Origin: Microbacterium sp. CH12i
GTDB taxonomy: Bacteria; Actinomycetota; Actinomycetes; Actinomycetales; Microbacteriaceae
NCBI RefSeq assembly: GCF_000685355.1
Contig: NZ_JHET01000013.1
Coordinates: 62,001-126,000, forward strand
DNA length: 64,000 bases
Reading direction: 5' to 3'
Positions within the stretch are counted from its first letter, which is position 1; the number at the start of each line of letters is the position of its first letter. The notes beneath the pieces were generated by a model. It was given only the letters and a program-made list of their open reading frames with translations. It did no database searches and was not told the origin of the DNA. Shown here piece after piece: positions 1 to 64,000 of the stretch. A program made the position numbers and the translations under genes.

Positions 1-142
1 TGCGGTCGGCTTGTTCCGTGCTCAGCCCGTTACCTGCAAGCGACGCGAGATCGAGGTTGCCTCCGACTGCGTCCGTCACGGCCGCTCGACGATCGTCGAC
101 GCTGAGGTTGCGGAGTCCGCTGAGTCGAGAGGTGGTTGCCAC
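1..142 (-). CDS. Class II (degradative) hydroxymethylglutaryl-CoA reductase, N-terminal part
   Basis: Only the first 47 codons lie in the window; the gene runs off the left edge. Reading leftward from a GTG at 142, the peptide begins MATTSRLSGLRNLS and continues with VDDRRAAVTDA and GLSTEQADR. This is the N-terminal pattern of class II HMG-CoA reductases (SRL-x-G-x-x-x-LS...ERR...GLS...AD). The start is supported by a GGAAGGG ribosome binding site 7 bases upstream. Class II enzymes interconvert HMG-CoA and mevalonate with NAD(P)H; in some bacteria they serve mevalonate catabolism. The GAF/PucR regulator gene lies directly upstream on the same strand and could control it, which is inference. 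Catalytic residues are outside the window. Confidence 0.7.
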   Translation of the reverse strand, partial: MATTSRLSGLRNLSVDDRRAAVTDAVGGNLDLASLAGNGLSTEQADR

Positions 143-244
143 GTTGCTGCCCTTCCGGATGACGCTTTCGTCACCAACCTAGACAGCCAATCAGTGATCG
201 AAACCCATACAACAGATCCGTTTCAGATATATGCGAGTGGGTGA

Positions 245-2100
245 TTATGTACTTTTCAATGCGGAACGAGCATTTTCTATGCGCAGCGCCAGTTCGAGCC
301 GGAAGCGAGACTCTGGTCGATCGAGCTCTTCGCCGAGCAACACGTTCAGCCGCTGCATCCGCTGCTTCATGGTGTTCACGTGAATATGCAGCACGCGAGC
401 GGTGGCGGTCAGCGACCAGCGTTCGTCAAAGAGCGCGCCCAGTGTCTGCAGCAGCTCAGATCCATGCGCACGGTCCCACTCCCTGACCGGTCCCAGCATG
501 CTGTCGATGAAGGTGCCCAGGCGCACGCCATCACCATCAAACAACGCCGCATACGGAGCGAGGGTGATCGAGTCCATTGCCCCTTCAGCGATGCCGAGCC
601 CGAGCGCCAGTTGGGCGCTCTGCCATATGGCAGGAGCCGCGGCAGCAGCGACATCGAGACCTTCACAAACGGAGGCAACGACGAGCGGACCTGCTGCACC
701 AACCACCTGCTGGATGCGACCGGCCTCTGTGCGAGCACGGTCGTGGACACTGCCGGTGCTCCCCAACGATTCTGAAGAGGATGGCGCAAGTACAGTCACC
801 CCGAACGCGCCGGCGCGGCAAGCCAGTCTGCCCGCCCACGCAAGCGCGATAGCACCCGCTGGCGCTCATCTGGAGCGCATGACACCGCGGCGACCGTCCA
901 TGGCGCAGCGATCAGATAGCCGCGTGCGGCCGCACGACGCACGCCGGCCATTCGCGTCGTCGCTCCTTGCAACAATTCAGCGGCGACCTCACCGCGCACT
1001 CGCTCTTCTGCGTCGGCGAGCGCATTGTGCCGCAGCATCACCAGTGCAGCGATGAGAGCGGAGCGCTCGACTGTACGGCGTTCTATTGGGGTAAGCGGGT
1101 GAGCGCCCCGAGAAACCAGCAGCGCGCCAGAACGCGCAGTCGTGGCGACAACCGGAGTCACAAGTTCGAAGGCACTGTCTGCAACCTCTACGCTTCGACC
1201 AGTAGCCGCGGCCGCGACCACCGCCTCGCGCAACTGACGGTCTAGCGCAACTTCAGCATCGCCGACCAGAGTCGAACCCTCATCATCGATGAAGACGACA
1301 TCACGGCCAAGCGCCTCGGCTAGGGCACCAACGACGGCATCCGTGTCATGGCCGAAAACGACGAGTTTGATCAGCTCGCCGTGTAGCGAAGCTGCCCACT
1401 CTGCCTCCTGTTGCCGCGATGAGGCCTCCGCACTCGCATCGGTCGCATCCTTGAGCAGCTGCGCGAGATGCAATACGAGTGCCGCGTGACCCGCGAAGGC
1501 CGAAAGCAACGAGATCTCCTCGGGGCGAAAATCGTGCGGTTGTCGGCTCGCCGCGAAGAGGACGCCAAGCACCTGGCCCCCGACGACCAGCGGTGCTCCG
1601 AGTAGCGAACGCAGCTGTTCTTCGTGCACGATGGCGTCGATCGTCACGTCGTGCGGCACTGTAGTGAGCGACTCGTAATCCGCCACCCACTGCGGACGTT
1701 GTGTGCGCACCGCAAGGCTAGCGAGCCCCACGCCGGCGGGCACCACCATTCCGAAGAAGCGGGGAGAAACGGTGCCCGTCTGTGCCCGCACATGCAGCTC
1801 ATCGTGATCAGAGTCGTACACCGAGAGGTAGGCGACATCGACTTCCATGAGCTCCCGTGCACGGTCAACGATGCGCTGCAGCATCAAGTCAGCATCCGGG
1901 ATGGAAAGCAGGTCGCGCGTCGAAGACATCACCGCGCGCAACTCGGTGCTTCGCCGACGGAGCGAGTCAACCTTGCGTGCAAGATCGATGGCGGCCTCCG
2001 CCGCCTCGACGTCGTGAGCGAGCACTGAGCGGATGGCTCGTGGATCGGCTCCCGTCCCGTCTGCGATCGAACGAATGATCCGCGAGAGCTCAGTTGCCAT
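245..2100 (-). pseudogene. GAF domain/PucR-type helix-turn-helix regulator, frameshifted
   Basis: Two overlapping frames together make one PucR/CdaR-like regulator of about 618 residues. The upstream frame (2100 to 796) carries a GAF sensor domain at about residues 60-200 (SIPDADLMLQRIVDRARELM to LSAFAGHAALVL) followed by a PucR-like middle region. It stops at 796-798. The downstream frame (799 to 245) holds the end of that region and the C-terminal PucR HTH, recognisable from LLQTLGALF, TATARVLHIHVNTMKQRM and RLELALRI. Adding one base near 797-815 joins them into a family-typical protein. The upstream ATG at 2121 is also possible, but 2100 sits just behind AGGGG. Proteins of this family usually activate neighbouring catabolic genes. 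The break may be natural or a sequencing error; a four-base overlap of two separate proteins is less likely because the GAF half would lack its HTH. Confidence 0.72.
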
Positions 2101-2179
2101 GCCCCTATTGTCCCCGGGCATCCGGTGAATGCCCTACCGCTAAGCCCTCGACGGACGCGTTATCGCTGCCGCCGACGAA

Positions 2180-3838
2180 TCAGGATGCCGCCGACCGCCG
2201 CACATGGCTACGCGCGTGCGCGACGGCGGCGTCGAGCTCATCGAAGAGATGGTTCTGATGCCGGAGCGATGACAGCACGCCCACGCGTGAAGCCAGAGCG
2301 AGATGCCGCGGCTGAATCCCCTTCACGAGCACGGTGATGCCGCGCCGCTCGAGGCTCGTGATGAGCTCGGTGATCACCTGCGCGCCGGTCGCATCGAGGA
2401 TCTGCAGCTGAGACATCCGGATCACAACGACCTCGACGTCGCGCAGTTCGCTGATGCGTTCCAGCATCCGTTCGGCGACGCCGAAGAAGAGCGCACCCTC
2501 GAGACGGAACACGGCGATCCGCTCATCTCCCGGCTGCGCAGCGCCGGGCAATTCTTCACGGTGAACTCCGCTTGCGCGCGCCAGTTGACGGAGTGCGAAG
2601 AACGCGGCCACCGCGATGCCGATCAGCACGGCGTAGATCAAGTCGACGCTGACCGTGACGATCGCCGTGATGATGAAGACGGCGGCATCCGCTCTCGTCG
2701 ACCCGACGACAGTGCGCACGGTGGCGATCGAAATCATGCGGAACGCGGTGACCATCAGCACGCCCGCAAGGGCTGCGAGCGGGATACGGGCGACGACGGA
2801 TGCTCCGACAAGAACGATGGCGAGCAGCAGCAGCCCATGGACGATCGAGGCCAGGCGTGAGCGCGCCCCCGCGCGCACGTTCACGGCCGTGCGGGCGATC
2901 GCGCCGGTTGCGGGCATCCCGCCGAACAGTCCGGCCGCGATGGACGCGAGCCCTTGCCCGACGAGCTCGCGGTCAGCGTCGTACGCGCCGGTATCGGAGA
3001 TCGAAGCCGCCACCCGAGCAGAAAGGAGCGACTCGATCGCCGCAAGGGCTGCCACCGCGACGGCGGGGCCAGCCAGCGCAAGGAGCGTCTCGACGTCGAG
3101 CATCGGAAGAGTGGGAACAGGCAGCCCGGTAGGAAGTTCGCCGATCGCTTCTACCGGCAGCGCGAATGCCCACGCGGCGATCGAAGCGATGAGGATCGCG
3201 ACGAGCGAACCGGGAAAGCGCGGGTGGATGCGCGGCGAGAGGAGCATCACCGCCACGACGATCGCGACCAGCAACAGTGACCACGCGAGCGTCTGCCAGT
3301 CGATCGTGCGCAGCGTCTCGAGTGCCGCGACCATGGCGTTGGTGCTCTCGCCGCCCGCCGTACCCGTCGCCGTGGGCACCTGCTGCAGAAAGATGATCAC
3401 CGCGATACCGAGGGTGAACCCCTCGATCACGGGCCAGGGAATGTATGCGATCGTGCGACCGAGGCGGAGGGCACCGGCCAGCAGCACGATCACGCCCGCG
3501 AGCAGGCACACCGCGGCGAGCGCCCCGGCTCCGTGCGACGCGATGATGGGGGCGAGTACGACCACCATCGCGCCGGTCGGACCCGATACCTGCACGTTGG
3601 ATCCGCCGAATATCGCGGCGACGATGCCTGCGATGATCGCGGTGACAAGGCCGCTCTCGGCCCCAGCCCCCGAACTCACGCCGAATGCGAGTGCGAGCGG
3701 CAGAGCGACGATGCCCACGGTGATGCCGGCGAGCACATCACCGCGCCAGGTGCGGCGCACACCACGATAATCGTCTGCGCTGGGCAGCAATTGCCGCAGG
3801 GCAAGACCTGTCTGACGTGCGCGCGAGGATGCGCTCAC
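2180..3838 (-). CDS. SulP family anion transporter with STAS domain
   Basis: A 552-residue membrane protein. The N-terminal part has about 10-12 hydrophobic segments with the SulP signature (RGDVLAGITVGIVALPLALA at residues 33-52, then SGPTGAMVVVLAP and a FGGMPATGAIARTAVN motif). The last ~110 residues form a STAS domain (IAVFRLEGALFFGVAE, IRMSQLQILDATGAQ). The family exchanges or symports sulfate, bicarbonate or other anions; the substrate cannot be read from sequence. Its start overlaps the stop of the ArsR-type regulator by four bases, so the two are translationally coupled. A regulator-first SulP operon with an operator at 4227-4260 suggests local control. Confidence 0.9.
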   Translation of the reverse strand: MSASSRARQTGLALRQLLPSADDYRGVRRTWRGDVLAGITVGIVALPLALAFGVSSGAGAESGLVTAIIAGIVAAIFGGSNVQVSGPTGAMVVVLAPIIASHGAGALAAVCLLAGVIVLLAGALRLGRTIAYIPWPVIEGFTLGIAVIIFLQQVPTATGTAGGESTNAMVAALETLRTIDWQTLAWSLLLVAIVVAVMLLSPRIHPRFPGSLVAILIASIAAWAFALPVEAIGELPTGLPVPTLPMLDVETLLALAGPAVAVAALAAIESLLSARVAASISDTGAYDADRELVGQGLASIAAGLFGGMPATGAIARTAVNVRAGARSRLASIVHGLLLLAIVLVGASVVARIPLAALAGVLMVTAFRMISIATVRTVVGSTRADAAVFIITAIVTVSVDLIYAVLIGIAVAAFFALRQLARASGVHREELPGAAQPGDERIAVFRLEGALFFGVAERMLERISELRDVEVVVIRMSQLQILDATGAQVITELITSLERRGITVLVKGIQPRHLALASRVGVLSSLRHQNHLFDELDAAVAHARSHVRRSAAS

Positions 3839-4209
3839 GCCACGACATCCGGAATCCGCGGTAGGCCATCGCGTTCGACTAGCTGCTGCTGCGTGGTCTG
3901 CAGAATTTCACCGAGCAGCGCACGGGCGACACGAAGCAAGTCGGCGACCTGCGGGTACGCCAGTCGGTAGTACACCAGGCTGCCGCGCCGCTCAGAGAGC
4001 ACAAGCCTGTTGCGTCTCAGCACGGCGAGATGCTGCGAGAGATGCGAGGCCTCAAGGTCGGTGACGGCGAGAATCTCTGAGACTGATGCCTCAGGCGCGG
4101 CCGACAGCACTTCGAGAATGCGGATGCGAAGGGGATGCGCGAGGCCCTTGAAGAGCCCGGCTTTCACTTCATACAGGGGGCGATTCGGATCGGTCAGCGC
4201 AGGTTCCAT
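3835..4209 (-). CDS. ArsR/SmtB-family winged-helix regulator
   Basis: 124 residues with a typical winged helix: GLAHPLRIRILEVLSA at about 21-36, VSEILAVTDLEASHLSQHLA as the recognition region and RGSLVYYRLAYPQVADLL as the wing. There is no ELCVCDL-type metal site, so its signal is probably not a thiol-bound metal. It is the first gene of a two-gene operon with the SulP transporter, overlapping it by four bases. A near-perfect inverted repeat 18 bases upstream of the start codon is its likely operator, implying autoregulation. DNA binding is inferred from family and context. Confidence 0.85.
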   Translation of the reverse strand: MEPALTDPNRPLYEVKAGLFKGLAHPLRIRILEVLSAAPEASVSEILAVTDLEASHLSQHLAVLRRNRLVLSERRGSLVYYRLAYPQVADLLRVARALLGEILQTTQQQLVERDGLPRIPDVVA

Positions 4210-4226
4210 TGCTTCCCCCGTAGAGC

Positions 4227-4260
4227 ATCATCTGATGGTGTGATAAATCCATCATATCAT
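4227..4260. promoter_or_regulatory. Inverted repeat, probable operator of the arsR-sulP operon
   Basis: The arms ATCATCTGATGG (4227-4238) and CCATCATATCAT (4249-4260) match at 10 of 12 positions around a 10-base spacer. The site is AT-rich against its surroundings and lies 18-51 bases upstream of the regulator's ATG. A TATGAT (a possible minus-strand -10) lies inside the distal arm, so binding would block transcription. Placement and symmetry fit an ArsR-family operator; no experiment is implied. Confidence 0.55.
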
Positions 4261-4292
4261 CGCTGTGCGTGCACCGGTTTGCGGCCTCGCGC

Positions 4293-5252
4293 TCAGCCGC
4301 GCATCAGAGACCGCCGTGCGGAAGGCCTACTACCCGCAGGCGTCAGCACGGCGAGGATGCGCACGAGTGTCGTGAGCCAGAGCAGCCCGAGACCGATCAC
4401 AACCGCTTCCAGCACCGTGATGGCGAAGAGCCGAAAGCCGAAGGCCAGCACACACGCGACGACGAGCAGCAGCGCGATGCCGATCGTGGTGAGCAGAAGC
4501 GGACGCGGCGGCCCCGGAATCAACAGGGTGGTGATCACTCCGGCGGCGACGAACAGAATGAGTGTGCTGAAAGCTGCGATGTTGTGAAGCAGTGCGCTCC
4601 GCTCGAGCGGGAACAGCCCGATCGCGGCGAGTGCGACACCGGTCGCCGCCCACAAGACGACGACCCAGGCGATTCGACTGAGCGCGCTGTCACCTCGGAT
4701 GCGGTGCAGGTCACGTCCGATATACGAGCCGACAGTGGCGGTGAGGATGCCGGCCACGAGCAGCGTGCCGTTGAATGCCCAGGCGCCGGCGCCGATGCCG
4801 AGCTGCGAGAAGTTCCGCTCCCACCACCGCGGGTCAGCGGCAGTGATCATGGCGAACAGAGTACCGATCACAAGGTAGCTGAACAGCAGCGCGGCAAGGT
4901 CTGCGGTGCGAAGGCCGATTCCGGCGGCGAAGGTCAGCCGACCGGCGAGCGCGCTGGCGACTCCGGCGAGAAGGCCGCCTCCGAGGGGAGAAAGCTGGAG
5001 CCCCTGCAGTCCGACGCCCAGTACTTCGCTGGCAAGCAGCACGCCGAGTGCGGTGACCCCGGCGAAGGCGATCGTCAGCGCGACGGCAGACAGTGCCGAG
5101 ATGGTCGCCTGCCACCTGGGCATCGACGCGTTCTGACCTCGGCGGTGTAGGAAGGTGCTGACCACGAAGGACGCCGCGGCGATCACCCCTGCGACTGCTG
5201 CGACCGGCATCCCGACAGAGCCGTCTCCGGCGATCGGTCGCGGTTTCCCCAC
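4293..5252 (-). CDS. DUF998-type multi-pass membrane protein, N-terminus probably frameshifted
   Basis: The open frame from a GTG at 5252 encodes 319 residues with about eight hydrophobic helices and the short hydrophilic loops seen in DUF998 proteins. It begins KPRPIAGDGSVGMPVAA, which in this family follows a first transmembrane segment ending in LWG. That segment is present just upstream in another frame: MNQEQRMRAETRAIWATVVC from an ATG at 5347, then FLVGAGAGMLALWG. Restoring one base in the GGGGAAA run at 5244-5250 fuses the two. The true gene is therefore probably 4293-5347. Function unknown; neighbours give no clear pathway. Confidence 0.7.
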   Translation of the reverse strand: MGKPRPIAGDGSVGMPVAAVAGVIAAASFVVSTFLHRRGQNASMPRWQATISALSAVALTIAFAGVTALGVLLASEVLGVGLQGLQLSPLGGGLLAGVASALAGRLTFAAGIGLRTADLAALLFSYLVIGTLFAMITAADPRWWERNFSQLGIGAGAWAFNGTLLVAGILTATVGSYIGRDLHRIRGDSALSRIAWVVVLWAATGVALAAIGLFPLERSALLHNIAAFSTLILFVAAGVITTLLIPGPPRPLLLTTIGIALLLVVACVLAFGFRLFAITVLEAVVIGLGLLWLTTLVRILAVLTPAGSRPSARRSLMRG

Positions 5253-5375
5253 AGCGCCAGCATTCCGGCCCCGGCTCCCACCAAGAAGCAGACGACGGTC
5301 GCCCAGATCGCCCGGGTCTCCGCTCTCATCCGCTGTTCCTGGTTCATGTCCCCCATAGAACCACCTAGGACCGAC

Positions 5376-6323
5376 CTAGCCGCGCATGGCGACGCCGCGG
5401 CGCCAGTACCCCATGAAGGCCACCTGGCCCCGGTCGATGCCGAGATCCTTCACCAGGTGTCGGCGCAGCGTCGTGACGACGCCGCTCTCTCCGGCGATCC
5501 AGAAGTACCGATCGGTCTCGGATGAGGAAGCGGCGACCTCTTCACCGGCTCCTGAGTAGAGCGGCGTTTCCCAGACCATCTCCTCGCCCTCGAGGTCGGT
5601 GATCTTGATCTCGCCGGTCGCGTCGCGGTCGCCGAGGTAGTCGAGCACCGTCGGGATCACGCGCAATCCGTGCGCGGCTTCGCCGCGCGGCAGCCAGTGC
5701 ACCTCAACGCCTACGGGGGCGTCGATGGCAAGAATGTCTTCGGCGACCGGCACCTCGATGAAGGCGATGCCACGCAGGTCGCGCGGTGCGTCTTCGAGGA
5801 TGCGGGCAATCGCCGGCGCAGCGGTCTCATCGCCGACGAGCATCACCGAAGTCGCTGCTCCCGGGGCATATTCGATGCCGCTGCGGTCTTCGCGTCCACG
5901 GCGAGGCCCGACGATGAGCAGTTCGTCACCCACCGCTGCTTTGCTGGCCCAGAGCGAGGCGGGGCCGGTGAGCCCTGGTGCGAGATGAAGAACGAAGTCG
6001 ACGACGACCTCGGTGCCGGCATCCGTCACGCGCAGTTCGCGCACCGAGTAGGTGCGCATCGAACCGCGCTCGTCTTCGGGAACAGCGAGGTACGCGCCCC
6101 ACCAGTCGTCCGTGTCGCGCGCGACCGGAGGCAGCACGCCGGACGCCGGGGGAAAGACGAGCTTGATTCGCGCGTCGTACATATCGCCCGGGGTACCAAA
6201 ATCGTCGATCTCGGAGCCACCCAGGGTGATGCGCACAAAGTTCGGCGAGACCCGGTCAACGGCACGCACCTCGGCGCGGGCGAGAACGTACGGCGGGCGG
6301 GTGCGGGTGGTCTCAGCGGACAT
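5376..6323 (-). CDS. Siderophore-interacting protein (SIP family FAD-binding ferric-siderophore reductase)
   Basis: 315 residues. The start at 6323 (MSAETTRTRPPYVLARAEV) is preferred over a longer frame because GGAAGG lies 5 bases upstream and homologous sequence begins here. An N-terminal FAD-binding barrel (FVRITLGG, then MRTYSVRELR and DFVLH around residues 75-105) is followed by the SIP C-terminal domain (MLVGDETAAPAIARIL, then FWIAGESGVVTTLRRHLV and AFMGYWRRG at the end). The family reduces ferric siderophores with NAD(P)H in the cytosol to release iron. It is the last gene of the iron operon and overlaps the ATPase gene by 11 bases. Confidence 0.92.
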   Translation of the reverse strand: MSAETTRTRPPYVLARAEVRAVDRVSPNFVRITLGGSEIDDFGTPGDMYDARIKLVFPPASGVLPPVARDTDDWWGAYLAVPEDERGSMRTYSVRELRVTDAGTEVVVDFVLHLAPGLTGPASLWASKAAVGDELLIVGPRRGREDRSGIEYAPGAATSVMLVGDETAAPAIARILEDAPRDLRGIAFIEVPVAEDILAIDAPVGVEVHWLPRGEAAHGLRVIPTVLDYLGDRDATGEIKITDLEGEEMVWETPLYSGAGEEVAASSSETDRYFWIAGESGVVTTLRRHLVKDLGIDRGQVAFMGYWRRGVAMRG

Positions 6324-7113
6324 GATGCCTTCCGATCGGGGTGACCATCGGCTTACCGGAAACCGGGTCGGTGGTGATCTGATTCGCCATGCCGAAGACC
6401 TCTTCGACGAGCGTGTGGGTAAGAATCTCACTCGGTGCGCCCAGCGCGTGGACTCGTCCGTCCTTCATCGCGACGAGCTCGTCGGCGTAGCGGGCGGCGA
6501 GGTTCAGGTCGTGCAGCACCATCACGATCGTGGTGCCGCGCGAGACGCTCAGGTCAGTGAGCAGGTCGAGGACCTCAACCTGGTGAGCGACGTCGAGGAA
6601 GGTGGTCGGCTCGTCCAGCAGCAGAATGTCGGTCTCTTGCGCGAGCGACATCGCGATCCAGACGCGCTGTCGCTGCCCGCCAGAGAGCTCATCGACGCTG
6701 CGGTCGGCAAGGTCACTGATTCCGGTCGCCTCGAGCGCGTCAGCGACGACCTCGTAGTCGTGTGCGCTCCAGCGCGCGAGCACCTTCTGATGCGGATGCC
6801 GCCCCCGCCCGACCAGGTCGGCAACAGCAATCCCCTCCGGAGCGATCGGCGACTGCGGCAGCAGCCCGAGCACCCGCGCAACCTCTTTCGTCGGCCGCGA
6901 GTGCACGGACTTTCCATCGAGGACGACCTGCCCGGATGCGGGCGAAAGCAGCCGCGCGAGCGCTCGCAGCAACGTCGACTTGCCGCATCCGTTTCCACCG
7001 ACGATCGCGGTGATCTTGCCCGGCGCGATCCTGAGGTCGAGCCCTTCGATGACGGTGCGATCGCCGTAGGCGAGGGTCACCCCCTCGGCCGACAGTGTGT
7101 GCGCCTCGGTCAT
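6313..7113 (-). CDS. Iron-siderophore ABC transporter ATP-binding protein (FecE/FepC-like)
   Basis: 266 residues with all nucleotide-binding motifs: Walker A GGNGCGKST (39-47), signature LSGGQRQR (143-150), Walker B LLLDEPT (164-170) and the switch histidine in VLHDLN (about 201). Its Q-loop region (GLLPQSPIAPEG) and length are typical of FecE-type ATPases. It energises the two FecCD permeases encoded just upstream, with which it overlaps by four bases. The gene order binding protein, permease, permease, ATPase, reductase supports a complete ferric-siderophore importer. Confidence 0.95.
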   Translation of the reverse strand: MTEAHTLSAEGVTLAYGDRTVIEGLDLRIAPGKITAIVGGNGCGKSTLLRALARLLSPASGQVVLDGKSVHSRPTKEVARVLGLLPQSPIAPEGIAVADLVGRGRHPHQKVLARWSAHDYEVVADALEATGISDLADRSVDELSGGQRQRVWIAMSLAQETDILLLDEPTTFLDVAHQVEVLDLLTDLSVSRGTTIVMVLHDLNLAARYADELVAMKDGRVHALGAPSEILTHTLVEEVFGMANQITTDPVSGKPMVTPIGRHHVR

Positions 7114-8183
7114 AGTGACCCCCCAGAGCGGTTGGTGCGGATGAGTAGGTAGATCAGGTACGGCGCGCCGAGCACGCCGGTGATGACGCCGACCGGGTAC
7201 CGGCCTTCGAACGCGAACTGTCCGATGAGGTCGCCGCCGAGCACGAGCACGGCGCCGACGAATGCCGATGGGAGCAGCAGGTTCGCCCCGGGTCCGGTGA
7301 TGCGGGCGGCAATGGGGCCGGCCATGAACGCGACGAACGCGATCGGGCCGGTGGCAGCCGTGGCGAAAGCGAGCAGTGCCACGGCGCCGATGATAAAGCT
7401 CAGCCGCGTGACGCTCACCCGCACCCCGAGACCGGATGCCGAGTCATCCCCGAGCTGCAGCATCCCGAGCGCCTGTGCCTGAGCGAACAGGAATGGCAGA
7501 ATCAGAATGCTGGCGATCGCGAGCGGCACGATGTCGTCCCACGATGCGTTGTTCAGGCTGCCGCTGATCCACCGCATGGCGGTCTGGATGTCCCACTGCG
7601 CAGCGCGCGAAAGCACGTATGAGACAACGCTCTGCAGCATCGCCGCGACCCCGATTCCGATGAGGATGAGTCGCGTGCCCGCGAAGCCGCCCTTGTTGGC
7701 AAGCAGGTAGATCGCGATCGCTGTGACCAGTGCACCGCCAAGAGCGAGCACTGAGACGAACGGACCGCTGACGCCCAGCACCACGATGCCGACGACGGCC
7801 GCGGCGCTCGCCCCCTCGCTGATGCCGATGATGTCAGGAGACGCGAGGGGATTGCGCAGCAAAGTCTGGAACGTGACGCCGGCGATACCGAACGCGAAGC
7901 CGGCGAGGAGTGCGAGCGCGGTGCGCGGCAAGCGCAGTTCGCCGACGGTGAAGGATGCCCCGGGCACAGTCTCACCAAGAATGACGCGGATGATTTCGCC
8001 AGGCGTATAGAACGTGTTGCCGACCATGAGCGCTACTGCGGCGAGCGCGAACAGCAGCACGCCCAGCACAATACTGGCAGCGGCATGGCGGCGATGGCGG
8101 GCGCGGCGGCCGGCGATGATCGCGGCGGCGGCCACTGTTGGGCCCTCCCGCTTCGACAAGCTCAGCGAGCGGAGGGCGCTCAT
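7110..8183 (-). CDS. Iron-siderophore ABC transporter permease (FecCD family)
   Basis: 357 residues with the FecCD pattern: LRLPRTALALLAGFAFGIAG near residue 100, FQTLLRNPLASPDIIGISEG, and a C-terminal GRYPVGVITGVLGAPYLIYL. About nine to ten transmembrane helices are expected. The first ~15 residues (RSLSLSKREG) are not family sequence; they are encoded by a REP-like palindrome at 8143-8176. A GTG at V17 could be the original start. It overlaps the second permease by four bases upstream and the ATPase by four bases downstream. Confidence 0.93.
   Translation of the reverse strand: MSALRSLSLSKREGPTVAAAAIIAGRRARHRRHAAASIVLGVLLFALAAVALMVGNTFYTPGEIIRVILGETVPGASFTVGELRLPRTALALLAGFAFGIAGVTFQTLLRNPLASPDIIGISEGASAAAVVGIVVLGVSGPFVSVLALGGALVTAIAIYLLANKGGFAGTRLILIGIGVAAMLQSVVSYVLSRAAQWDIQTAMRWISGSLNNASWDDIVPLAIASILILPFLFAQAQALGMLQLGDDSASGLGVRVSVTRLSFIIGAVALLAFATAATGPIAFVAFMAGPIAARITGPGANLLLPSAFVGAVLVLGGDLIGQFAFEGRYPVGVITGVLGAPYLIYLLIRTNRSGGSL
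8143..8176. repeat. REP-like palindrome inside the 5' end of a permease gene
   Basis: CCCTCCCGCT and AGCGGAGGG form arms around TCGACAAGCTCAGCG. The core CGCTTCGACAAGCTCAGCG resembles a short element that I recall as widespread in Microbacteriaceae genomes. A second copy at 42793-42818 matches 22 of 24 bases of the extended core, in the other orientation relative to its host gene. Here it contributes codons 2-14 of the permease without breaking the frame. Confidence 0.5.
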
Positions 8184-9226
8184 AGTTCACGCACCTTCTG
8201 GCGGCGGACGATCCAGATGAAGAACGGAGCGCCGATGACAGCCGTGATGATGCCGACCTGAATCTCCTCCGAGGACGGTGCGATGACCCGACCGATGATG
8301 TCGCTCGCGAGCAGCAGTGCAGAACCAGCAAGAGCGGAGAACGGCAGTAGCCACCGATGGTCTGTGCCGACCAGCATCCGGCAGATATGGGGAATGACGA
8401 GGCCGACGAATCCGATCGGACCCGCGATCGCGGTCGCAGCTCCGGCGAGAACGACGGAGCCGGCCGCCGAAACGAGCCTGGTGCGAAACACCCGCTCCCC
8501 CAACCCTGCCGCGAGATCGTCACCGAGTGCGAGCGAGTTCATGCCGCGCGCGCAGGCGAAGCAGATGAGGCCGCCGAGGGCGAGCACGGGCGCGGTGATC
8601 GCGATGCGCGGCCACTCCGCGCCGCCGACTCCCCCGATCTGCCAGGACTGGAAAGTCTGCAGCAGGTCGACACGGGGCAGCAGGATGGCGCTGATGAGCG
8701 AGCCCAGCGCCGCGGCGGTTGCGGCTCCCGCGAGGGCGAGTTTGAGCGGAGTTGCACCACCGCGACCGAGCGAGCCGACCGTGTAAACGAACACCGCGGC
8801 GATCGCGGCGCCGACGATCGCGAGCAGCATGTAGCCGTAGGCGCTCGAGATTCCAAAGAAAGCGATGCCGAATACGACGGCGAGTGCGGCGCCGTTCGAT
8901 ACCCCGAGAATGCCCGGGTCGGCGATCGGATTGCGAGTGACAGCCTGCATCGTCGCACCAGATAGGGCGAGGGCTGCGCCCACGAGGATCGCGAGCACGG
9001 TGCGCGGCATCCGCTTGATGACGGCCGCCTGCGCGACGGTGTCGTCTTGTCCGCTGAGTGCGGCGACGATGTCGTCGAACGACACTGCGCGTGTGCCGAA
9101 CGACACCGACAGGATGCTGAGCACGATGATGACCCCGACGCCGATGAGCAACCAGCCGACGCGCGCCGACACCGGACGCCGCAGAGGTGCGGTGCCCGGT
9201 GTCGGGGTCGTGGCGACTGAGGTCAC
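8180..9226 (-). CDS. Iron-siderophore ABC transporter permease (FecCD family)
   Basis: 348 residues. It shows the same family blocks as its partner: RMPRTVLAILVGAALALSGA, MQAVTRNPIADPGILGVSNG near residue 100, GPIGFVGLVIPHICRML, and EEIQVGIITAVIGAPFFIWI at the C-terminus. It should form a heterodimeric channel with the permease encoded downstream. Four-base overlaps on both sides (with the binding protein gene and the other permease) show one tightly coupled operon. Confidence 0.94.
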   Translation of the reverse strand: MTSVATTPTPGTAPLRRPVSARVGWLLIGVGVIIVLSILSVSFGTRAVSFDDIVAALSGQDDTVAQAAVIKRMPRTVLAILVGAALALSGATMQAVTRNPIADPGILGVSNGAALAVVFGIAFFGISSAYGYMLLAIVGAAIAAVFVYTVGSLGRGGATPLKLALAGAATAAALGSLISAILLPRVDLLQTFQSWQIGGVGGAEWPRIAITAPVLALGGLICFACARGMNSLALGDDLAAGLGERVFRTRLVSAAGSVVLAGAATAIAGPIGFVGLVIPHICRMLVGTDHRWLLPFSALAGSALLLASDIIGRVIAPSSEEIQVGIITAVIGAPFFIWIVRRQKVREL

Positions 9227-10299
9227 TTGGCGAGCAGCGGTGCCTCGAGGATGGCGAAGTACTCGTCAATTCCCCACGGGATCGACAGGGGCGAAGGGTT
9301 GGCGGAGTTCGCCATCGGTGTGGCATCCGGAAGAATCGCGATTCGTCCGGCCGCAACCGCGGGGATCTTGCCGAGCAGCGGGTCAGCCTGGAGGGCAGCG
9401 ATCATCGACTCGTCGCCGTAGGTGATGAAGACGTCCACGTCGTCGAATTTGTCGACCTCCTCGGCGCTGATCGTGAGGTAGAAGTCTGTGCTGTCGGCGT
9501 TGTCAACGAGGATCTGAGGCTCGGGAAGGCCGAGGCCCAGCAGGAATCCGGGGCGGGTGTCGGCGGGAGTGTAGAAGCCGACCTGACTGAAGTCGTTCGG
9601 GTCGAGGTAGGTGAACAGCAGCTTCGCGTCTTTGAGCGCCGGGTGCGCTTCGAGCGCAGCATCCGTCTCGGCATGCAGATCGTCGATGAGCGCAGCGCCC
9701 TCAGCGCCCAGACCGAGTGCTGTCGAGTTCATGGTGATCATGTCGTCGACAGACGTCGCCCACGCAATATCGGGGTACGCGACTACGGGTGCAATCTTGG
9801 AGAGGGTGTCGTAGTCCTCCTGCGTGATGCCGGAGTACGAAGCGAGAATCACGTCGGGGTTCGTATCGGCGACAGCTTCGAAGTCGATGCCGTCGGCCTC
9901 ATCGAACAGCACCGGAACTTCGCCCGCGGCTTCGGCCTTCTTATCGCCCATCAGCGAGACGTCGACACCGAGGTCGGTGAGCTTGTCTTCGACCCACGGC
10001 AGCACGCCGTTGTCGTCGTCATCGCCCCAGGCAACCTTGCTCATGCCGACCGGCACGATGCCGAGCGCGAGCGGAACCTCGTGATTCGCCCATGCCACCG
10101 TGGCGACGCGCTCGGGCTTCTGGGTGATCGTGGTCTCGCCGTATACGTGCTTGATGGTCACGGGGAACGCGTCATCGGATGCCGGGTTCGAGCTCGCGGA
10201 GCTTGTGTCGCTGCTGGTCGCCGGGGAGGTGGAGCAGGCGGCGAGGCTGACGGCGAGAACGGCGGCAGCACCGAGGCCGAGGATGCGGGAGATGCGCAC
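9223..10299 (-). CDS. Iron-siderophore ABC transporter substrate-binding lipoprotein (FepB/FhuD-like)
   Basis: 358 residues. The N-terminus is a lipoprotein signal (MRISRILGLGAAAVLAVSLA followed by the lipobox AAC at about 20-22). After a Ser/Thr-rich linker comes a type III periplasmic-binding fold with ITQKPERVATVAWANHEVPL near residue 60 and DVILASYSGITQEDYDTLS. Such proteins capture ferric siderophores outside the membrane and pass them to FecCD permeases. It is the first gene of the operon and lies directly downstream of two iron boxes, so expression should rise under iron limitation. Confidence 0.94.
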   Translation of the reverse strand: MRISRILGLGAAAVLAVSLAACSTSPATSSDTSSASSNPASDDAFPVTIKHVYGETTITQKPERVATVAWANHEVPLALGIVPVGMSKVAWGDDDDNGVLPWVEDKLTDLGVDVSLMGDKKAEAAGEVPVLFDEADGIDFEAVADTNPDVILASYSGITQEDYDTLSKIAPVVAYPDIAWATSVDDMITMNSTALGLGAEGAALIDDLHAETDAALEAHPALKDAKLLFTYLDPNDFSQVGFYTPADTRPGFLLGLGLPEPQILVDNADSTDFYLTISAEEVDKFDDVDVFITYGDESMIAALQADPLLGKIPAVAAGRIAILPDATPMANSANPSPLSIPWGIDEYFAILEAPLLAK

Positions 10300-10366
10300 A
10301 GGCGTTTCCTTCAGTTCGGGGTGGGGTTTCGACGCAGCGATTCGATAGGGCGAAAAGGCGCCGGGC

Positions 10367-10411
10367 TTTGGTAAGCCTCGCCTAATCTACCAGAAGGTTA
10401 GGGTGCCCTCA
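10367..10411. promoter_or_regulatory. Two tandem IdeR/DtxR-type iron boxes
   Basis: On the minus strand, TTAGGCGAGGCTTACCAAA (10385-10367) matches 14 of 19 positions of the consensus TTAGGTTAGCCTAACCTAA. A second, weaker site TGAGGGCACCCTAACCTTC (10411-10393) matches about 12-13 of 19. They lie 68-112 bases upstream of the siderophore-binding lipoprotein start and between two divergent genes. Family knowledge: Fe(II)-loaded IdeR/DtxR binds such boxes and represses uptake genes. Confidence 0.7.
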
Positions 10412-10472
10412 GTTGACGCCTGCGGCTCGTAGCCTGACGTCCCGCTCGCGCGCCGGGAGATAGCGTGGGGCC

Positions 10473-11507
10473 ATGCGAATGACAGCGGCGGTGCAGAGCA
10501 CCAAGAGGACGCCACTGCTGCAAGTCGTGAAGTCCGCGGTGGCGACGATCGGCGCCTGGCTGATCTCGAGTTGGCTGATTCCGGGGCCGCTCCCCGTTTT
10601 CGCCGCCATCGCCGCGCTGCTGGTGGTGCTTCCGAGCGTGAACCAGTCGTTCACCAAAGCGGTGGAGCGCAGCGTCGGCGTCATCGTGGGAGTCTTGATC
10701 GCCACCGGGCTCGGGCTGCTGTTCGGGGAGCAGAGCTGGGTCGTGCTGCTCGCGATCGTCATCGCGATGCTCGTCGCCTGGGCGCTGCGCGCAACGCCCG
10801 GAATGGCCAACCAGGTGGCTATCTCAGCGATGCTCGTGCTGGCCCTGGGCTCATCGAGCCCCCAGTACTCGATCGATCGGATCGTCGAGACACTCATTGG
10901 CGTCGTGATAGGCATCGTCGTCAACGCACTTATCGTGCCGCCTATCCTCGCCGCTCCCGCCCGCCGCGACTTGGGACTGCTCGGCGCAGAACTCGCCGCG
11001 AGCCTCGACCGCCTGGCCGAAGCGCTTCTCACGCCGCAGAAGCCTGCGGACTTGCATGGGCTCATGCTCGAGGCGCGCCTCCTGCGTCCGATGCAGGTCG
11101 CGGCCGAAGCATCCATCAAGGCAGGTGAAGAGTCGCTGACCTTCAATCCGCGACGTGCGCAGCGGACTGACCTCACTGAGATGCGCGCGCTATTCACGAC
11201 GCTCTCACCGATAGTGACGCAGGTGATCGGGATGACCCGCGCCTACTTCGACCACTATGACGACGCATTGCGGGACGAGCCCACCGTCCACGCGATCGCC
11301 GAGCAGCTGCACCGGGCCGGACACGATGTGCGTCTGGCCGTGCAGATCGCCGACGTGACGCCGGAACCGGATGCGCTGACCTCGGCGATTCCCGCGCTGA
11401 CGACGCCGTTGGAGCTGCGGCCGCCGGCATCCGGCCACTGGGTTCTCATCGGCTCGCTGATGGAAGATCTGCGCCGCATCCGCGGGGAGCTCGTCGGCGA
11501 CGACTGA
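10473..11507 (+). CDS. FUSC-family (aromatic acid exporter-like) membrane protein
   Basis: 344 residues. The first ~165 residues contain five to six hydrophobic helices (VKSAVATIGAWLISSWL, FAAIAALLVVLPSVNQSF, SVGVIVGVLIATGLGLLFG, ETLIGVVIGIVVNALIVPP). A long soluble alpha-helical region follows. VVLPSVNQSFTKAVERSVGV and the GVVIGIVVN block are typical of the FUSC/ArAE superfamily, some members of which export aromatic acids. Substrate unknown. It is divergent from the iron operon. Start at 10473 or at a second ATG two codons on. Confidence 0.8.
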   Translation: MRMTAAVQSTKRTPLLQVVKSAVATIGAWLISSWLIPGPLPVFAAIAALLVVLPSVNQSFTKAVERSVGVIVGVLIATGLGLLFGEQSWVVLLAIVIAMLVAWALRATPGMANQVAISAMLVLALGSSSPQYSIDRIVETLIGVVIGIVVNALIVPPILAAPARRDLGLLGAELAASLDRLAEALLTPQKPADLHGLMLEARLLRPMQVAAEASIKAGEESLTFNPRRAQRTDLTEMRALFTTLSPIVTQVIGMTRAYFDHYDDALRDEPTVHAIAEQLHRAGHDVRLAVQIADVTPEPDALTSAIPALTTPLELRPPASGHWVLIGSLMEDLRRIRGELVGDD

Positions 11508-11549
11508 GCCGGCCCAACGATGCGGGTACACCTGTCAGTTCATTTCACG

Positions 11550-11607
11550 GATGTCAGCCGAAACGGCCGATCTCAGCTGACATCTGTACTTTCAGCTGAC
11601 ATCTGTA
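11550..11607. repeat. Direct and inverted repeats upstream of the alkylation-repair gene
   Basis: TCAGCTGACATCTGTA occurs twice (11573-11588 and 11592-11607), a 19-base period. An inverted partial copy, GATGTCAGC, lies at 11550-11558 and can pair with GCTGACATC in the first repeat. The block fills most of the gap between the FUSC gene and the repair gene. It could be a terminator, a regulator site, or an intergenic repeat family. Confidence 0.5.
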
Positions 11608-11636
11608 TCCCCGCGCGCCGGTCGTAGGCTGGCACC

Positions 11637-12315
11637 ATGCGCGACACGATGACCGTCCCTGACGTCCTCACGGAGCTCGCCTCTCTCGAGGATCCGAAAA
11701 ACGCGCGCCGCGAATGAGAAGCGCGGCGACGATCACGGCATCAACCTGTCGAAGATGCGCACACTCGCGAAGAAGATCAAGACGAACCATGCCTTGGCGA
11801 AAGAGCTGTGGTCGACGGGCGAGACCGCACCGCGCTTGCTCGCGCTACTGATCTGCACGCCTCGAGAGTTCTCCGCCGACGAGCTCGACGCGATGCTGCG
11901 CGAGACGCGGCCCCCGAAGGTCAACGACTGGTTCGTGAACTACGTCGCCAAGAAGTCGCCGCTTGCCGAGGAGGTGCGGGTGCGGTGGTTCGACGATGCC
12001 GATCCGACAGTCGCAGCGGGCGCATGGTCGCTGACCAGCGAGCGCGTGGCGAAGAAGCCCGAAGGACTTGATCTCGAGGATCTGCTCGACCGCATCGAAC
12101 GCGAAATGAAGGATGCCCCGAAGCGGCCACAGTGGGCGATGAACGAGACGCTCGCGCAGATCGGCATCTACCATCCGCGCCTGCGCGCACGCGCTCTGGC
12201 GATCGGTGAACGACTGCAGGTGCTGGCCGACTATCCGACCGCGCCCGGCTGCACCTCTCCCTTCGCGCCGGTCTGGATCGGTGAGATCGTCAGGCGCCGC
12301 GAATCGACGCACTGA
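11637..12315 (+). pseudogene. DNA alkylation repair protein (AlkD-like HEAT repeat), frameshifted near its start
   Basis: From 11701 on, the frame encodes TRAANEKRGDDHGINLSKMR, then KSPLAEEVRVRWFDDADP and QWAMNETLAQIGIYHP, typical of the DNA alkylation repair (HEAT-like) family. The start MRDTMTVPDVLTELASLEDP lies at 11637 in another frame and runs into a stop. Removing one A from the AAAAA run at 11697-11701 joins them (EDPK-TRAANEK) to give about 225 residues. AlkD-type proteins excise alkylated bases by a flipping-free mechanism; several relatives lack glycosylase activity. Translation could also start at the internal ATG 11755, which would lose the N-terminal helices. Confidence 0.75.
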
Positions 12316-12376
12316 CAATGCTCACCGACGACGCGAATCGCTCACACTCACTGCCGACCCCGGCCGCAGCGAGCGT

Positions 12377-12901
12377 ATGCGCCTGCTGCTCGGCGTCATC
12401 GCCGCTGTGTGCGCGGTGCTCGGCATCTGGGCCTTGCTGTTTATCGCGATCGCCGCGTTCGGGGCTGCTGCCGTCGACGGAGCTGCGGTCAGTGGCACTA
12501 CGGTTGGCGGCCTCATCTTCGGCCTCGTCTGCTGCGCCTTCTCCTGGTTTTGCCTTGTGGGTGTCCGCCGACTCCGCCAGACAGAGAAGCACGGGCTACT
12601 CCTGCAAGTGGAGAAGGATGCCGTGACCACAGCATCCGGCCCGATCCTCGCATCCGATCTGAAAAGCGCAGCAATACGTTGGCGCAGGTTTCCCCGCCGA
12701 ACCAGGCATCCGATCACCGGCTCGATGGAACGCTGGACCGGATCCGGAACACATCGCACGATCGAATTCACCCGCAACGACGGCTCGACCGAGGACGTCT
12801 ACATCAGCCTGTTCGCTACAGACGAGGAGTTCGACGTCGTCGTCGACCGACTGCTGGGAATGCTGACCGCACACGGCATTCCCGTTCAGCGGATGTCGTG
12901 A
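12377..12901 (+). CDS. Hypothetical membrane protein with two N-terminal helices
   Basis: 174 residues from the ATG at 12377; the frame is open further upstream but that part is low-complexity and overlaps the preceding gene. Two hydrophobic segments (LLLGVIAAVCAVLGIWALLF and VGGLIFGLVCCAFSWFCLV) are followed by a cytoplasmic domain of about 110 residues rich in beta-prone sequence (HRTIEFTRNDGSTEDVYISL). The tail looks like a small PH-like or stress-membrane domain, but I do not recognise the family. No strong ribosome binding site is visible. Confidence 0.6.
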   Translation: MRLLLGVIAAVCAVLGIWALLFIAIAAFGAAAVDGAAVSGTTVGGLIFGLVCCAFSWFCLVGVRRLRQTEKHGLLLQVEKDAVTTASGPILASDLKSAAIRWRRFPRRTRHPITGSMERWTGSGTHRTIEFTRNDGSTEDVYISLFATDEEFDVVVDRLLGMLTAHGIPVQRMS

Positions 12902-12996
12902 AAGCGCCAGCAGCTACTCGGCAATCTGGCTGGTCGGGATCGGGATGCCGGCGGCACGCGCTTCCTCGGCGTTCGCCGCGTAGCTACGCTGGAACC

Positions 12997-13707
12997 GTGA
13001 GCACGGACATCGCCGCCGAGCCCGGTCAGATCGCACCCATCGTCCTGTTTCCCGGAGACCCGCTACGCGCCAAGTGGATCGCCGAGAATTTCCTCGACGA
13101 CGCATCCCTGTACTCGGAAACCCGCGGGATGCTGGGATTCACGGGCACCTGGGAAGGCCACCGCGTCTCTGTGCAGGGCTCTGGCATGGGACAGCCTTCG
13201 ATGGCGATCTATGCCACCGAGCTGTTCACGCAATACGACGTGCAGACAATCGTGCGGGTCGGCTCGTGCGGTGCGTTGTCCGAGCGCCTCGCGGTGCGCG
13301 ACATCATTATCGCGAACGGCGCCTGCACTGATTCTGGAATCAACCGAGTGCGCTTCCACGGACTCGACTACGCACCCGTTGCCGACTTCTCGCTGCTGCG
13401 CGCGGCGGTGGAAGCGAGCGAACAGATGCCTCTGGAATCAGCCGTGCACGTCGGGCTGCTGTTCTCGAGCGACCAGTTCTACAGCACTCGACCGGAGCTG
13501 ACCGAGCCATTCGTGCAGCATGGTGCGCTCGCGGTCGAGATGGAGACCAGCGGTCTCTACACGCTCGCGGCCTTCCACGGTCGGCGCGCACTGAGCATCT
13601 GCACGGTGTCCGATCACATCGTCACCGGCAAGGAGACCACGGCGCAGGAACGCGAGCAGACCTTCGGCGACATGATCGAGATCGCGCTGCGCGCGGCCAC
13701 CGCTTGA
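12997..13707 (+). CDS. deoD: Purine-nucleoside phosphorylase, DeoD type
   Basis: 236 residues from a GTG at 12997, the usual length for hexameric DeoD. Motifs in order: phosphate-binding VLFPGDPLRAKWIAENF (about 14-30), GMGQPSMAIYATELF, VRVGSCGAL, then ALAVEMETSGLYTLAA and CTVSDHIVTGKET near the C-terminus, with the catalytic aspartate in SDH. The enzyme cleaves purine nucleosides with phosphate in the salvage pathway. The GTG start is chosen because family homology begins there; the longer open frame upstream is a shadow of neighbouring sequence. Confidence 0.93.
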   Translation: MSTDIAAEPGQIAPIVLFPGDPLRAKWIAENFLDDASLYSETRGMLGFTGTWEGHRVSVQGSGMGQPSMAIYATELFTQYDVQTIVRVGSCGALSERLAVRDIIIANGACTDSGINRVRFHGLDYAPVADFSLLRAAVEASEQMPLESAVHVGLLFSSDQFYSTRPELTEPFVQHGALAVEMETSGLYTLAAFHGRRALSICTVSDHIVTGKETTAQEREQTFGDMIEIALRAATA

Positions 13708-13752
13708 CGTCCTGTGTTGCGAGCGCGGTGAGACTTCGAGGACGATGTAGTC

Positions 13753-14115
13753 ATGGCCGATCCCCTTCCCCTGTGTCCCGAGTGCTCAAGCGAACACGCA
13801 TACGAGATGGGCGCGCTTCTCGTCTGCCCGATGTGCGGGCACGAATGGTCTCCCGCGCCAGCCGATTCGCAGTCGTCGTCGACGGATGCCGATGAGGCTC
13901 GAGTCGTGAAGGATGCCGTCGGTAACATCCTCGCCGACGGCGACACCGTCGTCGTCACGACATCCATCAAGGTGAAGGGGTCGCATGGGATCAAGGCGGG
14001 AACCAAGGTGCGCGGCATCCGCCTCATCGATCCCGTTAACGGCCATGACATCGACTGCAAGGTCGACGGATTCGGCGCCATGCTCCTGAAGTCGAGCCTC
14101 GTCAAGAAGGTGTGA
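13753..14115 (+). CDS. YjdM/PhnA-type zinc-ribbon protein
   Basis: 120 residues. The N-terminal zinc ribbon has CPEC-x16-CPMC (LCPECSSEHAYEMGALLVCP). The C-terminal ~70 residues are the PhnA domain (KDAVGNILADGDTVVVTTSI, VKGSHGIKAGTKVRGI, DGFGAMLLKSSLVKKV). Family members were named for alkylphosphonate operons but their biochemical role is not established. It stands alone between DeoD and an MFS gene. GAGGACG upstream may be the ribosome site. Confidence 0.93.
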   Translation: MADPLPLCPECSSEHAYEMGALLVCPMCGHEWSPAPADSQSSSTDADEARVVKDAVGNILADGDTVVVTTSIKVKGSHGIKAGTKVRGIRLIDPVNGHDIDCKVDGFGAMLLKSSLVKKV

Positions 14116-14168
14116 GCCTCCGTCTTTTCGTCGAGGCCGGGCCCAGGCGTCGGTAGGCTGAATCGGAT

Positions 14169-15389
14169 ATGACAGGAGCGGCGGCAACACCTTCAAGCGT
14201 GATCCGAACACCAGGGATCTTGGCGCTGATGGCGATGTCGGCGCTCGGCTTCGCCGGGTTCGGTGCGCTGGTCTCGACGGTGCCGCTATGGGCGGCGCGC
14301 GGCGGCGCGGACGAGATCGGCGGCGGGCTCGTGAACGCGGTGATGATGGCCGCGACCGTCGCTGTGCAGACGACCGTTCCCGCGGCATTGCGCCGCTTCG
14401 GTTGGACGCCGACCCTGTTGGCGGGCGTCGTGTTGCTAGGCGCCCCATCACTGATACTGATCACGACGGATGCGCTGCCGGCCATTCTCGCTCTATCCGC
14501 CGTGCGAGGTGCGGGCTTCGCCGTGATCACCGTGTGCGGATCGTCTGCGGTGGCGCGGCTGGTGGAACCGGCGCGCCGCGGGCGCGCCATCGGCCTCTAC
14601 GGCCTCTCGCTCTCGGCACCTCAGATCGTGCTCGTGCCGACATCGGTGTGGATCGCCGATCACGTGGGTTTCTGGGTCGTCTTCGCTGTCGGGGCGGCCC
14701 CGTTGCTCGCCACCATCCCCGCGTTCCTGCTCGCTCGGCGCCTTGACCGCGCCGCACAGGCACCGACGGCCGTCTCGCCGACTTCCGAACACGCGCCCAG
14801 AGCAAGCGCACGCCTCTGGGTGGCTCTGATCGCCCCGAGCGTGGTGCTGCTCACGATCACAGCCCCCGGCGGGGCGCTGCTGACCTTCGCAGCGCAGTTT
14901 CCCGGAGTGGGTGGTTACGCCGTCGCCGGACTGTTCGCGCTCACCGCATGTGCGGCAGTCGCCCGCTGGCTCATCGGCGGATTGGCCGACCGATTCGGGC
15001 ACCTGCCGTTTCAGCCGCCCTTGCTTCTCCTCGGTGCGGCGGGGCTCGCCCTGTGCGTGTGGGCGATGTACGGCGCTGGCGGGGCGGCATTGGTGAGTGG
15101 GATGGCCATCACGGGCATCGCCTACGGCAGCCTCCAGAACGTCACGTTGATCGAATCCTTCGCAGTGGCCGGACATCGTCACCGCGACACTGCTAGCGCC
15201 GTGTGGAACATCGGCTTCGACTGCGGCACCGGCATCGGCGCGTTGGTCGTCGGCTTCATCGCCGCCCAGTCGAGCTTCGGCGTCGCCCTGTCGACGACAT
15301 CCGCGCTCTGCATCGTCGTCGCCGTCATCGTTCTGGTGCGTGTCATCGTTGCCCGGCGGCGCCGGGATCCCGAACAGCGGCGCGAATGA
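14169..15389 (+). CDS. Major facilitator superfamily transporter
   Basis: 406 residues with about 12 hydrophobic helices in two halves separated by a basic/hydrophilic loop ([20 protein letters not shown]). The MFS pattern is visible in [39 protein letters not shown] and [20 protein letters not shown]. It most resembles sugar-efflux or drug-efflux types. Substrate unknown. The next gene starts only 18 bases downstream on the same strand, but the products are unrelated. Confidence 0.88.
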
Positions 15390-15406
15390 GGGATGATCGA
15401 AGGACC

Positions 15407-17934
15407 ATGACTTCCTCCGCGCGCCTCGATCCGACATTCCTGCGCGACGATGCGGGAGTCGTCGACCCGGATGCCGTGTACCTGGCGTTCGTTGAATGGG
15501 CAGAGGCCACCGGCATCCAGCTCTATCCCGCGCAGGACGAGGCGGTCATCGAGATCGTTTCGGGGCAGAACCTGATCCTTTCTACTCCCACCGGAACCGG
15601 AAAGTCGCTCGTCGCCGTCGGTGCGCACTTTGCCGCTCTCGCCGAGGGGCGTCGCAGCTACTACACCGCTCCGATCAAGGCCTTGGTGAGTGAGAAGTTC
15701 TTCTCGCTCGTCGAGACCTTCGGCGCAGAGAACGTCGGGATGATCACGGGTGATTCCTCGGTCAACGCGGATGCTCCGATCATCTGCTGCACCGCGGAGA
15801 TCCTCGCGAACCTCGCGCTGCGGCAGGGGCCGACGGCCGACGTCGGCCAGGTCGTGATGGATGAGTTCCACTTCTACGCCGACCCCGAGCGCGGGTGGGC
15901 ATGGCAGGTGCACTGCTGACCCTTCCGCAGGCTCAGTTCATTCTGATGTCGGCGACGCTCGGCGATGTCACCACGCTGGCTTCGGACTTGAGCCGACGAA
16001 CCCGCCGCGAGACCGCTGTCGTGACCGGCGTCGAGCGTCCGGTGCCGCTGCACTTCTTCTACGAGCTCACGCCAATACACGAGACGATCGATGACCTGCT
16101 CGGCACCGGACAGGCACCGGTCTACGTCGTGCATTTCTCGCAGGCCGCCGCAATGGAGCGTGCCCAGGCACTTTCGAGTGCGAAGGTCGCGACGCGCGAA
16201 CAGCGGGATCAGATCGCTGAGCTGATCGGCGAGTTCCGTTTTACGACGGCTTTTGGCAAGACCCTCTCGAAGTTCTTGCGCGCCGGCATCGGCGTTCACC
16301 ACGCCGGGATGCTGCCGAAATACCGACGGCTCGTGGAGCAACTCGCGCAGCGCGGGATGCTGCGTGTCATCTGCGGCACCGACACTCTCGGCGTCGGCAT
16401 CAATGTGCCGATTCGCACGGTGCTGTTCACGGCGTTGACGAAGTTCGACGGTACCCGCATGCGCCAACTGAATGCACGCGAGTTCCACCAGATCGCCGGC
16501 CGCGCCGGACGCGCAGGTTTCGACACCGCCGGGACCGTCGTAGCGCAGGCGCCGGAGCACGAGACTGAAAACGCCGCAGCGATCAAGAAGGCTGGCGACG
16601 ATCCGAAGAAGAAGCGCAAGCTGATCCGCAAAAAGGCGCCGGACGGATTCGTGTCGTGGGGAGAGCCCTCGTTCCGCAAGCTCATCGATGCGGATCCCGA
16701 GACGCTCACCTCGCACATGCAGATCACGAGCGCCATGATGCTCAACGTCATCGGCCGCGGCGGCGACGTGTTCGGCAATATGCGCGCATTGGTATACGAA
16801 AATCACGAGCCGCGCGAGCGGCAGCGGATGCTTGCACTCAGGGCGCTGGGAATCTATCGGACGCTGCTCGAATCGGGAGTGGTCGAGCAGACGCCGGGCG
16901 GAGAGATCCGTCTCACCGTCGACCTCCAACCGAATTTTGCGCTGAACCAGCCGCTTTCGCCGTTTGCGTTGGCGGCGTTCGAGCTGCTCGACCCGGATTC
17001 GGCAGGTTTTGCGCTCGATATGATCTCTATCGTCGAGTCGACGTTGGATGATCCACGCGCAATCCTCAGCCAGCAGGAATTCCTCGCCCGAGGCGAGGCT
17101 GTCGCCGAGATGAAGCGCGAGGGCATCGAGTACGACGAGCGGATGGAGCTGCTCGAGCAGATTACGTATCCGAAGCCGCTCGATGAGCTGTTGGGCGCCG
17201 CGTTCGAGACGTTCAGCGCCGCGCAACCGTGGATCCGCGATTTCGAACTGCATCCGAAAGCCGTCGTTCGCGACATGTATGAACGAGCCATGTCGTTCGG
17301 AGAATATGTCGCGTACTACAAGATCGCTCGGTCAGAGGGCGTGGTGCTGCGCTACTTGTCCGACGCCTATCGGGCGGCGTCGCAGACCATCCCCGAAGAG
17401 CTGAAGAACGAAGACCTGCGCGACCTCATCGAGTGGCTCGGCGAGCTGGTGCGCCAGGTCGACTCGTCGCTGCTGGACGAGTGGGAAGAGCTTCGCGCTG
17501 GCACTGACAACGGTGTACTCGATCTGCATCGACCGGAGGACGAACCCATCGTGCCTCCGGCGCCGAAGCGCTTGACGTCGAACGTGCGAGCTTTCCGCAT
17601 CCTGGTGCGTAACGAACTGTTCCGTCGTGTTCAGCTCGCCGCCCGCGAGGATGTCGACGCCCTGGCCGCGCTTGATCCTGACTTCGGTGCCGACGCATGG
17701 GACGACGCTCTCGACAAATACTTCGCCGACCATGACGACATCCTCACCGGGCCCGAAGCGCGCAGTTCGAAGCTGCTGCTCCTCACCGAGGGCGCAGCGA
17801 CGTGGACCGTCCACCAGATCCTCGATGATCCCGCCGGTGATCACGACTGGCGCATCTCAGCGACAATCGACCTCGCAGCATCCGACGAGGCGGGCGAAGC
17901 CGTGACTGTGGTGACTGGAGTGGCGCGGCTGTAG
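15407..17934 (+). pseudogene. DEAD/DEAH-box helicase with DUF3516 C-terminus (Ski2-like), frameshifted
   Basis: Start ATG 15407 behind AAGGA. The first frame gives [18 protein letters not shown], Walker [10 protein letters not shown] and motif [19 protein letters not shown], then stops at 15919. The second frame continues [19 protein letters not shown] (motif III), LGVGINVPIRTVLFTA and HQIAGRAGRAGF (motif VI), and the long DUF3516-type C-terminal region. One base missing around 15908-15911 (CAGGTGCACTG for CAGGTGGCACTG) accounts for the break; the repaired protein has 842 residues, normal for this actinobacterial family. The role is presumed RNA or DNA unwinding. The 679-residue second part would lack motifs I and II. 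Confidence 0.88.
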
Positions 17935-17970
17935 CCGAGGACTGTTGCTCCGGGAGGAGAACGCACGCAT

Positions 17971-18001
17971 GGGCGGAGGAATCCTAGAGAATCCTCCGCC
18001 C
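17971..18001. terminator. Hairpin between convergent genes
   Basis: GGGCGGAGGA (17971-17980) and TCCTCCGCCC (17992-18001) are perfect 10-base arms around an 11-base loop. It lies between the convergent helicase and histidine phosphatase genes. No T-run follows on either strand, so it would be a non-canonical, actinobacterial-style terminator. Confidence 0.55.
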
Positions 18002-18091
18002 ATCACTGCGAAGTCCGCCCAACGGCGCGGGCCGAGCGATCGGGCAGCCCACGGCCGACAACCCTGCGCCCCGGAGGCCGGCCAACCAGCC

Positions 18092-18625
18092 TCAGCCCAA
18101 GAACCTTGCGAGCAATCCACCGGTATTCCGCTCCAGCAGCACAACCTGACCGTTGAGGATGCGTGGGCACGCACTCCCGGTGAGCGCTTCGATCCCGACG
18201 CGCAGCAGCGTGCCATGCGCGACCACAACGCTGTTCCCTTCCTGCTGCTCGATCTGTCCCAGCACGTGACGCGCTCGTTCAATCGTGTCAGCCAGTGGCT
18301 CGGCATCCGGGTAGTCGGCATCCGGCCAGCGCTCGCGCACTTCACCCACCGATATCCCCTCGGCGGCGCCGTAGTCGCGCTCCACCAGACGCTCATCGGT
18401 GATGATCTCGGCGTGTGCGAGCTTCTCGCCAATCACCGATGCGGTCTCGCTTGCGCGACTGAGCGGCGAGGTGATGATGCGGTCCCAGGCGGCACGCGCG
18501 AGCAGGTCAGCGGCAGCATGCGCCTCGATCCGACCGTGCTCATCCAGCGGAATGTCGGCACGCCCCTGCATGCGACGGGCGAGATTCCAAGCGGTACGGC
18601 CGTGGCGGACGAGAGCGACCGTCAT
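18092..18625 (-). CDS. Histidine phosphatase family protein (phosphoglycerate mutase-like)
   Basis: 177 residues. The catalytic RHG motif is at VALVRHGRTAWN (residues 3-14), with the second conserved elements ITSPLSRASETA (about 50-61), ERDYGAAEG and the second histidine in VVVAHGTLLRV (about 138). The family includes phosphatases of sugars, nucleotides and pathway intermediates; specificity cannot be read here. It overlaps the upstream ABC ATPase remnant by four bases, so it was the distal gene of that transporter operon. Confidence 0.92.
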   Translation of the reverse strand: MTVALVRHGRTAWNLARRMQGRADIPLDEHGRIEAHAAADLLARAAWDRIITSPLSRASETASVIGEKLAHAEIITDERLVERDYGAAEGISVGEVRERWPDADYPDAEPLADTIERARHVLGQIEQQEGNSVVVAHGTLLRVGIEALTGSACPRILNGQVVLLERNTGGLLARFLG

Positions 18626-19560
18626 GCTCGCGAGAATGACATCGTGCGAGTGGATGCCGCGGCATCCGCTGCCCCATCACGCACGGGCTCCCCCGGGGCT
18701 TCGTCCGAATACACCAGCGCCTCACCCACGACGATCCTCATCCGATCTCCCACCCGCGGGCGCGTGCCGTGCGTGCGTGCTCGCAACGGGACCCCGCCCC
18801 AATCGAGCATGAGGTCGCTTCCCTCCGGAGTGAACAACGATGACCGCACGGTCGCCTCGCCGTGGGAATCGGCGGTGACCGCAATAGCCGAGGGCAGCAG
18901 CGCGGCGTGTGCGCGACCGGATGCCGGCATGTCGGCGTCGCGTGAAATCCACAAGGGGTGATCGTCAGCGCGGAATCCACTTGAGTCGACCACGCCAGGA
19001 ATGAGTGTGGCATCCGAGAGGAATCGGGCGACGAAACCGCTCGCGGGCCGCGTCACCAGATCATGCGGTGTGCCGACCTGGCGAATCCGGCCCTCATCGA
19101 GCACGACGACGCGGTCCGCGAGCCCAAGAGCCTCAGAGCGATCGTGGGTGACGTGCACCACGGTCAGACCGAGTTCGCGTGTCAGGGCGTGAAGCTCGAG
19201 CCGCAGATGGTCGCGGAGCGGCTCGTCCAGGGCAGACAGCGCCTCGTCAAGCAGCAGCACACGCGGGCGCGCAACCAGGGCACGGGCGAGGGCGACGCGC
19301 TGCCGCTGCCCACCCGAGAGGGTCGCAGGATCCCGACGCGCGTAACCTGCGAGCCCGACGAGTTCGAGCGTCGCCTCGACTCGGGCTGCACGCTCGGCCT
19401 TCGCGACCCCCGCGCGACGCAGCGGATACTCGACGTTGCGCCCGACGTTCCAGTGCGGCCAGACCGCGTGCTGCTGAAACACCATCCCCAACTCGCGCTG
19501 TTCAGGCGGCACAAAAGTCTTTCCTTCGGCGACGGTGCGGTCACCGATCGTCACGCGCGC
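18622..19560 (-). pseudogene. ABC transporter ATP-binding protein lacking its N-terminus and Walker A
   Basis: Homology starts abruptly at RVTIGDRTVAEGKTFVPPEQ (about 19560) and covers the Q-loop (GMVFQQHAVWPH), signature LSGGQRQRVALARALVARPR, Walker B VLLLDEALSALD, switch HVTHDRSEAL and a C-terminal TOBE-like domain. The ~58 residues with Walker A and the A-loop are absent. Immediately upstream the sequence becomes the middle of an RpiR regulator. The join is best explained by a deletion that removed the 5' end of this gene plus whatever lay before it. The full-length form would be a PotA/FbpC-like importer ATPase for iron, thiamine or polyamines. Without Walker A it cannot bind ATP normally. 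Confidence 0.8.
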
Positions 19561-20153
19561 TCTGAGGCGGCAGCGCACGCTCGCAGCGTCTGCACGTTCG
19601 CCCCGGAATAGCTCAGCGCCAGACACAGGTCGTCAGAGGTGAGCGAGTGCACTGCGAACTGCTGGGCCAGCGCATCGATGGGCGCCTCGACCGGACGCCC
19701 CAGGCCGCTGAGCCGCATCGCAAGGTCTTGCAGCGGCGGGCCGGAGAAGCCGTTGCCGACGAGGACCACTCGGCGCGCGCGCCGAAGGGCATCGACTGTC
19801 GCGTCAATGCGCTCCGGATCCACGCTTTCCTGTGCGAGGCGGAGCGCATCGACGGCGTCATCGAAGGTGCTCGCGCCTGCGGCATCCTTCTGGTCTCGAG
19901 GCGCCAGCGGCGCAGAGCGCGCGAGTTCAAGACGGAGATGCTGGAAGCCACGGAACCCGAGGCTCTGGCAGGCGCGGATCACCGTGGCCGTCGACGTGCC
20001 CGCCGCCGCGGCAAGCTCGGCGGCGGACCAGTCCACGACGTCGTCCGGGCGCTCCATGATGACCGCCGCGACACGGCCCTCGCTCGGTCCGAGAGAGGAG
20101 GCTGCCGCGCGCACTCGGGCGTGGACGCTGACATCGGGGCGAACGATGGTCAT
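19551..20153 (-). pseudogene. MurR/RpiR-family regulator truncated within its SIS domain
   Basis: Start ATG 20153 (MTIVRPDVSVHARVRAAASS) with GAGGA upstream. The N-terminal RpiR HTH is complete (SEGRVAAVIMERPDDVVDWS, AAAGTSTATVIRACQSLGF). The SIS domain begins at VVLVGNGFSGPPLQDLAMRL and is cut after ALSYSGANVQTLRACAAASE, about 80 residues short of the usual ~280. The next bases belong to an ABC ATPase in a different frame, ending the regulator at 19551. RpiR proteins bind phosphosugars through the SIS domain, so this one has probably lost ligand control. Confidence 0.8.
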
Positions 20154-20251
20154 CGACGAGTCCTCACCTGAGCGCGGCGCGTCGCGTGCACGCCATCGGG
20201 GCATAGCGTACCGGGCCAAGTCGACCGCCCGGTTTGCCTAGTGAGGCAGCC

Positions 20252-20908
20252 TCAGGCGACCTTGGCCGCCCTGGTCGCAGCGAGCTCCTGCCCGTACGTG
20301 CGTGCCGACTTCTCGGCCTCCTCCTTCAACCCGCGCGCGGCATCCGTGAACGCATCCATCGCCGGGTTCACGCCGACGAGCGTGAACGGACGCTGCACGA
20401 CGCGCAGGTCGAGGCCCCAGACATCTTCGAGCACGCGGCGCAGCCACGTGGTGGAGTGATCCCAGCCTTCCTTGGGCGTTCCAGGACCGTAGTTGCCGCC
20501 GAGCACGGTGACCAGGGTCGCGGGCTTGCCGTTCAGCGCGGTCCCCTGCGGGTCGATGCGCGACTCGGTGTACGCGAGATCAAACCAGGTCTTGAAGTGC
20601 TGCGAGACGCCGAAGTTGTATAGCGGCACGGCGAACAGCAGTGCGTCGGCGTTGATCAGCTCGTCGGCGAAGGTGCTCGCGAGCGCGCGCGCCTCAAGCT
20701 GCGCGGGGGTGCGCTGATCCTCGTCGACGAACTTCGAGGTGACAGCATCCGCCCATACCGTTGCAGGAACCGGATCGGCGGCGAGATCGCGTCGGGTCAC
20801 GACCGAGTCGGGGTGGGATGCTGTCCACTCCGCCTCCACGAGATCGGCGAGCGAACGGCTGGCGGATGTTGCGGGGAGGATGCTGGCATCCAGGCGGAAC
20901 AGGGACAT
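20252..20908 (-). CDS. FMN-dependent NAD(P)H azoreductase-like flavodoxin-fold oxidoreductase
   Basis: 218 residues with the flavodoxin-like fold of AzoR/NQO enzymes: MSLFRLDASI at the start, ELINADALLFAVPLYNFGVS near residue 90, HFKTWFDLAY and VTVLGGNYGPG (FMN-contacting loops). The family reduces quinones and azo compounds with NAD(P)H, detoxifying electrophiles. It is divergent from an HxlR-type regulator, with a perfect inverted repeat between them. That arrangement is known from quinone/diamide-responsive pairs such as Bacillus YodB-AzoR. Confidence 0.88.
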   Translation of the reverse strand: MSLFRLDASILPATSASRSLADLVEAEWTASHPDSVVTRRDLAADPVPATVWADAVTSKFVDEDQRTPAQLEARALASTFADELINADALLFAVPLYNFGVSQHFKTWFDLAYTESRIDPQGTALNGKPATLVTVLGGNYGPGTPKEGWDHSTTWLRRVLEDVWGLDLRVVQRPFTLVGVNPAMDAFTDAARGLKEEAEKSARTYGQELAATRAAKVA

Positions 20909-20927
20909 GCTAGACCTTTCGTTTTCG

Positions 20928-20954
20928 AAGTCGCTATGTTTTTATTAGCGACTT
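20928..20954. promoter_or_regulatory. Inverted repeat, probable HxlR operator
   Basis: AAGTCGCTA (20928-20936) and TAGCGACTT (20946-20954) are perfect 9-base arms with a T-rich 9-base spacer. The site lies 20 bases before the azoreductase start and 31 bases before the regulator start, in a clearly AT-rich gap. A TATGAT at 20973-20978 may be the regulator's -10. A dimeric winged-helix regulator bound here could repress both genes. Confidence 0.65.
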
Positions 20955-20984
20955 GCGTTAACGTAGCACAGGTATGATGGGGTC

Positions 20985-21323
20985 ATGGCGGATGCCGAAA
21001 CGGAGCTCCATGTGTGTGACGCGGCGGTCACACTGGCCTTCAGCGTGCTCGGCAAGCGCTGGAACGGCATGATCGTCTCGACGCTCGGCGCGGGCTCTAC
21101 AACCTTCGTCGCGCTGCGTCGCGCGGTCGTCGGTATCAGCGACACTGTGCTCTCCGATCGACTCGCTGAGCTTGCTCAGGCAGGTCTCGTCGTCCGCACC
21201 GTCGACGCCGGCCCCCCGGTCACGGTGTCATACGCTCTGACGGAAAGCGGCGAGGGGCTGCGGCCGATCCTCAGTCAGCTCGGCGAGTGGGCATCCGCGA
21301 ACCTCGAGGGTCCTGCGCACTGA
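20985..21323 (+). CDS. HxlR-family winged-helix regulator
   Basis: 112 residues: LAFSVLGKRWNGMIVSTLG (about 19-37), FVALRRAVVGISDTVLSDRL as recognition helix region, and the wing PVTVSYALTESGEGLRPIL. This is the HxlR/MarR-like DUF24 pattern. A cysteine sits near the N-terminus (HVCDAA, residue 11), at the position of the redox-sensing cysteine of YodB/QorR-type proteins. With the divergent azoreductase this suggests a thiol switch for quinones or diamide; the sensing mechanism is inference. Confidence 0.9.
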   Translation: MADAETELHVCDAAVTLAFSVLGKRWNGMIVSTLGAGSTTFVALRRAVVGISDTVLSDRLAELAQAGLVVRTVDAGPPVTVSYALTESGEGLRPILSQLGEWASANLEGPAH

Positions 21324-21357
21324 GCGTGCGGGTCCATCAATTTCTGCGGATGAAGTC

Positions 21358-21398
21358 AACTCTGGCGGCCAGAATTGACGGATCGGGCCGCCAGAGTT
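21358..21398. terminator. Perfect 13-bp stem-loop between convergent genes
   Basis: AACTCTGGCGGCC (21358-21370) pairs perfectly with GGCCGCCAGAGTT (21386-21398). Overlapping alternative pairs exist (TCAATTTCTG with CAGAATTGA), and a third partial copy, CGCCAGACTTG, follows. It lies between the convergent hxlR and SDR genes. It is a likely bidirectional terminator or an intergenic repeat. Confidence 0.6.
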
Positions 21399-21435
21399 GC
21401 CCTCGGTCGCCAGACTTGCCGGCCGTACGCCCGCC

Positions 21436-22953
21436 TCACCAAGGGTTCGGCTTGTAGTCCTTCAGGAACACACCGTACTGGTCGACTCCGGTCTCACCCT
21501 GCACGATCGGGTCGTACACGCGCGCGGCGCCGTCGACCAGGTCGAGCGGAGCGTGGAAGCCCTCTTCGGCGAGGCGCACCTTCGTGTGGTGCGGGCGCTC
21601 ATCGGTGATCCAACCGGTATCGACGGCGGTCATCAGGATGCCGTCGGTCTCGAGCATCTCGCCGGCACTGGTGCGTGTGAGCATGTTGAGCGCGGCCTTG
21701 GCCATGTTGGTGTGCGGATGCCCCGGACCCTTGTAGCGGCGCGAGAACTGCCCCTCCATCGCCGATACGTTCACGATGTACTTACGTCGCGCATCGGATG
21801 CTGCCATCGATGCCCGAAGGCGGCTGATGAGCAGGAACGGCGCGGTCGTGTTCGCGAGCTGGACTTCGAGCATTTCGAGCGGATCGACCTGCTCGATTGA
21901 CTGCACCCAGCTGTTGACGTGGTTGATGTCTGGCACGAGCCCACCGGCGTCGATCGCGGTGCCGTCGGCGTGCTTCTCCAGTGACGACGACCCCGGCGCC
22001 ATCGCGAGACGCGCGAGATCTTCGGCGGTGAGCGCCTGCCCGCCTTGCTCTGCGACGGTGCCGCCGAGGGCTGCGACAGAGAGCAACGGGTTCGAGGCGA
22101 CGGATGCCGCGAGCGCCTGCGGGTGCGGATCAGCGGTGTGCCCGAAGGTCTCCATTTCGGGCAACGGCCCGTCCGGAAGCGGCTGCATCTCGGCATCCGC
22201 TAACAGCGAGTACGCACCCGGCGAGCGCCGAACGGTCTGGGCTGCGTTGTTGATGAGGATGTCGAGCGGGCCTTGCGCTGCGACCGAATCGGCGAGTGCG
22301 ATCACCTGTGCCGGATCGCGCAGGTCGATGCCGACGACACGGAGGCGGTGGAGCCAGTCGGACGAATCTGGCAGCGACGAGAAGCGGCGAACGGCGTCGC
22401 GCGGGAAGCGCGTCGTGATCGTCGTGTGCGCGCCGTCACGGAGCAACCGCAGCGCGATGTGCATGCCGATCTTCGCGCGGCCGCCGGTGAGCAGCGCGCG
22501 CTTTCCGCTCAGGTCGGTGCGGGCGTTGCGCTTGCCGTGGCTGAAGCGCGCGCAGTCCGGGCACAGCTGGTGGTAAAACGCGTCGACGACCGTGTACGGC
22601 TGCTTGCAGATGTAGCAGTTGCGCGGTTTGAGCAGCTCGCCAGCGATCGGAGCATCCGTCGACGTCCTGAGGTCGGCGCCGCGAGTCTCGTCGTCAATGC
22701 GGTCGGGGGCGCCGGTGGCGGTGTTGGCGACCACGGCCTTATCGGCCTCGGCGATCGCGTCGCGGATCTCTTTGCGGCGCACGCGCTTGACGGCCTTGAA
22801 CATCGCGGCAGTTGCACGCCGAACGGCGATGTAGTCGGGATGCTCTTCGCTGATCTGGTCCATCGAGGCAAGCACGCGCAGCGTGGTTTCCAGATCGTGC
22901 GGATCGAGGCCGTCGCCGAGGTCAGAGTCGTCGGCAGCAGGCACAGAGGTCAT
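21436..22953 (-). CDS. SDR-family oxidoreductase with N-terminal zinc-ribbon extension
   Basis: 505 residues from ATG 22953 (MTSVPAADDSDLGDGL). Residues ~125-150 hold a four-cysteine cluster (CYICKQPY...LCPDCARF) that looks like a zinc ribbon. A Rossmann SDR domain follows: RALLTGGRAKIGMHIALRLL, DILINNAAQTVRRSPG and YIVNVSAMEGQFSR...HTNMAKAALNML. The usual YxxxK appears as H/T-N-M-A-K, so the catalytic tyrosine is replaced or shifted. The insert between the NNAA and VSA motifs is unusually long (~130 residues). Substrate unknown. Confidence 0.82.
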   Translation of the reverse strand: MTSVPAADDSDLGDGLDPHDLETTLRVLASMDQISEEHPDYIAVRRATAAMFKAVKRVRRKEIRDAIAEADKAVVANTATGAPDRIDDETRGADLRTSTDAPIAGELLKPRNCYICKQPYTVVDAFYHQLCPDCARFSHGKRNARTDLSGKRALLTGGRAKIGMHIALRLLRDGAHTTITTRFPRDAVRRFSSLPDSSDWLHRLRVVGIDLRDPAQVIALADSVAAQGPLDILINNAAQTVRRSPGAYSLLADAEMQPLPDGPLPEMETFGHTADPHPQALAASVASNPLLSVAALGGTVAEQGGQALTAEDLARLAMAPGSSSLEKHADGTAIDAGGLVPDINHVNSWVQSIEQVDPLEMLEVQLANTTAPFLLISRLRASMAASDARRKYIVNVSAMEGQFSRRYKGPGHPHTNMAKAALNMLTRTSAGEMLETDGILMTAVDTGWITDERPHHTKVRLAEEGFHAPLDLVDGAARVYDPIVQGETGVDQYGVFLKDYKPNPW

Positions 22954-23009
22954 TGTGCTGATTTTACGCGAGCGACCTGGGTGTCGGGCCCGGGGCGTAG
23001 GGTCGCACC

Positions 23010-24067
23010 ATGGACACCGCAATGCACGGCATCATTCCGGCGTATCTTCTCTCTCGTCTGGCCGAGTCTGGGCGCTTTCCGCATGCGGCGGATGCCGCGC
23101 GACAGACTCTGATCGCAGGCCGCCCGCCGTTTCGCGCCAGGATCAACCTGTCGATCGACGAGCATGGCGATCTCGTCGCCGAGTTGACGGATGCTCCGAA
23201 CCGCACGATCAGCGATGCACAGAACACCGAGACGCTGCCCGGACTCATCGTGCGCGCTGAAGACGACGTAGCCGCCGCTGATTCTTCGGTGAATGAAGCT
23301 TTCGACGGTCTCGGTGCGACGTTCGAGCTGCTGCTCTCGGCGTTCGAGCGCAACTCTCTCGACGGCCTCGGCGCAGCGCTCGATGCCACCGTTCACTACG
23401 GCACCGACTACGACAACGCCTTCTGGGACGGCGAGCGCATGGTCTTCGGCGATGGCGATGGCGAGGTGTTCCGCGGCTTCACCGGCTCGCTCTCGGTCAT
23501 CGGCCACGAACTCGCCCACGGCGTCATCCAGCACACTGCGAACCTTGAGTACCAGGGCAGCCCGGTGCACTCAACGAGTCGATCGCCGATGTGTTCGGTG
23601 CCCTCACTGAGCAGTACGCCGAAGGCCAAACCGCAGACAAGGCAAGCTGGCTGATCGGCGCAGGCATCTTCACCGAAGAGGTGCAGGGCACCGCACTGCG
23701 GTCGATGCTTAAGCCTGGCACCGCGTATGACGACGACGAGCTCGGTAAAGATCCGCAGCCGGGCCATATGCGCGACTTTGTGCAGACCACCGAAGACAAC
23801 GGGGGCGTGCACATCAACTCCGGCATCCCCAACCGCGCGTTCGCGCTCGCGGCGACGACGCTCGGCGGCAAGGCCTGGGAGCGTGCGGGACTCACCTGGT
23901 ACCGCGCTCTGACCGGCGAACTGTCTAGCGCCGCAACGTTCCGCGCGTTCGCCGATGCGACCGTCACCGCTGCCACGGCAATCGACGACGAGACCGCCGC
24001 GGCAGTGCGCAAAGCGTGGGTGAGCGTGGGAGTGTTTGACGATGAGCGACGCAGCCCAGCCGAGTGA
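23010..24067 (+). pseudogene. M4-family metalloprotease (protealysin-like), frameshifted
   Basis: The first frame begins MDTAMHGIIPAYLLSRLAES, a short protealysin-type propeptide, and contains the zinc site HELAHGVIQHTANLEYQG (HExxH at residues 166-170). It then slips. The second frame carries ESIADVFGALTEQYAEGQTA, with the glutamate that is the third zinc ligand, and VHINSGIPNRAFALAATTLG with the catalytic histidine region. One G missing from the CCCGG run at 23561-23565 explains the break; the repaired protein has 352 residues. Protealysins lack a signal peptide and act in or leak from the cytosol. The 3' end overlaps the inhibitor gene. Confidence 0.87.
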
Positions 24068-24371
24068 CGAAGCGAACGACGATGACCATCAGATCGTCAT
24101 CGTCGTCATCCGCACAGGCGGCATCGCCGGACGCCGCCGACGCTGGCAGGTCGAACCACCGCGGGATGAAGCTCCGCACTGGGTCAAGCTGATCACACAG
24201 TGCCCGTGGGACGCCCCGGACGAACCTGCGCGTGGGGCCGACCGCTATGTCTGGAACATCCGCGCGCAGATGCCAGAGGATCGCCGCGAGCGCGACGTGC
24301 CAGACCGCGAACTGGCGGGCCCGTGGCGTGAGCTCGTCAACGCCGTCCGCGAGGCCGCTGCCTCAGGCTGA
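24042..24371 (+). CDS. Emfourin-type protealysin inhibitor
   Basis: 109 residues (MSDAAQPSDEAN...) from ATG 24042, overlapping the end of the M4 protease gene by 26 bases. The segment IVIVVIRTGGIAGRRRRWQV and the downstream DRYVWNIRA resemble emfourins, small inhibitors encoded beside protealysin-like proteases. Established knowledge: emfourin binds the protease tightly and the pair is often co-transcribed. No signal peptide is seen, matching a cytosolic protease. An upstream ATG at 24036 is equally possible. Confidence 0.8.
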   Translation: MSDAAQPSDEANDDDHQIVIVVIRTGGIAGRRRRWQVEPPRDEAPHWVKLITQCPWDAPDEPARGADRYVWNIRAQMPEDRRERDVPDRELAGPWRELVNAVREAAASG

Positions 24372-24414
24372 AATCCCAGCACTGAAACTGCGGCTACGCG
24401 AGGGGTGCTCAGCC

Positions 24415-25476
24415 CTACGGCTCCAACGTCACTCGCGTCCGCGGCAGAGCCTCCGGATGCTCCTTTTGCAGCCACGTCATGACCTCTTCACGCACCAGGC
24501 ACCGCAGGTCCCACTGGTCATCGGAGTTCGCGGCCGAGATCTTGAATCGCAGGGTGACGTAGCCGCCCTCTGAACCCGTGACCAGGACGTTCGCGGAGCG
24601 GCGGTCCCAGGCATCCGAACCCTCGATGATCTCCATGAACTTCTCGCGCACAGCATCCACCGGCACGCGCCAGTCGAGGTCCATGAAGACGGTTCCGAGG
24701 ATCTTGTCTGACTTTCTGGTCCAGCTCTCGATGGGCTTGGACGTGAAGTAAGTGCAGGGCAGGATGAGGCGGCGCTCGTCCCAGATGTAGACGACGACAT
24801 AGGAGAGGTTGATCTCGCCGATACGTCCCCACTCGCCCTCGATGACGACGACGTCGCCCACGCGGATCGCGTCCGTGAACGCGATCTGCACACCGGCGAC
24901 GAGGTTGCCGAGAGTCGACTGCGCGGCGAAACCGGCGATCACGCTCAGCACGCCGGCGGATGCCAGGATGCTGGTGCCCACGGCCCTCACCTCGGGGAAC
25001 GTGAACAGCACGATGCCGATCGCAATGATTCCGACTAAAACGACCGCGAGGCGGTTGAGCACGGTGAGCTGCGTCTGTCGGCGACGGGCTTCGGGGCTCG
25101 TGGCATCCTTCTTGCTGTCGTAGTGCATGAGGCTGCCCATGCCGAACGAGATGAGAACAGCGAGTAGCCAGGCGCCGGCCAGGATGGTGGCGATCAGCAA
25201 GATGCGCTCCAGGACCGGCCACCAGTCCTCCGCTCTCGGCGCCGTCGATGCGCAGGCGATCCACGCGGCGACGACGAACACGACAACGACGCCTGGTGCG
25301 CGGATTTGACGCTCGAGTTCGATGATCCAGGGGGAACGTCCGCCGAGCCCCTTCGCAGCCAGGCGGACCGCGATCACGACCACGGCGGCGATCACCACCG
25401 CCACGACCACGGCAACGAGGCTGCCGAGCCATCTCTCTGCGAAGACGTCGAAATCAAAGAGTGCGAGAGAGCTCAT
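24415..25476 (-). CDS. MscS-family mechanosensitive channel
   Basis: 353 residues. Four hydrophobic segments precede the pore-lining helix TSILASAGVLSVIAGFAAQS, followed by TLGNLVAGVQIAFTDAIRVG, VVIEGEWGRIGEINL and the beta domain (VYIWDERRLILPCTYFTSKP). This is the classic MscS core. Channels of this kind open under membrane tension to release osmolytes. It is a single gene, convergent with the inhibitor gene. Confidence 0.93.
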   Translation of the reverse strand: MSSLALFDFDVFAERWLGSLVAVVVAVVIAAVVVIAVRLAAKGLGGRSPWIIELERQIRAPGVVVVFVVAAWIACASTAPRAEDWWPVLERILLIATILAGAWLLAVLISFGMGSLMHYDSKKDATSPEARRRQTQLTVLNRLAVVLVGIIAIGIVLFTFPEVRAVGTSILASAGVLSVIAGFAAQSTLGNLVAGVQIAFTDAIRVGDVVVIEGEWGRIGEINLSYVVVYIWDERRLILPCTYFTSKPIESWTRKSDKILGTVFMDLDWRVPVDAVREKFMEIIEGSDAWDRRSANVLVTGSEGGYVTLRFKISAANSDDQWDLRCLVREEVMTWLQKEHPEALPRTRVTLEP

Positions 25477-25587
25477 CGCCCCAGCCTAAAGAAGACGGCT
25501 GGGCGCCGCGCAACCCCTTGTGTGCAACGGCGCTCGAGGGCACGCTGGAATCCAACAAAGGGAATCGCACTCGGCGAAGGAGCTGTT

Positions 25588-26487
25588 ATGACACAGAAGA
25601 TCGTTCCCAACCTCTGGTTCAACCATGACGCAGACGATGCCGCGGCTTTCTACGCCGAAGTCTTCCCTGGGGCCACCGCGACTATCGGCGCGAAGTACCC
25701 CGACGACCTCGACAACTGGCAGGCCCCGTTCGCCGGGAAGACACTCACCATCGACCTCGTCATCGAGGGGTACCGACTGTTGCTGATCAACGCGGGCGAC
25801 GAGTTCCGGCCGAACTCGTCGATCTCGTTCATGCTGAATTTCGACCCATTGCTCTTCGATGGCGCCGAGAATGCTCGCGCACGGCTGGATGCGGCGTGGG
25901 ACAAGCTGGCCGAAGGCGGTCGCGTGCTGATGCCGCTCGAAACCTATCCGTTCAGCCCCCACTACGGCTGGGTGGAAGACCGCTACGGTGTCAGCTGGCA
26001 GCTGCTGCTCACGAACCCCGAGGGCGAGCCGCGTCCGTTTCTCATTCCGCAGCTGATGTTCTCCGGTCCGGTGCAGAACAAGGCGAAAGAGGCCGCGGAG
26101 TTCTACTCGTCGCTCTTCCCGGACGCCGGTGTCGGCTTCATCGCGCCCTATACCGAGCAGACCGGCCCCGCGGATACCGGCAGCGTGATGTTCGGCGAGT
26201 TCCGGCTGGCGGGGCAATGGTTCGCGATGATGGATTCCGCGGTGGAGCAGGATTTCACCTTCACCCCCGGCGTCTCGCTCGAGGTGAGCTGCGCCGACCA
26301 GGAGGAGATCGACCGGTACTGGGAAGCATTGAGTATGGTGCCCGAGGCGGAGCAGTGCGGCTGGCTCGCGGACAAGTACGGCGTGAGCTGGCAGATCATT
26401 CCCGCGAATATGGGCGAGCTCATGGCGCGACCAGACGCCTTCGCGCACATGTCGGAGATGAAGAAACTCGTCATCGCGGACTTTTGA
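25588..26487 (+). CDS. VOC-family (PhnB-like) two-domain protein
   Basis: 299 residues from ATG 25588; the start is fixed by GAAGGAG seven bases upstream. Two tandem PhnB/3-demethylubiquinone-methyltransferase-type VOC modules are present: first NLWFNHDADDAAAFYAEVFP to DRYGVSWQLLLTNPEG, second PQLMFSGPVQNKAKEAAEFY to DKYGVSWQIIPANMGEL. Each module has the paired beta-alpha-beta-beta-beta pattern. Members are often annotated as glyoxalase-like with no known substrate. It stands alone, divergent from the mscS gene. Confidence 0.9.
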   Translation: MTQKIVPNLWFNHDADDAAAFYAEVFPGATATIGAKYPDDLDNWQAPFAGKTLTIDLVIEGYRLLLINAGDEFRPNSSISFMLNFDPLLFDGAENARARLDAAWDKLAEGGRVLMPLETYPFSPHYGWVEDRYGVSWQLLLTNPEGEPRPFLIPQLMFSGPVQNKAKEAAEFYSSLFPDAGVGFIAPYTEQTGPADTGSVMFGEFRLAGQWFAMMDSAVEQDFTFTPGVSLEVSCADQEEIDRYWEALSMVPEAEQCGWLADKYGVSWQIIPANMGELMARPDAFAHMSEMKKLVIADF

Positions 26488-26502
26488 GCGCAGACTGTTC
26501 TC

Positions 26503-26727
26503 ATGGGTTTGTTTCAACAGCGTCCAGATGAAGAGCAGCAGGATTGGACGGGCCTGCCGTCCGAACCACTCGAAGCCGACACCGCCGATACCCTCGGCGC
26601 TGGCCCTGCCATCGACCCCCTGTCGATCGGACTCGGGGCGTCGGTCAGCTCGATCGCCTTCCCCGTCACTCTGCCGGCACCGGATGCCGAGAGCATCGAG
26701 ACCGGCGAGCCGGACGGCGACGAATAG
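26503..26727 (+). CDS. Small acidic hypothetical protein
   Basis: 74 residues beginning MGLFQQRPDEEQQDWTGLPS and ending in an acidic tail (ETGEPDGDE). It starts 16 bases after the VOC gene on the same strand and may be co-transcribed. The MGLFxxx...WxGLPSEP opening is one I associate with short conserved proteins of Microbacteriaceae, but no function is known to me. Charged and Pro-rich; likely disordered. Confidence 0.6.
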   Translation: MGLFQQRPDEEQQDWTGLPSEPLEADTADTLGAGPAIDPLSIGLGASVSSIAFPVTLPAPDAESIETGEPDGDE

Positions 26728-26791
26728 TTACACGTTCCGTCGCACCTGAGCCGCGGACGGACGGGCCTGCGCTGGCCGTTACGGTTGAAGG

Positions 26792-27493
26792 ATGACGATC
26801 ACCGCCGCCGCAGACGGCTCCGCCCTGGGCAACCCCGGCCCTAACGGCTGGGCCTGGTACATCGACGACGCGAACTGGGGTGCTGGCGGGTCACCGCACG
26901 GCACCAATAATCAGGGCGAGTTGCAGGCGGTGCTCGAGCTGTTGCGCGCGACGGCAGGCACTGATGAGTCACTGCTGATCATGTGTGACAGCAAGTACGT
27001 CATCGACTCGATCACCAAATGGATGCCGGGATGGAAGCGCCGCGGATGGCGCAAAGCCGACGGCGCCCCGGTGCTCAACCGCGAACTCATGGAGTCCCTC
27101 GACGAAGCAATGCGCGGGCGCGATGTGAAGTTCGAGTGGGTCAAAGGCCACGCGGGCCACGACCTGAACGAGGCAGCAGATGAGCGGGCGAACTCGGCTG
27201 CGAAGGCGTACCAGCAGAAGGTGGAGCCGCAGCGCGGGCCCGGGTTCACGCTGGGCGGTTCAAGTGCTGATCGTCCGGCCACTGCCCGCCCGGCTACTGA
27301 GCCTGCCTCCACCACGCCCCCCGCGCAGCTGTGGGCCGAAGCATCCGATCTGCTCGACAGCCTGAACGAGGCTTCGGAGACCACATCCATCGAACTGCGC
27401 ATCGCGCTCTCGCCCACCGAGCACTCCCGTCTGCGCGACCGTGCCGACGCTCAAGGCATCTCGCTGGAAGACGCGCTCCGCCGCCTGATCTAA
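26792..27493 (+). CDS. rnhA: Ribonuclease H (type I) with C-terminal extension
   Basis: 233 residues. The RNase HI core covers residues 1-150: TITAAADGSALGNPGPNGWA with the first catalytic Asp at 8, NNQGELQAVLELL with the Glu, LLIMCDSKYVIDSI with the second Asp, and WVKGHAGHDLNEAADERANS with the last Asp. The C-terminal ~80 residues are a Pro/Ala-rich linker and a short helical module (ALSPTEHSRLRDRADAQGIS). The enzyme cuts RNA in RNA-DNA hybrids. GAAGG precedes the start. Confidence 0.93.
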   Translation: MTITAAADGSALGNPGPNGWAWYIDDANWGAGGSPHGTNNQGELQAVLELLRATAGTDESLLIMCDSKYVIDSITKWMPGWKRRGWRKADGAPVLNRELMESLDEAMRGRDVKFEWVKGHAGHDLNEAADERANSAAKAYQQKVEPQRGPGFTLGGSSADRPATARPATEPASTTPPAQLWAEASDLLDSLNEASETTSIELRIALSPTEHSRLRDRADAQGISLEDALRRLI

Positions 27494-27524
27494 CCCCCAC
27501 CCCTCGTTCGGCGGGAAGTGACAG

Positions 27525-28178
27525 CTACCCCAGCGAAGCGGTCAACCACGCCACAACGACGTCGCCGATCATTGAGCGCAGGTGATCGCGGCGCTCTTCA
27601 GCCAGCAGGTCCATGTCGAACAGGTACCCGAAGGTGTGCTGGTTCGCGACCTGGAAGAAGCAGTACGAGCTGATCACCAGGTGCACGTCGAGGGCGTCAA
27701 CGTCTGAACGCACCGTGCCATCGGCGCGACCGCGCTCGAGCGCGGTCTCCAGCACGTCAACGGCCGGCTGGTTCAACGTACGCAGGCCCTCGAGACGTTT
27801 GATGAACTCGCCGTGGTGGATGTTCTCGATCGAGACGAGGCGGATGAACGCGCTGTGGTTCAGGTGATGGTCATAGGTGAGCTCGGCGATCTGGCGGAGC
27901 GCTTCCACCGGCGGCAGATCGCCGGCCTGGATCGACTGCTCCGTCTCGCGGATGCCACGGTAGGCGTTCTCCAGAACGGCGAGGTAGAGCTGCTCCTTGC
28001 CGCCGAAGTAGTAGTAGATCATCCGCTTCGTCGTCTGAGTGCGCTCGGCGATCTCGTCGACGCGCGTTCCGGCGTAGCCCGACTCGGCGAAGGCCTCGGT
28101 GGCGACTTCGAGCAGCTCGGCGCGCGTGCGTTCGGCGTCGCGCTTTCGCACGACCGGTTCGGTCACGCTGTTCGGCAT
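27525..28178 (-). CDS. TetR-family regulator of the hydroaromatic cluster
   Basis: 217 residues from ATG 28178 (MPNSVTEPVVRKRDAERTRA). The N-terminal HTH reads LLEVATEAFAESGYAGTRVD, EIAERTQTTKRMIYYYFGGK. The C-terminal ligand domain contains ELTYDHHLNHSAFIRLVSIE. It is the last gene on the minus strand behind the cyclase and importer genes. The paired TGTAC-N6-GTAC sites at 34093-34153 are the only strong operator-like elements in the cluster and are its presumed targets. Ligand unknown; a hydroaromatic acid is plausible. Confidence 0.88.
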   Translation of the reverse strand: MPNSVTEPVVRKRDAERTRAELLEVATEAFAESGYAGTRVDEIAERTQTTKRMIYYYFGGKEQLYLAVLENAYRGIRETEQSIQAGDLPPVEALRQIAELTYDHHLNHSAFIRLVSIENIHHGEFIKRLEGLRTLNQPAVDVLETALERGRADGTVRSDVDALDVHLVISSYCFFQVANQHTFGYLFDMDLLAEERRDHLRSMIGDVVVAWLTASLG

Positions 28179-28224
28179 CGTCTCTCGTTTCCTTCGGCAT
28201 CGCGGATGAAGCGCTGTGCACACA

Positions 28225-28400
28225 TCATGTCGTACCCGTCAGCACCCGTTGCGGATTCACCACCATCAGCTGGCGCAGAGTGGGCTCATCGACCCCGGCC
28301 GCGCGCTCGGCCCGGACACTGCGCAGGGTCTCCTGGATCTCGTCGGAGCTGTCGCCCCGTACAGCTTCTTGCCACGGTTTACGAGGTCGTTAAGCCCCAT
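28225..28400 (-). pseudogene. Short frameshifted remnant, amidohydrolase/phosphotriesterase-like C-terminus
   Basis: An ATG at 28400 with a strong GGAGGG site begins MGLNDLVNRGKKLYG. In the next frame the sequence continues DSSDEIQETLRSVRAERAAG and ends LRQLMVVNPQRVLTGTT. One base missing from the GGGG run near 28353 would join them into about 58 residues. The ending resembles C-termini of phosphotriesterase or amidohydrolase family proteins (RQ-M-V-x-NP-R). Too short for a functional enzyme, so either a relic or an unknown small protein. Confidence 0.4.
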
Positions 28401-28514
28401 GTTGGCCTCCCTCCATAGGCGTCTGGCCACGCAAGCGACTCCACCATCTTCGAACGGTGGAGCGGATGCGGCGGGGCTGCGCCGCCGCGCGGGAAGTGCA
28501 GCACCTGTGCCCCC

Positions 28515-29438
28515 TCAAAACGTGGCGACCGGGCTCGCTGGGGAGCCGACTCCGCCCGTGACGCGGAGTCCTGCGCACGAGATGTGGAAGTCCGCCCGCT
28601 CTTGCGATGCCGAGACGGCCGCGAGTTCCTCGAGTACGAACATCTCGCCCAGCGGCATCCCCATGTCGCGTACCAGCACGCAATGCAGCGGCATCGCCGC
28701 TCCCGACTCCGACGGGGCGACTTCGACGCCCCAGTTGTCCGACGCGACGAAGGCGACATCTCGCTCGTGCAACCATCGTGCGGTCGACAGATCGAGCCCC
28801 GGCTCGGTCGCGAAGTATGCCTCGGCATCACCGCCGAGCAGCACCTGCATCCAACCTGTACGCACCACAACGATGTCACCGGGTGCCACGCGTACGCCGG
28901 CGCGCGCTTCCGCCGCCGAAAGGTCCTCTGCAGACACCGGCTCGACGGAATCCAGTCGATCCCGCCCGGTCAGGGCCGGGATGTCGAGCAACACCGCGCG
29001 ACCAGTGATGCGCCCGACATAGTTCTCCATCCCGAGGCGCGAAGCGCCGGCGGATGTCACCGCCGACACCGACGACACCCCGTTGTACAGCAACCCGTCG
29101 TACGAGACATGCGCGAGCGCGTCCAGCTGCGTCGCACCCTGCAGGTGTAAAAACATCGCGTCATCGAAAAAGTGAAACCCGCCCTCCTCGACCGGCGCAT
29201 CCGGGAGCCGCGTCATCATGTGCACGGGGTTGCCGCGGCGGCTTCCGACGGGTTGGGGGCCGTGCTCGTCGAGGGGCAGCGAGAGCTCGAGCACCTGTCC
29301 CGAACGGATGCTGCGCGCGCCCGCGAGCACCCGATCCGAGGTCAGAAGGTTCAGTGTGCCGAGCTGATCGTCGCTGCCCCAGCGTCCCCAGTTCGACAGT
29401 TCTCGCCCGAGAGTGCGGTGGTTCAGCATCACGGACAC
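28515..29438 (-). CDS. Cyclase-family (PF04199, kynurenine formamidase-like) protein
   Basis: 307 residues. The metal/catalytic motif of the family (HxGTHxDxxxH in short members) appears as HLQGATQLDALAHVSYDG near residue 98. Also visible: LELSLPLDEHGPQPVGSRRG, GDIVVVRTGWMQVLL and VAFVASDNWGVEV. The longer format and GATQ variant are those of the long-type cyclases/hydrolases found in aromatic and polyol catabolism. It begins five bases after the permease stop, so it belongs to the importer operon. The reaction is probably hydrolysis of an amide, ester or lactone of the imported compound (inference). Confidence 0.87.
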   Translation of the reverse strand: MSVMLNHRTLGRELSNWGRWGSDDQLGTLNLLTSDRVLAGARSIRSGQVLELSLPLDEHGPQPVGSRRGNPVHMMTRLPDAPVEEGGFHFFDDAMFLHLQGATQLDALAHVSYDGLLYNGVSSVSAVTSAGASRLGMENYVGRITGRAVLLDIPALTGRDRLDSVEPVSAEDLSAAEARAGVRVAPGDIVVVRTGWMQVLLGGDAEAYFATEPGLDLSTARWLHERDVAFVASDNWGVEVAPSESGAAMPLHCVLVRDMGMPLGEMFVLEELAAVSASQERADFHISCAGLRVTGGVGSPASPVATF

Positions 29439-29442
29439 CGGA

Positions 29443-30444
29443 TCAGGACCCCGACTGCCGCGCCCGCCGGCGCGTGTTGACCGAGTCGAGCAGCACCGCG
29501 AGGAAGATCAGCGCGCCCTGCACGAACTGCACCCAGAACGACGAGACGTTCAGCAGGGTGAGCCCGTTATTGATGACGCCGATCAGCAGCACACCGACGA
29601 ATGTGCCGACCATGCTTCCCTTGCCGCCGAACAGGCTCGTGCCGCCGATGACGACGGCCGCGATGACCTGCAGCTCGGTGCCGGTAGCGGCGTTCGGGGT
29701 TGCCGAGTCGAGCCGTCCGAGCAGGATCAGCGCGGCGATACCCGCCGCGACACCGGCGATCACATAGGCCGAGAACACCACGCCGCGTACGTTGATGCCC
29801 GCGAGCCTTGCCGCCTCGGCGTTGCCGCCGACGGCATAGATGCGATGGCCGAACGTGGTGCGCGAGAGCACGAAGTGCGCGATCACGAACAACACGACGG
29901 TCACGAGCGCCGACGTCTTCACGTCGAAGATCGCGGATGCCCCGAGCCAGTTAAGGGACTCGGGGAGACTGTAAACCGACTGTCCTTGGCTGATCTGTAG
30001 CGTGAGCCCGCGCGCCATACCCAACGTAGCGAGCGTCACGATGAAGGGGGCCAGGCGCAGCCAAGAGACCGCTATTCCGTTGAACGCGCCGACGACGGCC
30101 GCCACTACGATGACGGTCGCGATACCGAAGAACCCGTTGCCTGTGCTCTGCGCGACGATCGCGCCGATCATGCCTGACAGCGCAATGTTGGAGCCGACTG
30201 ACAGGTCGATTCCGCTCGTGATGATGACGAACGTCGCACCGATCGCAGCGATACCGACCACCGCGCTCTGCGTCACGATGTTCGTCAGGTTGCTGGCGGT
30301 CAGGAACGCGGGGGTCATCACCGACAGCGCGACCGACACGATGATCAGGGCCGCGATGATCGGCAGGAGGTTGCTGTTAAGCGCCTTGTGCAAAGTGTCG
30401 TTCCAACGGCTTTGGGGAGCGGCGGCCACAGAGGAGGTAGTCAT
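29443..30444 (-). CDS. Sugar-type (CUT2/RbsC-like) ABC transporter permease
   Basis: 333 residues with about ten hydrophobic helices and the RbsC block: SGIDLSVGSNIALSGMIGAI near residue 65, RTTFGHRIYAVGGNAEAARL, SAYVIAGVAAGIAALILLGR and VIGGTSLFGGKGSMVGTFVG. Forms the membrane channel of a CUT2 importer. It overlaps the ATPase gene by four bases and is followed five bases later by the cyclase gene. Confidence 0.94.
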   Translation of the reverse strand: MTTSSVAAAPQSRWNDTLHKALNSNLLPIIAALIIVSVALSVMTPAFLTASNLTNIVTQSAVVGIAAIGATFVIITSGIDLSVGSNIALSGMIGAIVAQSTGNGFFGIATVIVVAAVVGAFNGIAVSWLRLAPFIVTLATLGMARGLTLQISQGQSVYSLPESLNWLGASAIFDVKTSALVTVVLFVIAHFVLSRTTFGHRIYAVGGNAEAARLAGINVRGVVFSAYVIAGVAAGIAALILLGRLDSATPNAATGTELQVIAAVVIGGTSLFGGKGSMVGTFVGVLLIGVINNGLTLLNVSSFWVQFVQGALIFLAVLLDSVNTRRRARQSGS

Positions 30445-31958
30445 GAGGTGAACGTTCCGTTCGTTGCGTTACCACCGGCGGAGAGGTGGAGAATTTGTTC
30501 TCTTTCAAATTGGTCGCGCGTGATTTCTGCGACCACACTGCCGCTGACGAGCACGTAGACGCGGTCGGCGACCGCGAGTACCTCGTCTGTGTCGCTCGAG
30601 CAGACCAACACGGCGGTGCCGCGTTCGGCGAGATCGAAGATGCGGTCGTAGATGCCGGCCTTTGCGCCGACGTCTACGCCGCGGGTCGGATCGTCGAAGA
30701 GGGCGACCCTGGGCTCGCGCTCCGACAGGCGGGCGACCACGATCTTCTGCTGGTTGCCGCCGGAGAGATCACCGACCGCTTGGCTCGGCGAATACATCCG
30801 CACCTGGTACCGCTGGGCGACGTCGCGCGCCTTGCGGGCGAGTGCACGGAAGTTCAGGAGCCCCCAACGCGAGACACCGTGGTAGTCGCCGTAGACGAGG
30901 TTCGACTCGATGCTGCCGTCGAGCACGAGACCGTCACGCTTGCGGTCTTCGGGCGCATACATGATGCCAGCCTGCAGCGCCTTGCCCAGGGACCCGGTGG
31001 GCACGGCCTTGTCGTCGACCGAGACAGATCCCGACGAGACGCTGTGCGCACCGGCAATCGCGCGCAATAACTCGGTGCGGCCGGCGCCGGCGAGCCCCAC
31101 CAAGCCCACAACCTCGCCCGCGCGTGCCGTGACCGAGTTGCCCTTCGAACCGGCGGCAGTCAGGTTTTCGACCCGCAGCACGGTCTTGCCGAGGCGGCGG
31201 TCGCGGTACGGGTAGGCCTGCTCCAGATCTTTCGCGAGCATCGCCCGCACGAGCGACTTCTCGTCGAAGTCGGATGTGGGGCCCTCCGCCACCTTGTGCC
31301 CGTCGCGCAGCACGACCAGCCGGTCGGAGATGCGGAACAGCTCGTCGAGGTGGTGCGTAACGTACAGGATGGCGATGCCCTGTGCGCGCAGATCAGTCAC
31401 CACATGCAGAAGTGTCTCGACGTCTGCCTCAGGCAGCGACGATGTGGGCTCGTCAAGGATGAGCACCCGGGCGTTCCGGATAAGGCAACGTGCAATCTCG
31501 GCGAGCTGGCGCTGGGCCATGGTGAGTTCGCGGATAGCTGTACCGAGATCGATCTGGCCGAGCCCCACGCGCTCAAGTCCCGCGCGGGCGCGACGGCGGT
31601 TCTCGGCCTGGCGCTTCACGCCACCACGGGCAGTGAGGTTGCCCAGCAGCACGTTCTCAAGCAGCGACATGTCGGGGATGTCGGTGAGCTCCTGGTAGAT
31701 CACGCTGACGCCAGCGTCGATCACAGCCTTCGCTGAGCGCGGGAGCGGCCTGCCATCGATAGTGATCTCGCCTGCAGTGGGCTCGATCGCGCCGGCCAGC
31801 GTGCGGATGAGCGTGGACTTGCCCGCGCCGTTTTCGCCAACGAGGCCGGTGATCGTGCCGCCCTCGAAGGCGAACCCCACGCCGTTCAGCACCGTGTTGG
31901 TGCCGAACGTCTTGGAGACGCCCTCGAGAGAAAGGCGAACAGTGTCAGTCGACTTCAT
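30441..31958 (-). CDS. Sugar-type (CUT2/RbsA-like) ABC transporter, dual ATP-binding protein
   Basis: 505 residues, two fused ATPase domains as usual for RbsA. Domain 1: Walker A GENGAGKST (41-49), signature-like LTMAQRQLAEIARCL and Walker B VLILDEPTSSL. Domain 2: degenerate Walker A GLVGLAGAGRTELLRAIAG, signature LSGGNQQKIVVARL and ALFDDPTRGVDVGAKAG. The degenerate second site is normal for this family. It overlaps the binding-protein gene by 14 bases and the permease gene by four. Confidence 0.94.
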   Translation of the reverse strand: MKSTDTVRLSLEGVSKTFGTNTVLNGVGFAFEGGTITGLVGENGAGKSTLIRTLAGAIEPTAGEITIDGRPLPRSAKAVIDAGVSVIYQELTDIPDMSLLENVLLGNLTARGGVKRQAENRRRARAGLERVGLGQIDLGTAIRELTMAQRQLAEIARCLIRNARVLILDEPTSSLPEADVETLLHVVTDLRAQGIAILYVTHHLDELFRISDRLVVLRDGHKVAEGPTSDFDEKSLVRAMLAKDLEQAYPYRDRRLGKTVLRVENLTAAGSKGNSVTARAGEVVGLVGLAGAGRTELLRAIAGAHSVSSGSVSVDDKAVPTGSLGKALQAGIMYAPEDRKRDGLVLDGSIESNLVYGDYHGVSRWGLLNFRALARKARDVAQRYQVRMYSPSQAVGDLSGGNQQKIVVARLSEREPRVALFDDPTRGVDVGAKAGIYDRIFDLAERGTAVLVCSSDTDEVLAVADRVYVLVSGSVVAEITRDQFEREQILHLSAGGNATNGTFTS

Positions 31959-32982
31959 CCGCCCAGACTCCGTATTCCTTGACCTCGTCGGAATCGATGT
32001 TAGCGGGGGTGATGATCTGGCCGGGCCACTCGACGAAGCCGGTGATCTTCTCGCCCTTCTCGATGTCGGCGATATTCTTCATGACGAGCTTGGCGAGTTC
32101 GATCGGGTTCGATGCCACGGTCATGTCCTGACGGTTCGCACGAATGTCGGCGATCGCCGGGGCGGGCGCATCGTTACCGGTGACGAAGATGTGGTCGGGG
32201 TCGCCGACCGGCTTGAACAGTCCCGCTGCCTCGATCGCTTTAGTGCTGCCCTGTGCTTCGCTGTCGTTTGCGTTCATCACCGCGTCGATGTCGGGATGTG
32301 CCTGCAGGATGGTCGACATCTGCTGGAACGTCTTGTCGGTATCGAATCCGCCGTCGGCGCGGGTGACAACCTTGATGCCCGGGTACTGACTGATGATGTT
32401 GTCGAAGCCTTCGGTGCGGTCGGAGCCCGCGGCGCTGCCGGCGATGCCCTGCATTTCGACGACCTCGCCCTCGGGCTCACCGTATTTCTCAGTGAGGAAG
32501 TCTACGATGCCCTGCGCGCTCTGCTCGCCGATCGTGACGTGGTCCATCGCCACGGTGAAAGTCACGGCATCCGAGTCGATCGTGTCGGAGATGCCGACCA
32601 CGGTGACGCCCGCTTCGGCAGCCGCCTCGACGGCGGGCACGATGGCCGACGCGTCGGCGGGGCTGACCACGATATAGTCGGCACCCTGGCTCACAAGGTT
32701 TTGGATGTCGCTGGTCTGGGTGTTGTTGTCGCCGTTGGAGTTGGTCTGCAGCAGGCGGAAGCCGTACTCGTCGGCCCCCTCTTCGAGGCCCCGGATGAGA
32801 CCGGCGAAGTAGGGGTTGGTCAGCGTGTAGCCGGAGTAGCCGACGACGATCTCGTCGTCGGCTACTCCGGCGCTGCCACCCTGCTCGGCGGACGCGCAGC
32901 CCGTGGCGGTGATGGCGAGGGCGGCGGTGATGGCGAGGACGACCGCGACGCGATGACGTGTGGATGTGATTCGAGGATTCAT
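31945..32982 (-). CDS. Sugar-type ABC transporter substrate-binding lipoprotein (RbsB-like)
   Basis: 345 residues with a lipoprotein signal (VAVVLAITAALAITATGCAS; lipobox TGC at about 27-29). The mature part is a type I periplasmic-binding fold: GYSGYTLTNPYFAGLIRGLE, ADYIVVSPADASAIVPAVEA, then MQGIAGSAAGSDRTEGF and DAVMNANDSEAQGSTKAIEA. Most relatives bind sugars or polyols. Position directly behind shikimate dehydrogenase suggests a cyclic polyol acid such as quinate or shikimate as ligand (inference). A short ribosome site (AAAGGGA) precedes the ATG. Confidence 0.93.
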   Translation of the reverse strand: MNPRITSTRHRVAVVLAITAALAITATGCASAEQGGSAGVADDEIVVGYSGYTLTNPYFAGLIRGLEEGADEYGFRLLQTNSNGDNNTQTSDIQNLVSQGADYIVVSPADASAIVPAVEAAAEAGVTVVGISDTIDSDAVTFTVAMDHVTIGEQSAQGIVDFLTEKYGEPEGEVVEMQGIAGSAAGSDRTEGFDNIISQYPGIKVVTRADGGFDTDKTFQQMSTILQAHPDIDAVMNANDSEAQGSTKAIEAAGLFKPVGDPDHIFVTGNDAPAPAIADIRANRQDMTVASNPIELAKLVMKNIADIEKGEKITGFVEWPGQIITPANIDSDEVKEYGVWADEVD

Positions 32983-33063
32983 CGTTGAGTCCCTTTCTAG
33001 GGATGCGCTGTTTTTCGGGTGGTGTGCCCCGGGTGGGGCATTGCGGGTTATATCGTGCTTCGG

Positions 33064-33936
33064 TTACGAGGTTGTGGAGGTGCCGGCCTGGTCGCCGACG
33101 ATGGAGAGGAAGTGCCGCCGCATCCGGGATCCGTCGGGTTCGTGGCCCGTAATGATCCGGATGCTGTCGATTGCCTGCCCGACGGCCATGACCCCGCCGT
33201 CGAGCACGCGGTGTCCACGGGCGCGGGCCTTCTGCACGAGCTGGGTCGCGAGCGGAAGGTAGACGACTTCGGCCACCCACGCTTCAGGGTTCAGACGGTC
33301 GAGTTCAAAGGGGAGTCCCGGATTGTGCAGCATACCCGTCGGGGTCGCGTGCACGATGCCGTCGGTGCTCATCAAGGCCAGCGGCAGGTCGTCGAGGGGG
33401 ATGCTGGTGAGGATCGCCTGGGGAAAGATCTCCCGCATCCGCTCCACGAGCTTGTCTGCGGATGCAGGGAACAGGTCGGCGACCGCGAGTTCTGCCACAC
33501 CCGACTTCAATAGGGCAAAGCAAGTCGCCGCGCCGGCGCCGCCGGCGCCGATCTGCAGGACGCGCTCGCCGTCGACCGAGGCGAGGCCCTCGCCGATCGC
33601 ATAGCGGAAACCGGTCCAGTCGGTGTTGTGACCGATCGCGCGGCCGTCGCGGTACAGCACGAGGTTGACCGCGCCGAGCTCGGCGGCATCCTCGGTCAGC
33701 TCGTCGAGGTGCGCGATGATGCGTTGCTTGAACGGGTGAGTGACATTCATTGCGTCGAAGCCGGCGGCGGCAATTTCGTCGAGGATCTGTGGCAAGTCGT
33801 CGATGCCTTGACCGGTGACGGCAATGTCGAGCACACGGTACTCGTAGTCGAGGCCGAGGTGCGCTGCCTCTTGGCGGTGCATAGGAGGAGTGAGCGAGGT
33901 GGTGATCCCCTCACCGACTAGGCCTACGAGAGTCAT
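33064..33936 (-). CDS. Shikimate/quinate dehydrogenase family protein
   Basis: 290 residues from ATG 33936, favoured because AAGGGG lies seven bases upstream (an in-frame TTG at 33942 is the alternative). Substrate domain: SLTPPMHRQEAAHLGLDYEY (the SxT/S substrate motif) and MNVTHPFKQ with the catalytic lysine. Cofactor domain: VLQIGAGGAGAATCFALL, then DGIVHATPTGML. C-terminal DGGVMAVGQAID. The family oxidises quinate or shikimate, or makes shikimate in biosynthesis. Its place in a catabolic operon beside a QuiC-like dehydratase favours degradation. Confidence 0.92.
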   Translation of the reverse strand: MTLVGLVGEGITTSLTPPMHRQEAAHLGLDYEYRVLDIAVTGQGIDDLPQILDEIAAAGFDAMNVTHPFKQRIIAHLDELTEDAAELGAVNLVLYRDGRAIGHNTDWTGFRYAIGEGLASVDGERVLQIGAGGAGAATCFALLKSGVAELAVADLFPASADKLVERMREIFPQAILTSIPLDDLPLALMSTDGIVHATPTGMLHNPGLPFELDRLNPEAWVAEVVYLPLATQLVQKARARGHRVLDGGVMAVGQAIDSIRIITGHEPDGSRMRRHFLSIVGDQAGTSTTS

Positions 33937-34092
33937 GCGCAAGCCCCTTCACGGGAGTACTGAGCCGTGTTCGTTCCACGCAGTATCGGCGGCTGGGGCA
34001 TGTCTTCCTTGACTTTCGGCTTTCAAGCTTGTTCGTGCATTAGGTGGGTGGCGCGCATCGCGTGTTACCCGGATTCGGGTGTCGATGACGAA

Positions 34093-34153
34093 TGTACCGG
34101 TTAGTACATTGATCCCGCAATCCCTCTGGGAAATTAATGTACAAACTGGTACG
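34093..34153. promoter_or_regulatory. Twin TGTAC-N6-GTAC operator sites
   Basis: Site 1, TGTACCGGTTAGTACA (34093-34108), and site 2, TGTACAAACTGGTACG (34138-34153), share TGTAC-N6-GTAC. Together they also form a larger inverted repeat (13 of 15 matching). The spacing between site centres is 45 bp. Site 2 ends nine bases before the dehydratase ATG and no ribosome binding site fits between, so that mRNA may be leaderless. The sites lie in the divergent gap and could control both directions. The sequence style is common for TetR-family operators. Confidence 0.65.
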
Positions 34154-34162
34154 TTCACTCCC

Positions 34163-35943
34163 ATGCGCACGTCAATAGCGACCGTATGTCTGTCCGGCGG
34201 ACTCGTCGAGAAGCTCCACGCCTGCGCGGCGGCGGGCTTCGATGGAGTAGAGATCATGGATGCTGATCTCATCGCCGCCACCGAATCTCCCGAAGAGATC
34301 CGCGCGCTCTGTGCCCGGCTCGGACTGCGGATCGAGATGTTCCAGCCGTTCCGTGATGTCGAGGGCACGGCCGACGACGTCTTCGCCGATACGCTGCGGC
34401 GGGCCGAGGCGAAGTTCGAGATCATGAACCGGCTCGGCACCGATCTGATGTTGGTGTGCAGCAATGTCGGCACAGCGACGATTGATGACGACGAGATTGT
34501 TGCACGGCAGCTCGGTGAGCTGGCAGACCGGGCAGCGGTGCACGGCATCCGCCTCGCATATGAGGCGCTGGCCTGGGGAAAGTACGTCGATGACTACCGG
34601 CGTACTTGGGAGATCGTGAAGCGTGCCGACCGGGCGAATCTCGGGGTATGTCTGGACAGTTTCCACATCCTGTCGCTCGCTCACGACTCGGCCGGTATCG
34701 AGGACATTGACGCATCGAAGATTTTCTTTCTGCAACTGGCGGATGCCCCTGCGCTCGACATGGACGTGCTGTCGTGGAGTCGACACCACCGCCTCTTCCC
34801 CGGCGAGGGCAACTTCGATCTGGTGAAGTTCATGACCCACGTGGTGCGTGCCGGGTATGCGGGGCCGTGGTCGCTGGAAGTATTCAACGACACGTATCGG
34901 CAGACGGACACGGTGCGCACTGCTGCGCACGCGCATCGGTCGCTGGTGTGGCTGGCCGATCGCACGGCCGCCGCAAACGGGTGGGATGACGGTCGTCTGG
35001 GTGAGCCGCAGCGCGCGACGGGCCTGGACTTTGTGGAAATTGCGGGATCGGATCTCGCCGAGGTCGACGAGCTCCTCGCGCAGCTGGGATTCGCGTTCGA
35101 GGGGCGGCACCGTTCGAAGCCGGTGCGGTTGTGGAGCGCCGGCTCTGCGCGCATCATTCTCAACGAGCAGGTACGGCATGATGAGCCGCTGCTGTCAGGA
35201 ATCGGGCTGCTGGTGGCGGATGCCGAGGCCGCTGTAGATCGCGCTGTGGCACTGGGGTCGACGACCGTATTCCGTCGAACGTATGAAGGCGAGCAAGACC
35301 TCCGTGGCGTGGCTGCGCCCGATGGTACGCAGATGTTTTGGAGCTCGCATCCGGCGGGATCATCGTGGCTGCAGGAGTTTGAAGGCGGTACCGGAGCGTC
35401 GACGGTTTGGGCGGCGAGGTTGACCACATCAATTTGGCATATGCCTGGCAGGACTTCGATGAGGCGGTGCTGTTCATGTCGAGCGCACTGTCGCTGGAGT
35501 CGGAGCCGCCGGCAGATGTTCCTGGGCCGCAAGGGCTGATTCGCAGTCAGGTGATGCGCACGCCGGATGGCATCGTTCGGGTGCCGATCAACCTTGCCCC
35601 ACCGACCGCTGCCCCGCCGGCGCGGCACATCGCGGTGCGAACGGATGATGTGTTCGCCGTCGCGCGGCGGGCGAAGGAGCGTGGCATCGATCACCTACGG
35701 ATCCCCGCCAACTACTACGACGACCTGTCGGCCCGGTTCGGCCTTGCGGAGGAACTGCTCTCGTCGCTGCGCGAGCTCGATCTGCTGTACGACCGGGATG
35801 CTGAGGGAGAGTTCATCCATTTCTACACGCGCACGATCGGTGACGTCTTTTTCGAGGTGGTCGAACGACGCGGTGGGTACGACGGGTATGGCGGAGCGAA
35901 CGCACCGATCCGACTTGCCGCGCAGCGGGCGATGGGGCACTGA
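34163..35943 (+). pseudogene. QuiC-like 3-dehydroshikimate dehydratase (TIM barrel plus HPPD-like domain), frameshifted
   Basis: Start ATG 34163 (MRTSIATVCLSGGLVEKLHA). The N-terminal ~280 residues are a sugar phosphate isomerase/epimerase-type TIM barrel (GFDGVEIMDADLIAA, LAYEALAWGKYVDDYRRTWE, NLGVCLDSFHILSLAHD, WSLEVFNDTYRQTD). The C-terminal half is a 4-hydroxyphenylpyruvate dioxygenase-like VOC region (GLDFVEIAGSDLAEVDELLA; after the break VDHINLAYAWQDFDEAVLF and FFEVVERRGGYDGYGGANAP). One base missing near 35396-35400 splits it; repaired length 593 residues. This two-domain form converts 3-dehydroshikimate to protocatechuate. No protocatechuate ring-cleavage genes are in the window. Confidence 0.85.
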
Positions 35944-35994
35944 CTCTCAGCCGAACACATGGCCCGCGCGTGCGCACGCGCGTAAGGTCATGCC

Positions 35995-36399
35995 ATGGCT
36001 TCTCCCGCACGCACCACCGCTCGCGTCCTGCTCGGCTCGTTCCTCGTGTTCGCCGGGATCTCGCATCTCACTTTCGGCCGCCGCGAGTTCCAGGCGCAGG
36101 TTCCGGACTTCGTGCCGCTCGAGCCCGACACCACGGTCGTAGCATCCGGCGCGGTCGAGGTCAGCCTCGGAGCTGCGCTCCTGTTCGCGCGTCGCCGACG
36201 CGGTCTGGTCGGAGTCGTCGCGGCACTGTTCTTCATCGCCGTGCTTCCCGGCAACGTGTCACAGTGGACGCATCACCGTGACGGCTTCGGACTCGACACC
36301 GAGATCAAGCGCTTTGTTCGCTTGTTCTTCCAGCCGGTGCTCGTCTGGCTGGCGTGGTGGTCGACCAGGGGGTCGAAGTCGTCGGTGGAGCGTTCATAA
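35995..36399 (+). CDS. DoxX-like small membrane protein
   Basis: 134 residues with four hydrophobic helices: ARVLLGSFLVFAGISHLTFG, TVVASGAVEVSLGAALLFA, LVGVVAALFFIAVLPGNVSQ and FFQPVLVWLAWWS. The pattern AGISHLTF...VPDFVP...G..E...G.AL is typical of DoxX/DUF4345-like membrane proteins. Its stop codon TAA (36397-36399) is embedded in the left arm of a large palindrome shared with the convergent gene. Function unknown. Confidence 0.82.
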   Translation: MASPARTTARVLLGSFLVFAGISHLTFGRREFQAQVPDFVPLEPDTTVVASGAVEVSLGAALLFARRRRGLVGVVAALFFIAVLPGNVSQWTHHRDGFGLDTEIKRFVRLFFQPVLVWLAWWSTRGSKSSVERS

Positions 36400-36473
36400 C
36401 TCCTCAAATCTGCAGCAGAACGCCCCGAATCCACTGGATCCGGGGCCGTTCTGGCAACTCTTGAGGAGTTATG
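36395..36473. terminator. 79-bp palindrome carrying both stop codons of convergent genes
   Basis: CATAACTCCTCAA (36395-36407) pairs perfectly with TTGAGGAGTTATG (36461-36473). A second inner stem (CAGAACGCCCCG with CGGGGCCGTTCTG) extends the structure. The TAA of the DoxX gene (36397-36399) lies in the left arm and the TAA of the SRPBCC gene (36471-36469) in the right arm. It is probably a bidirectional terminator, perhaps derived from a mobile intergenic repeat. Confidence 0.65.
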
Positions 36474-37461
36474 AGCAGCTCGAGGGGCTGAGCACCTCGC
36501 GCTCCAACCGCGCGAACGACTCCTCCATGCCGTCGGCCATGCCGGTGGCGAGAATCATGTCGCGGGTCTCCTTGTCGGGATACTCGATGAGTACCGTGAC
36601 GAGAGTGGCGCCGTCTTCCTCGTAAAGGTTGAGGTCGTTGAGCGTCTGGGGGCCTTTGGTACCCTGCATCCGCTCGGTGGTGACGGCGCGACGTGGCGCG
36701 TCGACGAGCAGCACTTCGCCCTCGAATCCGAAGGGCTCGCCCTCTGTGTCTCCGACCGGTGCCCAGGAGTTGCGGTAGGTGTCACCCGGCTTGGTACCGA
36801 CGACCGACTCTGTCATCTCCCAGCCGTCGGGTCCGAGCATCCACTTCTTTACGAGCTCGGCGTCGTGGTGGGCGCGCCAGACGAGCTCGCGTGGACCGTT
36901 CACCAGCCGGGTAATGCGCACGTGGGTGTCGTCGAGCAGTTCGACGCGGGTGCCCTTGCCCTGCGCGTAGTCGCGGAGGTCTTGCAGCACGGCATCGAGC
37001 TGACTCATCGCCATCTTTGTGCCCTCGATCGCGCCCATGGCGACGACCTGCTCGAGCGCTTCGGCCGAGCTGAAGTAGCTGGTGTTGACCATGCGCGTGC
37101 CGTCGCCGGATGCTTCGAACACGAACGCCATTCGCATCGCGGGGAAGCCCTCCAGCGGCTGGCCCGAGTCATCGACGAACGAGTCAAGCACCTCAAACCG
37201 GTGCGGCGCATCGATCGCGAGGAACTCCCAGGAGCCGGATGATCTCTCTCCCTGGGGGCTGGTCATGTGATAGATCGCTCGTCCGCCGACGGTGTGGTCC
37301 CAGTCGGTGAAAGTGGCTGGCCAACCTGGAGGTCCCCAAAACCGTTCGAGCTGGCGCGGATCACTGTATGCCCTCCACACTCGCTCAAGCGGCGCGGCGA
37401 GCTCGGCGATGACGGTCATGGTGAGGTTCTCGGCATCCGTTGCGACATCGATGACAGGCAT
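36469..37461 (-). CDS. SRPBCC (AHSA1-like) protein with two tandem domains
   Basis: 330 residues made of two AHSA1-type START-like domains. First: IAELAAPLERVWRAYSDPRQ, LERFWGPPGWPATFTDWDH and FVFEASGDGTRMVNTSYFSS. Second, from about residue 175: ITRLVNGPRELVWRAHHDAE, VKKWMLGPDGWEMTES, with LVTVLIEYPDKETRDMILAT near the end. Such proteins often pair with an ArsR-type regulator, as here (stop-to-start gap of one base). Ligand unknown; hydrophobic small molecules are typical. Confidence 0.9.
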   Translation of the reverse strand: MPVIDVATDAENLTMTVIAELAAPLERVWRAYSDPRQLERFWGPPGWPATFTDWDHTVGGRAIYHMTSPQGERSSGSWEFLAIDAPHRFEVLDSFVDDSGQPLEGFPAMRMAFVFEASGDGTRMVNTSYFSSAEALEQVVAMGAIEGTKMAMSQLDAVLQDLRDYAQGKGTRVELLDDTHVRITRLVNGPRELVWRAHHDAELVKKWMLGPDGWEMTESVVGTKPGDTYRNSWAPVGDTEGEPFGFEGEVLLVDAPRRAVTTERMQGTKGPQTLNDLNLYEEDGATLVTVLIEYPDKETRDMILATGMADGMEESFARLEREVLSPSSCS

Positions 37462-37462
37462 T

Positions 37463-37837
37463 TCACTCTCCTAGTGGTTGTGATGCGTGGTGTTGTGGTG
37501 CTGGCGGCTCGGCCAACAGGTCGTCGAGGCGAGAGATGCGTGCCCGCCAGAGGTCTTCGTAGCGAGCCAGCAAAGCCCGGGCGCGTGCGATCATCTCGGG
37601 ATTCGCGCGGACGAGCCGCTCGCGTCCCTCGGCGCGTTTGATGATGAGGCCGGCGGACTCAAGGACGGCGACGTGCTTCTGCACGGCAGCGAACGACATG
37701 TCGTAGTCGCCCGCGAGGGCCGACACCGACTGCTCTTCGTTGATCGTGCGCCGCAAAATATCGCGTCGGGTCGCCGTCGCCAGTGCATGGAACACACGGT
37801 CGATCTCCGCTTCGCTCACTTCAGATTGTGCAACCAT
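37463..37837 (-). CDS. ArsR-family winged-helix regulator paired with SRPBCC gene
   Basis: 124 residues: VFHALATATRRDILRRTINE (15-34), SVSALAGDYDMSFAAVQKHV as HTH, and EGRERLVRANPEMIARARAL. This subgroup (no metal-binding cysteines) is usually co-transcribed with AHSA1-type proteins. The start codon sits inside a palindrome (CAACCA-TT-TGGTTG) and 8 bases behind a clear -10 element, with no ribosome site, so the mRNA is probably leaderless and the operator autoregulatory. Confidence 0.9.
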   Translation of the reverse strand: MVAQSEVSEAEIDRVFHALATATRRDILRRTINEEQSVSALAGDYDMSFAAVQKHVAVLESAGLIIKRAEGRERLVRANPEMIARARALLARYEDLWRARISRLDDLLAEPPAPQHHASQPLGE

Positions 37838-37874
37838 TTGGTTGTACGTTATGCCGCGACGGATGCCGTGTCAA
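37831..37874 (-). promoter_or_regulatory. Promoter and overlapping operator of the arsR-SRPBCC operon
   Basis: On the minus strand a perfect TTGACA (37874-37869) is followed after 17 bases by TAACGT (37851-37846), a good sigma-70-type promoter. The predicted transcript begins at or next to the ATG at 37837. The palindrome CAACCA-TT-TGGTTG (37831-37844) covers the start point and start codon. A regulator bound there would block initiation. Confidence 0.65.
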
Positions 37875-37913
37875 GGGTTTTCCGATTTCTCTTGTCGCCG
37901 CGGAAGTGCCGCG

Positions 37914-38525
37914 AATGTCTTCGGCGGGGGAATCGGCGATGAGCTTCCGGAGCGGGCCGCGCTTGGGTCTCGTGCCCGCAAGATGATCGATGAGGGTCTG
38001 GTGAATCTCGTGACCGGGTTCCGCGTCGCGGAGTTCCGCCAGGATGGTGATTCGCTGACAATCGTTGCTGAGAATGGGCGTGAGGTCGACCGGGTCGCTC
38101 ACGTGTTTGCGCTCACCGGATTCCGCCCAGACACAGAAATGCTGCGGGAGCTGCGCACCGATCTCGACCCTGCTTTTGACGCTGTCGCGGGGATCGCTGC
38201 CGAGATCGACCCGAACATCCACTCCTGCGGATCCGTCTCGGCAACGGGAGCCAGGGAACTCGCCCAGCCCGAACATGGCTTCTTCATCGTCGGCGTGAAG
38301 TCGTACGGCCGCGCGCCGACATTCCTCGCGCTGACGGGCTTCGAGCAGGTGCGCAGCGTCGTCGCGCACCTCGCTGGCGACCACGAGGCCGCTGCACGCA
38401 ATGATCTCGTTCTTCCCGACACGGGAGTGTGTGGCGGATCGGGGGACTTCGACGACAACGCCGGGAGCTGCTGCGCCGCACCGGCCGCGCTCCAGATCGG
38501 CGCGCGCCCCGTCGCCGTCGGCTGA
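37914..38525 (+). pseudogene. C-terminal remnant of an arsenic-operon FAD-dependent oxidoreductase
   Basis: The open frame encodes NVFGGGIGDELPERAALGSR, HVFALTGFRPDTEMLRELRT, and a cysteine-rich end (GVCGGSGDFDDNAGSCCAAP). This matches the C-terminal half of ArsO-like flavoproteins found in actinobacterial arsenic operons, with the terminal CCxAP element. The N-terminal ~200 residues with the FAD-binding GxGxxG are missing; upstream DNA is instead the promoter of the divergent arsR gene. No credible start codon with ribosome site is present. Best read as a 5'-deleted pseudogene. Confidence 0.68.
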
Positions 38526-38552
38526 CGGGCAGGTGAATTCTCTCCAGGACGT

Positions 38553-38587
38553 TTGCACTCAGTATCGATGGATGTCAATATAGACAC
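38553..38587 (+). promoter_or_regulatory. Probable promoter/operator of the arsenic genes
   Basis: TTGCAC (38553-38558), a 17-base spacer and CAATAT (38576-38581) form a plausible promoter. The start point would fall close to the ATG at 38588, implying a leaderless transcript. The overlapping TGTC-AATATA-GACA symmetry (38573-38586) is a candidate binding site for the ArsR encoded downstream. Confidence 0.5.
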
Positions 38588-39139
38588 ATGTCGATTCAAG
38601 AAGTTGAGCTGGTCATCATCGGTTCAGGCCCCGCCGGGTACACCGCTGCGGTCTACGCCGCACGCGCCGGGCTTACCCCCGTTGTCCTCGCCGGTTCCGT
38701 CACCGCGGGTGGTGCGTTGATGACGACTACCGAGGTGGAGAACTTCCCCGGCTTCGTCGATGGCGTGCAAGGTCCGGAGCTGATGGAGTCGATGCGCGCC
38801 CAGGCCGAACGCTTCGGCGCCCGCATCCAGCTCGACGACGCCGTCCGCGTCGACCTCGACGGCCCGATCAAGGTCGTCGAGACCGGAGCAGGTGAGACAT
38901 TTCACACGCGTGCGGTCATCCTCACCATGGGTTCCGCCTACCGCAAGCTCGGCATCGTCGATGAAGAGCGCCTCACCGGGCACGGCGTGTCATGGTGTGC
39001 GACGTGCGACGGGTTCTTCTTCCGTGAGCAGGAGATCGTCGTCGTCGGCACCGGATGCGCGGCCGCGCAGGACGCTCAGCACTACCTGTCTGCTCTCGAC
39101 GAAAACGCCACCATCGAGCTCGAGGAAGTGTTCGCATGA
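38588..39139 (+). pseudogene. Thioredoxin reductase with large in-frame internal deletion
   Basis: 183 residues instead of ~310. The N-terminal FAD domain (ELVIIGSGPAGYTAAVYAAR, TEVENFPGFVDGVQGPELM) and the redox motif SWCATCDGFFFREQEIVVVG are present to residue ~155. The sequence then jumps to TGCAAAQDAQHYLSAL, the extreme C-terminal motif of TrxB. About 125 residues of the NADPH domain and second FAD segment are gone, with frame kept. The stop overlaps the ACR3 start (ATGA). It could still be translated and thus couple ACR3 translation, but should be inactive as a reductase. Confidence 0.75.
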
Positions 39140-40233
39140 GCGCCGTAACCGCTCCCGCACAGGCCCCGACGTCGCGCCGCCTGTCCACTCTGGACCGCTG
39201 GCTGCCGCTGTGGATCGGGTTTGCCATGGTCGCCGGCATCCTGCTCGGCCGATTCATCCCCGGCGTCTCCCCGCTGCTCGCAAGCCTCGAGGTCGGCGGA
39301 ATCTCCGTTCCGATCGCGCTCGGGCTGCTTGTGATGATGTACCCCGTGTTGGCGAAGGTCCGCTACGACAAGGTCGCTGCCGTCACCGGCGATAAGAAGC
39401 TGCTCATCTCCTCGCTGGTGCTGAACTGGCTGGCGGGCCCCGCGCTCATGTTCGCGCTCGCGTGGATGTTCCTCCCAGACCTTCCCGAGTACCGCACAGG
39501 GCTCATCATCGTCGGCCTCGCCCGCTGCATCGCGATGGTCGTCATCTGGAACGACCTCGCCTGCGGCGACAGGGAAGCCGCCGCCGTTCTCGTCGCGATC
39601 AACTCCGTCTTTCAAGTCGTTGCCTTCTCACTGCTCGGCTGGTTCTACCTCACCGTCCTGCCCGGCTGGCTCGGGCTCGACACACAGGGGCTGGACTTCT
39701 CCGTCGGAGCGATCGCCCTGAATGTGCTGATCTTCCTCGGCATCCCGCTGCTCGCCGGATTCGCATCCCGCTTCATTGGCGAACGGCACAAGGGACGTGA
39801 CTGGTACGAGGAAAAGTTCCTGCCGAAGCTCGGCCCGTGGGCGCTGTACGGATTGCTGTTCACGATCGTGCTGCTGTTCGCTCTGCAGGGTGAGCAGGTG
39901 ACATCACGTCCGCTCGACGTCGCCAGGATCGCACTGCCGCTGCTGGCGTACTTCGCGGTGATGTGGTTCGTCGGACTCTTCGCCGGCAAGGCACTCGGCC
40001 TCGGTTACGCTCGCTCGTCGACGCTGGCCTTCACGGCTGCTGGCAACAACTTCGAGCTGGCGATCGCGGTTGCGATCGGCACGTTCGGGGCTGCCTCCGG
40101 GCAAGCGCTCGCAGGCGTCGTCGGACCCCTCATCGAGGTCCCCGTTCTCGTCGGGCTCGTCTACGTCTCGCTCTGGGCAGCCCGCAAATGGTTCCACACC
40201 GACCCGTATACAGGCGAAAGGTTGTCATCATGA
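39136..40233 (+). CDS. ACR3-family arsenite efflux transporter
   Basis: 365 residues from ATG 39136. About ten transmembrane helices with ACR3 hallmarks: GLLVMMYPVLAKVRYDKV, the conserved cysteine segment IIVGLARCIAMVVIWNDLAC (catalytic Cys in ARCIAMV), and ALAFTAAGNNFELAIAVAIG-type sequence near the C-terminus (TLAFTAAGNNFELAIAVAIG). ACR3 exports arsenite using the proton gradient. Start overlaps the TrxB remnant stop and its own stop overlaps the ArsR-ArsC start, both as ATGA. Confidence 0.95.
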   Translation: MSAVTAPAQAPTSRRLSTLDRWLPLWIGFAMVAGILLGRFIPGVSPLLASLEVGGISVPIALGLLVMMYPVLAKVRYDKVAAVTGDKKLLISSLVLNWLAGPALMFALAWMFLPDLPEYRTGLIIVGLARCIAMVVIWNDLACGDREAAAVLVAINSVFQVVAFSLLGWFYLTVLPGWLGLDTQGLDFSVGAIALNVLIFLGIPLLAGFASRFIGERHKGRDWYEEKFLPKLGPWALYGLLFTIVLLFALQGEQVTSRPLDVARIALPLLAYFAVMWFVGLFAGKALGLGYARSSTLAFTAAGNNFELAIAVAIGTFGAASGQALAGVVGPLIEVPVLVGLVYVSLWAARKWFHTDPYTGERLSS

Positions 40234-41221
40234 ACGTCACACTGACCGCTGACGAGACCTGCAGTCCCGTCAGCACGCATGCAATCGGACAGGATGCCGC
40301 GACATCGGTGGCATCCACGCTGAAGGCACTGTCGGACCCGTTGCGGCTGAGAATGCTCTCTGCCATCGCCTCCGACCCTCGTGGAGAATCCTGCGTCTGT
40401 GATCTCGCCGAGCTGGCAGACGTGTCGCAGCCAACGGTCTCGCATCACCTGAAGGTCCTCAGGGATGTCGATGTGCTGACGTCTGAGCGCCGCGGCACGT
40501 GGGTCTGGTACAAGATCAACCCGAACCGTCGCCGCGCCGTGACGACACTGTTGGATTCCTTCGCACCCGCCACCGTCGCAGCGCCCTGGGCGGAGGACGC
40601 AGCAGATGACGCGCGTCGGCCAGACTTCGACGCGCGCGTCACGCATCTCGCCGACGAGCTGGCGGCGCAGATTCCAGAACTCGACTCAGCTATGGTCCTC
40701 ACCATCGTTCGAGAGTCATACACCGCTCTCGCTCGCACTGCCCGTGTGACGTCGGCACTGATTCCGCTCACTGAGCGGTTCGCCCGGCAGCGCCTGAGCG
40801 ATCTCACCCGCGACCGCGACACCGCCGTACCGCAGGTCTTGTTCGTCTGCGTCGCCAATGCCGGCCGCTCCCAGCTCGCTGCTGCGCTCGTCAACCAGAT
40901 CGCCGACGCAAGGTCATCGCCCGCTCCGCAGGATCGAGCCCCGCCGATGTCATCCACCCGCACGTGCGATCTCTACTTGCCGAGATCGAAGGTGACGGTG
41001 CCGCTGAGCGGTTCCCGAAGCCCCTCACCGACGACGCCGTCCGCGCCGCGGACATCGTCATCACCATGGGATGCGGCGATGTCTGCCCGATCATCCCCGG
41101 CATCCGCTATGACGACTGGGCGGTCGGCGACCCGGCCCTCGCGTCCCGCGAAGGCGTCGAAGCCATCCGCGATGACATCGCCACCCGTGTCCGCACCCTC
41201 GTCGACGACCTTCTCAACTGA
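40230..41221 (+). pseudogene. ArsR regulator fused to low-molecular-weight arsenate reductase, frameshifted
   Basis: From ATG 40230 the product has three parts. Residues ~25-110 are an ArsR winged helix (LKALSDPLRLRMLSAI, ESCVCDLAELADVSQPTVSH with the As-binding cysteines). Residues ~130-195 are a helical bundle seen before ArsC domains in actinobacteria. From ~200 comes an ArsC domain with P-loop FVCVANAGRSQLAAAL (Cys-x5-Arg), continuing in another frame as LLAEIEGDGAAERF and VITMGCGDVCPIIPGIRYDD. One base missing near 40906-40909 (GACGCAAGG for GACGGCAAGG) breaks it; repaired length 330. The fusion would sense arsenic and reduce arsenate in one chain. Confidence 0.85.
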
Positions 41222-41246
41222 CCACCCTTCTCGAACTGGAGAAACC

Positions 41247-41654
41247 ATGACTGACACAAACACCAAGCCATCCGTCCTCTTCGTCTGCGTCCACAACGCT
41301 GGACGCTCGCAGATGGCCGCCGGCTTCCTCCGCGACATCGCGGGCGACCGCATCGAGGTTCGTTCCGCTGGTTCCATGCCCGCCGACCAGATCAACCCCA
41401 TCGCGGTGGAGGCGATGTCAGAACTCGGTATCGACATCACCAACGAACAGCCCAAGATCCTGACCACCGAAGCCGTCCAGGCGTCCGACGTCGTCATCAC
41501 GATGGGGTGCGGGGATGCATGCCCGTTCTTTCCCGGAAAGCGCTACGAGGACTGGAAGCTCGACGACCCGGCCGGTCAGGGAATCGACTCCGTCCGCCCG
41601 ATCCGCGACGACATTCGCGCACGGATCAAGCAGCTGGTGAGTGAACTCGTCTAG
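41247..41654 (+). CDS. arsC: Arsenate reductase, mycothiol-transferase/LMW-phosphatase type
   Basis: 135 residues from ATG 41247, with GGAG upstream. The P-loop is VLFVCVHNAGRSQMAAGF (Cys-x5-Arg, residues 13-19), followed by RSAGSMPADQINPIAVEAM and ITMGCGDACPFFPGKRYEDW with the conserved late cysteines. In actinobacteria such enzymes form an arseno-mycothiol adduct that is then reduced; arsenite leaves through ACR3. It is intact and follows the broken fusion gene by 25 bases, so it could supply arsenate reduction alone. Confidence 0.94.
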   Translation: MTDTNTKPSVLFVCVHNAGRSQMAAGFLRDIAGDRIEVRSAGSMPADQINPIAVEAMSELGIDITNEQPKILTTEAVQASDVVITMGCGDACPFFPGKRYEDWKLDDPAGQGIDSVRPIRDDIRARIKQLVSELV

Positions 41655-41658
41655 CAAC

Positions 41659-42021
41659 CTACTCCGGCACGGACCGCACCACGCGCGCAGGCGAGCCGAC
41701 AACAATCGCCCCGGCTGGGACGCTTTCGTGACGACGGATGCTGCGTCCACGACAGCATCGATCCTGGAAGCGGCATCCGGAGTTGATGAAGATTCTTTTG
41801 CCGAGCGTGATGTTCTTGCCGAAGTCGGCTGTGAAGGGCGGGAAGACGGTGACGGTCTCGTCGACGGGTTTGCCGATCAGCTCTGACAGGAGCTCACGCA
41901 CACGGGCGGGCTCGTGATAGCCGCCGTTGAGTTCGCCGGTGATGCGCATGGATTCCTGGCTGGCGAGGTGCATGACCTCGTGCAGGGGCGAGTCGCCGGT
42001 GATGGTGCGACCAGCGTTCAT
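41659..42021 (-). pseudogene. Sugar O-acetyltransferase (maltose/galactoside type) with collapsed core
   Basis: The N-terminal part matches hexapeptide acetyltransferases (VMHLASQESMRITGELNGGY, then PVDETVTVFPPFTADFGKNI and RIFINSGCRFQD). The following ~55-60 residues that hold the left-handed helix and catalytic histidine (NHD-like) are absent. A short segment in another frame reads AVVDAASVVTK, and the original frame resumes as SVPAGAIVVGSPARVVRSVP. So there is a large deletion plus a one-base loss in an A run near 41730. The protein cannot form the trimeric active site. Confidence 0.75.
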
Positions 42022-42032
42022 GGCAGCGCAGG

Positions 42033-43790
42033 TCAGCGCGGGTCGCGGCGCCCGAAGACTCCCGCGAACACGGCGTGCGCGAGCGGGATCACGGAGACGG
42101 CGAGGAGCACTATTCCGAGTACCGCGTTCGGCACCAGCAGGAGGGAGCCGCCGACGACCAGCCCCGCGAACAGCACCGCCGAGACGACACGCAGGCCGAT
42201 CCGTTCTAACCGCGCGAGGCGACGCTCGAGGCGCGAGGTGTCAAACGACAGCGTGCCCTGTTCGGCCTCGCTGATCACGGCGTCGAGCCGGCCGGGGAGA
42301 CGTGCGACGATGCCAGCGGATGCCAACGCCTGCTGCGCGAACGCTTTCACTGTGTTGCCAGTTTCGTCACGCAACAGCTGCGCGGCGTAGGGCTCGACAG
42401 CATCCCAGACGTTGAACTTCTCGTTGAGTCCGCTGCACATGCCAGACGTCAGCGAGACCGCGCGGAAGAGCAGCAACATCCCTTCCGGAAGCTGGAACGG
42501 CAGCGAGCGGATGGTGTCGCCGAACTCGCGGGCGAAGTCGCGGAACTCGCGGGGGTCGACAGTGCTCAGCTCGGCGAAGCCCATTCCGCCGAAGCGGGCG
42601 AACAGCGCGGTGATGGCGCGTTCGAACTCACGGGTGTCGCCGGATGGCAGCAGCACGCCGACTTCTTGCGCAGCTTCGACGAGCTTCTTCCCATCGCGGC
42701 CGGCGACGGCGATCACGAGCGCCCGTAAGCCGCTGCGGAGGTTGACGGGGACCTCGCCCATCATCCCGAAGTCGATGAATGTCAGCCGCCAGCCGCTCGC
42801 TGAGCCTGGCGAAGCGCCGCCGGCAGCTGCGCCATCCGACACCGGCGTGACGAAGATGTTGCCGGGGTGCGGGTCAGCGTGGAAAAAGCTGTGCGTGAAG
42901 ACCTGCTCGAACATGACCTCGGCGAAGGTGCTGGCGACTTCGGCGGGGTCGATTCCGGCAGCGCGCAGAGCGTCGGTGTCGTTGATCTTGATCGCGGTGA
43001 CGTCCGACAATGTGAGCACCCGCCGGGTCGTGCGTTCCCAGGCGACGATGGGGGCAGCGACCCTGACATCATCGTCGAAGTTCTCGGCGAACCGTTCGGC
43101 GTTCGCGGCCTCGTGCAGGTAGTCGATCTCCTCGAGGCTGGTGTGCGCGAATTCTTCGACGAGCGCGGGGGCGTCGACGCGGTCCGAGACGATGCGGATA
43201 CGGCGAAGCCACCCGCCTACTTTGCGAAGCGCGGCGAGGTCGACGGCGATGATGTCGTCGATGCCGGGCCGCTGCACTTTGACGACGACATCCGTGAAGC
43301 CGGTGTCGGCCGCGTCTTGTTCGGAGAGTCGCGCGCGGTGCGCTTGCCCGAGGGATGCCGCAGCCAGCGGCACGTCGTCGAACCACGCGTATGCGCGCTC
43401 GAGTGGCACACCGAGTTCGGCCTCTGCTTGCCTCTTGATGTCGGCGAACGGGACCGCGGGAACTTCGTCCTGCAGCCCCGCGAGCTCGGCGGTGATTTCG
43501 GGCGGGAGTACGTCCATCCGCGAGGAGAGGAACTGACCCACTTTGATCATGAGCCCGCCGAGGTCGACGGCGAGCGCGTGGAAACGCTGCGCGAGCCGTC
43601 GCATCCGGTTTTCGCGGGTGCGCTCGCTGACGCCTGCGAGGCCGATGCGCGGCAGGAGCAGTTCGAACCACCAGAGCTGTACGAGCTGCAGTGATGCGAA
43701 GCGCAGGATGCGTCGGTAGCGGGCGCGGTGAGGCTGCGCTTGTTGCGGCAGGGGATGTTGCGGCAGGGGATGTTGCGCGTCAGCCATCAT
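42033..43790 (-). CDS. ABC1/UbiB-family protein kinase-like protein
   Basis: 585 residues. The UbiB KxGQ motif is LGGLMIKVGQFLSSRMDVLP near residue 78. The kinase core follows: PLAAASLGQAHRARL (A-rich loop), VVVKVQRPGI, YLHEAANAERFAENF, FFHADPHPGNIFV (catalytic loop) and LTFIDFGMMGEV (DFG). Two C-terminal hydrophobic helices anchor it. The N-terminus contains a 15-bp tandem repeat (QHPLPQHPLPQ). Between HPGNIFV and WRLTFIDFG there is an extra GGASPGSASG encoded by a REP-like element. The family influences quinone or lipid metabolism. A PadR gene lies 13 bases upstream, probably co-transcribed. Confidence 0.92.
   Translation of the reverse strand: MMADAQHPLPQHPLPQQAQPHRARYRRILRFASLQLVQLWWFELLLPRIGLAGVSERTRENRMRRLAQRFHALAVDLGGLMIKVGQFLSSRMDVLPPEITAELAGLQDEVPAVPFADIKRQAEAELGVPLERAYAWFDDVPLAAASLGQAHRARLSEQDAADTGFTDVVVKVQRPGIDDIIAVDLAALRKVGGWLRRIRIVSDRVDAPALVEEFAHTSLEEIDYLHEAANAERFAENFDDDVRVAAPIVAWERTTRRVLTLSDVTAIKINDTDALRAAGIDPAEVASTFAEVMFEQVFTHSFFHADPHPGNIFVTPVSDGAAAGGASPGSASGWRLTFIDFGMMGEVPVNLRSGLRALVIAVAGRDGKKLVEAAQEVGVLLPSGDTREFERAITALFARFGGMGFAELSTVDPREFRDFAREFGDTIRSLPFQLPEGMLLLFRAVSLTSGMCSGLNEKFNVWDAVEPYAAQLLRDETGNTVKAFAQQALASAGIVARLPGRLDAVISEAEQGTLSFDTSRLERRLARLERIGLRVVSAVLFAGLVVGGSLLLVPNAVLGIVLLAVSVIPLAHAVFAGVFGRRDPR
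42793..42818. repeat. Second REP-like element, inside the ABC1 kinase gene
   Basis: CGCTCGCTGAGCCTGGCGAA and the following GCG match the element at 8143-8176 in 22 of 24 core positions after reverse complementing. It adds an in-frame Gly/Ala/Ser-rich stretch to the loop between the catalytic and DFG motifs, where an insertion is likely to be tolerated. Confidence 0.5.
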
Positions 43791-43803
43791 GCCCCTCTAC
43801 TGA

Positions 43804-44379
43804 TCAGTCTTGGGCGAGGATCGCGTACAGCTTACGGCGGGCGTCGTCGAGGACGTCGACAGCTTTCTCCAACTGTTCGGAGTTTCCGGTGCGGGCCAGC
43901 TGGGCCGCCGCTCCGGCGAGGTCGACTCCGGCCTTGGCAAGGGCGCCGTGCTGGCCGTGTTCCCGGGTGCCAGTGGTGGTTTTCCAGGGTGCGGGTGCGT
44001 CGGCTTCGTCGGCAGCCGCGCGACCTGCTTCAGTGAGCGAGTAGGTCTTGCGGCCATTCTGCTCTTCGGCCGAGACGAGGCCTTCGTCGGCGAGGAGCTG
44101 AAGGGTCGGGTATACGGAGCCTGCGCTCGGCTTCCATGAGCCGTTGCTGCGCTCTTCGATCTCGCGGATGATCTGGTAGCCGTGCATCGGCTCTTCGGCG
44201 AGCAGGCTGAGGACGGCCGCGCGCACGTCGCCGCGGGCCATACGAGTCGAGCCGCCTGGACGCTGTTCGAAGGTCTTTCGGAGTTGATCCATGGCATCGA
44301 AGAGAGCGGATGCTGGACCACCTGCACCGCCAAAGGGCGAGCCTGAGCCGAATCCGCCGGTGGGGAATGAACCGTTCAT
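43804..44379 (-). CDS. PadR-family transcriptional regulator
   Basis: 191 residues. After a Gly/Ser/Phe-rich N-terminus the PadR winged helix reads DVRAAVLSLLAEEPMHGYQI (about 51-70), GSWKPSAGSVYPTLQLLADE and NGRKTYSLTEAGRAAADE. The C-terminal half is helical. AGGAGG five bases before the ATG gives a strong start. A perfect AT-rich palindrome lies 29-42 bases upstream. It precedes the ABC1 kinase gene by 13 bases and likely controls both. Confidence 0.92.
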   Translation of the reverse strand: MNGSFPTGGFGSGSPFGGAGGPASALFDAMDQLRKTFEQRPGGSTRMARGDVRAAVLSLLAEEPMHGYQIIREIEERSNGSWKPSAGSVYPTLQLLADEGLVSAEEQNGRKTYSLTEAGRAAADEADAPAPWKTTTGTREHGQHGALAKAGVDLAGAAAQLARTGNSEQLEKAVDVLDDARRKLYAILAQD

Positions 44380-44407
44380 GATGGCCTCCTAAAATTGAGC
44401 GATAGTC

Positions 44408-44421
44408 AACGATATATCGTT
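44408..44421. promoter_or_regulatory. Perfect palindrome AACGATATATCGTT, probable PadR operator
   Basis: The 14-base palindrome lies 29 bases upstream of the padR start in a markedly AT-rich stretch that also holds possible -10 hexamers. Weaker flanking symmetry (CGATAGTC / TTGTCG) may extend it. PadR proteins typically repress their own operon by binding AT-rich palindromes near the promoter. Confidence 0.6.
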
Positions 44422-44466
44422 AATTGTCGTTAGGGAAGAGTTTCTTGCGGTCATTTCACGCCGCGT

Positions 44467-45810
44467 TCACGCCGCGATGTCGAACCGCGCCCGACCTCCG
44501 AGCCGCGGCCTGCGAGTCGGATCGACATAGGGCGGCGGGATGAACCACACTCGGGCAGCTGTGCCCGTGCCATCGATCCGTATCTCCCACCCGTTGTCAT
44601 GGATGCGATGGTGACACGTCTCACAAAGGAGCACTCCGTTCGAGAGATCGGTGCTGCCGTGATGTCGTTGCCACCAGCGAATGTGATGCGCCCTCGTCAT
44701 TTCTGGCGGAAGCGCACACATCGCACACCCACCGTCCCGCTCGCCCAGGGCGAGGCGTTGCGCTCGAGTGAACAGCCTCTTCTCGCGTCCCCAATCGAGA
44801 ATCTCGCTTTCCCCGTTGAAAACGCAGGGAATCACTCCGCCGTTGGCAGCCATCCGGCGAGCAGCACCGGCGCTGACTGGCTGGTCAACCCCGTCGACTG
44901 CCGCTGAGCCGGTGCCCGCCTGCAGATCGTCCAGGTTCATGCGGATAATCACGGTCGCTCCGGCAACGGGAAGCCCCTTTTCGGAGCAACCGAGCACGTG
45001 AGCGCAGAACAGACTGAGCGCGTCGGCCTGGAGCATCGCCACACTGCGGCGGTCAGCATCCGGCGCGTCGGGATCGACAGCATTCTTCCGCGCCGCGAAC
45101 GCGGCGGTGACATACCCGCGCATGGCAGTGACGAACGGAGCGGCTGACTCCGCGTCAAACTTTCCATTGAAATGCACCATGCCATCGCGCTCGAAAATCG
45201 TCAGTGATCGCTTGGATCGGTGCTCGTCCTCCCGCGGCTCGACGCCGTCTGGATCGAGCCACGCCTCAGCGCGCACGATGAGCTTTCGCAGGTCGTCGAG
45301 CGAGAGCCCGGCGGCCGATCCGGTGAGTACACACTCACCCTCGGCGATCAGCTCTGCTCCGGCGGCGATACGACACCGATCAAGCAGAGCGATGATCATC
45401 GCGGCGGCCTGAGCGCTGAGCGCGCCTGAGGCGAGAGCTTCGCGGATGATCGGGTACTTCGCCGGCAACGGATTACCCAGCAGGTCACTGCGTGGAGCGG
45501 TGGCTTCCCCCACCTTGATCAAACGCGTCGCGTCGCCGGTCGATACTCCGGTAGCTGCGGCGATGAGCTTTGCAGGAGTACGAAACCCCTGCTGCTTCGC
45601 GAGACTGTCTGGTCCGAGTTCGCGACGAGATTCACTCGAGATACCAGCCGCCACATCGACGTGCACGGCATCGAGTCGACGTTGCAGCACACCGATCGTG
45701 TCTTCGATCTGAATGAGCTTCTCTCTCGAAAGAGTATTCGAACTTTCGGCATCGGCCCACACCTCATCCAGGCGGGATACCGCCTGGATAAGTGGGGTCA
45801 ACTTCGACAT
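44467..45810 (-). CDS. DUF222/13E12-type protein with HNH endonuclease domain
   Basis: 447 residues from ATG 45810, with GCTGGAG upstream; the longer open frame would add low-complexity Cys-Val repeats. The N-terminal ~300 residues are DUF222 (RTPAKLIAAATGVSTGDATR, GALSAQAAAMIIALLDR). The C-terminal HNH motif is GGCAMCALPPEMTRAHHIRW followed by GVLLCETCHHRIHDNGWEI with paired cysteines. These genes are multi-copy in many actinobacteria and often damage-inducible. A LexA-like box lies 32-47 bases upstream. Role possibly in mobile element spread or DNA processing. Confidence 0.9.
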   Translation of the reverse strand: MSKLTPLIQAVSRLDEVWADAESSNTLSREKLIQIEDTIGVLQRRLDAVHVDVAAGISSESRRELGPDSLAKQQGFRTPAKLIAAATGVSTGDATRLIKVGEATAPRSDLLGNPLPAKYPIIREALASGALSAQAAAMIIALLDRCRIAAGAELIAEGECVLTGSAAGLSLDDLRKLIVRAEAWLDPDGVEPREDEHRSKRSLTIFERDGMVHFNGKFDAESAAPFVTAMRGYVTAAFAARKNAVDPDAPDADRRSVAMLQADALSLFCAHVLGCSEKGLPVAGATVIIRMNLDDLQAGTGSAAVDGVDQPVSAGAARRMAANGGVIPCVFNGESEILDWGREKRLFTRAQRLALGERDGGCAMCALPPEMTRAHHIRWWQRHHGSTDLSNGVLLCETCHHRIHDNGWEIRIDGTGTAARVWFIPPPYVDPTRRPRLGGRARFDIAA

Positions 45811-45841
45811 AACTCCAGCGTACCCCATAAAGTGAGATTTG

Positions 45842-45857
45842 TCGAAGTTTTGTTCGA
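45842..45857. promoter_or_regulatory. LexA/SOS-box-like site upstream of the HNH gene
   Basis: On the minus strand the sequence is TCGAACAAAACTTCGA. It matches the actinobacterial SOS pattern TCGAAC-N4-GTTCGA except for one base in the right half. It lies 32 bases before the DUF222-HNH start codon, in promoter position. Confidence 0.5.
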
Positions 45858-45930
45858 AAGATTTTAGAATTGCACGCGGTGCGAGGAAGACGCGACAGAT
45901 GCTGATCACGATCAGGCGTAAGTAAGCCCC

Positions 45931-45957
45931 GCACACGCACACGCACACGCACACGCA
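45931..45957. repeat. Hexanucleotide microsatellite (GCACAC)4
   Basis: Four full copies of GCACAC plus a partial one stand between the HNH gene and the next gene. Such tracts can vary by slippage. It is not in a recognised coding region. Confidence 0.75.
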
Positions 45958-46012
45958 CCCAAGCTGGCGCCCACTCAGCGGATCGCCATGCGGAGCGGCA
46001 ACGGGGAACTGC

Positions 46013-47305
46013 TCACAGCAGCGCGGCACGAGCGACCGCCCGCATGGCTGGCGAGATCACGCCGAACCGGTCTGGTTCCGACAGCGCAGCGAGCCTGTCG
46101 ATGGTCTGCCTAACCTGCACCGGCATCCCGGTTTCGGCATTCGACGCCGAACGATCGAACGGACTCGTGTACAGGCCATACTCGTCGTAGCCATCTGGTG
46201 AACATCGATACTCTTCGGTCGCCGCCCTGCCGAGGTCGACCAGCGCCGGAAGCTCGGCGAAGGTCTCAGCGGACCCATCAGCGATCGCGAGGAGCGCAAG
46301 TGTCTGATCGCATGAATCGGCGTCGAAAGACCACCCGCCATAGCGATTGCCGCGTTCGGTGACCGCCCGGGCGAGTTCGCACAACGTCTTCGAGCCGGGT
46401 TCAACAAGCGAACGTCCGCGCTTCGTCACCAGGATGCGGCCTTTCAGCCGTCGGATCAGCTTCGACTGACGCGCTAGCGACAGCAGCGCCTCGCCTGGCG
46501 CGCTGACGCTATCCGCGCCCCCCGCCGCCGCGCCCGTCGCGCCCGCCGACGCCCAGCCAAGTGCGCGCACGATCGCCGCAACGTCTCGGTCGGCGAGCCA
46601 TCCGGTCTCGGAATCCTGGACCAGACCAGCAGCACCGACGCACTCGAACAATGCGGTGAGCGACGCCAGCGCTGACTCGACCGTACTCCACTCAAGTGGT
46701 CGTTCCTCAAGGATTCCCGTGTCGTCGAGGTGTACAAGAAGCGCGAGTCGGCGGGTCGGGGCCAACGATCGGAGCAGGGAGTCGAGTCGAGAAGACGATC
46801 GGATGCCGTGGCCACCAGCGAGTCCAGAATCGTCGAAGCGCGGGACGACGACTCCGAACCGCTGTGCGAGTTCGTTGTTGATGTGGTGGACGCGAAACGG
46901 GGGTGCGTCGCTCTGCCATCGTCCGATGACCGGTGCGGGCGCATCCGGCTCGGCATCGACAACCGCAACGCACGGATCACCGACCGCGGGCGTGCCTGCG
47001 CCCATGACAAATACGTCGATCTCGTGCGGTATCTCCGGGAGCCGCATCGTCTGACGTTCGACGCGCCAGTGTGGCGGAGAAAGCTCAAGCCGCCCATCAA
47101 AGTCACTGTGAATGTCATCGCGAGGTGTACCGAGGCTCAACAGATAGGCCTCGACGAGCCAATCGGCGGATGCTCCGGAGGGCAGCTCGATGGAGCGATC
47201 AAACTCTGAGTGCCCGGCGACAGAGAGCCGAACATGAATGGAGGGCGTGACGCGGAGGCGTGAGAGAAGGTTCATGCCGTTCACGCTAAGAATCGCGCCC
47301 GACAC
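46013..47305 (-). CDS. Hypothetical protein with pRiA4b ORF3-like N-terminus
   Basis: 430 residues from a GTG at 47305 preceded by AGAGG; an ATG at 47275 is an alternative. The opening RLRVTPSIHVRLSVAGHSEF, DRSIELPSGASADWLVEAYL resembles the first strands of plasmid pRiA4b ORF-3-like proteins (weak). Later, SLARQSKLIRRLKGRILVTK followed by RGRSLVEPGSKTLCELARAV looks like a winged-helix segment. No catalytic motif recognised. It stands between the HNH gene and ssb. Function unknown. Confidence 0.65.
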   Translation of the reverse strand: MSGAILSVNGMNLLSRLRVTPSIHVRLSVAGHSEFDRSIELPSGASADWLVEAYLLSLGTPRDDIHSDFDGRLELSPPHWRVERQTMRLPEIPHEIDVFVMGAGTPAVGDPCVAVVDAEPDAPAPVIGRWQSDAPPFRVHHINNELAQRFGVVVPRFDDSGLAGGHGIRSSSRLDSLLRSLAPTRRLALLVHLDDTGILEERPLEWSTVESALASLTALFECVGAAGLVQDSETGWLADRDVAAIVRALGWASAGATGAAAGGADSVSAPGEALLSLARQSKLIRRLKGRILVTKRGRSLVEPGSKTLCELARAVTERGNRYGGWSFDADSCDQTLALLAIADGSAETFAELPALVDLGRAATEEYRCSPDGYDEYGLYTSPFDRSASNAETGMPVQVRQTIDRLAALSEPDRFGVISPAMRAVARAALL

Positions 47306-47501
47306 TCAAGCCTCTATATCCAGGAACGGTGGATAACTCATCGAAGGTGGTGGGTGGGGAGCATGAATCGGCTCGTGCTGCTTCCTGAACTACCGGGACT
47401 CAGCCTAGGCAATGTCCGACGCTCCCCATACTCTGATCTCGTCTCACCGATGAGGCGTCTCGATACCGAGATGAACAACATACGAAACCGGAGTGAAAAA
47501 T

Positions 47502-47993
47502 ATGAACGAGACGACTCTCACGCTTGTGGGCAACTTGACCGCCGACCCTGAGCTGCGCCAGACGCAATCGGGTGTTGCGGTCGCGAGCTTCACCGTCGCG
47601 AGCACGCCACGCAACTTCGATCGCGCGGCAAACGAGTGGAAGGACGGCGAGGCACTCTTCCTACGCTGCTCTGCCTGGCGCGACCTCGCCACGAACATCA
47701 CGGCGTCGCTCACGAAGGGCAGTCGCGTGATCGTCACCGGGCGTTTGCAGCAGCGCAGCTACCAAGATCGTGAAGGCAACAGTCGCGTCAGCATGGAGCT
47801 GCAGGTCGACGAGGTCGGCCCGTCGTTGCGCTACGCGACCGCACAGGTCGTGCGCGGGGATCGGTCAGGTGGCGCCTCGTTCGGCGGTGATCAGCGATCG
47901 GATGCTGGTGCGCCACGTCCGCCCGTCGCGACCGGCGAGCCGCAACAGGCCTCAGATGCAGAGTGGGCAACGACCGACGCCACGCCGTTCTGA
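47502..47993 (+). CDS. ssb: Single-stranded DNA-binding protein
   Basis: 163 residues from ATG 47502 ([20 protein letters not shown]), chosen because GGAG lies nine bases upstream. The OB-fold core is clear: [59 protein letters not shown]. The C-terminus is short and ends ATTDATPF, only weakly like the acidic DDDIPF tip. That, and the absence of rpsF/rpsR, suggest an accessory SSB rather than the housekeeping copy. Its stop overlaps the likely start of the next gene. Confidence 0.92.
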
Positions 47994-48776
47994 TGCGTGC
48001 CGCAGCCGCGCTGAAGCTGAGCAGCGCGCCTCGTCACCGGCAGTTCCCGCGGCATCGGTCGCGCGATCGCGCAGACCTTGGCCCGCCGCGGCGATCGGGT
48101 CGCGGTGCACTACGCCAGCGATCGGGCAGCGGCGGAGCAGACGCTCGCGTCGCTCGACGGTACGGGGCACGCGATCATCGGCGGCGACATCGGTTCACCC
48201 GCAGGCGCCCAGCAGGTCGTCGATGATGCGGTCGCCGCGCTCGGGTCGCTCGACATCCTGGTGAACAACGCCGCCGCCGCACCGAACGCCAGCAACGCGC
48301 ACCGGCCGGACTCGACGACGTTCGAGCAGTGGCAACAGGCCTGGCTCCCGATGGTGCAGGTCAACCTGCTGGGGGCCGCGAACGTGATGCTGTTGTTCGC
48401 CCAGCACCTGATCGCGCGCGGATCCGGCGGCACGATCGTCAACATCGGCTCGCGTGGCGCCTTCCGCGGCGAGCCCGATCACCCGGCCTACGCAGCGACG
48501 AAAGCCGGCCTGCAGGCGCTCGGGCAGTCGATGGCGCTCGCTTTGGCCCCGCACGACATCGCGGTGGCCTCGGTCGCGCCCGGCATGATCGCGACCGAGC
48601 GTCAGGCCGAGAAGCTCTCCGGCGCATCGGGTGACCGCATCAAGGAACAGAGTCCCTTCGGCCGGGTGGGAACGCCAGACGAGGTCGCGGAAGCCGTCGC
48701 CTATCTCACGTCCGGTTCGGCGAAGTGGGCGTCGGGCGCGATCCTCGACTTGAACGGGGCGTCATACTTTCGATGA
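47993..48776 (+). pseudogene. SDR-family oxidoreductase, frameshifted at the N-terminus
   Basis: The long frame contains LVTGSSRGIGRAIAQTLARR (the TGxxxGIG cofactor motif), LDILVNNAAAAPNASN, NIGSRGAFRGEPDHPAYAAT with Y-x3-K (YAATK), and a C-terminal GTPDEVAEAVAYLTSG. That frame has stops just upstream and no start codon before the cofactor motif. In another frame, an ATG at 47993 overlapping the ssb stop gives [12 protein letters not shown]. Removing one base near 48029 joins the two into ~260 residues. An ATG at 48078 would lose the cofactor site. Substrate unknown. Confidence 0.72.
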
Positions 48777-49776
48777 GCGACTCCGAAGCACGGAGGAACT
48801 CCTCGACCTCAGCTGCGGTCGGAGCGGTCGTCGGCCCACGACGGGTGACTTTGATCGCGGCCGCGGCGTTGGCGTGCCGGCAGGCATCCGCCCACGTCGA
48901 ACCACCGGCGATGCCAGCCAGCAGCGCGCCGGTGTGGGTGTCACCGGCGCCGTTCGTGTCGACGGGGGTCTGCGGAAAGCCCGGCACGTAAGTCGCCTCG
49001 CCGTGCGCATGCACCGCACATCCTTCCGCCCCGTCGCGCACGATGGTGACCGCCCCGGCGCGCATCAGCGGAGCAAGCGCGCGGGCTTGGGCCACGATCT
49101 CGCGTTCGGATGCTTCGGGCGAAACACCGAGCGCAGCCAGCAGGTCGGTCGCCTCCTCGGCGTTGCTGGTCCACACGTCGGTGCGGGCGAGCATCGTCCC
49201 ACGCACCTCGGCGGGAAGCGCAGCGAAAGCCGCCCCTGGGTCAAGGATGACGACCGCAGCCTCGGGGAGGGATGCCATCCACTCCAGCAACGGGTCGCGG
49301 GTCTGTGCGACGGCGAGCGAGTATCCGGTGACGCAGACGAGGTCGTCGGGCTGCACGTCGGCGCTCGCGAGCGAGTCGACTGTGATCTCGCGCTCGGCGC
49401 CCAGCGTCGTGACGAACGTGCGCTCCGCGGTGGGTTCGACCAGCACGACACACACGCCGGTGTCTTGCGTGGTCACTGGAGGGGCGGATGCTGCGATGCC
49501 ATCAGCATCCAGTGCTTCACGGATCAGATCCCCGTACGGACCGGTCCCGATCGCTCCGGCATGCAGGCACTGCGCACCCAGGCGGGCCGCCGCGAGCAGC
49601 ACTGTGACGGAGCCACCGGCGTACTCCGCGACGGAGTCGGCCATCAGGTTCTGTCCGCGCACGGGAAGGTCTTTCACCTCGATGACCAAGTCGACCAGAG
49701 CTTGCCCGGTGTGGATCACTCGCGGCGGGTGCGCATCCCGCGCGAGTCGGTCATCGGTCTCGGCACGGCTGCGCAT
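48706..49776 (-). CDS. PfkB-family carbohydrate kinase
   Basis: 356 residues. N-terminal pattern VIHTGQALVDLVIEVKDLP and AEYAGGSVTVLLAAARLGAQ; C-terminal anion-hole motif PVDTNGAGDTHTGALLAGIA with the catalytic Asp (DTNGAGD), then HANAAAAIKVTRRGPTTAPT. Ribokinase/PfkB kinases phosphorylate sugars or nucleosides. The last ~24 residues (after FLRASESLIE) have no family match and lie antisense to the 3' end of the SDR gene, a 71-base overlap. It ends the long minus-strand run from the P450 cluster, ten bases after the MFS gene. Confidence 0.9.
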   Translation of the reverse strand: MRSRAETDDRLARDAHPPRVIHTGQALVDLVIEVKDLPVRGQNLMADSVAEYAGGSVTVLLAAARLGAQCLHAGAIGTGPYGDLIREALDADGIAASAPPVTTQDTGVCVVLVEPTAERTFVTTLGAEREITVDSLASADVQPDDLVCVTGYSLAVAQTRDPLLEWMASLPEAAVVILDPGAAFAALPAEVRGTMLARTDVWTSNAEEATDLLAALGVSPEASEREIVAQARALAPLMRAGAVTIVRDGAEGCAVHAHGEATYVPGFPQTPVDTNGAGDTHTGALLAGIAGGSTWADACRHANAAAAIKVTRRGPTTAPTAAEVEEFLRASESLIESMTPRSSRGSRPTPTSPNRT

Positions 49777-49785
49777 GCGGACAGC

Positions 49786-51004
49786 CTATCGATCGGATGC
49801 CGGGGTGCGATCCCGCTGCCCCGCCAGCACCCCGGCGAACGCAATCGCCACGACCCCAGCCACCGGCACCACGATCAGTCCCGCCCGCAGCCCCGCATTG
49901 TCGGCGATGAATCCGACAAACGGCGGGGATAGCAAGAACCCGAGCCGCAGCAACCACGACACGATCGTGAGTCCCGCGCCGTGTCGCAGTCCGGGCAGAG
50001 CATCCGCCGCCTGCATGGCAGCAGGGATGAGGGTCGCAGAACCGAACCCTGCCAGCGCAAAGCCCAGAATCGTGATCGGCACGGTCGGGAAGGCCAACGC
50101 CAACCCCATGCCGACGGCGATGATGAGTCCGCCGGCACGTGCAACGTTGCGCTGCCCGAAGACGTCAACCATCCGGTCGCCGATGATTCGGCCGATGAAC
50201 TGTGCGCCGACGAGGGCGATGTATCCGGTGGCGGCGATGACTATCGGAGCATCGAGCGAGTCTGAGAGGTAGAGCGTCGCCCATGACATTCCGGCATCCT
50301 CAACGACAGCGCCTGCGATCGAGATCAACACGAGAGCGACGATGACGAACACGGTCTTCGCGCCGATGCGAACCAGCGCCCCGCTGATCTCCGCACCTCC
50401 GGCGACTGCCTCTTCTTCTGTGACCTCATCGCGGCCCGGCAGGCATAGTCGCAGGGCGATGAGCGAGACGACGCAGAAGATCACAGCGGAGATGATCAGG
50501 TGGATGCCGATGGGCAGACCCGTCGCGATCGCGACGGCCGCCATCGATCCGCCGAGGACCGCACCGATCGACCAGGTCGCGTGGAAGGAGTTGATGATCG
50601 AGCGACCGTAGCCGCGCTGCACCCGTAGACCGTGGGCGTTCTGCGCGACGTCGGTGATGGCATCCGCCGCTCCCCCGACCAGCAATCCGAGCGCGAACAG
50701 CAGCACGTGCGGCGAGAGCCCCGCGGCGAGAATGCCGAGGCTGGTGAGGATGGTTCCGGCGACGGCGACCTTCGCTGAGCCGAATCGGCGGATGAACATC
50801 GCCGCCGCAAGACCCGCGATGATCGCACCAGCAGGGAAGGCCGCGATCGCGAGGCCGTAGGCGCGGCATCCAGACCGAGGGATGCTTTGATCTCGGGGTA
50901 GCGCGGCAGGATGTTGGCGAACAGCGCGCCGTTCGTCAGGAACAGCAGCGCGACGCGACGCGGGCTCGGCGCAGGGCCGGGTCGAGGGTGGGGGAACCAG
51001 ACAC
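49786..51004 (-). pseudogene. MFS transporter with two frameshifts near the N-terminus
   Basis: From 50799 leftward, 337 residues form most of an MFS protein (FIRRFGSAKVAVAGTILTSL, GGAADAITDVAQNAHGLRVQ, FHATWSIGAVLGGSMAA, LVGAQFIGRIIGDRMVDVFG). The missing first two helices are in other frames just upstream: MSGSPTLDPALRRARVAS from a GTG at 51004, then LLFLTNGALFANILPRYPEI and KASLGLDAA, then AYGLAIAAFPAGAIIAGLAA. Single lost bases near 50952 and near 50864 restore a 406-residue transporter. The FHATWS/QNAHG pattern is typical of fucose-permease-like MFS proteins of actinobacteria. Confidence 0.78.
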
Positions 51005-51023
51005 GTGTACGACCGTATCGGTG

Positions 51024-51485
51024 TCAGCGTCCCCCGGCGTTCACCCCGCTCACACCGAGCGGCGCCGAGCGGTGCACCGTGATCGGGTCGAACACTTCCC
51101 CCACCGCGTAATAGCCGCCGAACAGCTGGGCGCCCGCAGGAGTCAGCGTCACCTGCTCGAACACGATGTCACCTCCGTCTTCGCGCGGGGCGCTGAGCGC
51201 GAAAGCATCCACAGCCTGCCCACCGGGCGAGGTCGCGAGCAGCCAGGAGCCAGCTGCCGAGCGGTATGCGCGCAGCGATTCCAGTGACGTGATCGGCATT
51301 CCGTAGTGGGCGAACAGCGACACCGATCCGGTCGTCGCGTACTCGGCGGCAGCGGATGCCGCAGAGACCAGAGGGAAACGGAACTGCCCGTTCTGCGACG
51401 TCACGCCATCGACGCGCACAGCACCACCCGGCGATGACGTGACGTACAGAAGAAGGCTGAGCTTGATGCTCCACTCGAGGTACAT
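51024..51485 (-). CDS. HtaA-domain protein without signal peptide
   Basis: 153 residues forming a single HtaA domain (PF04213-like): YLEWSIKLSLLLYVTSSPGG, FRFPLVSAASAAAEYATTGS, VSLFAHYGMPITSLESL and FEQVTLTPAGAQLFGGYYAV. HtaA domains bind haem in corynebacterial haem uptake, where they are secreted and membrane-anchored. This copy has neither signal peptide nor C-terminal anchor, so it should be cytosolic. A tyrosine (14) and a histidine (60) are in plausible haem-contact positions. It starts ten bases after the P450 stop, so it is co-transcribed with a haem enzyme. Function here is inference. Confidence 0.75.
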   Translation of the reverse strand: MYLEWSIKLSLLLYVTSSPGGAVRVDGVTSQNGQFRFPLVSAASAAAEYATTGSVSLFAHYGMPITSLESLRAYRSAAGSWLLATSPGGQAVDAFALSAPREDGGDIVFEQVTLTPAGAQLFGGYYAVGEVFDPITVHRSAPLGVSGVNAGGR

Positions 51486-51494
51486 GACTACTTC

Positions 51495-53747
51495 TCAGGC
51501 ATCGAGCACGAGCCGCGGGCAGTTGCCCATGGCACGCGACACGCAGATCATCATGGATTCGCCGCGCTGCTGCTCCTTCGGAGTGAGGATCGAGTCGCGG
51601 TGGTCGGCCTCACCGCTGAGGATCGGGGTCTCGCACGTGCCGCAGGTGCCCTCCCGGCACGATGACATCGTGGTGAGACCGGCCTTCTCGGCAGCATCCA
51701 GAATCGATACCCCCACCGGAACGGTCACAACCCGACCCGACGTCGCGAACTCGACCTCGAACTCGGTGTCGGGGCTGGTGTGCTCGATCTTCTTGGGCGC
51801 GAAGCGCTCGGTGTGCAGGGTGTCCTCCGGCCAGTACGCGAGGGCCCCATCGAGCGCCTTGAGCAGCGGCTCGGGTCCGCACGCGTAGACCAGAGTGTCG
51901 GCAGCGACCTCGGCGAAGATCCCCGCCAGATCGAGGTGCCCGAACTCATCCTGCGGAACCAGGTGCGCCCGGTCGCCGTACGATTCGAGCTCGTCGACGA
52001 AGGCCATCGACCTGCGCGAGCGGCCGCCGTAGTGCAGCTCCCACTCGGCGCCAGCGGCCTCTGCCGCCGCGATCATCGGCAGCATGGGTGTGATGCCGAT
52101 GCCGCCGGCGACGAACACGTAGCGCTGCGAGGGCAGGAAGTGGAAGTTGTTGCGCGGCCATCCGACCCGGATGCTGTCGCCCGCAGCCAGCGCATCGTGC
52201 ACAGCGAGCGATCCTCCGCGGCCATTCACCTCGCGCAGGATGCCAAGGCGCCATTCGCTGCGCTCGTTCGGAGACGACGACAGTGAGTACTGCCGCACGA
52301 CCACGCCGCCGCCGGCGACGGGCACAGCCACATCGACGTGCGCGCCGGGCAGCCACTCGGGAAGGACGTCGCCGTCAGGATGCCGCAGCGTGAGCGCTGC
52401 GACACTGTCGGCGGCATCCGTCTTGCTCGCGATCGTGAGGCTCATGTCGCGCTTGACATTCTTCTTGGCCTTTTCGATGTCGGCGACATCCCAGACCACC
52501 GGCAGGCTCGTGCGCACCGGGAGAAGCGCCATCTTGATGAACTCGAGCGGGAAGTCCGGCACCGGTCGCAGCGAGGGGAGGCGCTCGAAGAGCACCTTGA
52601 GTCCTGTCGCACCCTGCACGCGGGCGAGCTCCTGACCGAGGCAGGTGTGGCGACCCATCGTGAAGGCGAGGTGATCGGTGGGATTCTCGCGGTGGATGTC
52701 GAAATCGAAGGGCGCGTCGTGGTGCGCTGCCTCGGTGTTGGCGCTGGCGAGCGCGACCCAGATCATGTCGCCCTTGGCAATCTGCACGCCCGAGAGCTCC
52801 ATGTCGCGCATGGCTTGGCGGGAGGCGAACGGCGCGGAGGGGCGACGACGAACGGTCTCTTCGAAGACGTTGGCCCACAGTGACGGCTCGGCGATGGCCT
52901 CGTCGATGTACTGCGGCTTCTGGCTGAGGAAGAGGATGGCGTTGGTCATCGCCTGGGCGGTGCTATCGGTTCCGGCCATCGCGAACTCGCAGATCTTGAT
53001 GGCGATCTGCGGCACGGTCAGCGCGTAGTCGCCATCGGCGCCGCGCTGCACAGCCATCTCGCTGATGAAGTCGCTGCCAGGGTTCTCACGGCGCTCGGAG
53101 ACCACGGTCGACATCTCGGCGAACGCGCCGGAGAAGCCCTCCCACACCTCGTCGATGACGTCGGCGGGCATCTCCTCCTGCGCGGAGGAGAGCACTCGGC
53201 CCATGTCGCCGCGAAGACGGCGCATGAGGTCGTCGTACTCCCAGCCGAGGCCGAGGTGGGCGAGCAGCGTCTGCGTCGTCAGGTCGAGGCAGTACTCGGC
53301 CATGATGTTCGCCGAGCCCTGCTGCTGGATCTTGTCGAGGATGCGGTGCGCGCGTTCCTCGATCTGCGGACGCAGTTCTTCCATGCGCGCCTTCGTGAAC
53401 CCGCGCAGGGCGATGTTGCGGTGCAGGGTGTGCTCGTCGGGATCCATGCCGACGATGAGCTGTGCCATAAGTCCCGGCGGCACGATGTGCTGGAAACGCT
53501 CAGGCACATCGATCGTCGCGGTGTTTCCGGCGGACGAGAATTCGGTCCACTCGCCGAGGACGGTCAGTACGTCTTCGCGCCGGGTGACGATCCAGGCGTT
53601 CAGCCAGGCGTACCAGAACACCGGGTTCTCGTCGCGCACAGCGGCGAAGTGCGCGGCGGGGTCGCGGTAGTAGTCGTCGCTCATGGCGTCGAAGGCGGCG
53701 GCCACGGGGCGCGGGGCCACCGCGGGTGCGGTGAGGATGTCGGTCAT
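51495..53747 (-). CDS. Self-sufficient cytochrome P450 fused to phthalate-dioxygenase-type reductase (class VII, CYP116B-like)
   Basis: 750 residues from ATG 53747 (MTDILTAPAV). P450 domain 1-415: I-helix AMAGTDSTAQA (256-266), ExxR as ETVR (297-300), haem ligand Cys369 in FTMGRHTCLGQELA. Reductase: FMN site RQYSLSS (485-491), NAD(P)H site AGGIGITPMLPM (547-558), YACGPEPLL (621-629). C-terminal [2Fe-2S] ferredoxin with Cys697, 702, 705 and 735. The order P450-FMN-NADH-2Fe2S is that of P450-PFOR enzymes, which need no separate redox partners. It lies in a TetR-controlled cluster with a hydrolase and an SDR. Substrate unknown. Confidence 0.95.
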   Translation of the reverse strand: MTDILTAPAVAPRPVAAAFDAMSDDYYRDPAAHFAAVRDENPVFWYAWLNAWIVTRREDVLTVLGEWTEFSSAGNTATIDVPERFQHIVPPGLMAQLIVGMDPDEHTLHRNIALRGFTKARMEELRPQIEERAHRILDKIQQQGSANIMAEYCLDLTTQTLLAHLGLGWEYDDLMRRLRGDMGRVLSSAQEEMPADVIDEVWEGFSGAFAEMSTVVSERRENPGSDFISEMAVQRGADGDYALTVPQIAIKICEFAMAGTDSTAQAMTNAILFLSQKPQYIDEAIAEPSLWANVFEETVRRRPSAPFASRQAMRDMELSGVQIAKGDMIWVALASANTEAAHHDAPFDFDIHRENPTDHLAFTMGRHTCLGQELARVQGATGLKVLFERLPSLRPVPDFPLEFIKMALLPVRTSLPVVWDVADIEKAKKNVKRDMSLTIASKTDAADSVAALTLRHPDGDVLPEWLPGAHVDVAVPVAGGGVVVRQYSLSSSPNERSEWRLGILREVNGRGGSLAVHDALAAGDSIRVGWPRNNFHFLPSQRYVFVAGGIGITPMLPMIAAAEAAGAEWELHYGGRSRRSMAFVDELESYGDRAHLVPQDEFGHLDLAGIFAEVAADTLVYACGPEPLLKALDGALAYWPEDTLHTERFAPKKIEHTSPDTEFEVEFATSGRVVTVPVGVSILDAAEKAGLTTMSSCREGTCGTCETPILSGEADHRDSILTPKEQQRGESMMICVSRAMGNCPRLVLDA

Positions 53748-53785
53748 GTCGAACTCCGTCGTTCTCGGGTGGTTTCGGATGCCGG

Positions 53786-54987
53786 TCAGAGGGCGGCGGC
53801 GATCGCCATCGTCGACAGCTTCTGGAAGCGGGCGACGTTCTCGCTCTCTTCCATGACTCCGGCGGAGAGGAAGGTGAAGGTGAAGTCGCGCTCTGGATCG
53901 ACCCAGAACAGCGATGAGCCGGCACCGTAGTTGCCGTGCGTGCGCGGGGAGGTGAAGGGCCCGAAGAAGCTCGGCGCCGTGCCGGTGCCCGAGAGCGAGA
54001 ATCCGAGGCCGAAGTTGCCCTTCGGGCTCTCCCATCCGCGCGCCTTCGCCATCTCGGCGTAGAGATCGTTGGGCATCTCGCCGGTCTGCAGCGTGGTGGC
54101 CTGATCGAGGATCGCGGGCGCGACGAGGTGCTCGCCGTTGTGCTCTCCGCGGCGGCGCAGCCACTCGGCGAACGCGTGCACGTCGTCAGCGGTGGAGACC
54201 GAGCCCACCCACGGCATCTCGGCATCTGCGGTGATCACGTCGTTGAGCACTTCGATGTCGCTCGGCTGCAGGAAGCCACCCTCGGGGAGGTAGGCCTTCA
54301 GTGGCACAGCGCGATCGGCCAGTGCTGCAGGCAGCCCGAACGACGTGTCGGTCATGCCGAGCGGGCGGAAGATCAACTCCTGTGCGAGCGCACCGAACGA
54401 TTCCGCACCATAGGCGCGGCGAACCATCTCACCCATCAGGCGTGGTTGATGGCCGGTGCGTAGTTGAGGTTCTCCCCCGGCTCGAACAGCACGTCCACGC
54501 CACCGAGCGCCTGGATGACGTCGGCGAGCACGCCGAAGCCTTCGGGGCCGAGGCCGGGGTTCGGCGTGGGGGTGAGCCCTGAGCGGTGCGTGAGCAGGTG
54601 GATGAGGTTGATGCGGTCTTTGCGCAGCATCCGGAATGGATCGGTGCCGAGGAACTCGGGGATCAGGTCGACGACCCTGGTCGAGAGCGCGAGCTTGCCC
54701 TCGCCGATGGCGCGCAGCGCCATGAGGTTCGTGAACGCCTTCGTCAGCGAGAGCACGCGGAACACGTTGTCCGGGCGCATCTCACGTCCGGTTGCGCGCT
54801 CGGCCCAGCCGATCGTGGCGTCGAGCACCTTCTCGCCGCCGCGCGCGAGGATCACGTGCACGCCGTCGTAGGCGCCGCGTTCGATGCCGGAGGCGATCTC
54901 GGCGGTGAAGCGCTCGATCGCGCGCGGGTCGATGTCGTCGCGGGTGACGACGTCAGCGGTGCTGGTGTGCGAAACAGGAATGATCAT
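53786..54987 (-). pseudogene. Serine hydrolase (beta-lactamase/EstB family), frameshifted
   Basis: The first frame (54987 to 54436) has MIIPVSHTSTADVVTRDDID, the nucleophile motif VFRVLSLTKAFTNLM (SxxK = SLTK) and ENLNYAPAINHA, then stops. The second frame continues LMGEMVRRAYGAESFGALAQ, ELIFRPLGMTDTSFGLP, and GNFGLGFSLSGTGTAPSFFG to FTFLSAGVMEESENVARFQK. One C missing around 54436-54439 (GCCTGATGG for GCCCTGATGG) explains the break; repaired length 400. The family includes esterases and lactonases. It lies between the SDR (12-base gap) and the P450 gene (38 bases), so it belongs to the same operon. Confidence 0.87.
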
Positions 54988-54999
54988 CGGATGCTCCGC

Positions 55000-55809
55000 T
55001 CAGACCATCACGAGCCCGCCCGAGGGCGAGATCGTCTGACCGGTCAGGTACGAGGCCGAGGGGCCGGCGAGGAAGAGCACCATCTCGGCGATCTCCTCGG
55101 GCTGCGCGGCGCGGCGGATCGGCTGCATCCCGATCAGGAAGTCGGCGAACTCCTTGTCGCTCTGACGGAACAGCGGGGTGTCGATGGCGCCGGGGGCCAG
55201 CGCGTTGACGCGGATGCCGAAGGGAGCGAGTTCTGCGGCGGCCTCGCGGGTGAGACCGAGCACTGCGGCCTTGGATGCCGGGTAGTAGGCGGGCATCGTG
55301 ACGCCCATGAGGGCTGCGGCCGACGAGAAGTTGATGATGGAGCCTGCGCCGTTGCGCTTCATCAGCGGCACCGCTGCGCGCATCGCGTAGAAGGTGCCGT
55401 AGAGGTTGATGCGCATGACGCGGTCGAAGTCCTCGTCGGTGATGAACTCGAAGAACTCGGAGTCGTGCTTGCGACCGGCCTTCATCGCATCGAAGATCTT
55501 GCGGTTCTCGTCGTTGAGCGCATCGAGCGCTGCACGGTTGGGAGCGTTGACCCCTGCCGCGTTGACGAGGACGTCGAGGCGGCCCTGCTCGGACTCTACG
55601 CGTTCGAAGGCAGCCCGCACGGCGGCACTGTCAGAGATGTCGACGGCAAGGCCGGTGGCACGATCCAGATCGGCGAGAGCGTCGACGACGCTCGGCGAGA
55701 TGTCGAGTCCGTAGACGGTGGCGCCCGCGGCGTGCAGCGCGCGAACAGTGGCAAGCCCCATCCCGGAGCCAGCCCCGGTGACAAGTGCGACGGTGCCCTC
55801 GAATGTCAT
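55000..55809 (-). CDS. SDR-family oxidoreductase of the P450 cluster
   Basis: 269 residues from ATG 55809, with a perfect GGAGGAG six bases upstream. Classical SDR: VALVTGAGSGMGLATVRALH (TGxxxGxG), LDVLVNAAGVNAPNRAALD, IINFSSAAALMGVTMPAYYP with catalytic Ser and YxxxK (YYPASK), then IRVNALAPGAIDTPLF and the C-terminal TGQTISPSGGLV. It is the first gene of a unit running into the hydrolase and P450 genes, and lies behind a 44-bp palindrome that contains the TetR-type operator. Probably oxidises or reduces the alcohol/ketone made in the pathway. Confidence 0.93.
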   Translation of the reverse strand: MTFEGTVALVTGAGSGMGLATVRALHAAGATVYGLDISPSVVDALADLDRATGLAVDISDSAAVRAAFERVESEQGRLDVLVNAAGVNAPNRAALDALNDENRKIFDAMKAGRKHDSEFFEFITDEDFDRVMRINLYGTFYAMRAAVPLMKRNGAGSIINFSSAAALMGVTMPAYYPASKAAVLGLTREAAAELAPFGIRVNALAPGAIDTPLFRQSDKEFADFLIGMQPIRRAAQPEEIAEMVLFLAGPSASYLTGQTISPSGGLVMV

Positions 55810-55856
55810 GTGCTCCTCCTCGAGCGATAGTGACGGTCTGCCTGACCGTGAGATGA

Positions 55857-55900
55857 GTCTGCCACACTCACTAGACACCTGTCTAGTGAGTGTGGCAGAC
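55857..55900. promoter_or_regulatory. 44-bp perfect palindrome with embedded TAGACA-N2-TGTCTA operator
   Basis: Arms of 21 bases (55857-55877 and 55880-55900) are perfectly complementary around CC. The centre is TAGACACCTGTCTA (55872-55885), the same motif as the site before the MFS gene (57470-57483). It lies between the MFS stop (55912) and the SDR start (55809). It may both terminate MFS transcription and bind the TetR repressor. A smaller hairpin, ACGGTC-TGCCT-GACCGT, follows at about 55833-55849. Confidence 0.75.
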
Positions 55901-55911
55901 AGACGAGATTC

Positions 55912-57405
55912 TCAGTGCGTGACGACGGCGTCTGCGAGCTTGGTCGGACGGATCACGAGTCCGCAGACGATTGCGATGAGCGTCGCGCCAGCGGCGATGA
56001 GATAGCCGGTGTCGAACAGCCCTGCCGTGGGCAGCGCGCCGCCCTCGATCGGCACCGAGTTCGCCGCCTGCAGGGCTGCGAAGATCGCCCCACCCAGCGA
56101 GGATGCCGCGAGCGCCATCGACACGTACAGCGAAGCTGTGCCCGCGGCAGTCTCCTTCGGCGCCTCGGCCGTAATGACAGACAGCGCCGTCGTCAGCAGC
56201 GCGGTGTAGCCGTATCCGAAGACCAGGATCGCGACGACGATCACCGCGAGCGAAGTGTGCTCGAAGCGCAGTGCCGTGAACGCAGCCATGAGCAGCAGTC
56301 CGCCGATCACGAGGGTGACGCCTGCGGAGGTGCGGCGAACGATGATCGGCACAGTCTTGGCCGCGACGAGCCCTGCGAGGGTCATCGGCAAGAAGACGAA
56401 GGCCGCCTGCAGCGGGCTGAGCCCGAAACCGATGCTGACCGGATCGCCGGGCACCTGAAGGAGCGTGAGGGTGAGGTTGTAGAGCAGCATCCCGCATACG
56501 CCGAGCGTCAGGAAGACGAGGTAGGCGGGGGTCAGGTTGCGTCCGAGCAGCGAGCGCACGTCGAGCAGCGGGTTCTTCGCCTTCGACTCGACGAAGAACG
56601 AGGCGGCCAGCACCGCAGCGCCGCCGAGCACGGTGAGGAGTGTCGCGGGCGAGGCCAGACCCCACGTCGTGGACTGGGCGATGCCGATGCAGAGCAGGGT
56701 GAGCCCGACGCCCAGCAGCAGCACGCCGCCGACCTCGACGCGCTGGCGGGTGCCGGCGTTGCGCACACGAGCATCCGAGTCCTTGCCCCAGATGAGGAAG
56801 GCGACCAGACTCAGGGCGGTCAGCAGGCCGCCGATCCAGAAGGCGCCGCGCCAGGTGCCGCCGAACTCGACGATCATGCCGCCGAAGGCGAAGGCGACGA
56901 AGATGCCGATGGCCTGACCACCGGCGATGATCGCGACCGCGCGGGTGCGGTCGCCCACTGAGAGTCGGGCGTTGAGGATGCCGATGCACAGCGCCTGCCC
57001 TGCCATTGTTCCGGTGAGGGCGCGGCCAATGACGAGCACGATAAAGTTCGGCGCGAGGGCCGAGATAACGAAGCCCAGGGCAATGCCGAGGACGGAGATC
57101 ACCATCAGCCGGCGGTGACCGTAGAGGTCACCCGCCTTCGACAGCAGTGCGATGGTCGCCGCACCGAAGATGGTCGTGCTCATCAGCGCCCAGGTGGCCT
57201 GGCCGGGGCTCAGAGCGAGGTCGTTGCTCATCGAGCCGTAGAGCGGGATGGCCATCATGGCTCCGACCTCGTTGAGCAGCTGCAGCAACGAGAACGTGAG
57301 GGCCATTGCCAGTCCGGCACGGCGCCAGGGGAGGAATGCGGTGGGTGCGGTGTCGCGGGTCTTTCCGCCGGCCACTGCCGGTGGAGCGATGTCGGAGGAC
57401 GTCAT
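55912..57405 (-). CDS. MFS transporter (14-helix DHA2-like) of the P450 cluster
   Basis: 497 residues from ATG 57405. About 14 hydrophobic helices. Motif A-like KAGDLYGHRRLMVISVLGIA follows helix 2, and motif C-like sequence appears as GGQAIGIFVAFAFGGMIVEF. Other blocks: LGVCGMLLYNLTLTLLQVPG and FGYGYTALLTTALSVITAEA. The DHA2 group exports drugs and organic compounds; a few import. It is preceded by TAGACACGTGTCTA, so it is likely repressed by the TetR encoded next to it. It may export a toxic product or bring in the substrate. Confidence 0.92.
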   Translation of the reverse strand: MTSSDIAPPAVAGGKTRDTAPTAFLPWRRAGLAMALTFSLLQLLNEVGAMMAIPLYGSMSNDLALSPGQATWALMSTTIFGAATIALLSKAGDLYGHRRLMVISVLGIALGFVISALAPNFIVLVIGRALTGTMAGQALCIGILNARLSVGDRTRAVAIIAGGQAIGIFVAFAFGGMIVEFGGTWRGAFWIGGLLTALSLVAFLIWGKDSDARVRNAGTRQRVEVGGVLLLGVGLTLLCIGIAQSTTWGLASPATLLTVLGGAAVLAASFFVESKAKNPLLDVRSLLGRNLTPAYLVFLTLGVCGMLLYNLTLTLLQVPGDPVSIGFGLSPLQAAFVFLPMTLAGLVAAKTVPIIVRRTSAGVTLVIGGLLLMAAFTALRFEHTSLAVIVVAILVFGYGYTALLTTALSVITAEAPKETAAGTASLYVSMALAASSLGGAIFAALQAANSVPIEGGALPTAGLFDTGYLIAAGATLIAIVCGLVIRPTKLADAVVTH

Positions 57406-57469
57406 CGTCTCAACTCTCTGTCGGGCACGGCGTCGGCGCCGTGCATCTCCGAGAGAGTAGCTCACTTGA

Positions 57470-57483
57470 TAGACACGTGTCTA
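57470..57483. promoter_or_regulatory. TAGACACGTGTCTA palindrome, probable TetR operator
   Basis: A perfect 14-base palindrome 65 bases before the MFS start and directly after the TetR gene's stop. The same half-sites (TAGACA/TGTCTA) occur in the SDR promoter palindrome at 55872-55885. On the minus strand TAGACA could act as a -35 with TACTCT 18 bases on, so binding would block RNA polymerase. Confidence 0.72.
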
Positions 57484-57490
57484 CCCAAAG

Positions 57491-58096
57491 CTATACGCGC
57501 ACCGTCAATCCGAAGGCGAGCGTGGAGGCGATCTCAGCGATGATCGCGTCGAGGAAGTCCGGCCGGTCCCCGATAATGCCGAAGTAGAAGGCGCGGTCGA
57601 TCGTCATCGCGACGGCGATCAGTCGAGCCTGAGCGCGTTCTTCGTCGAGACCCGATTCGATGAGGCGGCTGACCAGCTCGGGCAGTTCGGCGACGATGCG
57701 TCCGTACTCCTCGAACCATTCGTCAGCGACCGAGGGCTCGGCGGCCATGGCCTGCACGATCGCGCTGAACTCCATCTGGTGGCGGCGCCAGGTCGCCGCG
57801 TGCTCGCGGAGCCAGGCTTCCAGTGCGTCCTGCTCGGCGGGGATCTCCGCGAGTTTGCGGAAGTCGGCGAGGATCTCGGGCTCGACCGCGCGCATCTGCT
57901 CGATGATGATCTCAGCCTTCGAGCGGAAATAGAGATAGAAGGTCGCCCGCGAGACGTTCGCGGCTTTCGCGATCGCGTCCGCCGTCGTCGCGGAGTAGCC
58001 CTGCGCGACGAACAGGCCGCGGGCCGCAAAGATCAGGGCGTCACGCGTGCGCCTCTTCTGCTCTGCGCGCGAGACGCGCTCAGGTGCACCGCTCAA
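57491..58096 (-). CDS. TetR-family repressor of the P450 cluster
   Basis: 201 residues from a TTG at 58096; GGAG lies seven bases upstream, which fixes the start. The HTH is ALIFAARGLFVAQGYSATTA, DAIAKAANVSRATFYLYFRS. The C-terminal domain contains EFSAIVQAMAAEPSVADEWF. Its stop lies seven bases before the operator of the MFS gene. No copy of the operator is seen upstream of its own start, so it may be expressed constitutively at a low level. The inducer is presumably the pathway substrate. Confidence 0.9.
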   Translation of the reverse strand: MSGAPERVSRAEQKRRTRDALIFAARGLFVAQGYSATTADAIAKAANVSRATFYLYFRSKAEIIIEQMRAVEPEILADFRKLAEIPAEQDALEAWLREHAATWRRHQMEFSAIVQAMAAEPSVADEWFEEYGRIVAELPELVSRLIESGLDEERAQARLIAVAMTIDRAFYFGIIGDRPDFLDAIIAEIASTLAFGLTVRV

Positions 58097-58281
58097 TTTC
58101 AGGCTCCGCTCTGCCCGGCGAATCGCCGCCGGGCAGACCCATCATCGCAAATGCGGGGCGCGCGGCCGCGCAGCGAGCAGGTCGAACAGCGAATCACGAT
58201 GCAAGAAAGCTCCCCTCGCCTGCGAGAGCGACGGCTACGGCGGCCGCTTCGAGACGTGGCCAAGGGCGCTACGCGTAAACC

Positions 58282-58941
58282 TCAGCAGTACTCGCACACC
58301 CCGTTCGCGGGCAGAACCATCCCACATCCCGGCGTCGAGCAGATGCGCTTCTCGGCTTCTTCGCGGCGCCGCTGACGCGAGTTGCGGCCGCCGTCGCGGA
58401 GCTTGTTCTCGGGGAACGCGATGCCCTCCTGCGTACCGTCGTCATTGCGGAACCATACGAAGCCCTTGTTGATCCACGCAGTCGGGCGAACGCCTCCACG
58501 CGGGATCATCGCGATGTACGTGCGACTCGGCGGAAGGTAAAAGGATTCGAAGTCACGATTGGCGACGAAGTCCCGCGCAGCCGTGATGTTCGCGACCGAC
58601 AACCGGAACGCGTCCATCGCCGGCTCGAACGAATCGAACGTGATCCGACCGTTCTCAGACTCCATGCCTTCGATCGTGTAACCGAGGTCGCTGAGCCACT
58701 TCCCCGCACCGTGTTTGCCACCCGAGAAGTCCTCGCTCGACAAACCGACGCCGTGCTGCCGCTCATACGCAGCGGCGAAAATCGCCTTCGAGTCGTAGCT
58801 GCCGGTCTCGGTGACGAGGAAGTACTCCTTCGCCTCACCGAACCCGTACTTCTCAAGGAACGCGAAACGGCCGACGCGGTCGAACTCTTCGAGCGCGGCT
58901 TCGACCGCGTTGCAGTCTGTGAGGGTAGCGAGGGATGCCAT
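58282..58941 (-). CDS. ScoMcrA-like N-terminal head domain protein with C-terminal zinc knuckle
   Basis: 219 residues. The first ~85 match the head domain of ScoMcrA-like type IV restriction enzymes: LEEFDRVGRFAFLEKYGFGE, EYFLVTETGSYDSKAIFAAA, LSSEDFSGGKHGAGKWLSDL. The middle (TFDSFEPAMDAFRLSV, IPRGGVRPTAWINKGFVWFR) is unassigned. The C-terminus has CSTPGC and CEYC (four Cys, zinc knuckle). No HNH nuclease motif is seen, so this is not a complete ScoMcrA. It could recognise modified DNA and need a partner. The region around it is accessory DNA. Confidence 0.72.
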   Translation of the reverse strand: MASLATLTDCNAVEAALEEFDRVGRFAFLEKYGFGEAKEYFLVTETGSYDSKAIFAAAYERQHGVGLSSEDFSGGKHGAGKWLSDLGYTIEGMESENGRITFDSFEPAMDAFRLSVANITAARDFVANRDFESFYLPPSRTYIAMIPRGGVRPTAWINKGFVWFRNDDGTQEGIAFPENKLRDGGRNSRQRRREEAEKRICSTPGCGMVLPANGVCEYC

Positions 58942-59175
58942 GATCGGATGCTATCGAGAACCGGGACATTCCAGTGTTTTCAAGGGAACGCGACCAATGT
59001 CCGAACCCTTCCCTAGTGTGACCTCCAGCCGGTCCGCACGGACCACAGAGTTCTACCCGAACTCACGACTCGCGCCCTGTTCAGGACGGTATTCGTCGTG
59101 CGTGCGAATCGGCGTCCTACGGCATTCGTCGTGGGGCAGGCCGGTGCTTCACGCACACTCCACAAGGAGAATCAC

Positions 59176-60024
59176 ATGTCCGTTCCCTATCCCGCAGCCC
59201 CTGCTCCGCAGCAGTTGCCGCCTCCGATGCCTCCCGCTGATGCAGCGGCATCCGCACCCAAAAAGACGAACGTCGTCGCGCTGGTCGCGATGATCGTCGC
59301 CATCGTGGGGTTCATTTTCGCGTGCATCCCCGGCGCGCTGATCGTCGGCTGGATCCTGTTGCCGATCGCGTTCGTGCTCAGCATCGTCTCGTTGTTCGTC
59401 AAGGGCGACCGCAAGTGGATGGGCGTCGTCGGTCTGATCCTGTCGGTCGTCGGCACGATCGCCGGCTTCGTCGTCTTCTTCGCGGTGATGGCCGGTGTGG
59501 CGAGCGAGGCCATCGCCGACGAGTTCGGCGACACGGACACCACCGTCACGCAGCCCGCGGATGAAGAAGCTGCGGTGGAAGATGAGGAAGAGCCGGCGGA
59601 TGCTGCCGAGCAGGGCACGCGGGAGAACCCGTATCCGCTCGCCTCGCAGATCAGTTCCGGCGACTGGACCGTCGTCGTGAACAGTCACACTGCCGATGGA
59701 GCCGCTGCAGTGGCCGACGGCAACATGTTCAACGACCCGGCACCTGCGGGATCGCACTACGAGATCGTGAACTACACGGTCACATACACGGGTGATGAAT
59801 CAGGCCTTGCGCTCGAGGTCGGCATCGCCTTCGTCACCAGCGCGGGCAACGTCGTAAACAGCTACGACAATCTGGTCATGCTGTCGGACAGCATCGGGAT
59901 GGATGAGCTCTACAACGGCGCATCTGCCACCGGTTCCGAGGCCTTCCTCGTTCCTGATGGCGAGACTGTGCTGATTCGGGTTCGCCCGGGGATGCTGGCT
60001 GACGAGGTGTTCGTTCAGCCGTAA
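59176..60024 (+). CDS. DUF4190/DUF4352-like membrane-anchored extracellular protein
   Basis: 282 residues from ATG 59176 behind AAGGAG. A Pro/Ala-rich N-terminus precedes two or three hydrophobic helices (VVALVAMIVAIVGFIFACIP, GALIVGWILLPIAFVLSIVS, MGVVGLILSVVGTIAGFVVF). An acidic linker follows (ADEEAAVEDEEEPADAAEQG), then an extracellular domain of ~130 residues like DUF4352 (ENPYPLASQISSGDWTVVVN, HYEIVNYTVTYTGDESGLAL). DUF4352 is an immunoglobulin-like domain of surface lipoproteins. Function unknown. Confidence 0.85.
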   Translation: MSVPYPAAPAPQQLPPPMPPADAAASAPKKTNVVALVAMIVAIVGFIFACIPGALIVGWILLPIAFVLSIVSLFVKGDRKWMGVVGLILSVVGTIAGFVVFFAVMAGVASEAIADEFGDTDTTVTQPADEEAAVEDEEEPADAAEQGTRENPYPLASQISSGDWTVVVNSHTADGAAAVADGNMFNDPAPAGSHYEIVNYTVTYTGDESGLALEVGIAFVTSAGNVVNSYDNLVMLSDSIGMDELYNGASATGSEAFLVPDGETVLIRVRPGMLADEVFVQP

Positions 60025-60030
60025 GGAGAT

Positions 60031-60061
60031 GAGTGGCAGGCGTGTGACACGTCTGCCACTC
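60031..60061. terminator. Stem-loop between two membrane-protein genes
   Basis: GAGTGGCAG (60031-60039) and CTGCCACTC (60053-60061) are perfect arms; an inner CGTG/CACG pair extends the stem. It begins six bases after the stop at 60024. There is no T-run, so it could attenuate rather than end transcription into the next gene. Confidence 0.5.
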
Positions 60062-60103
60062 GACTCGCGATACGGCGTGACGTTCAACACAAGGAGCGCA
60101 ATC

Positions 60104-60751
60104 TTGTCAGACAACGCACCCAAGGCACCGGTGGGCTGGTATCCCGATCTGACGGGAAAGCAACGCTACTGGGACGGCGAAGATTGGTTGGACATCGAGG
60201 CCCCTGAAACGGCGTCTCGACTCGCTGGCGACGGAACCCGGGACAAGCCACGTTCGCGGTCATCAAGACGTCGGCTCAGGACGTGGTCCGCGATCGTCGT
60301 CGGCGTCCTGGTTCTCGCGGGAGGCGGTGTCGCCTTCGCGATCAAGCTTCAGAACGATCAGGTCGCGGCGGAGAAGGTGGCCGTCGCTCAGGAAACAGAA
60401 GAGGCAGAAGCCGCCGAGCAGGCTCGGGCCGAGGCGGAAGAGGAGCGACAGGCCGCAGCCGATCAGCGCGAGCGCGATGGCCGTGAGGTCGCCTTTGACG
60501 GCGTCGAGGTTTCGATCAAGACGATGGCAAAGGGCCATGTCGAAGAGGGCATCATCGACGGACCGATTATCGAGGTCTCCTGCGATCCGCTTGGCGGCGG
60601 CTCGACGGACGATCTGGCCCAGAAGACGACCGTCTTCCAGTGCTTCGTCGCAAACGTGGACAACGGCGACGGCACTATGTCCGGTTACTACTACAACGCC
60701 ACGATGAACTGGGATTCCGGCCAGTACACGTACGGATTCGGGCAGCCTTAA
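60104..60751 (+). CDS. DUF2510-domain membrane protein
   Basis: 215 residues from a TTG at 60104. AAGGAG lies seven bases upstream and no ATG/GTG fits, which decides the start. The DUF2510 motif is at the N-terminus (VGWYPDLTGKQRYWDGEDWL). A single transmembrane helix (WSAIVVGVLVLAGGGVAFAI) follows, then a long Ala/Glu coiled-coil (ETEEAEAAEQARAEAEEERQ) and an extracellular domain with a probable disulfide (SCDPLGGG...FQCFVAN). DUF2510 tags membrane proteins in actinobacteria; role unknown. A strong terminator follows at 60900. Confidence 0.83.
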   Translation: MSDNAPKAPVGWYPDLTGKQRYWDGEDWLDIEAPETASRLAGDGTRDKPRSRSSRRRLRTWSAIVVGVLVLAGGGVAFAIKLQNDQVAAEKVAVAQETEEAEAAEQARAEAEEERQAAADQRERDGREVAFDGVEVSIKTMAKGHVEEGIIDGPIIEVSCDPLGGGSTDDLAQKTTVFQCFVANVDNGDGTMSGYYYNATMNWDSGQYTYGFGQP

Positions 60752-60899
60752 GGCGAGCCGTCAGCGCCTGACGCACCTCGGTGGACCAGGCGATGACGAC
60801 CAGCGCACCGCGAGAGTGACGCGCCGGAACACAAGGACCGGCGGACGACCCTGGGGAGTTCGTTCGCCCCGAATGAGAGACTGGGGACCTCATTCGAAC

Positions 60900-60931
60900 G
60901 GGCGGGGCACAGGAGTGCCCCGCCCTTTTTT
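60900..60931 (+). terminator. Rho-independent terminator
   Basis: GGGCGGGGCAC (60900-60910), loop AGGA, GTGCCCCGCCC (60915-60925), then six T. The 11-bp GC stem and T-run are a textbook intrinsic terminator for the plus strand, closing the DUF2510 gene. A second pairing (CGAATGAG with CTCATTCG) lies just upstream. Confidence 0.9.
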
Positions 60932-60954
60932 CTGTCAGTAAGCACGAAACCATC

Positions 60955-61307
60955 CCGCATCGACGTCGGCACGGAGTATGTGTCAAACTGTCGATCTCCG
61001 CCACAGTCTCGGGGTCCCCACTGCCAAGAGAATCGCGCAGTGCTATCAGCAGCAAGAAGAGCGAAGTCAGTCGCTGTTGTCCGTCGACGAGGGTGATTTC
61101 GGCCTCGCCAGTTCCGAGGATCGATCCGATGAAGTGCGACTCGTGCTCGTCAGCATTCGCGACAACACGGATGTCATTCAGCAGCGTGCGGCAGGCATCC
61201 GCGCCCCAGCGGTAGGCGCGTTGGAACACAGGGACACTGATCTCGGGCGCGCTTCTGAGCCAATCGAGGGTGCGCCAGCCTTGGGCGGAGACGTTCGGAT
61301 TAGGCAA
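60955..61307 (-). pseudogene. N-terminal fragment of a GmrSD-type (DUF262) protein
   Basis: From a TTG at 61307 with GAGGAG upstream the peptide reads LPNPNVSAQGWRTLDWLRSA, then EISVPVFQRAYRWG and HFIGSILGTGEAEITLVDGQ with QRLTSL following. These are the DUF262 motifs (I-x-V-P-x-FQR-x-Y-x-W, HF-x-G and DGQQRLT) of GmrSD type IV restriction and related proteins. Homology ends after about 115 residues, where the sequence runs into the antisense of the terminator region. Full proteins are 550 residues or more. So only the start of a defence gene remains. Confidence 0.75.
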
Positions 61308-62104
61308 GGTGTGCTCCTCTGATCGCGCGGGATCGCACATTCATAATGGCCTATCCACCGCGGAAGCGCCCGCGGTGCACGGCCTCCGCTTAATCGACGG
61401 CATCGTCGCCATGCAAGAACGAGACAACAGTCTCGTCAGTTTTCGCATTCAATCGTTCCGTCGTAGCGCGATGAGTTCGTTCACGATACTCGAGCGTGTC
61501 AGCGAGCTTCACCCGCCGATGCTGGTCGGCTGGTGAAGGAGGTCTCACGCTTCTCCAGAAGCCAAATGAAGGCCAGACAGTTGATGCCGAGCATCTCAGC
61601 CGACGCCTGAGTGCTGAGTGCTGAGTGCTGAGTGCTGTGCGCTGTGGCATATGGCAGGGGGTCGCGGCTCACCTCGTCAGCAAGGTCTCGGCGCTCACAT
61701 ATGGCAGTGTCCATCCGGCGTTCGAGCCCATCGGCGAGGTCGAAGACCTCACTAATCGCGTGACGGCGATCATCGAAGAGCGTAAGCGAGCTGCAGAATT
61801 GCAGAAGTCTGCTTCCCAGCACGCACGAGAACTTGCCCGCAATCTGGCCGCGGCTGACGTTCTGGTGCGCGACATCGACGCTATCCTCCGCGTCTCACAT
61901 CAGCGAGCGCACCAGCCTGTGTCGGCGCGGATGGCCGTTCGCAACACTCGGCAACCGCCTGGAGGACGGGCTCAAGTACGCAGCCTCGTCCGCGAGAGTC
62001 TCGACCTTGTCCTCATCGAGCAGAATGTCGGACGCTCCAGCGACGCTGTCGGAAGAAAGAAACGGCACCTACTACTTCTACTAGTTCAGGGGTACTCTGG
62101 AGGT
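61308..62104. other. Degenerate accessory stretch with no intact gene
   Basis: About 800 bases without a convincing full gene. Contents: a hairpin CACCGCGG-AAGCGC-CCGCGGTG (61356-61377); minus-strand coding-like ends (KLADTLEYRERTHRATTERL to HGDDAVD, stopping at 61390; GINCLAFIWLLEKRETSFTS, stopping at 61499); the heptamer repeat at 61607-61634; and a plus-strand open stretch (VEDLTNRVTAIIEERKRAAE, QHARELARNLAAADVLVRDI) that runs into the antitoxin frame without its own start. A short plus-strand end, SEERNGTYYFY, stops at 62084. I could not assign these pieces. They look like fragments of two or three genes. Confidence 0.5.
61607..61634. repeat. Heptanucleotide tandem repeat (CTGAGTG)4
   Basis: Four perfect copies of CTGAGTG, followed by degenerate copies (CTGTGCG, CTGTGG). 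The unit length is not a multiple of three, so copy changes would shift any reading frame across it. It sits in the degenerate stretch. Confidence 0.8.
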
Positions 62105-62368
62105 ATGGCCAACGTGACAAAGACGGAACTGAACCAGCAGACCGCGCGGGTGCTGGCGCGCGTCGCCGCGGGTGAACGGCTCACGGTCACTGATCGCGGA
62201 CGACCGATCGCCGAGCTGTCGCCACCCGAGAAGGACGCCTGGTCGGAGCTCGTCGCAAGCGGCCAAGTCACGCTCCCGACGAAGACGGGAGCGCTCAAGG
62301 CACCCGCAGTCAAAGCCGCCAAATCTACCCGGGAGATCCTCGACGACCTGCGTGCGGACCGCCTGTGA
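62105..62368 (+). CDS. Phd/YefM-type antitoxin of a VapBC-like pair
   Basis: 87 residues from ATG 62105, with GGAGGT upstream. The N-terminal dimer/DNA-binding fold reads NVTKTELNQQTARVLARVAA, GERLTVTDRGRPIAELSPPE, the Phd/YefM pattern. The C-terminal ~45 residues (KSTREILDDLRADRL) form the usual toxin-binding tail. Its stop overlaps the toxin start by four bases (GTGA), the standard TA layout. It should neutralise the PIN toxin and repress the pair. Confidence 0.92.
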   Translation: MANVTKTELNQQTARVLARVAAGERLTVTDRGRPIAELSPPEKDAWSELVASGQVTLPTKTGALKAPAVKAAKSTREILDDLRADRL

Positions 62369-62742
62369 TCTACCTCGACACTTCCGCCGCCGCGAAAGCG
62401 CTCATCGATGAAGACGGTAGCGATCCCGTGCGTCGATTGTTCGCAGACGGCACAGCGTTCATATCCTCAAAGCTCCTCGCCGTAGAACTTCATGCGGTCG
62501 CAGACCGTCGCATGATCAGCGCAGACGCCGCGCAAGAACTACTCGACCGGGTGGCGCTCGTGGCGCTCAACGACGGCATCCTCGACGAAGCGGTCAGCAT
62601 GCACAGCGGCCTGCGCACCCTCGATGCACTGCACCTGGCAACGGCCGTACGACTCAAGGACGTAGTCACCGGCATCCTCACGTTCGACACAGAGCTGGCG
62701 GATGCAGCGGCACGGCAAGACATCCGCGCGGTAGTCGCCTAG
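62365..62742 (+). CDS. PIN-domain (VapC-like) toxin ribonuclease
   Basis: 125 residues from a GTG at 62365. PIN acidic residues are all visible: D5 in IYLDTSAAAKAL, E41 in KLLAVELHAVADRR, D87 in RTLDALHLATAVRL and D108 in GILTFDTELADAA. VapC toxins cleave tRNA or rRNA when their antitoxin is degraded. The Phd-type antitoxin partner upstream is a common mixed pairing. Both genes look intact within an otherwise decayed region. Confidence 0.93.
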   Translation: MIYLDTSAAAKALIDEDGSDPVRRLFADGTAFISSKLLAVELHAVADRRMISADAAQELLDRVALVALNDGILDEAVSMHSGLRTLDALHLATAVRLKDVVTGILTFDTELADAAARQDIRAVVA

Positions 62743-62770
62743 CGCGATATCCGCACTCGCCGAATGCTCA

Positions 62771-62923
62771 CTACTCCTGTTTGCTGAACATTCCGCGACA
62801 CACCAGGAACAGACCGGCGCTCGCAGCATCCGCCACATCGCGCAACCCGGTGACTCCCGCCCAGACCTCAGCTTTCTCCCACGGCGCTTCGCCGGCCAGA
62901 CGACGAGCCCGATCATCATGCAT
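62771..62923 (-). CDS. Small hypothetical protein
   Basis: 50 residues from ATG 62923 (MHDDRARRLAGEAPWEKAEV, then WAGVTGLRDVADAASAGLFL), ending MFSKQE. AAGGTAGG lies seven bases upstream, a fair ribosome site. It is divergent from the strong promoter at 62935-62962. No family recognised. Codon use is like the host's. It could be a real micro-protein or chance. Confidence 0.4.
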   Translation of the reverse strand: MHDDRARRLAGEAPWEKAEVWAGVTGLRDVADAASAGLFLVCRGMFSKQE

Positions 62924-62934
62924 GTATACCTACC

Positions 62935-62962
62935 TTGACACTAGCTATTAGCTATCTATAGA
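62935..62962 (+). promoter_or_regulatory. Strong sigma-70-type promoter in an AT-rich patch
   Basis: TTGACA (62935-62940), 16-base spacer, TATAGA (62957-62962). The spacer contains TAGCTAT twice in tandem, a possible operator. The patch is clearly more AT-rich than the genome average and drives the two unknown genes downstream. It is one of the best consensus promoters in the window. Confidence 0.7.
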
Positions 62963-63001
62963 ATGAGGTTTACTAGACTTCCCCGACAGGAGAACATGAC
63001 A

Positions 63002-63457
63002 ATGGAAACAACTGACATCACCGTCCCTGTGCCGACCCAGCAGGTTGCGAACTTCTACCGATGGTTTGCCGAATGGACGGAACAAAATGGTCACTTTCCT
63101 GCTGAGGCCGCGGCTCTGAACACGAACGCCGCAACGCTGTCCGAGCAGGATCAGAAAGCTGCAGTCCGCTGGTGGCAATCACTTGGCCTTCGCGAGCGGG
63201 AGATCTTCGGCCTGTGGATCGACGCTGCCCCTAACGTGCTTTCCGCCGACGAGATCGTGAATCGAATGTCACTCAAGGGACCACGCGACATCCCTGGAAT
63301 TCTTTCGTGGCCGACCCGCAAGGGCAAAAAGGTTGGGTTTAGAGTCCGATGGAGCTTCCGTCGTGATCCGCTCACCGACGAAGCGCTCTACGGCATCGAG
63401 GATGGCCCCTACGCGACGCTCCTCGGTCGCGCACGCGCGTTCGTTGAAGGGGAATGA
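63002..63457 (+). CDS. Hypothetical protein, winged-helix-like
   Basis: 151 residues from ATG 63002, with AGGAG nine bases upstream; ATGs at 62996 and 62963 are alternatives. The part RWFAEWTEQNGHFPAE is helical. WIDAAPNVLSADEIVNRMSL, KGPRDIPGILSWPTRKGKKV and GFRVRWSFRRDPLTDEALYG read like a winged-helix module with a basic wing. Some actinobacterial DUF6416-like proteins have this plan; the match is tentative. Four bases separate its stop from the next start, so they form an operon. Confidence 0.65.
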   Translation: METTDITVPVPTQQVANFYRWFAEWTEQNGHFPAEAAALNTNAATLSEQDQKAAVRWWQSLGLREREIFGLWIDAAPNVLSADEIVNRMSLKGPRDIPGILSWPTRKGKKVGFRVRWSFRRDPLTDEALYGIEDGPYATLLGRARAFVEGE

Positions 63458-63461
63458 CATC

Positions 63462-63992
63462 GTGATTGAGTTTATGGACCCGGAAGATCTGCGCAAGCCC
63501 GCGGTTCCCGGACACCAGGATCTGCGCGCATGGCGATTCCGCGACAAGTGGTGGAATGACGATACGTCCACGGTTCTGTGCTGGACCGGACTGAGGGGAG
63601 CGGTGTTCCACGAGCAGCACTGCACAACCACTCCTAAGGAGGAGCCAACAGCGAAACTCCGCATGGACCGAGTCCGCGCGGTCTTCGAAACCGAGCATCC
63701 GCTTGGCACATTTAGATGGTTCGGATTCTGCGGGAATTGCCTGACCCAGCGCATCGCGAACTTCGGTTGGCAGCCTTCCGAGCGCGATAAGGCCCAGCTC
63801 GATACGCTGAAAACTGTCCTCAACGACATCCGTATCCTCGGTGAGCAACCGATCTCGCGAAAAGAACTGACTGTTCGGATGAAACGCTACAACAGCGGCG
63901 CTCCGTCGCCACGCGAACTCAACCGTTTGCTGGACTATTACAGACAGAACCGAGGCGATGAAGAGTCCGATCTCACTTTGTTTCTGCTGTAA
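63462..63992 (+). CDS. Hypothetical protein, partner of the preceding gene
   Basis: 176 residues from a GTG at 63462 (VIEFMDPEDLRKPAVPGHQD) with AAGGGGA upstream; ATG 63474 is the alternative. Aromatic-rich N-terminal half (RAWRFRDKWWNDDTSTVLCW, FRWFGFCGNCLTQRIANFGW) with a CxxC pair, then a helical C-terminal half (AQLDTLKTVLNDIRILGEQP, SPRELNRLLDYYRQNRG). No family recognised. Lower GC and its place beside restriction and toxin-antitoxin remnants suggest accessory DNA. Confidence 0.65.
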   Translation: MIEFMDPEDLRKPAVPGHQDLRAWRFRDKWWNDDTSTVLCWTGLRGAVFHEQHCTTTPKEEPTAKLRMDRVRAVFETEHPLGTFRWFGFCGNCLTQRIANFGWQPSERDKAQLDTLKTVLNDIRILGEQPISRKELTVRMKRYNSGAPSPRELNRLLDYYRQNRGDEESDLTLFLL

Positions 63993-64000
63993 GAGCACCG

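Follow-up and report, generated by a model that had tools for sequence, protein, structure and literature searches.

An apparently cytosolic single-domain HtaA protein encoded with a one-chain P450 in Microbacterium sp. CH12i and its recurrence beside other kinds of P450

The P450-HtaA gene cluster

The window is the whole stretch of DNA that was analysed, 64,000 nucleotides of a contig of Microbacterium sp. CH12i. On its minus strand, positions 51024-58096 contain, in this order, the genes for a TetR-family regulator, an MFS transporter (MFS1), a short-chain dehydrogenase/reductase (SDR), a hydrolase, a one-chain P450 and an HtaA protein. These genes and two operator candidates are listed below, and the percentages refer to the orthologous clusters L063, L064 and L065 of the same genus.

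57491-58096, minus strand: TetR-family regulator (PF00440, 57.7 bits; 72% identical in L063, 48% in L065)
57470-57483, no strand: TetR-type operator candidate TAGACACGTGTCTA, a perfect 14-bp palindrome between TetR and MFS1, 5' of MFS1
55912-57405, minus strand: MFS transporter, MFS1 (PF07690, 112 bits; 78% identical in L063, 54% in L065)
55872-55885, no strand: second operator candidate TAGACACCTGTCTA, a one-mismatch copy of TAGACACGTGTCTA between MFS1 and SDR
55000-55809, minus strand: SDR (PF13561, 201 bits; 69-84% identical in the three orthologous clusters)
53786-54987, minus strand: beta-lactamase-fold hydrolase (PF00144 on both pieces; one frameshift at about 54436)
51495-53747, minus strand: one-chain P450 with FMN/NADH reductase and 2Fe-2S domains (750 aa; orthologues 80, 69 and 66% identical)
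51024-51485, minus strand: single-domain HtaA (CR) protein (PF04213; 153 aa; haem residues Y14, H60, S10 and Y126)

The Pfam domains p450, FAD_binding_6, NAD_binding_1 and Fer2 were all matched in the P450 chain, and the Cys loop FTMGRHTCLG, the RQYSL and GGIGITP motifs and the four-cysteine 2Fe-2S motif are unbroken. With three domains in one chain and intact motifs, the enzyme belongs to the PFOR type. Among solved sequences it comes closest to P450s, including two long one-chain enzymes, and to phthalate dioxygenase reductase. It is probably CYP116B-like, and the cofactor of its reductase is presumably FMN, not FAD, as for a reductase of this type. The Pfam matches and the intact P450 motifs confirm the TetR regulator, MFS1, SDR and complete one-chain P450 that an earlier note, made from the letters of the window, had placed in the cluster. 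The gap between the P450 stop and the HtaA ATG, given there as ten bases, amounts to 9 nt, and the hydrolase, read there as intact, consists of two frames meeting at the frameshift; each of the three orthologous clusters has it as a single gene, encoding 405, 396 and 398 aa. A second MFS gene (MFS2) and a PfkB gene had also been counted as members, but no match to either was found in the three orthologous stretches and both are therefore taken as flanking genes. The N-terminal part of MFS2 is apparently out of frame, as read by eye, and aldehyde dehydrogenase matches elsewhere in the same genome lie partly in abutting pieces (e.g. C2:51118-52514). Together, the shifted frame of MFS2 and these abutting matches point to indel errors in the assembly as the likely cause of the frame breaks in the hydrolase and MFS2, real gene decay being possible. 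For the cluster as a whole, the catabolic order suggested by the earlier note, from uptake through hydrolysis to oxidation, is hypothetical. The best NCBIfam matches of MFS1 were efflux types, weak and below cut-off.

When 361 genomes of the genus were searched, full-length P450s of this kind were found in the window and in three others, with 66-80% identity, the next full-length homologues being down at 34-37%. The HtaA gene is present in the cluster of all four. It stands at the operon end in the window; in L063 and L065 it forms a divergent pair with TetR, and in L064, where no TetR gene was found in the stretch, with SDR. Across orthologous clusters HtaA thus changes position yet keeps the company of the P450. 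The HtaA sequences of these four loci form a clade (support 100/100) with one fragment, L066, which adjoins a transposase gene and has a PfkB gene, 85% identical, about 4 kb off. This fragment looks like a decayed copy.

The second operator candidate precedes the run SDR-hydrolase-P450-HtaA, at a distance of 62 nt from the SDR start codon. Two-mismatch counterparts occur at both places in L063, the first at 6317 and the second, TAGACATCTGTCTA, between MFS1 and SDR (4722), and at the first place only in L065 (6319), whereas L064 gave no match with up to three mismatches allowed. The HtaA promoter side of L063, where HtaA is divergent from TetR, is likewise without an operator match, and one more two-mismatch site occurs in the window at 38581. 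Taken together, the candidates at 57470 and 55872 support the view that SDR, hydrolase, P450 and HtaA form a putative TetR-controlled unit in the window.

Location, putative haem pocket and fold of the HtaA protein

The window HtaA protein scored 46 bits against PF04213, for which the cut-off is 24. Its domain begins at residue 3 of 153 and just 5 codons of open frame precede the domain, too few, judging from this short N-terminus, to hold an export signal. The domain is followed by 16 aa without a hydrophobic segment, and none of the marks of a surface or secreted HtaA (export signal, anchor or secretion) was found. The single HtaA domain lacking an export signal that the earlier note had described after the P450 is therefore upheld. 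Among the 91 single-domain loci of the survey described below, L064 and L087 are the two in which the 60 codons preceding the domain include a strongly hydrophobic stretch; this stretch may be untranslated.

In the crystal structures of C. diphtheriae ChtA and HtaA, as excerpted from PMC12494546, a Tyr is the axial haem ligand with His or Tyr as helper, and a propionate is contacted by one Ser and one Tyr. By alignment to the solved sequences, the equivalents in the window protein are the axial Y14, the helper H60 and, for the propionate, S10 and Y126. These positions are strongly conserved in the single-domain set: the axial Tyr14 is found in 90/90 sequences and the propionate Tyr126 in 91/91, position 60 is His in 83/90 and Tyr in 7/90, and position 10 is Ser in 81/90 and Thr in 6/90. 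Beside the two tyrosines, equal invariance was found only for W5 and G53. His60 aligns with the residue altered in the H434A structure of C. glutamicum HtaA, the numbering being deduced from the alignment.

The fold was predicted from three sequences with a mean pLDDT of 76, residues 12-19 around the axial Tyr being below 50; a prediction from the single sequence (pLDDT 45) was set aside. The ten best structural matches of the model are CR domains of HtaA, ChtA, HtaB and HbpA, with Z from 11.0 to 16.9 at 2.8-5.7 A, and the next match after them falls to Z 6.4. A kinship with lipocalin- or avidin-like folds was considered from lower rows of the VIA-align comparison and rejected, Z about 4 being background. 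The window HtaA is thus apparently a cytosolic single-domain member of the family, with a predicted CR fold. It has in common with the CR domains of the Corynebacterium haem-uptake proteins HtaA, ChtA and HtaB the Pfam family, the fold, the axial Tyr, the helper His and the propionate Ser/Tyr. Unlike the Corynebacterium proteins, it consists of a single domain, lacks a C-terminal anchor, has an N-terminus too short for an export signal, falls in a separate clade and is encoded with a P450.

Recurrence of HtaA genes near P450 genes

The window's own HtaA was used as the query against 398 genomes of the family and 366 of the genus, which gave 132 distinct match rows. From these, 109 loci, the window and 108 others, were followed up and 23 rows were left out, namely 19 in open frames of at least 285 aa and 4 short copies with internal stops (G059, G061, G181, G336). 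To be classed as single-domain, a locus had to encode one domain only, followed by no more than 29 aa and no hydrophobic segment at the C-terminus, with a start codon within 61 aa. This rule gave 91 single-domain loci, among which the fragment L066 is counted, and 18 surface loci. Classing by open-frame length was dropped, since all six P450-bearing 'long' loci of 56 (L008, L015, L026, L033, L045, L062) proved to be single-domain when re-fetched (as L193, L197-L200 and L202). P450 genes were located with a profile trained on the surveyed loci and their positions were confirmed independently by PF00067.

A P450 domain was found within 300, 2000 and 5000 bp in 17, 40 and 49 of the 91 single-domain loci, respectively, and in none of the 18 surface loci at any of these distances (Fisher p = 1.2e-4 at 2 kb and 8e-6 at 5 kb). 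P450 genes are sparse in these genomes: by their density, 0.35 of the first 62 loci would be expected to have one within 2 kb, and 30 do. As a control, aldehyde dehydrogenase genes were taken in seven genomes, 139 of 169 matches being used after fragments and unlisted rows were dropped; 4/139 lay within 2 kb of a P450, versus 9/12 single-domain HtaA genes. A hand count from whole-genome P450 positions puts a P450 on the same contig, no more than 25 kb away, in at least 77/91 single-domain loci. Among the first 62 gene-called loci, HtaA and a P450 are direct neighbours 18 times, in 17 loci: 16 of these pairs are same-strand, 13 of those are at most 30 bp apart and 7 have a 4-bp overlap. HtaA may come before or after the P450, and in L081 it lies between two P450s. 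Nine genomes carry more than one single-domain HtaA in the set. In three of them (G395, G377, G602) each copy has a P450 of its own within 2 kb; the copies at that distance are 2/3 in G554, 1/2 in G743 and in G493, and none in G544, G528 and G456. The pairing exceeds chance: it recurs in orthologues and far beyond them. The recurrence survey that had been called for thus bears out the tie between a cytosolic HtaA and the P450, HtaA being in all 4 genus clusters and adjoining many other P450s. Since single-domain HtaA recurs beside many other kinds of P450, the pairing extends beyond the CYP116B type.

Single-linkage clustering at 40% identity divides the nearest P450s of the 49 loci that have one within 5 kb into 15 groups. 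Their electron supply ranges from the FMN/2Fe-2S fusion of the window to CPR-type fusions, flavodoxin with its reductase (separate genes in L083, fused to the P450 in L080) and ferredoxins, with 2Fe-2S and 4Fe-4S ferredoxin genes near the P450 in other loci. The 15 groups and their differing electron supplies suggest that the link follows the P450 itself, and neither one substrate nor one redox partner.

In the tree, single-domain HtaA forms one clade against surface HtaA (support 100/98). Along this tree, 'class I P450 near' and 'no P450 near' each change 18 times, three of the tree's labels (L074, L080, L085) being wrong. L074, labelled PFOR, is a broken CPR fusion, given a flavodoxin piece after its P450; L080 and L085, labelled class I, are reductase-flavodoxin-P450 fusions, L080 by Pfam and L085 by its length and 94% P450 identity. 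The nearest HtaA relative and the nearest P450 relative agree in only 21/49 loci, which suggests that partners may also have been exchanged. A Mantel correlation of 0.66 between HtaA and P450 identities (0/2000 permutations) is confounded by species kinship and was set aside as proof of co-evolution.

No P450 lies within 5 kb in 42/91 single-domain loci, and for 14/91 the hand count gave none up to 25 kb away on the contig (L066, L090, L091, L094, L096, L102, L105, L119, L121, L122, L124, L127, L128 and L216); L105, L119 and L122 are uncertain members of this list because one weak P450 match each in G485, G195 and G309 is unlisted. The P450 role would therefore not be exclusive. The deepest branch of single-domain HtaA (six rows) is P450-free, and searches found no P450 gene in the genomes G339, G365 and G670, the last being an assembly of 410 contigs. 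A gene for cytochrome bd subunit I is encoded three genes from HtaA in L094, L096, L102 and L128, which may be coincidence; the call was made by Pfam on one of the four and by similarity on the rest.

Proposed role of the cytosolic HtaA proteins and alternatives

To our knowledge, P450s are generally thought to acquire haem without a dedicated partner; how bacterial P450s obtain it is, as far as we know, poorly understood, which hampers the production of P450 biocatalysts. For a cytosolic haem-binding protein whose gene lies in a P450 operon, the simplest role would be to serve the haem of that P450. We therefore propose, at about even confidence and from sequence data, that the window HtaA may be a cytosolic ferric-haem protein which buffers, delivers or re-loads haem for the neighbouring P450. 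Ferric haem would be held via Tyr14 with His60 as helper, Ser10 and Tyr126 gripping a propionate, and the protein would act as a haem buffer and as a delivery or re-loading partner of the P450. Its clade has apparently left the cell surface and is mostly retained in or near P450 gene clusters. The sequences themselves show the clade, the short N-terminus, the conserved ligands, the fold, the operon linkage and the recurrence beside many kinds of P450. Haem binding by the window protein, a direct transfer between HtaA and P450, and the direction of this transfer are the parts of the proposal that we infer.

A secreted HtaA of Dietzia (DtHtaA) took haem from a cytochrome P450 in vitro, according to the excerpt of PMC8027190, which indicates that haem exchange between HtaA and P450 is chemically possible, in the removing direction only and not for delivery. 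As the same excerpt describes it, DtHtaA is of the HtaA type but resides on extracellular membrane vesicles and serves haem/iron acquisition from environmental haemoproteins. A cytosolic hand-over of haem to apo-haem enzymes, as proposed here for HtaA, is known from mammalian haem insertion by GAPDH/Hsp90 (excerpt of PMC9922822), where the protein is unrelated to HtaA, general and not encoded with its client. CYP116B-type clusters, for example that of Cupriavidus JMP134 (PMC8449657, in excerpt), have, like the window, P450, FMN/NADH reductase and 2Fe-2S domains in one chain and a catabolic setting; unlike the window cluster, the excerpted part of that record mentions no HtaA. A search by title and abstract in open-licence PubMed Central, with subscription papers and preprints outside its scope, found no description of an HtaA-P450 pairing, the Dietzia paper being the one relevant record. 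A haem-binding protein in operons of unrelated P450 classes would make P450 haem supply directly testable by co-expression, and the HtaA family would gain a cytosolic branch whose task is not the scavenging of iron.

Conservation of the pocket is also what a haem enzyme would display. Catalase haem is ligated by a tyrosinate, and a tyrosinate-ligated HtaA might remove peroxide arising from uncoupled turnover of a P450 or flavin monooxygenase, or carry out a later oxidative step. A link to the P450 that is independent of the redox partner agrees with such an activity, as does L070, where an FMO-like oxidoreductase three genes off is another possible peroxide source. However, the 20 most conserved columns contain no further polar residue besides the haem contacts and Lys/Arg8, and the known CR domains bind hemin in a pentacoordinate manner for scavenging (PMC12494546, in excerpt), so we regard an enzyme as unlikely. 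The conserved haem contacts would equally suit a sink which salvages or detoxifies haem from damaged or over-expressed P450; such a role appears distinctly unlikely, no haem oxygenase or haem exporter having been found among the neighbours annotated, which are a selection. That HtaA binds a hydrophobic substrate or product of each pathway instead of haem, an option raised in the earlier note, would account for its presence in catabolic clusters, some of them distant from any P450, and a beta-sandwich fold with remote lipocalin-like matches, themselves within background, could be quoted in its favour. It is disfavoured by the identity of the conserved residues, which are the haem contacts and persist across 15 P450 groups with presumably different substrates, and we consider it very unlikely.

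The proximity to P450 genes might also be without functional meaning, HtaA being a general cytosolic haem protein of catabolic islands that also house P450s. The 14 loci without a P450 found within 25 kb and the genomes lacking one speak for this, and related genomes are not independent. Aldehyde dehydrogenases, which are also catabolic, lie near a P450 far less often in the seven-genome control, and the tight operon spacing with 4-bp overlaps and the presence of the P450 link in several separate subclades argue against it as well; this explanation seems unlikely. The P450-free loci, the P450-free deepest branch and the genomes without P450 nevertheless suggest that HtaA can work elsewhere, and a general cytosolic haem protein later recruited to P450 clusters would be the most economical history.

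Extended from the window to the whole clade, the haem-supply proposal becomes more tentative, and we hold it at somewhat less than even confidence: single-domain HtaA proteins might be the first dedicated haem-supply partners of P450s, a cytosolic haemophore domain recruited subclade by subclade and loading or re-loading at least 15 P450 groups in Microbacteriaceae and neighbouring families. Across 396 genomes sampled from the phylum, the window's HtaA was the sole short single form among the matches listed, the others lying in frames of at least 300 aa. In an order sample of 396 genomes, six loci picked from two other families were single forms, and just one of them has a P450 within 7 kb, its domain separated by 117 bp from the HtaA domain downstream.

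P450 fusions and HtaA genes

One-chain proteins were found in L080 and L085, two of the HtaA-bearing loci surveyed from other genomes:

L080:4038-7052, one-chain protein of about 1000 aa; order pyridine-nucleotide reductase, flavodoxin, P450 (Pfam)
L085:7478-10447, one-chain protein of about 1000 aa, comparable in length to that of L080; its P450 is 94% identical to the L080 one

The HtaA gene of L080 overlaps the fusion gene by 4 bp. In L083, the reductase, flavodoxin and P450 are encoded by three separate genes lying side by side, whereas L080 carries them in one chain.

In L088, L098, L123, L193, L197-L200, L202 and L208, HtaA and a P450 fused to a CPR-type reductase lie on opposite strands, in a near constant arrangement and with a spacing of about 1.05-1.1 kb. 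The two genes possibly form one regulon. In L088, a LysR gene is located between them.

Other surroundings of single-domain HtaA

In L067, L068, L071, L073 and L079, the genes preceding single HtaA encode alanine dehydrogenase, aldehyde dehydrogenase, alcohol dehydrogenase and a glutamine amidotransferase, and a P450 lies ~10 kb from HtaA in all five; these surroundings suggest an amine-type catabolic island. In L094, L096, L102 and L128, single HtaA has an AEC-type transporter gene on one side and an APP1-domain gene on the other, with cytochrome bd subunit I three genes away; no P450 was found in two of the four genomes carrying these loci.

L066 is perhaps a decayed copy of the window locus:

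L066:7061-7255, remnant of an HtaA gene of the window's type, 65 aa of which align at 77% identity
L066:7316-9559, Transposase_29 gene adjoining the remnant

PfkB (85% identity) is present ~4 kb from the remnant.

Assembly quality and gene starts

In the window, the hydrolase gene is frameshifted (53786-54987), MFS2 is apparently frameshifted too (about 50800-51000), and aldehyde dehydrogenase matches in the same genome are split into abutting pieces (C2:36605-37313 and C2:51118-52514), suggesting indel errors in its assembly. A dinucleotide run (window about 45930-45957), translated as CVCVCVCVC, lies near the start of ORF 44467-46029 (minus strand), whose true start is probably further inside the frame.
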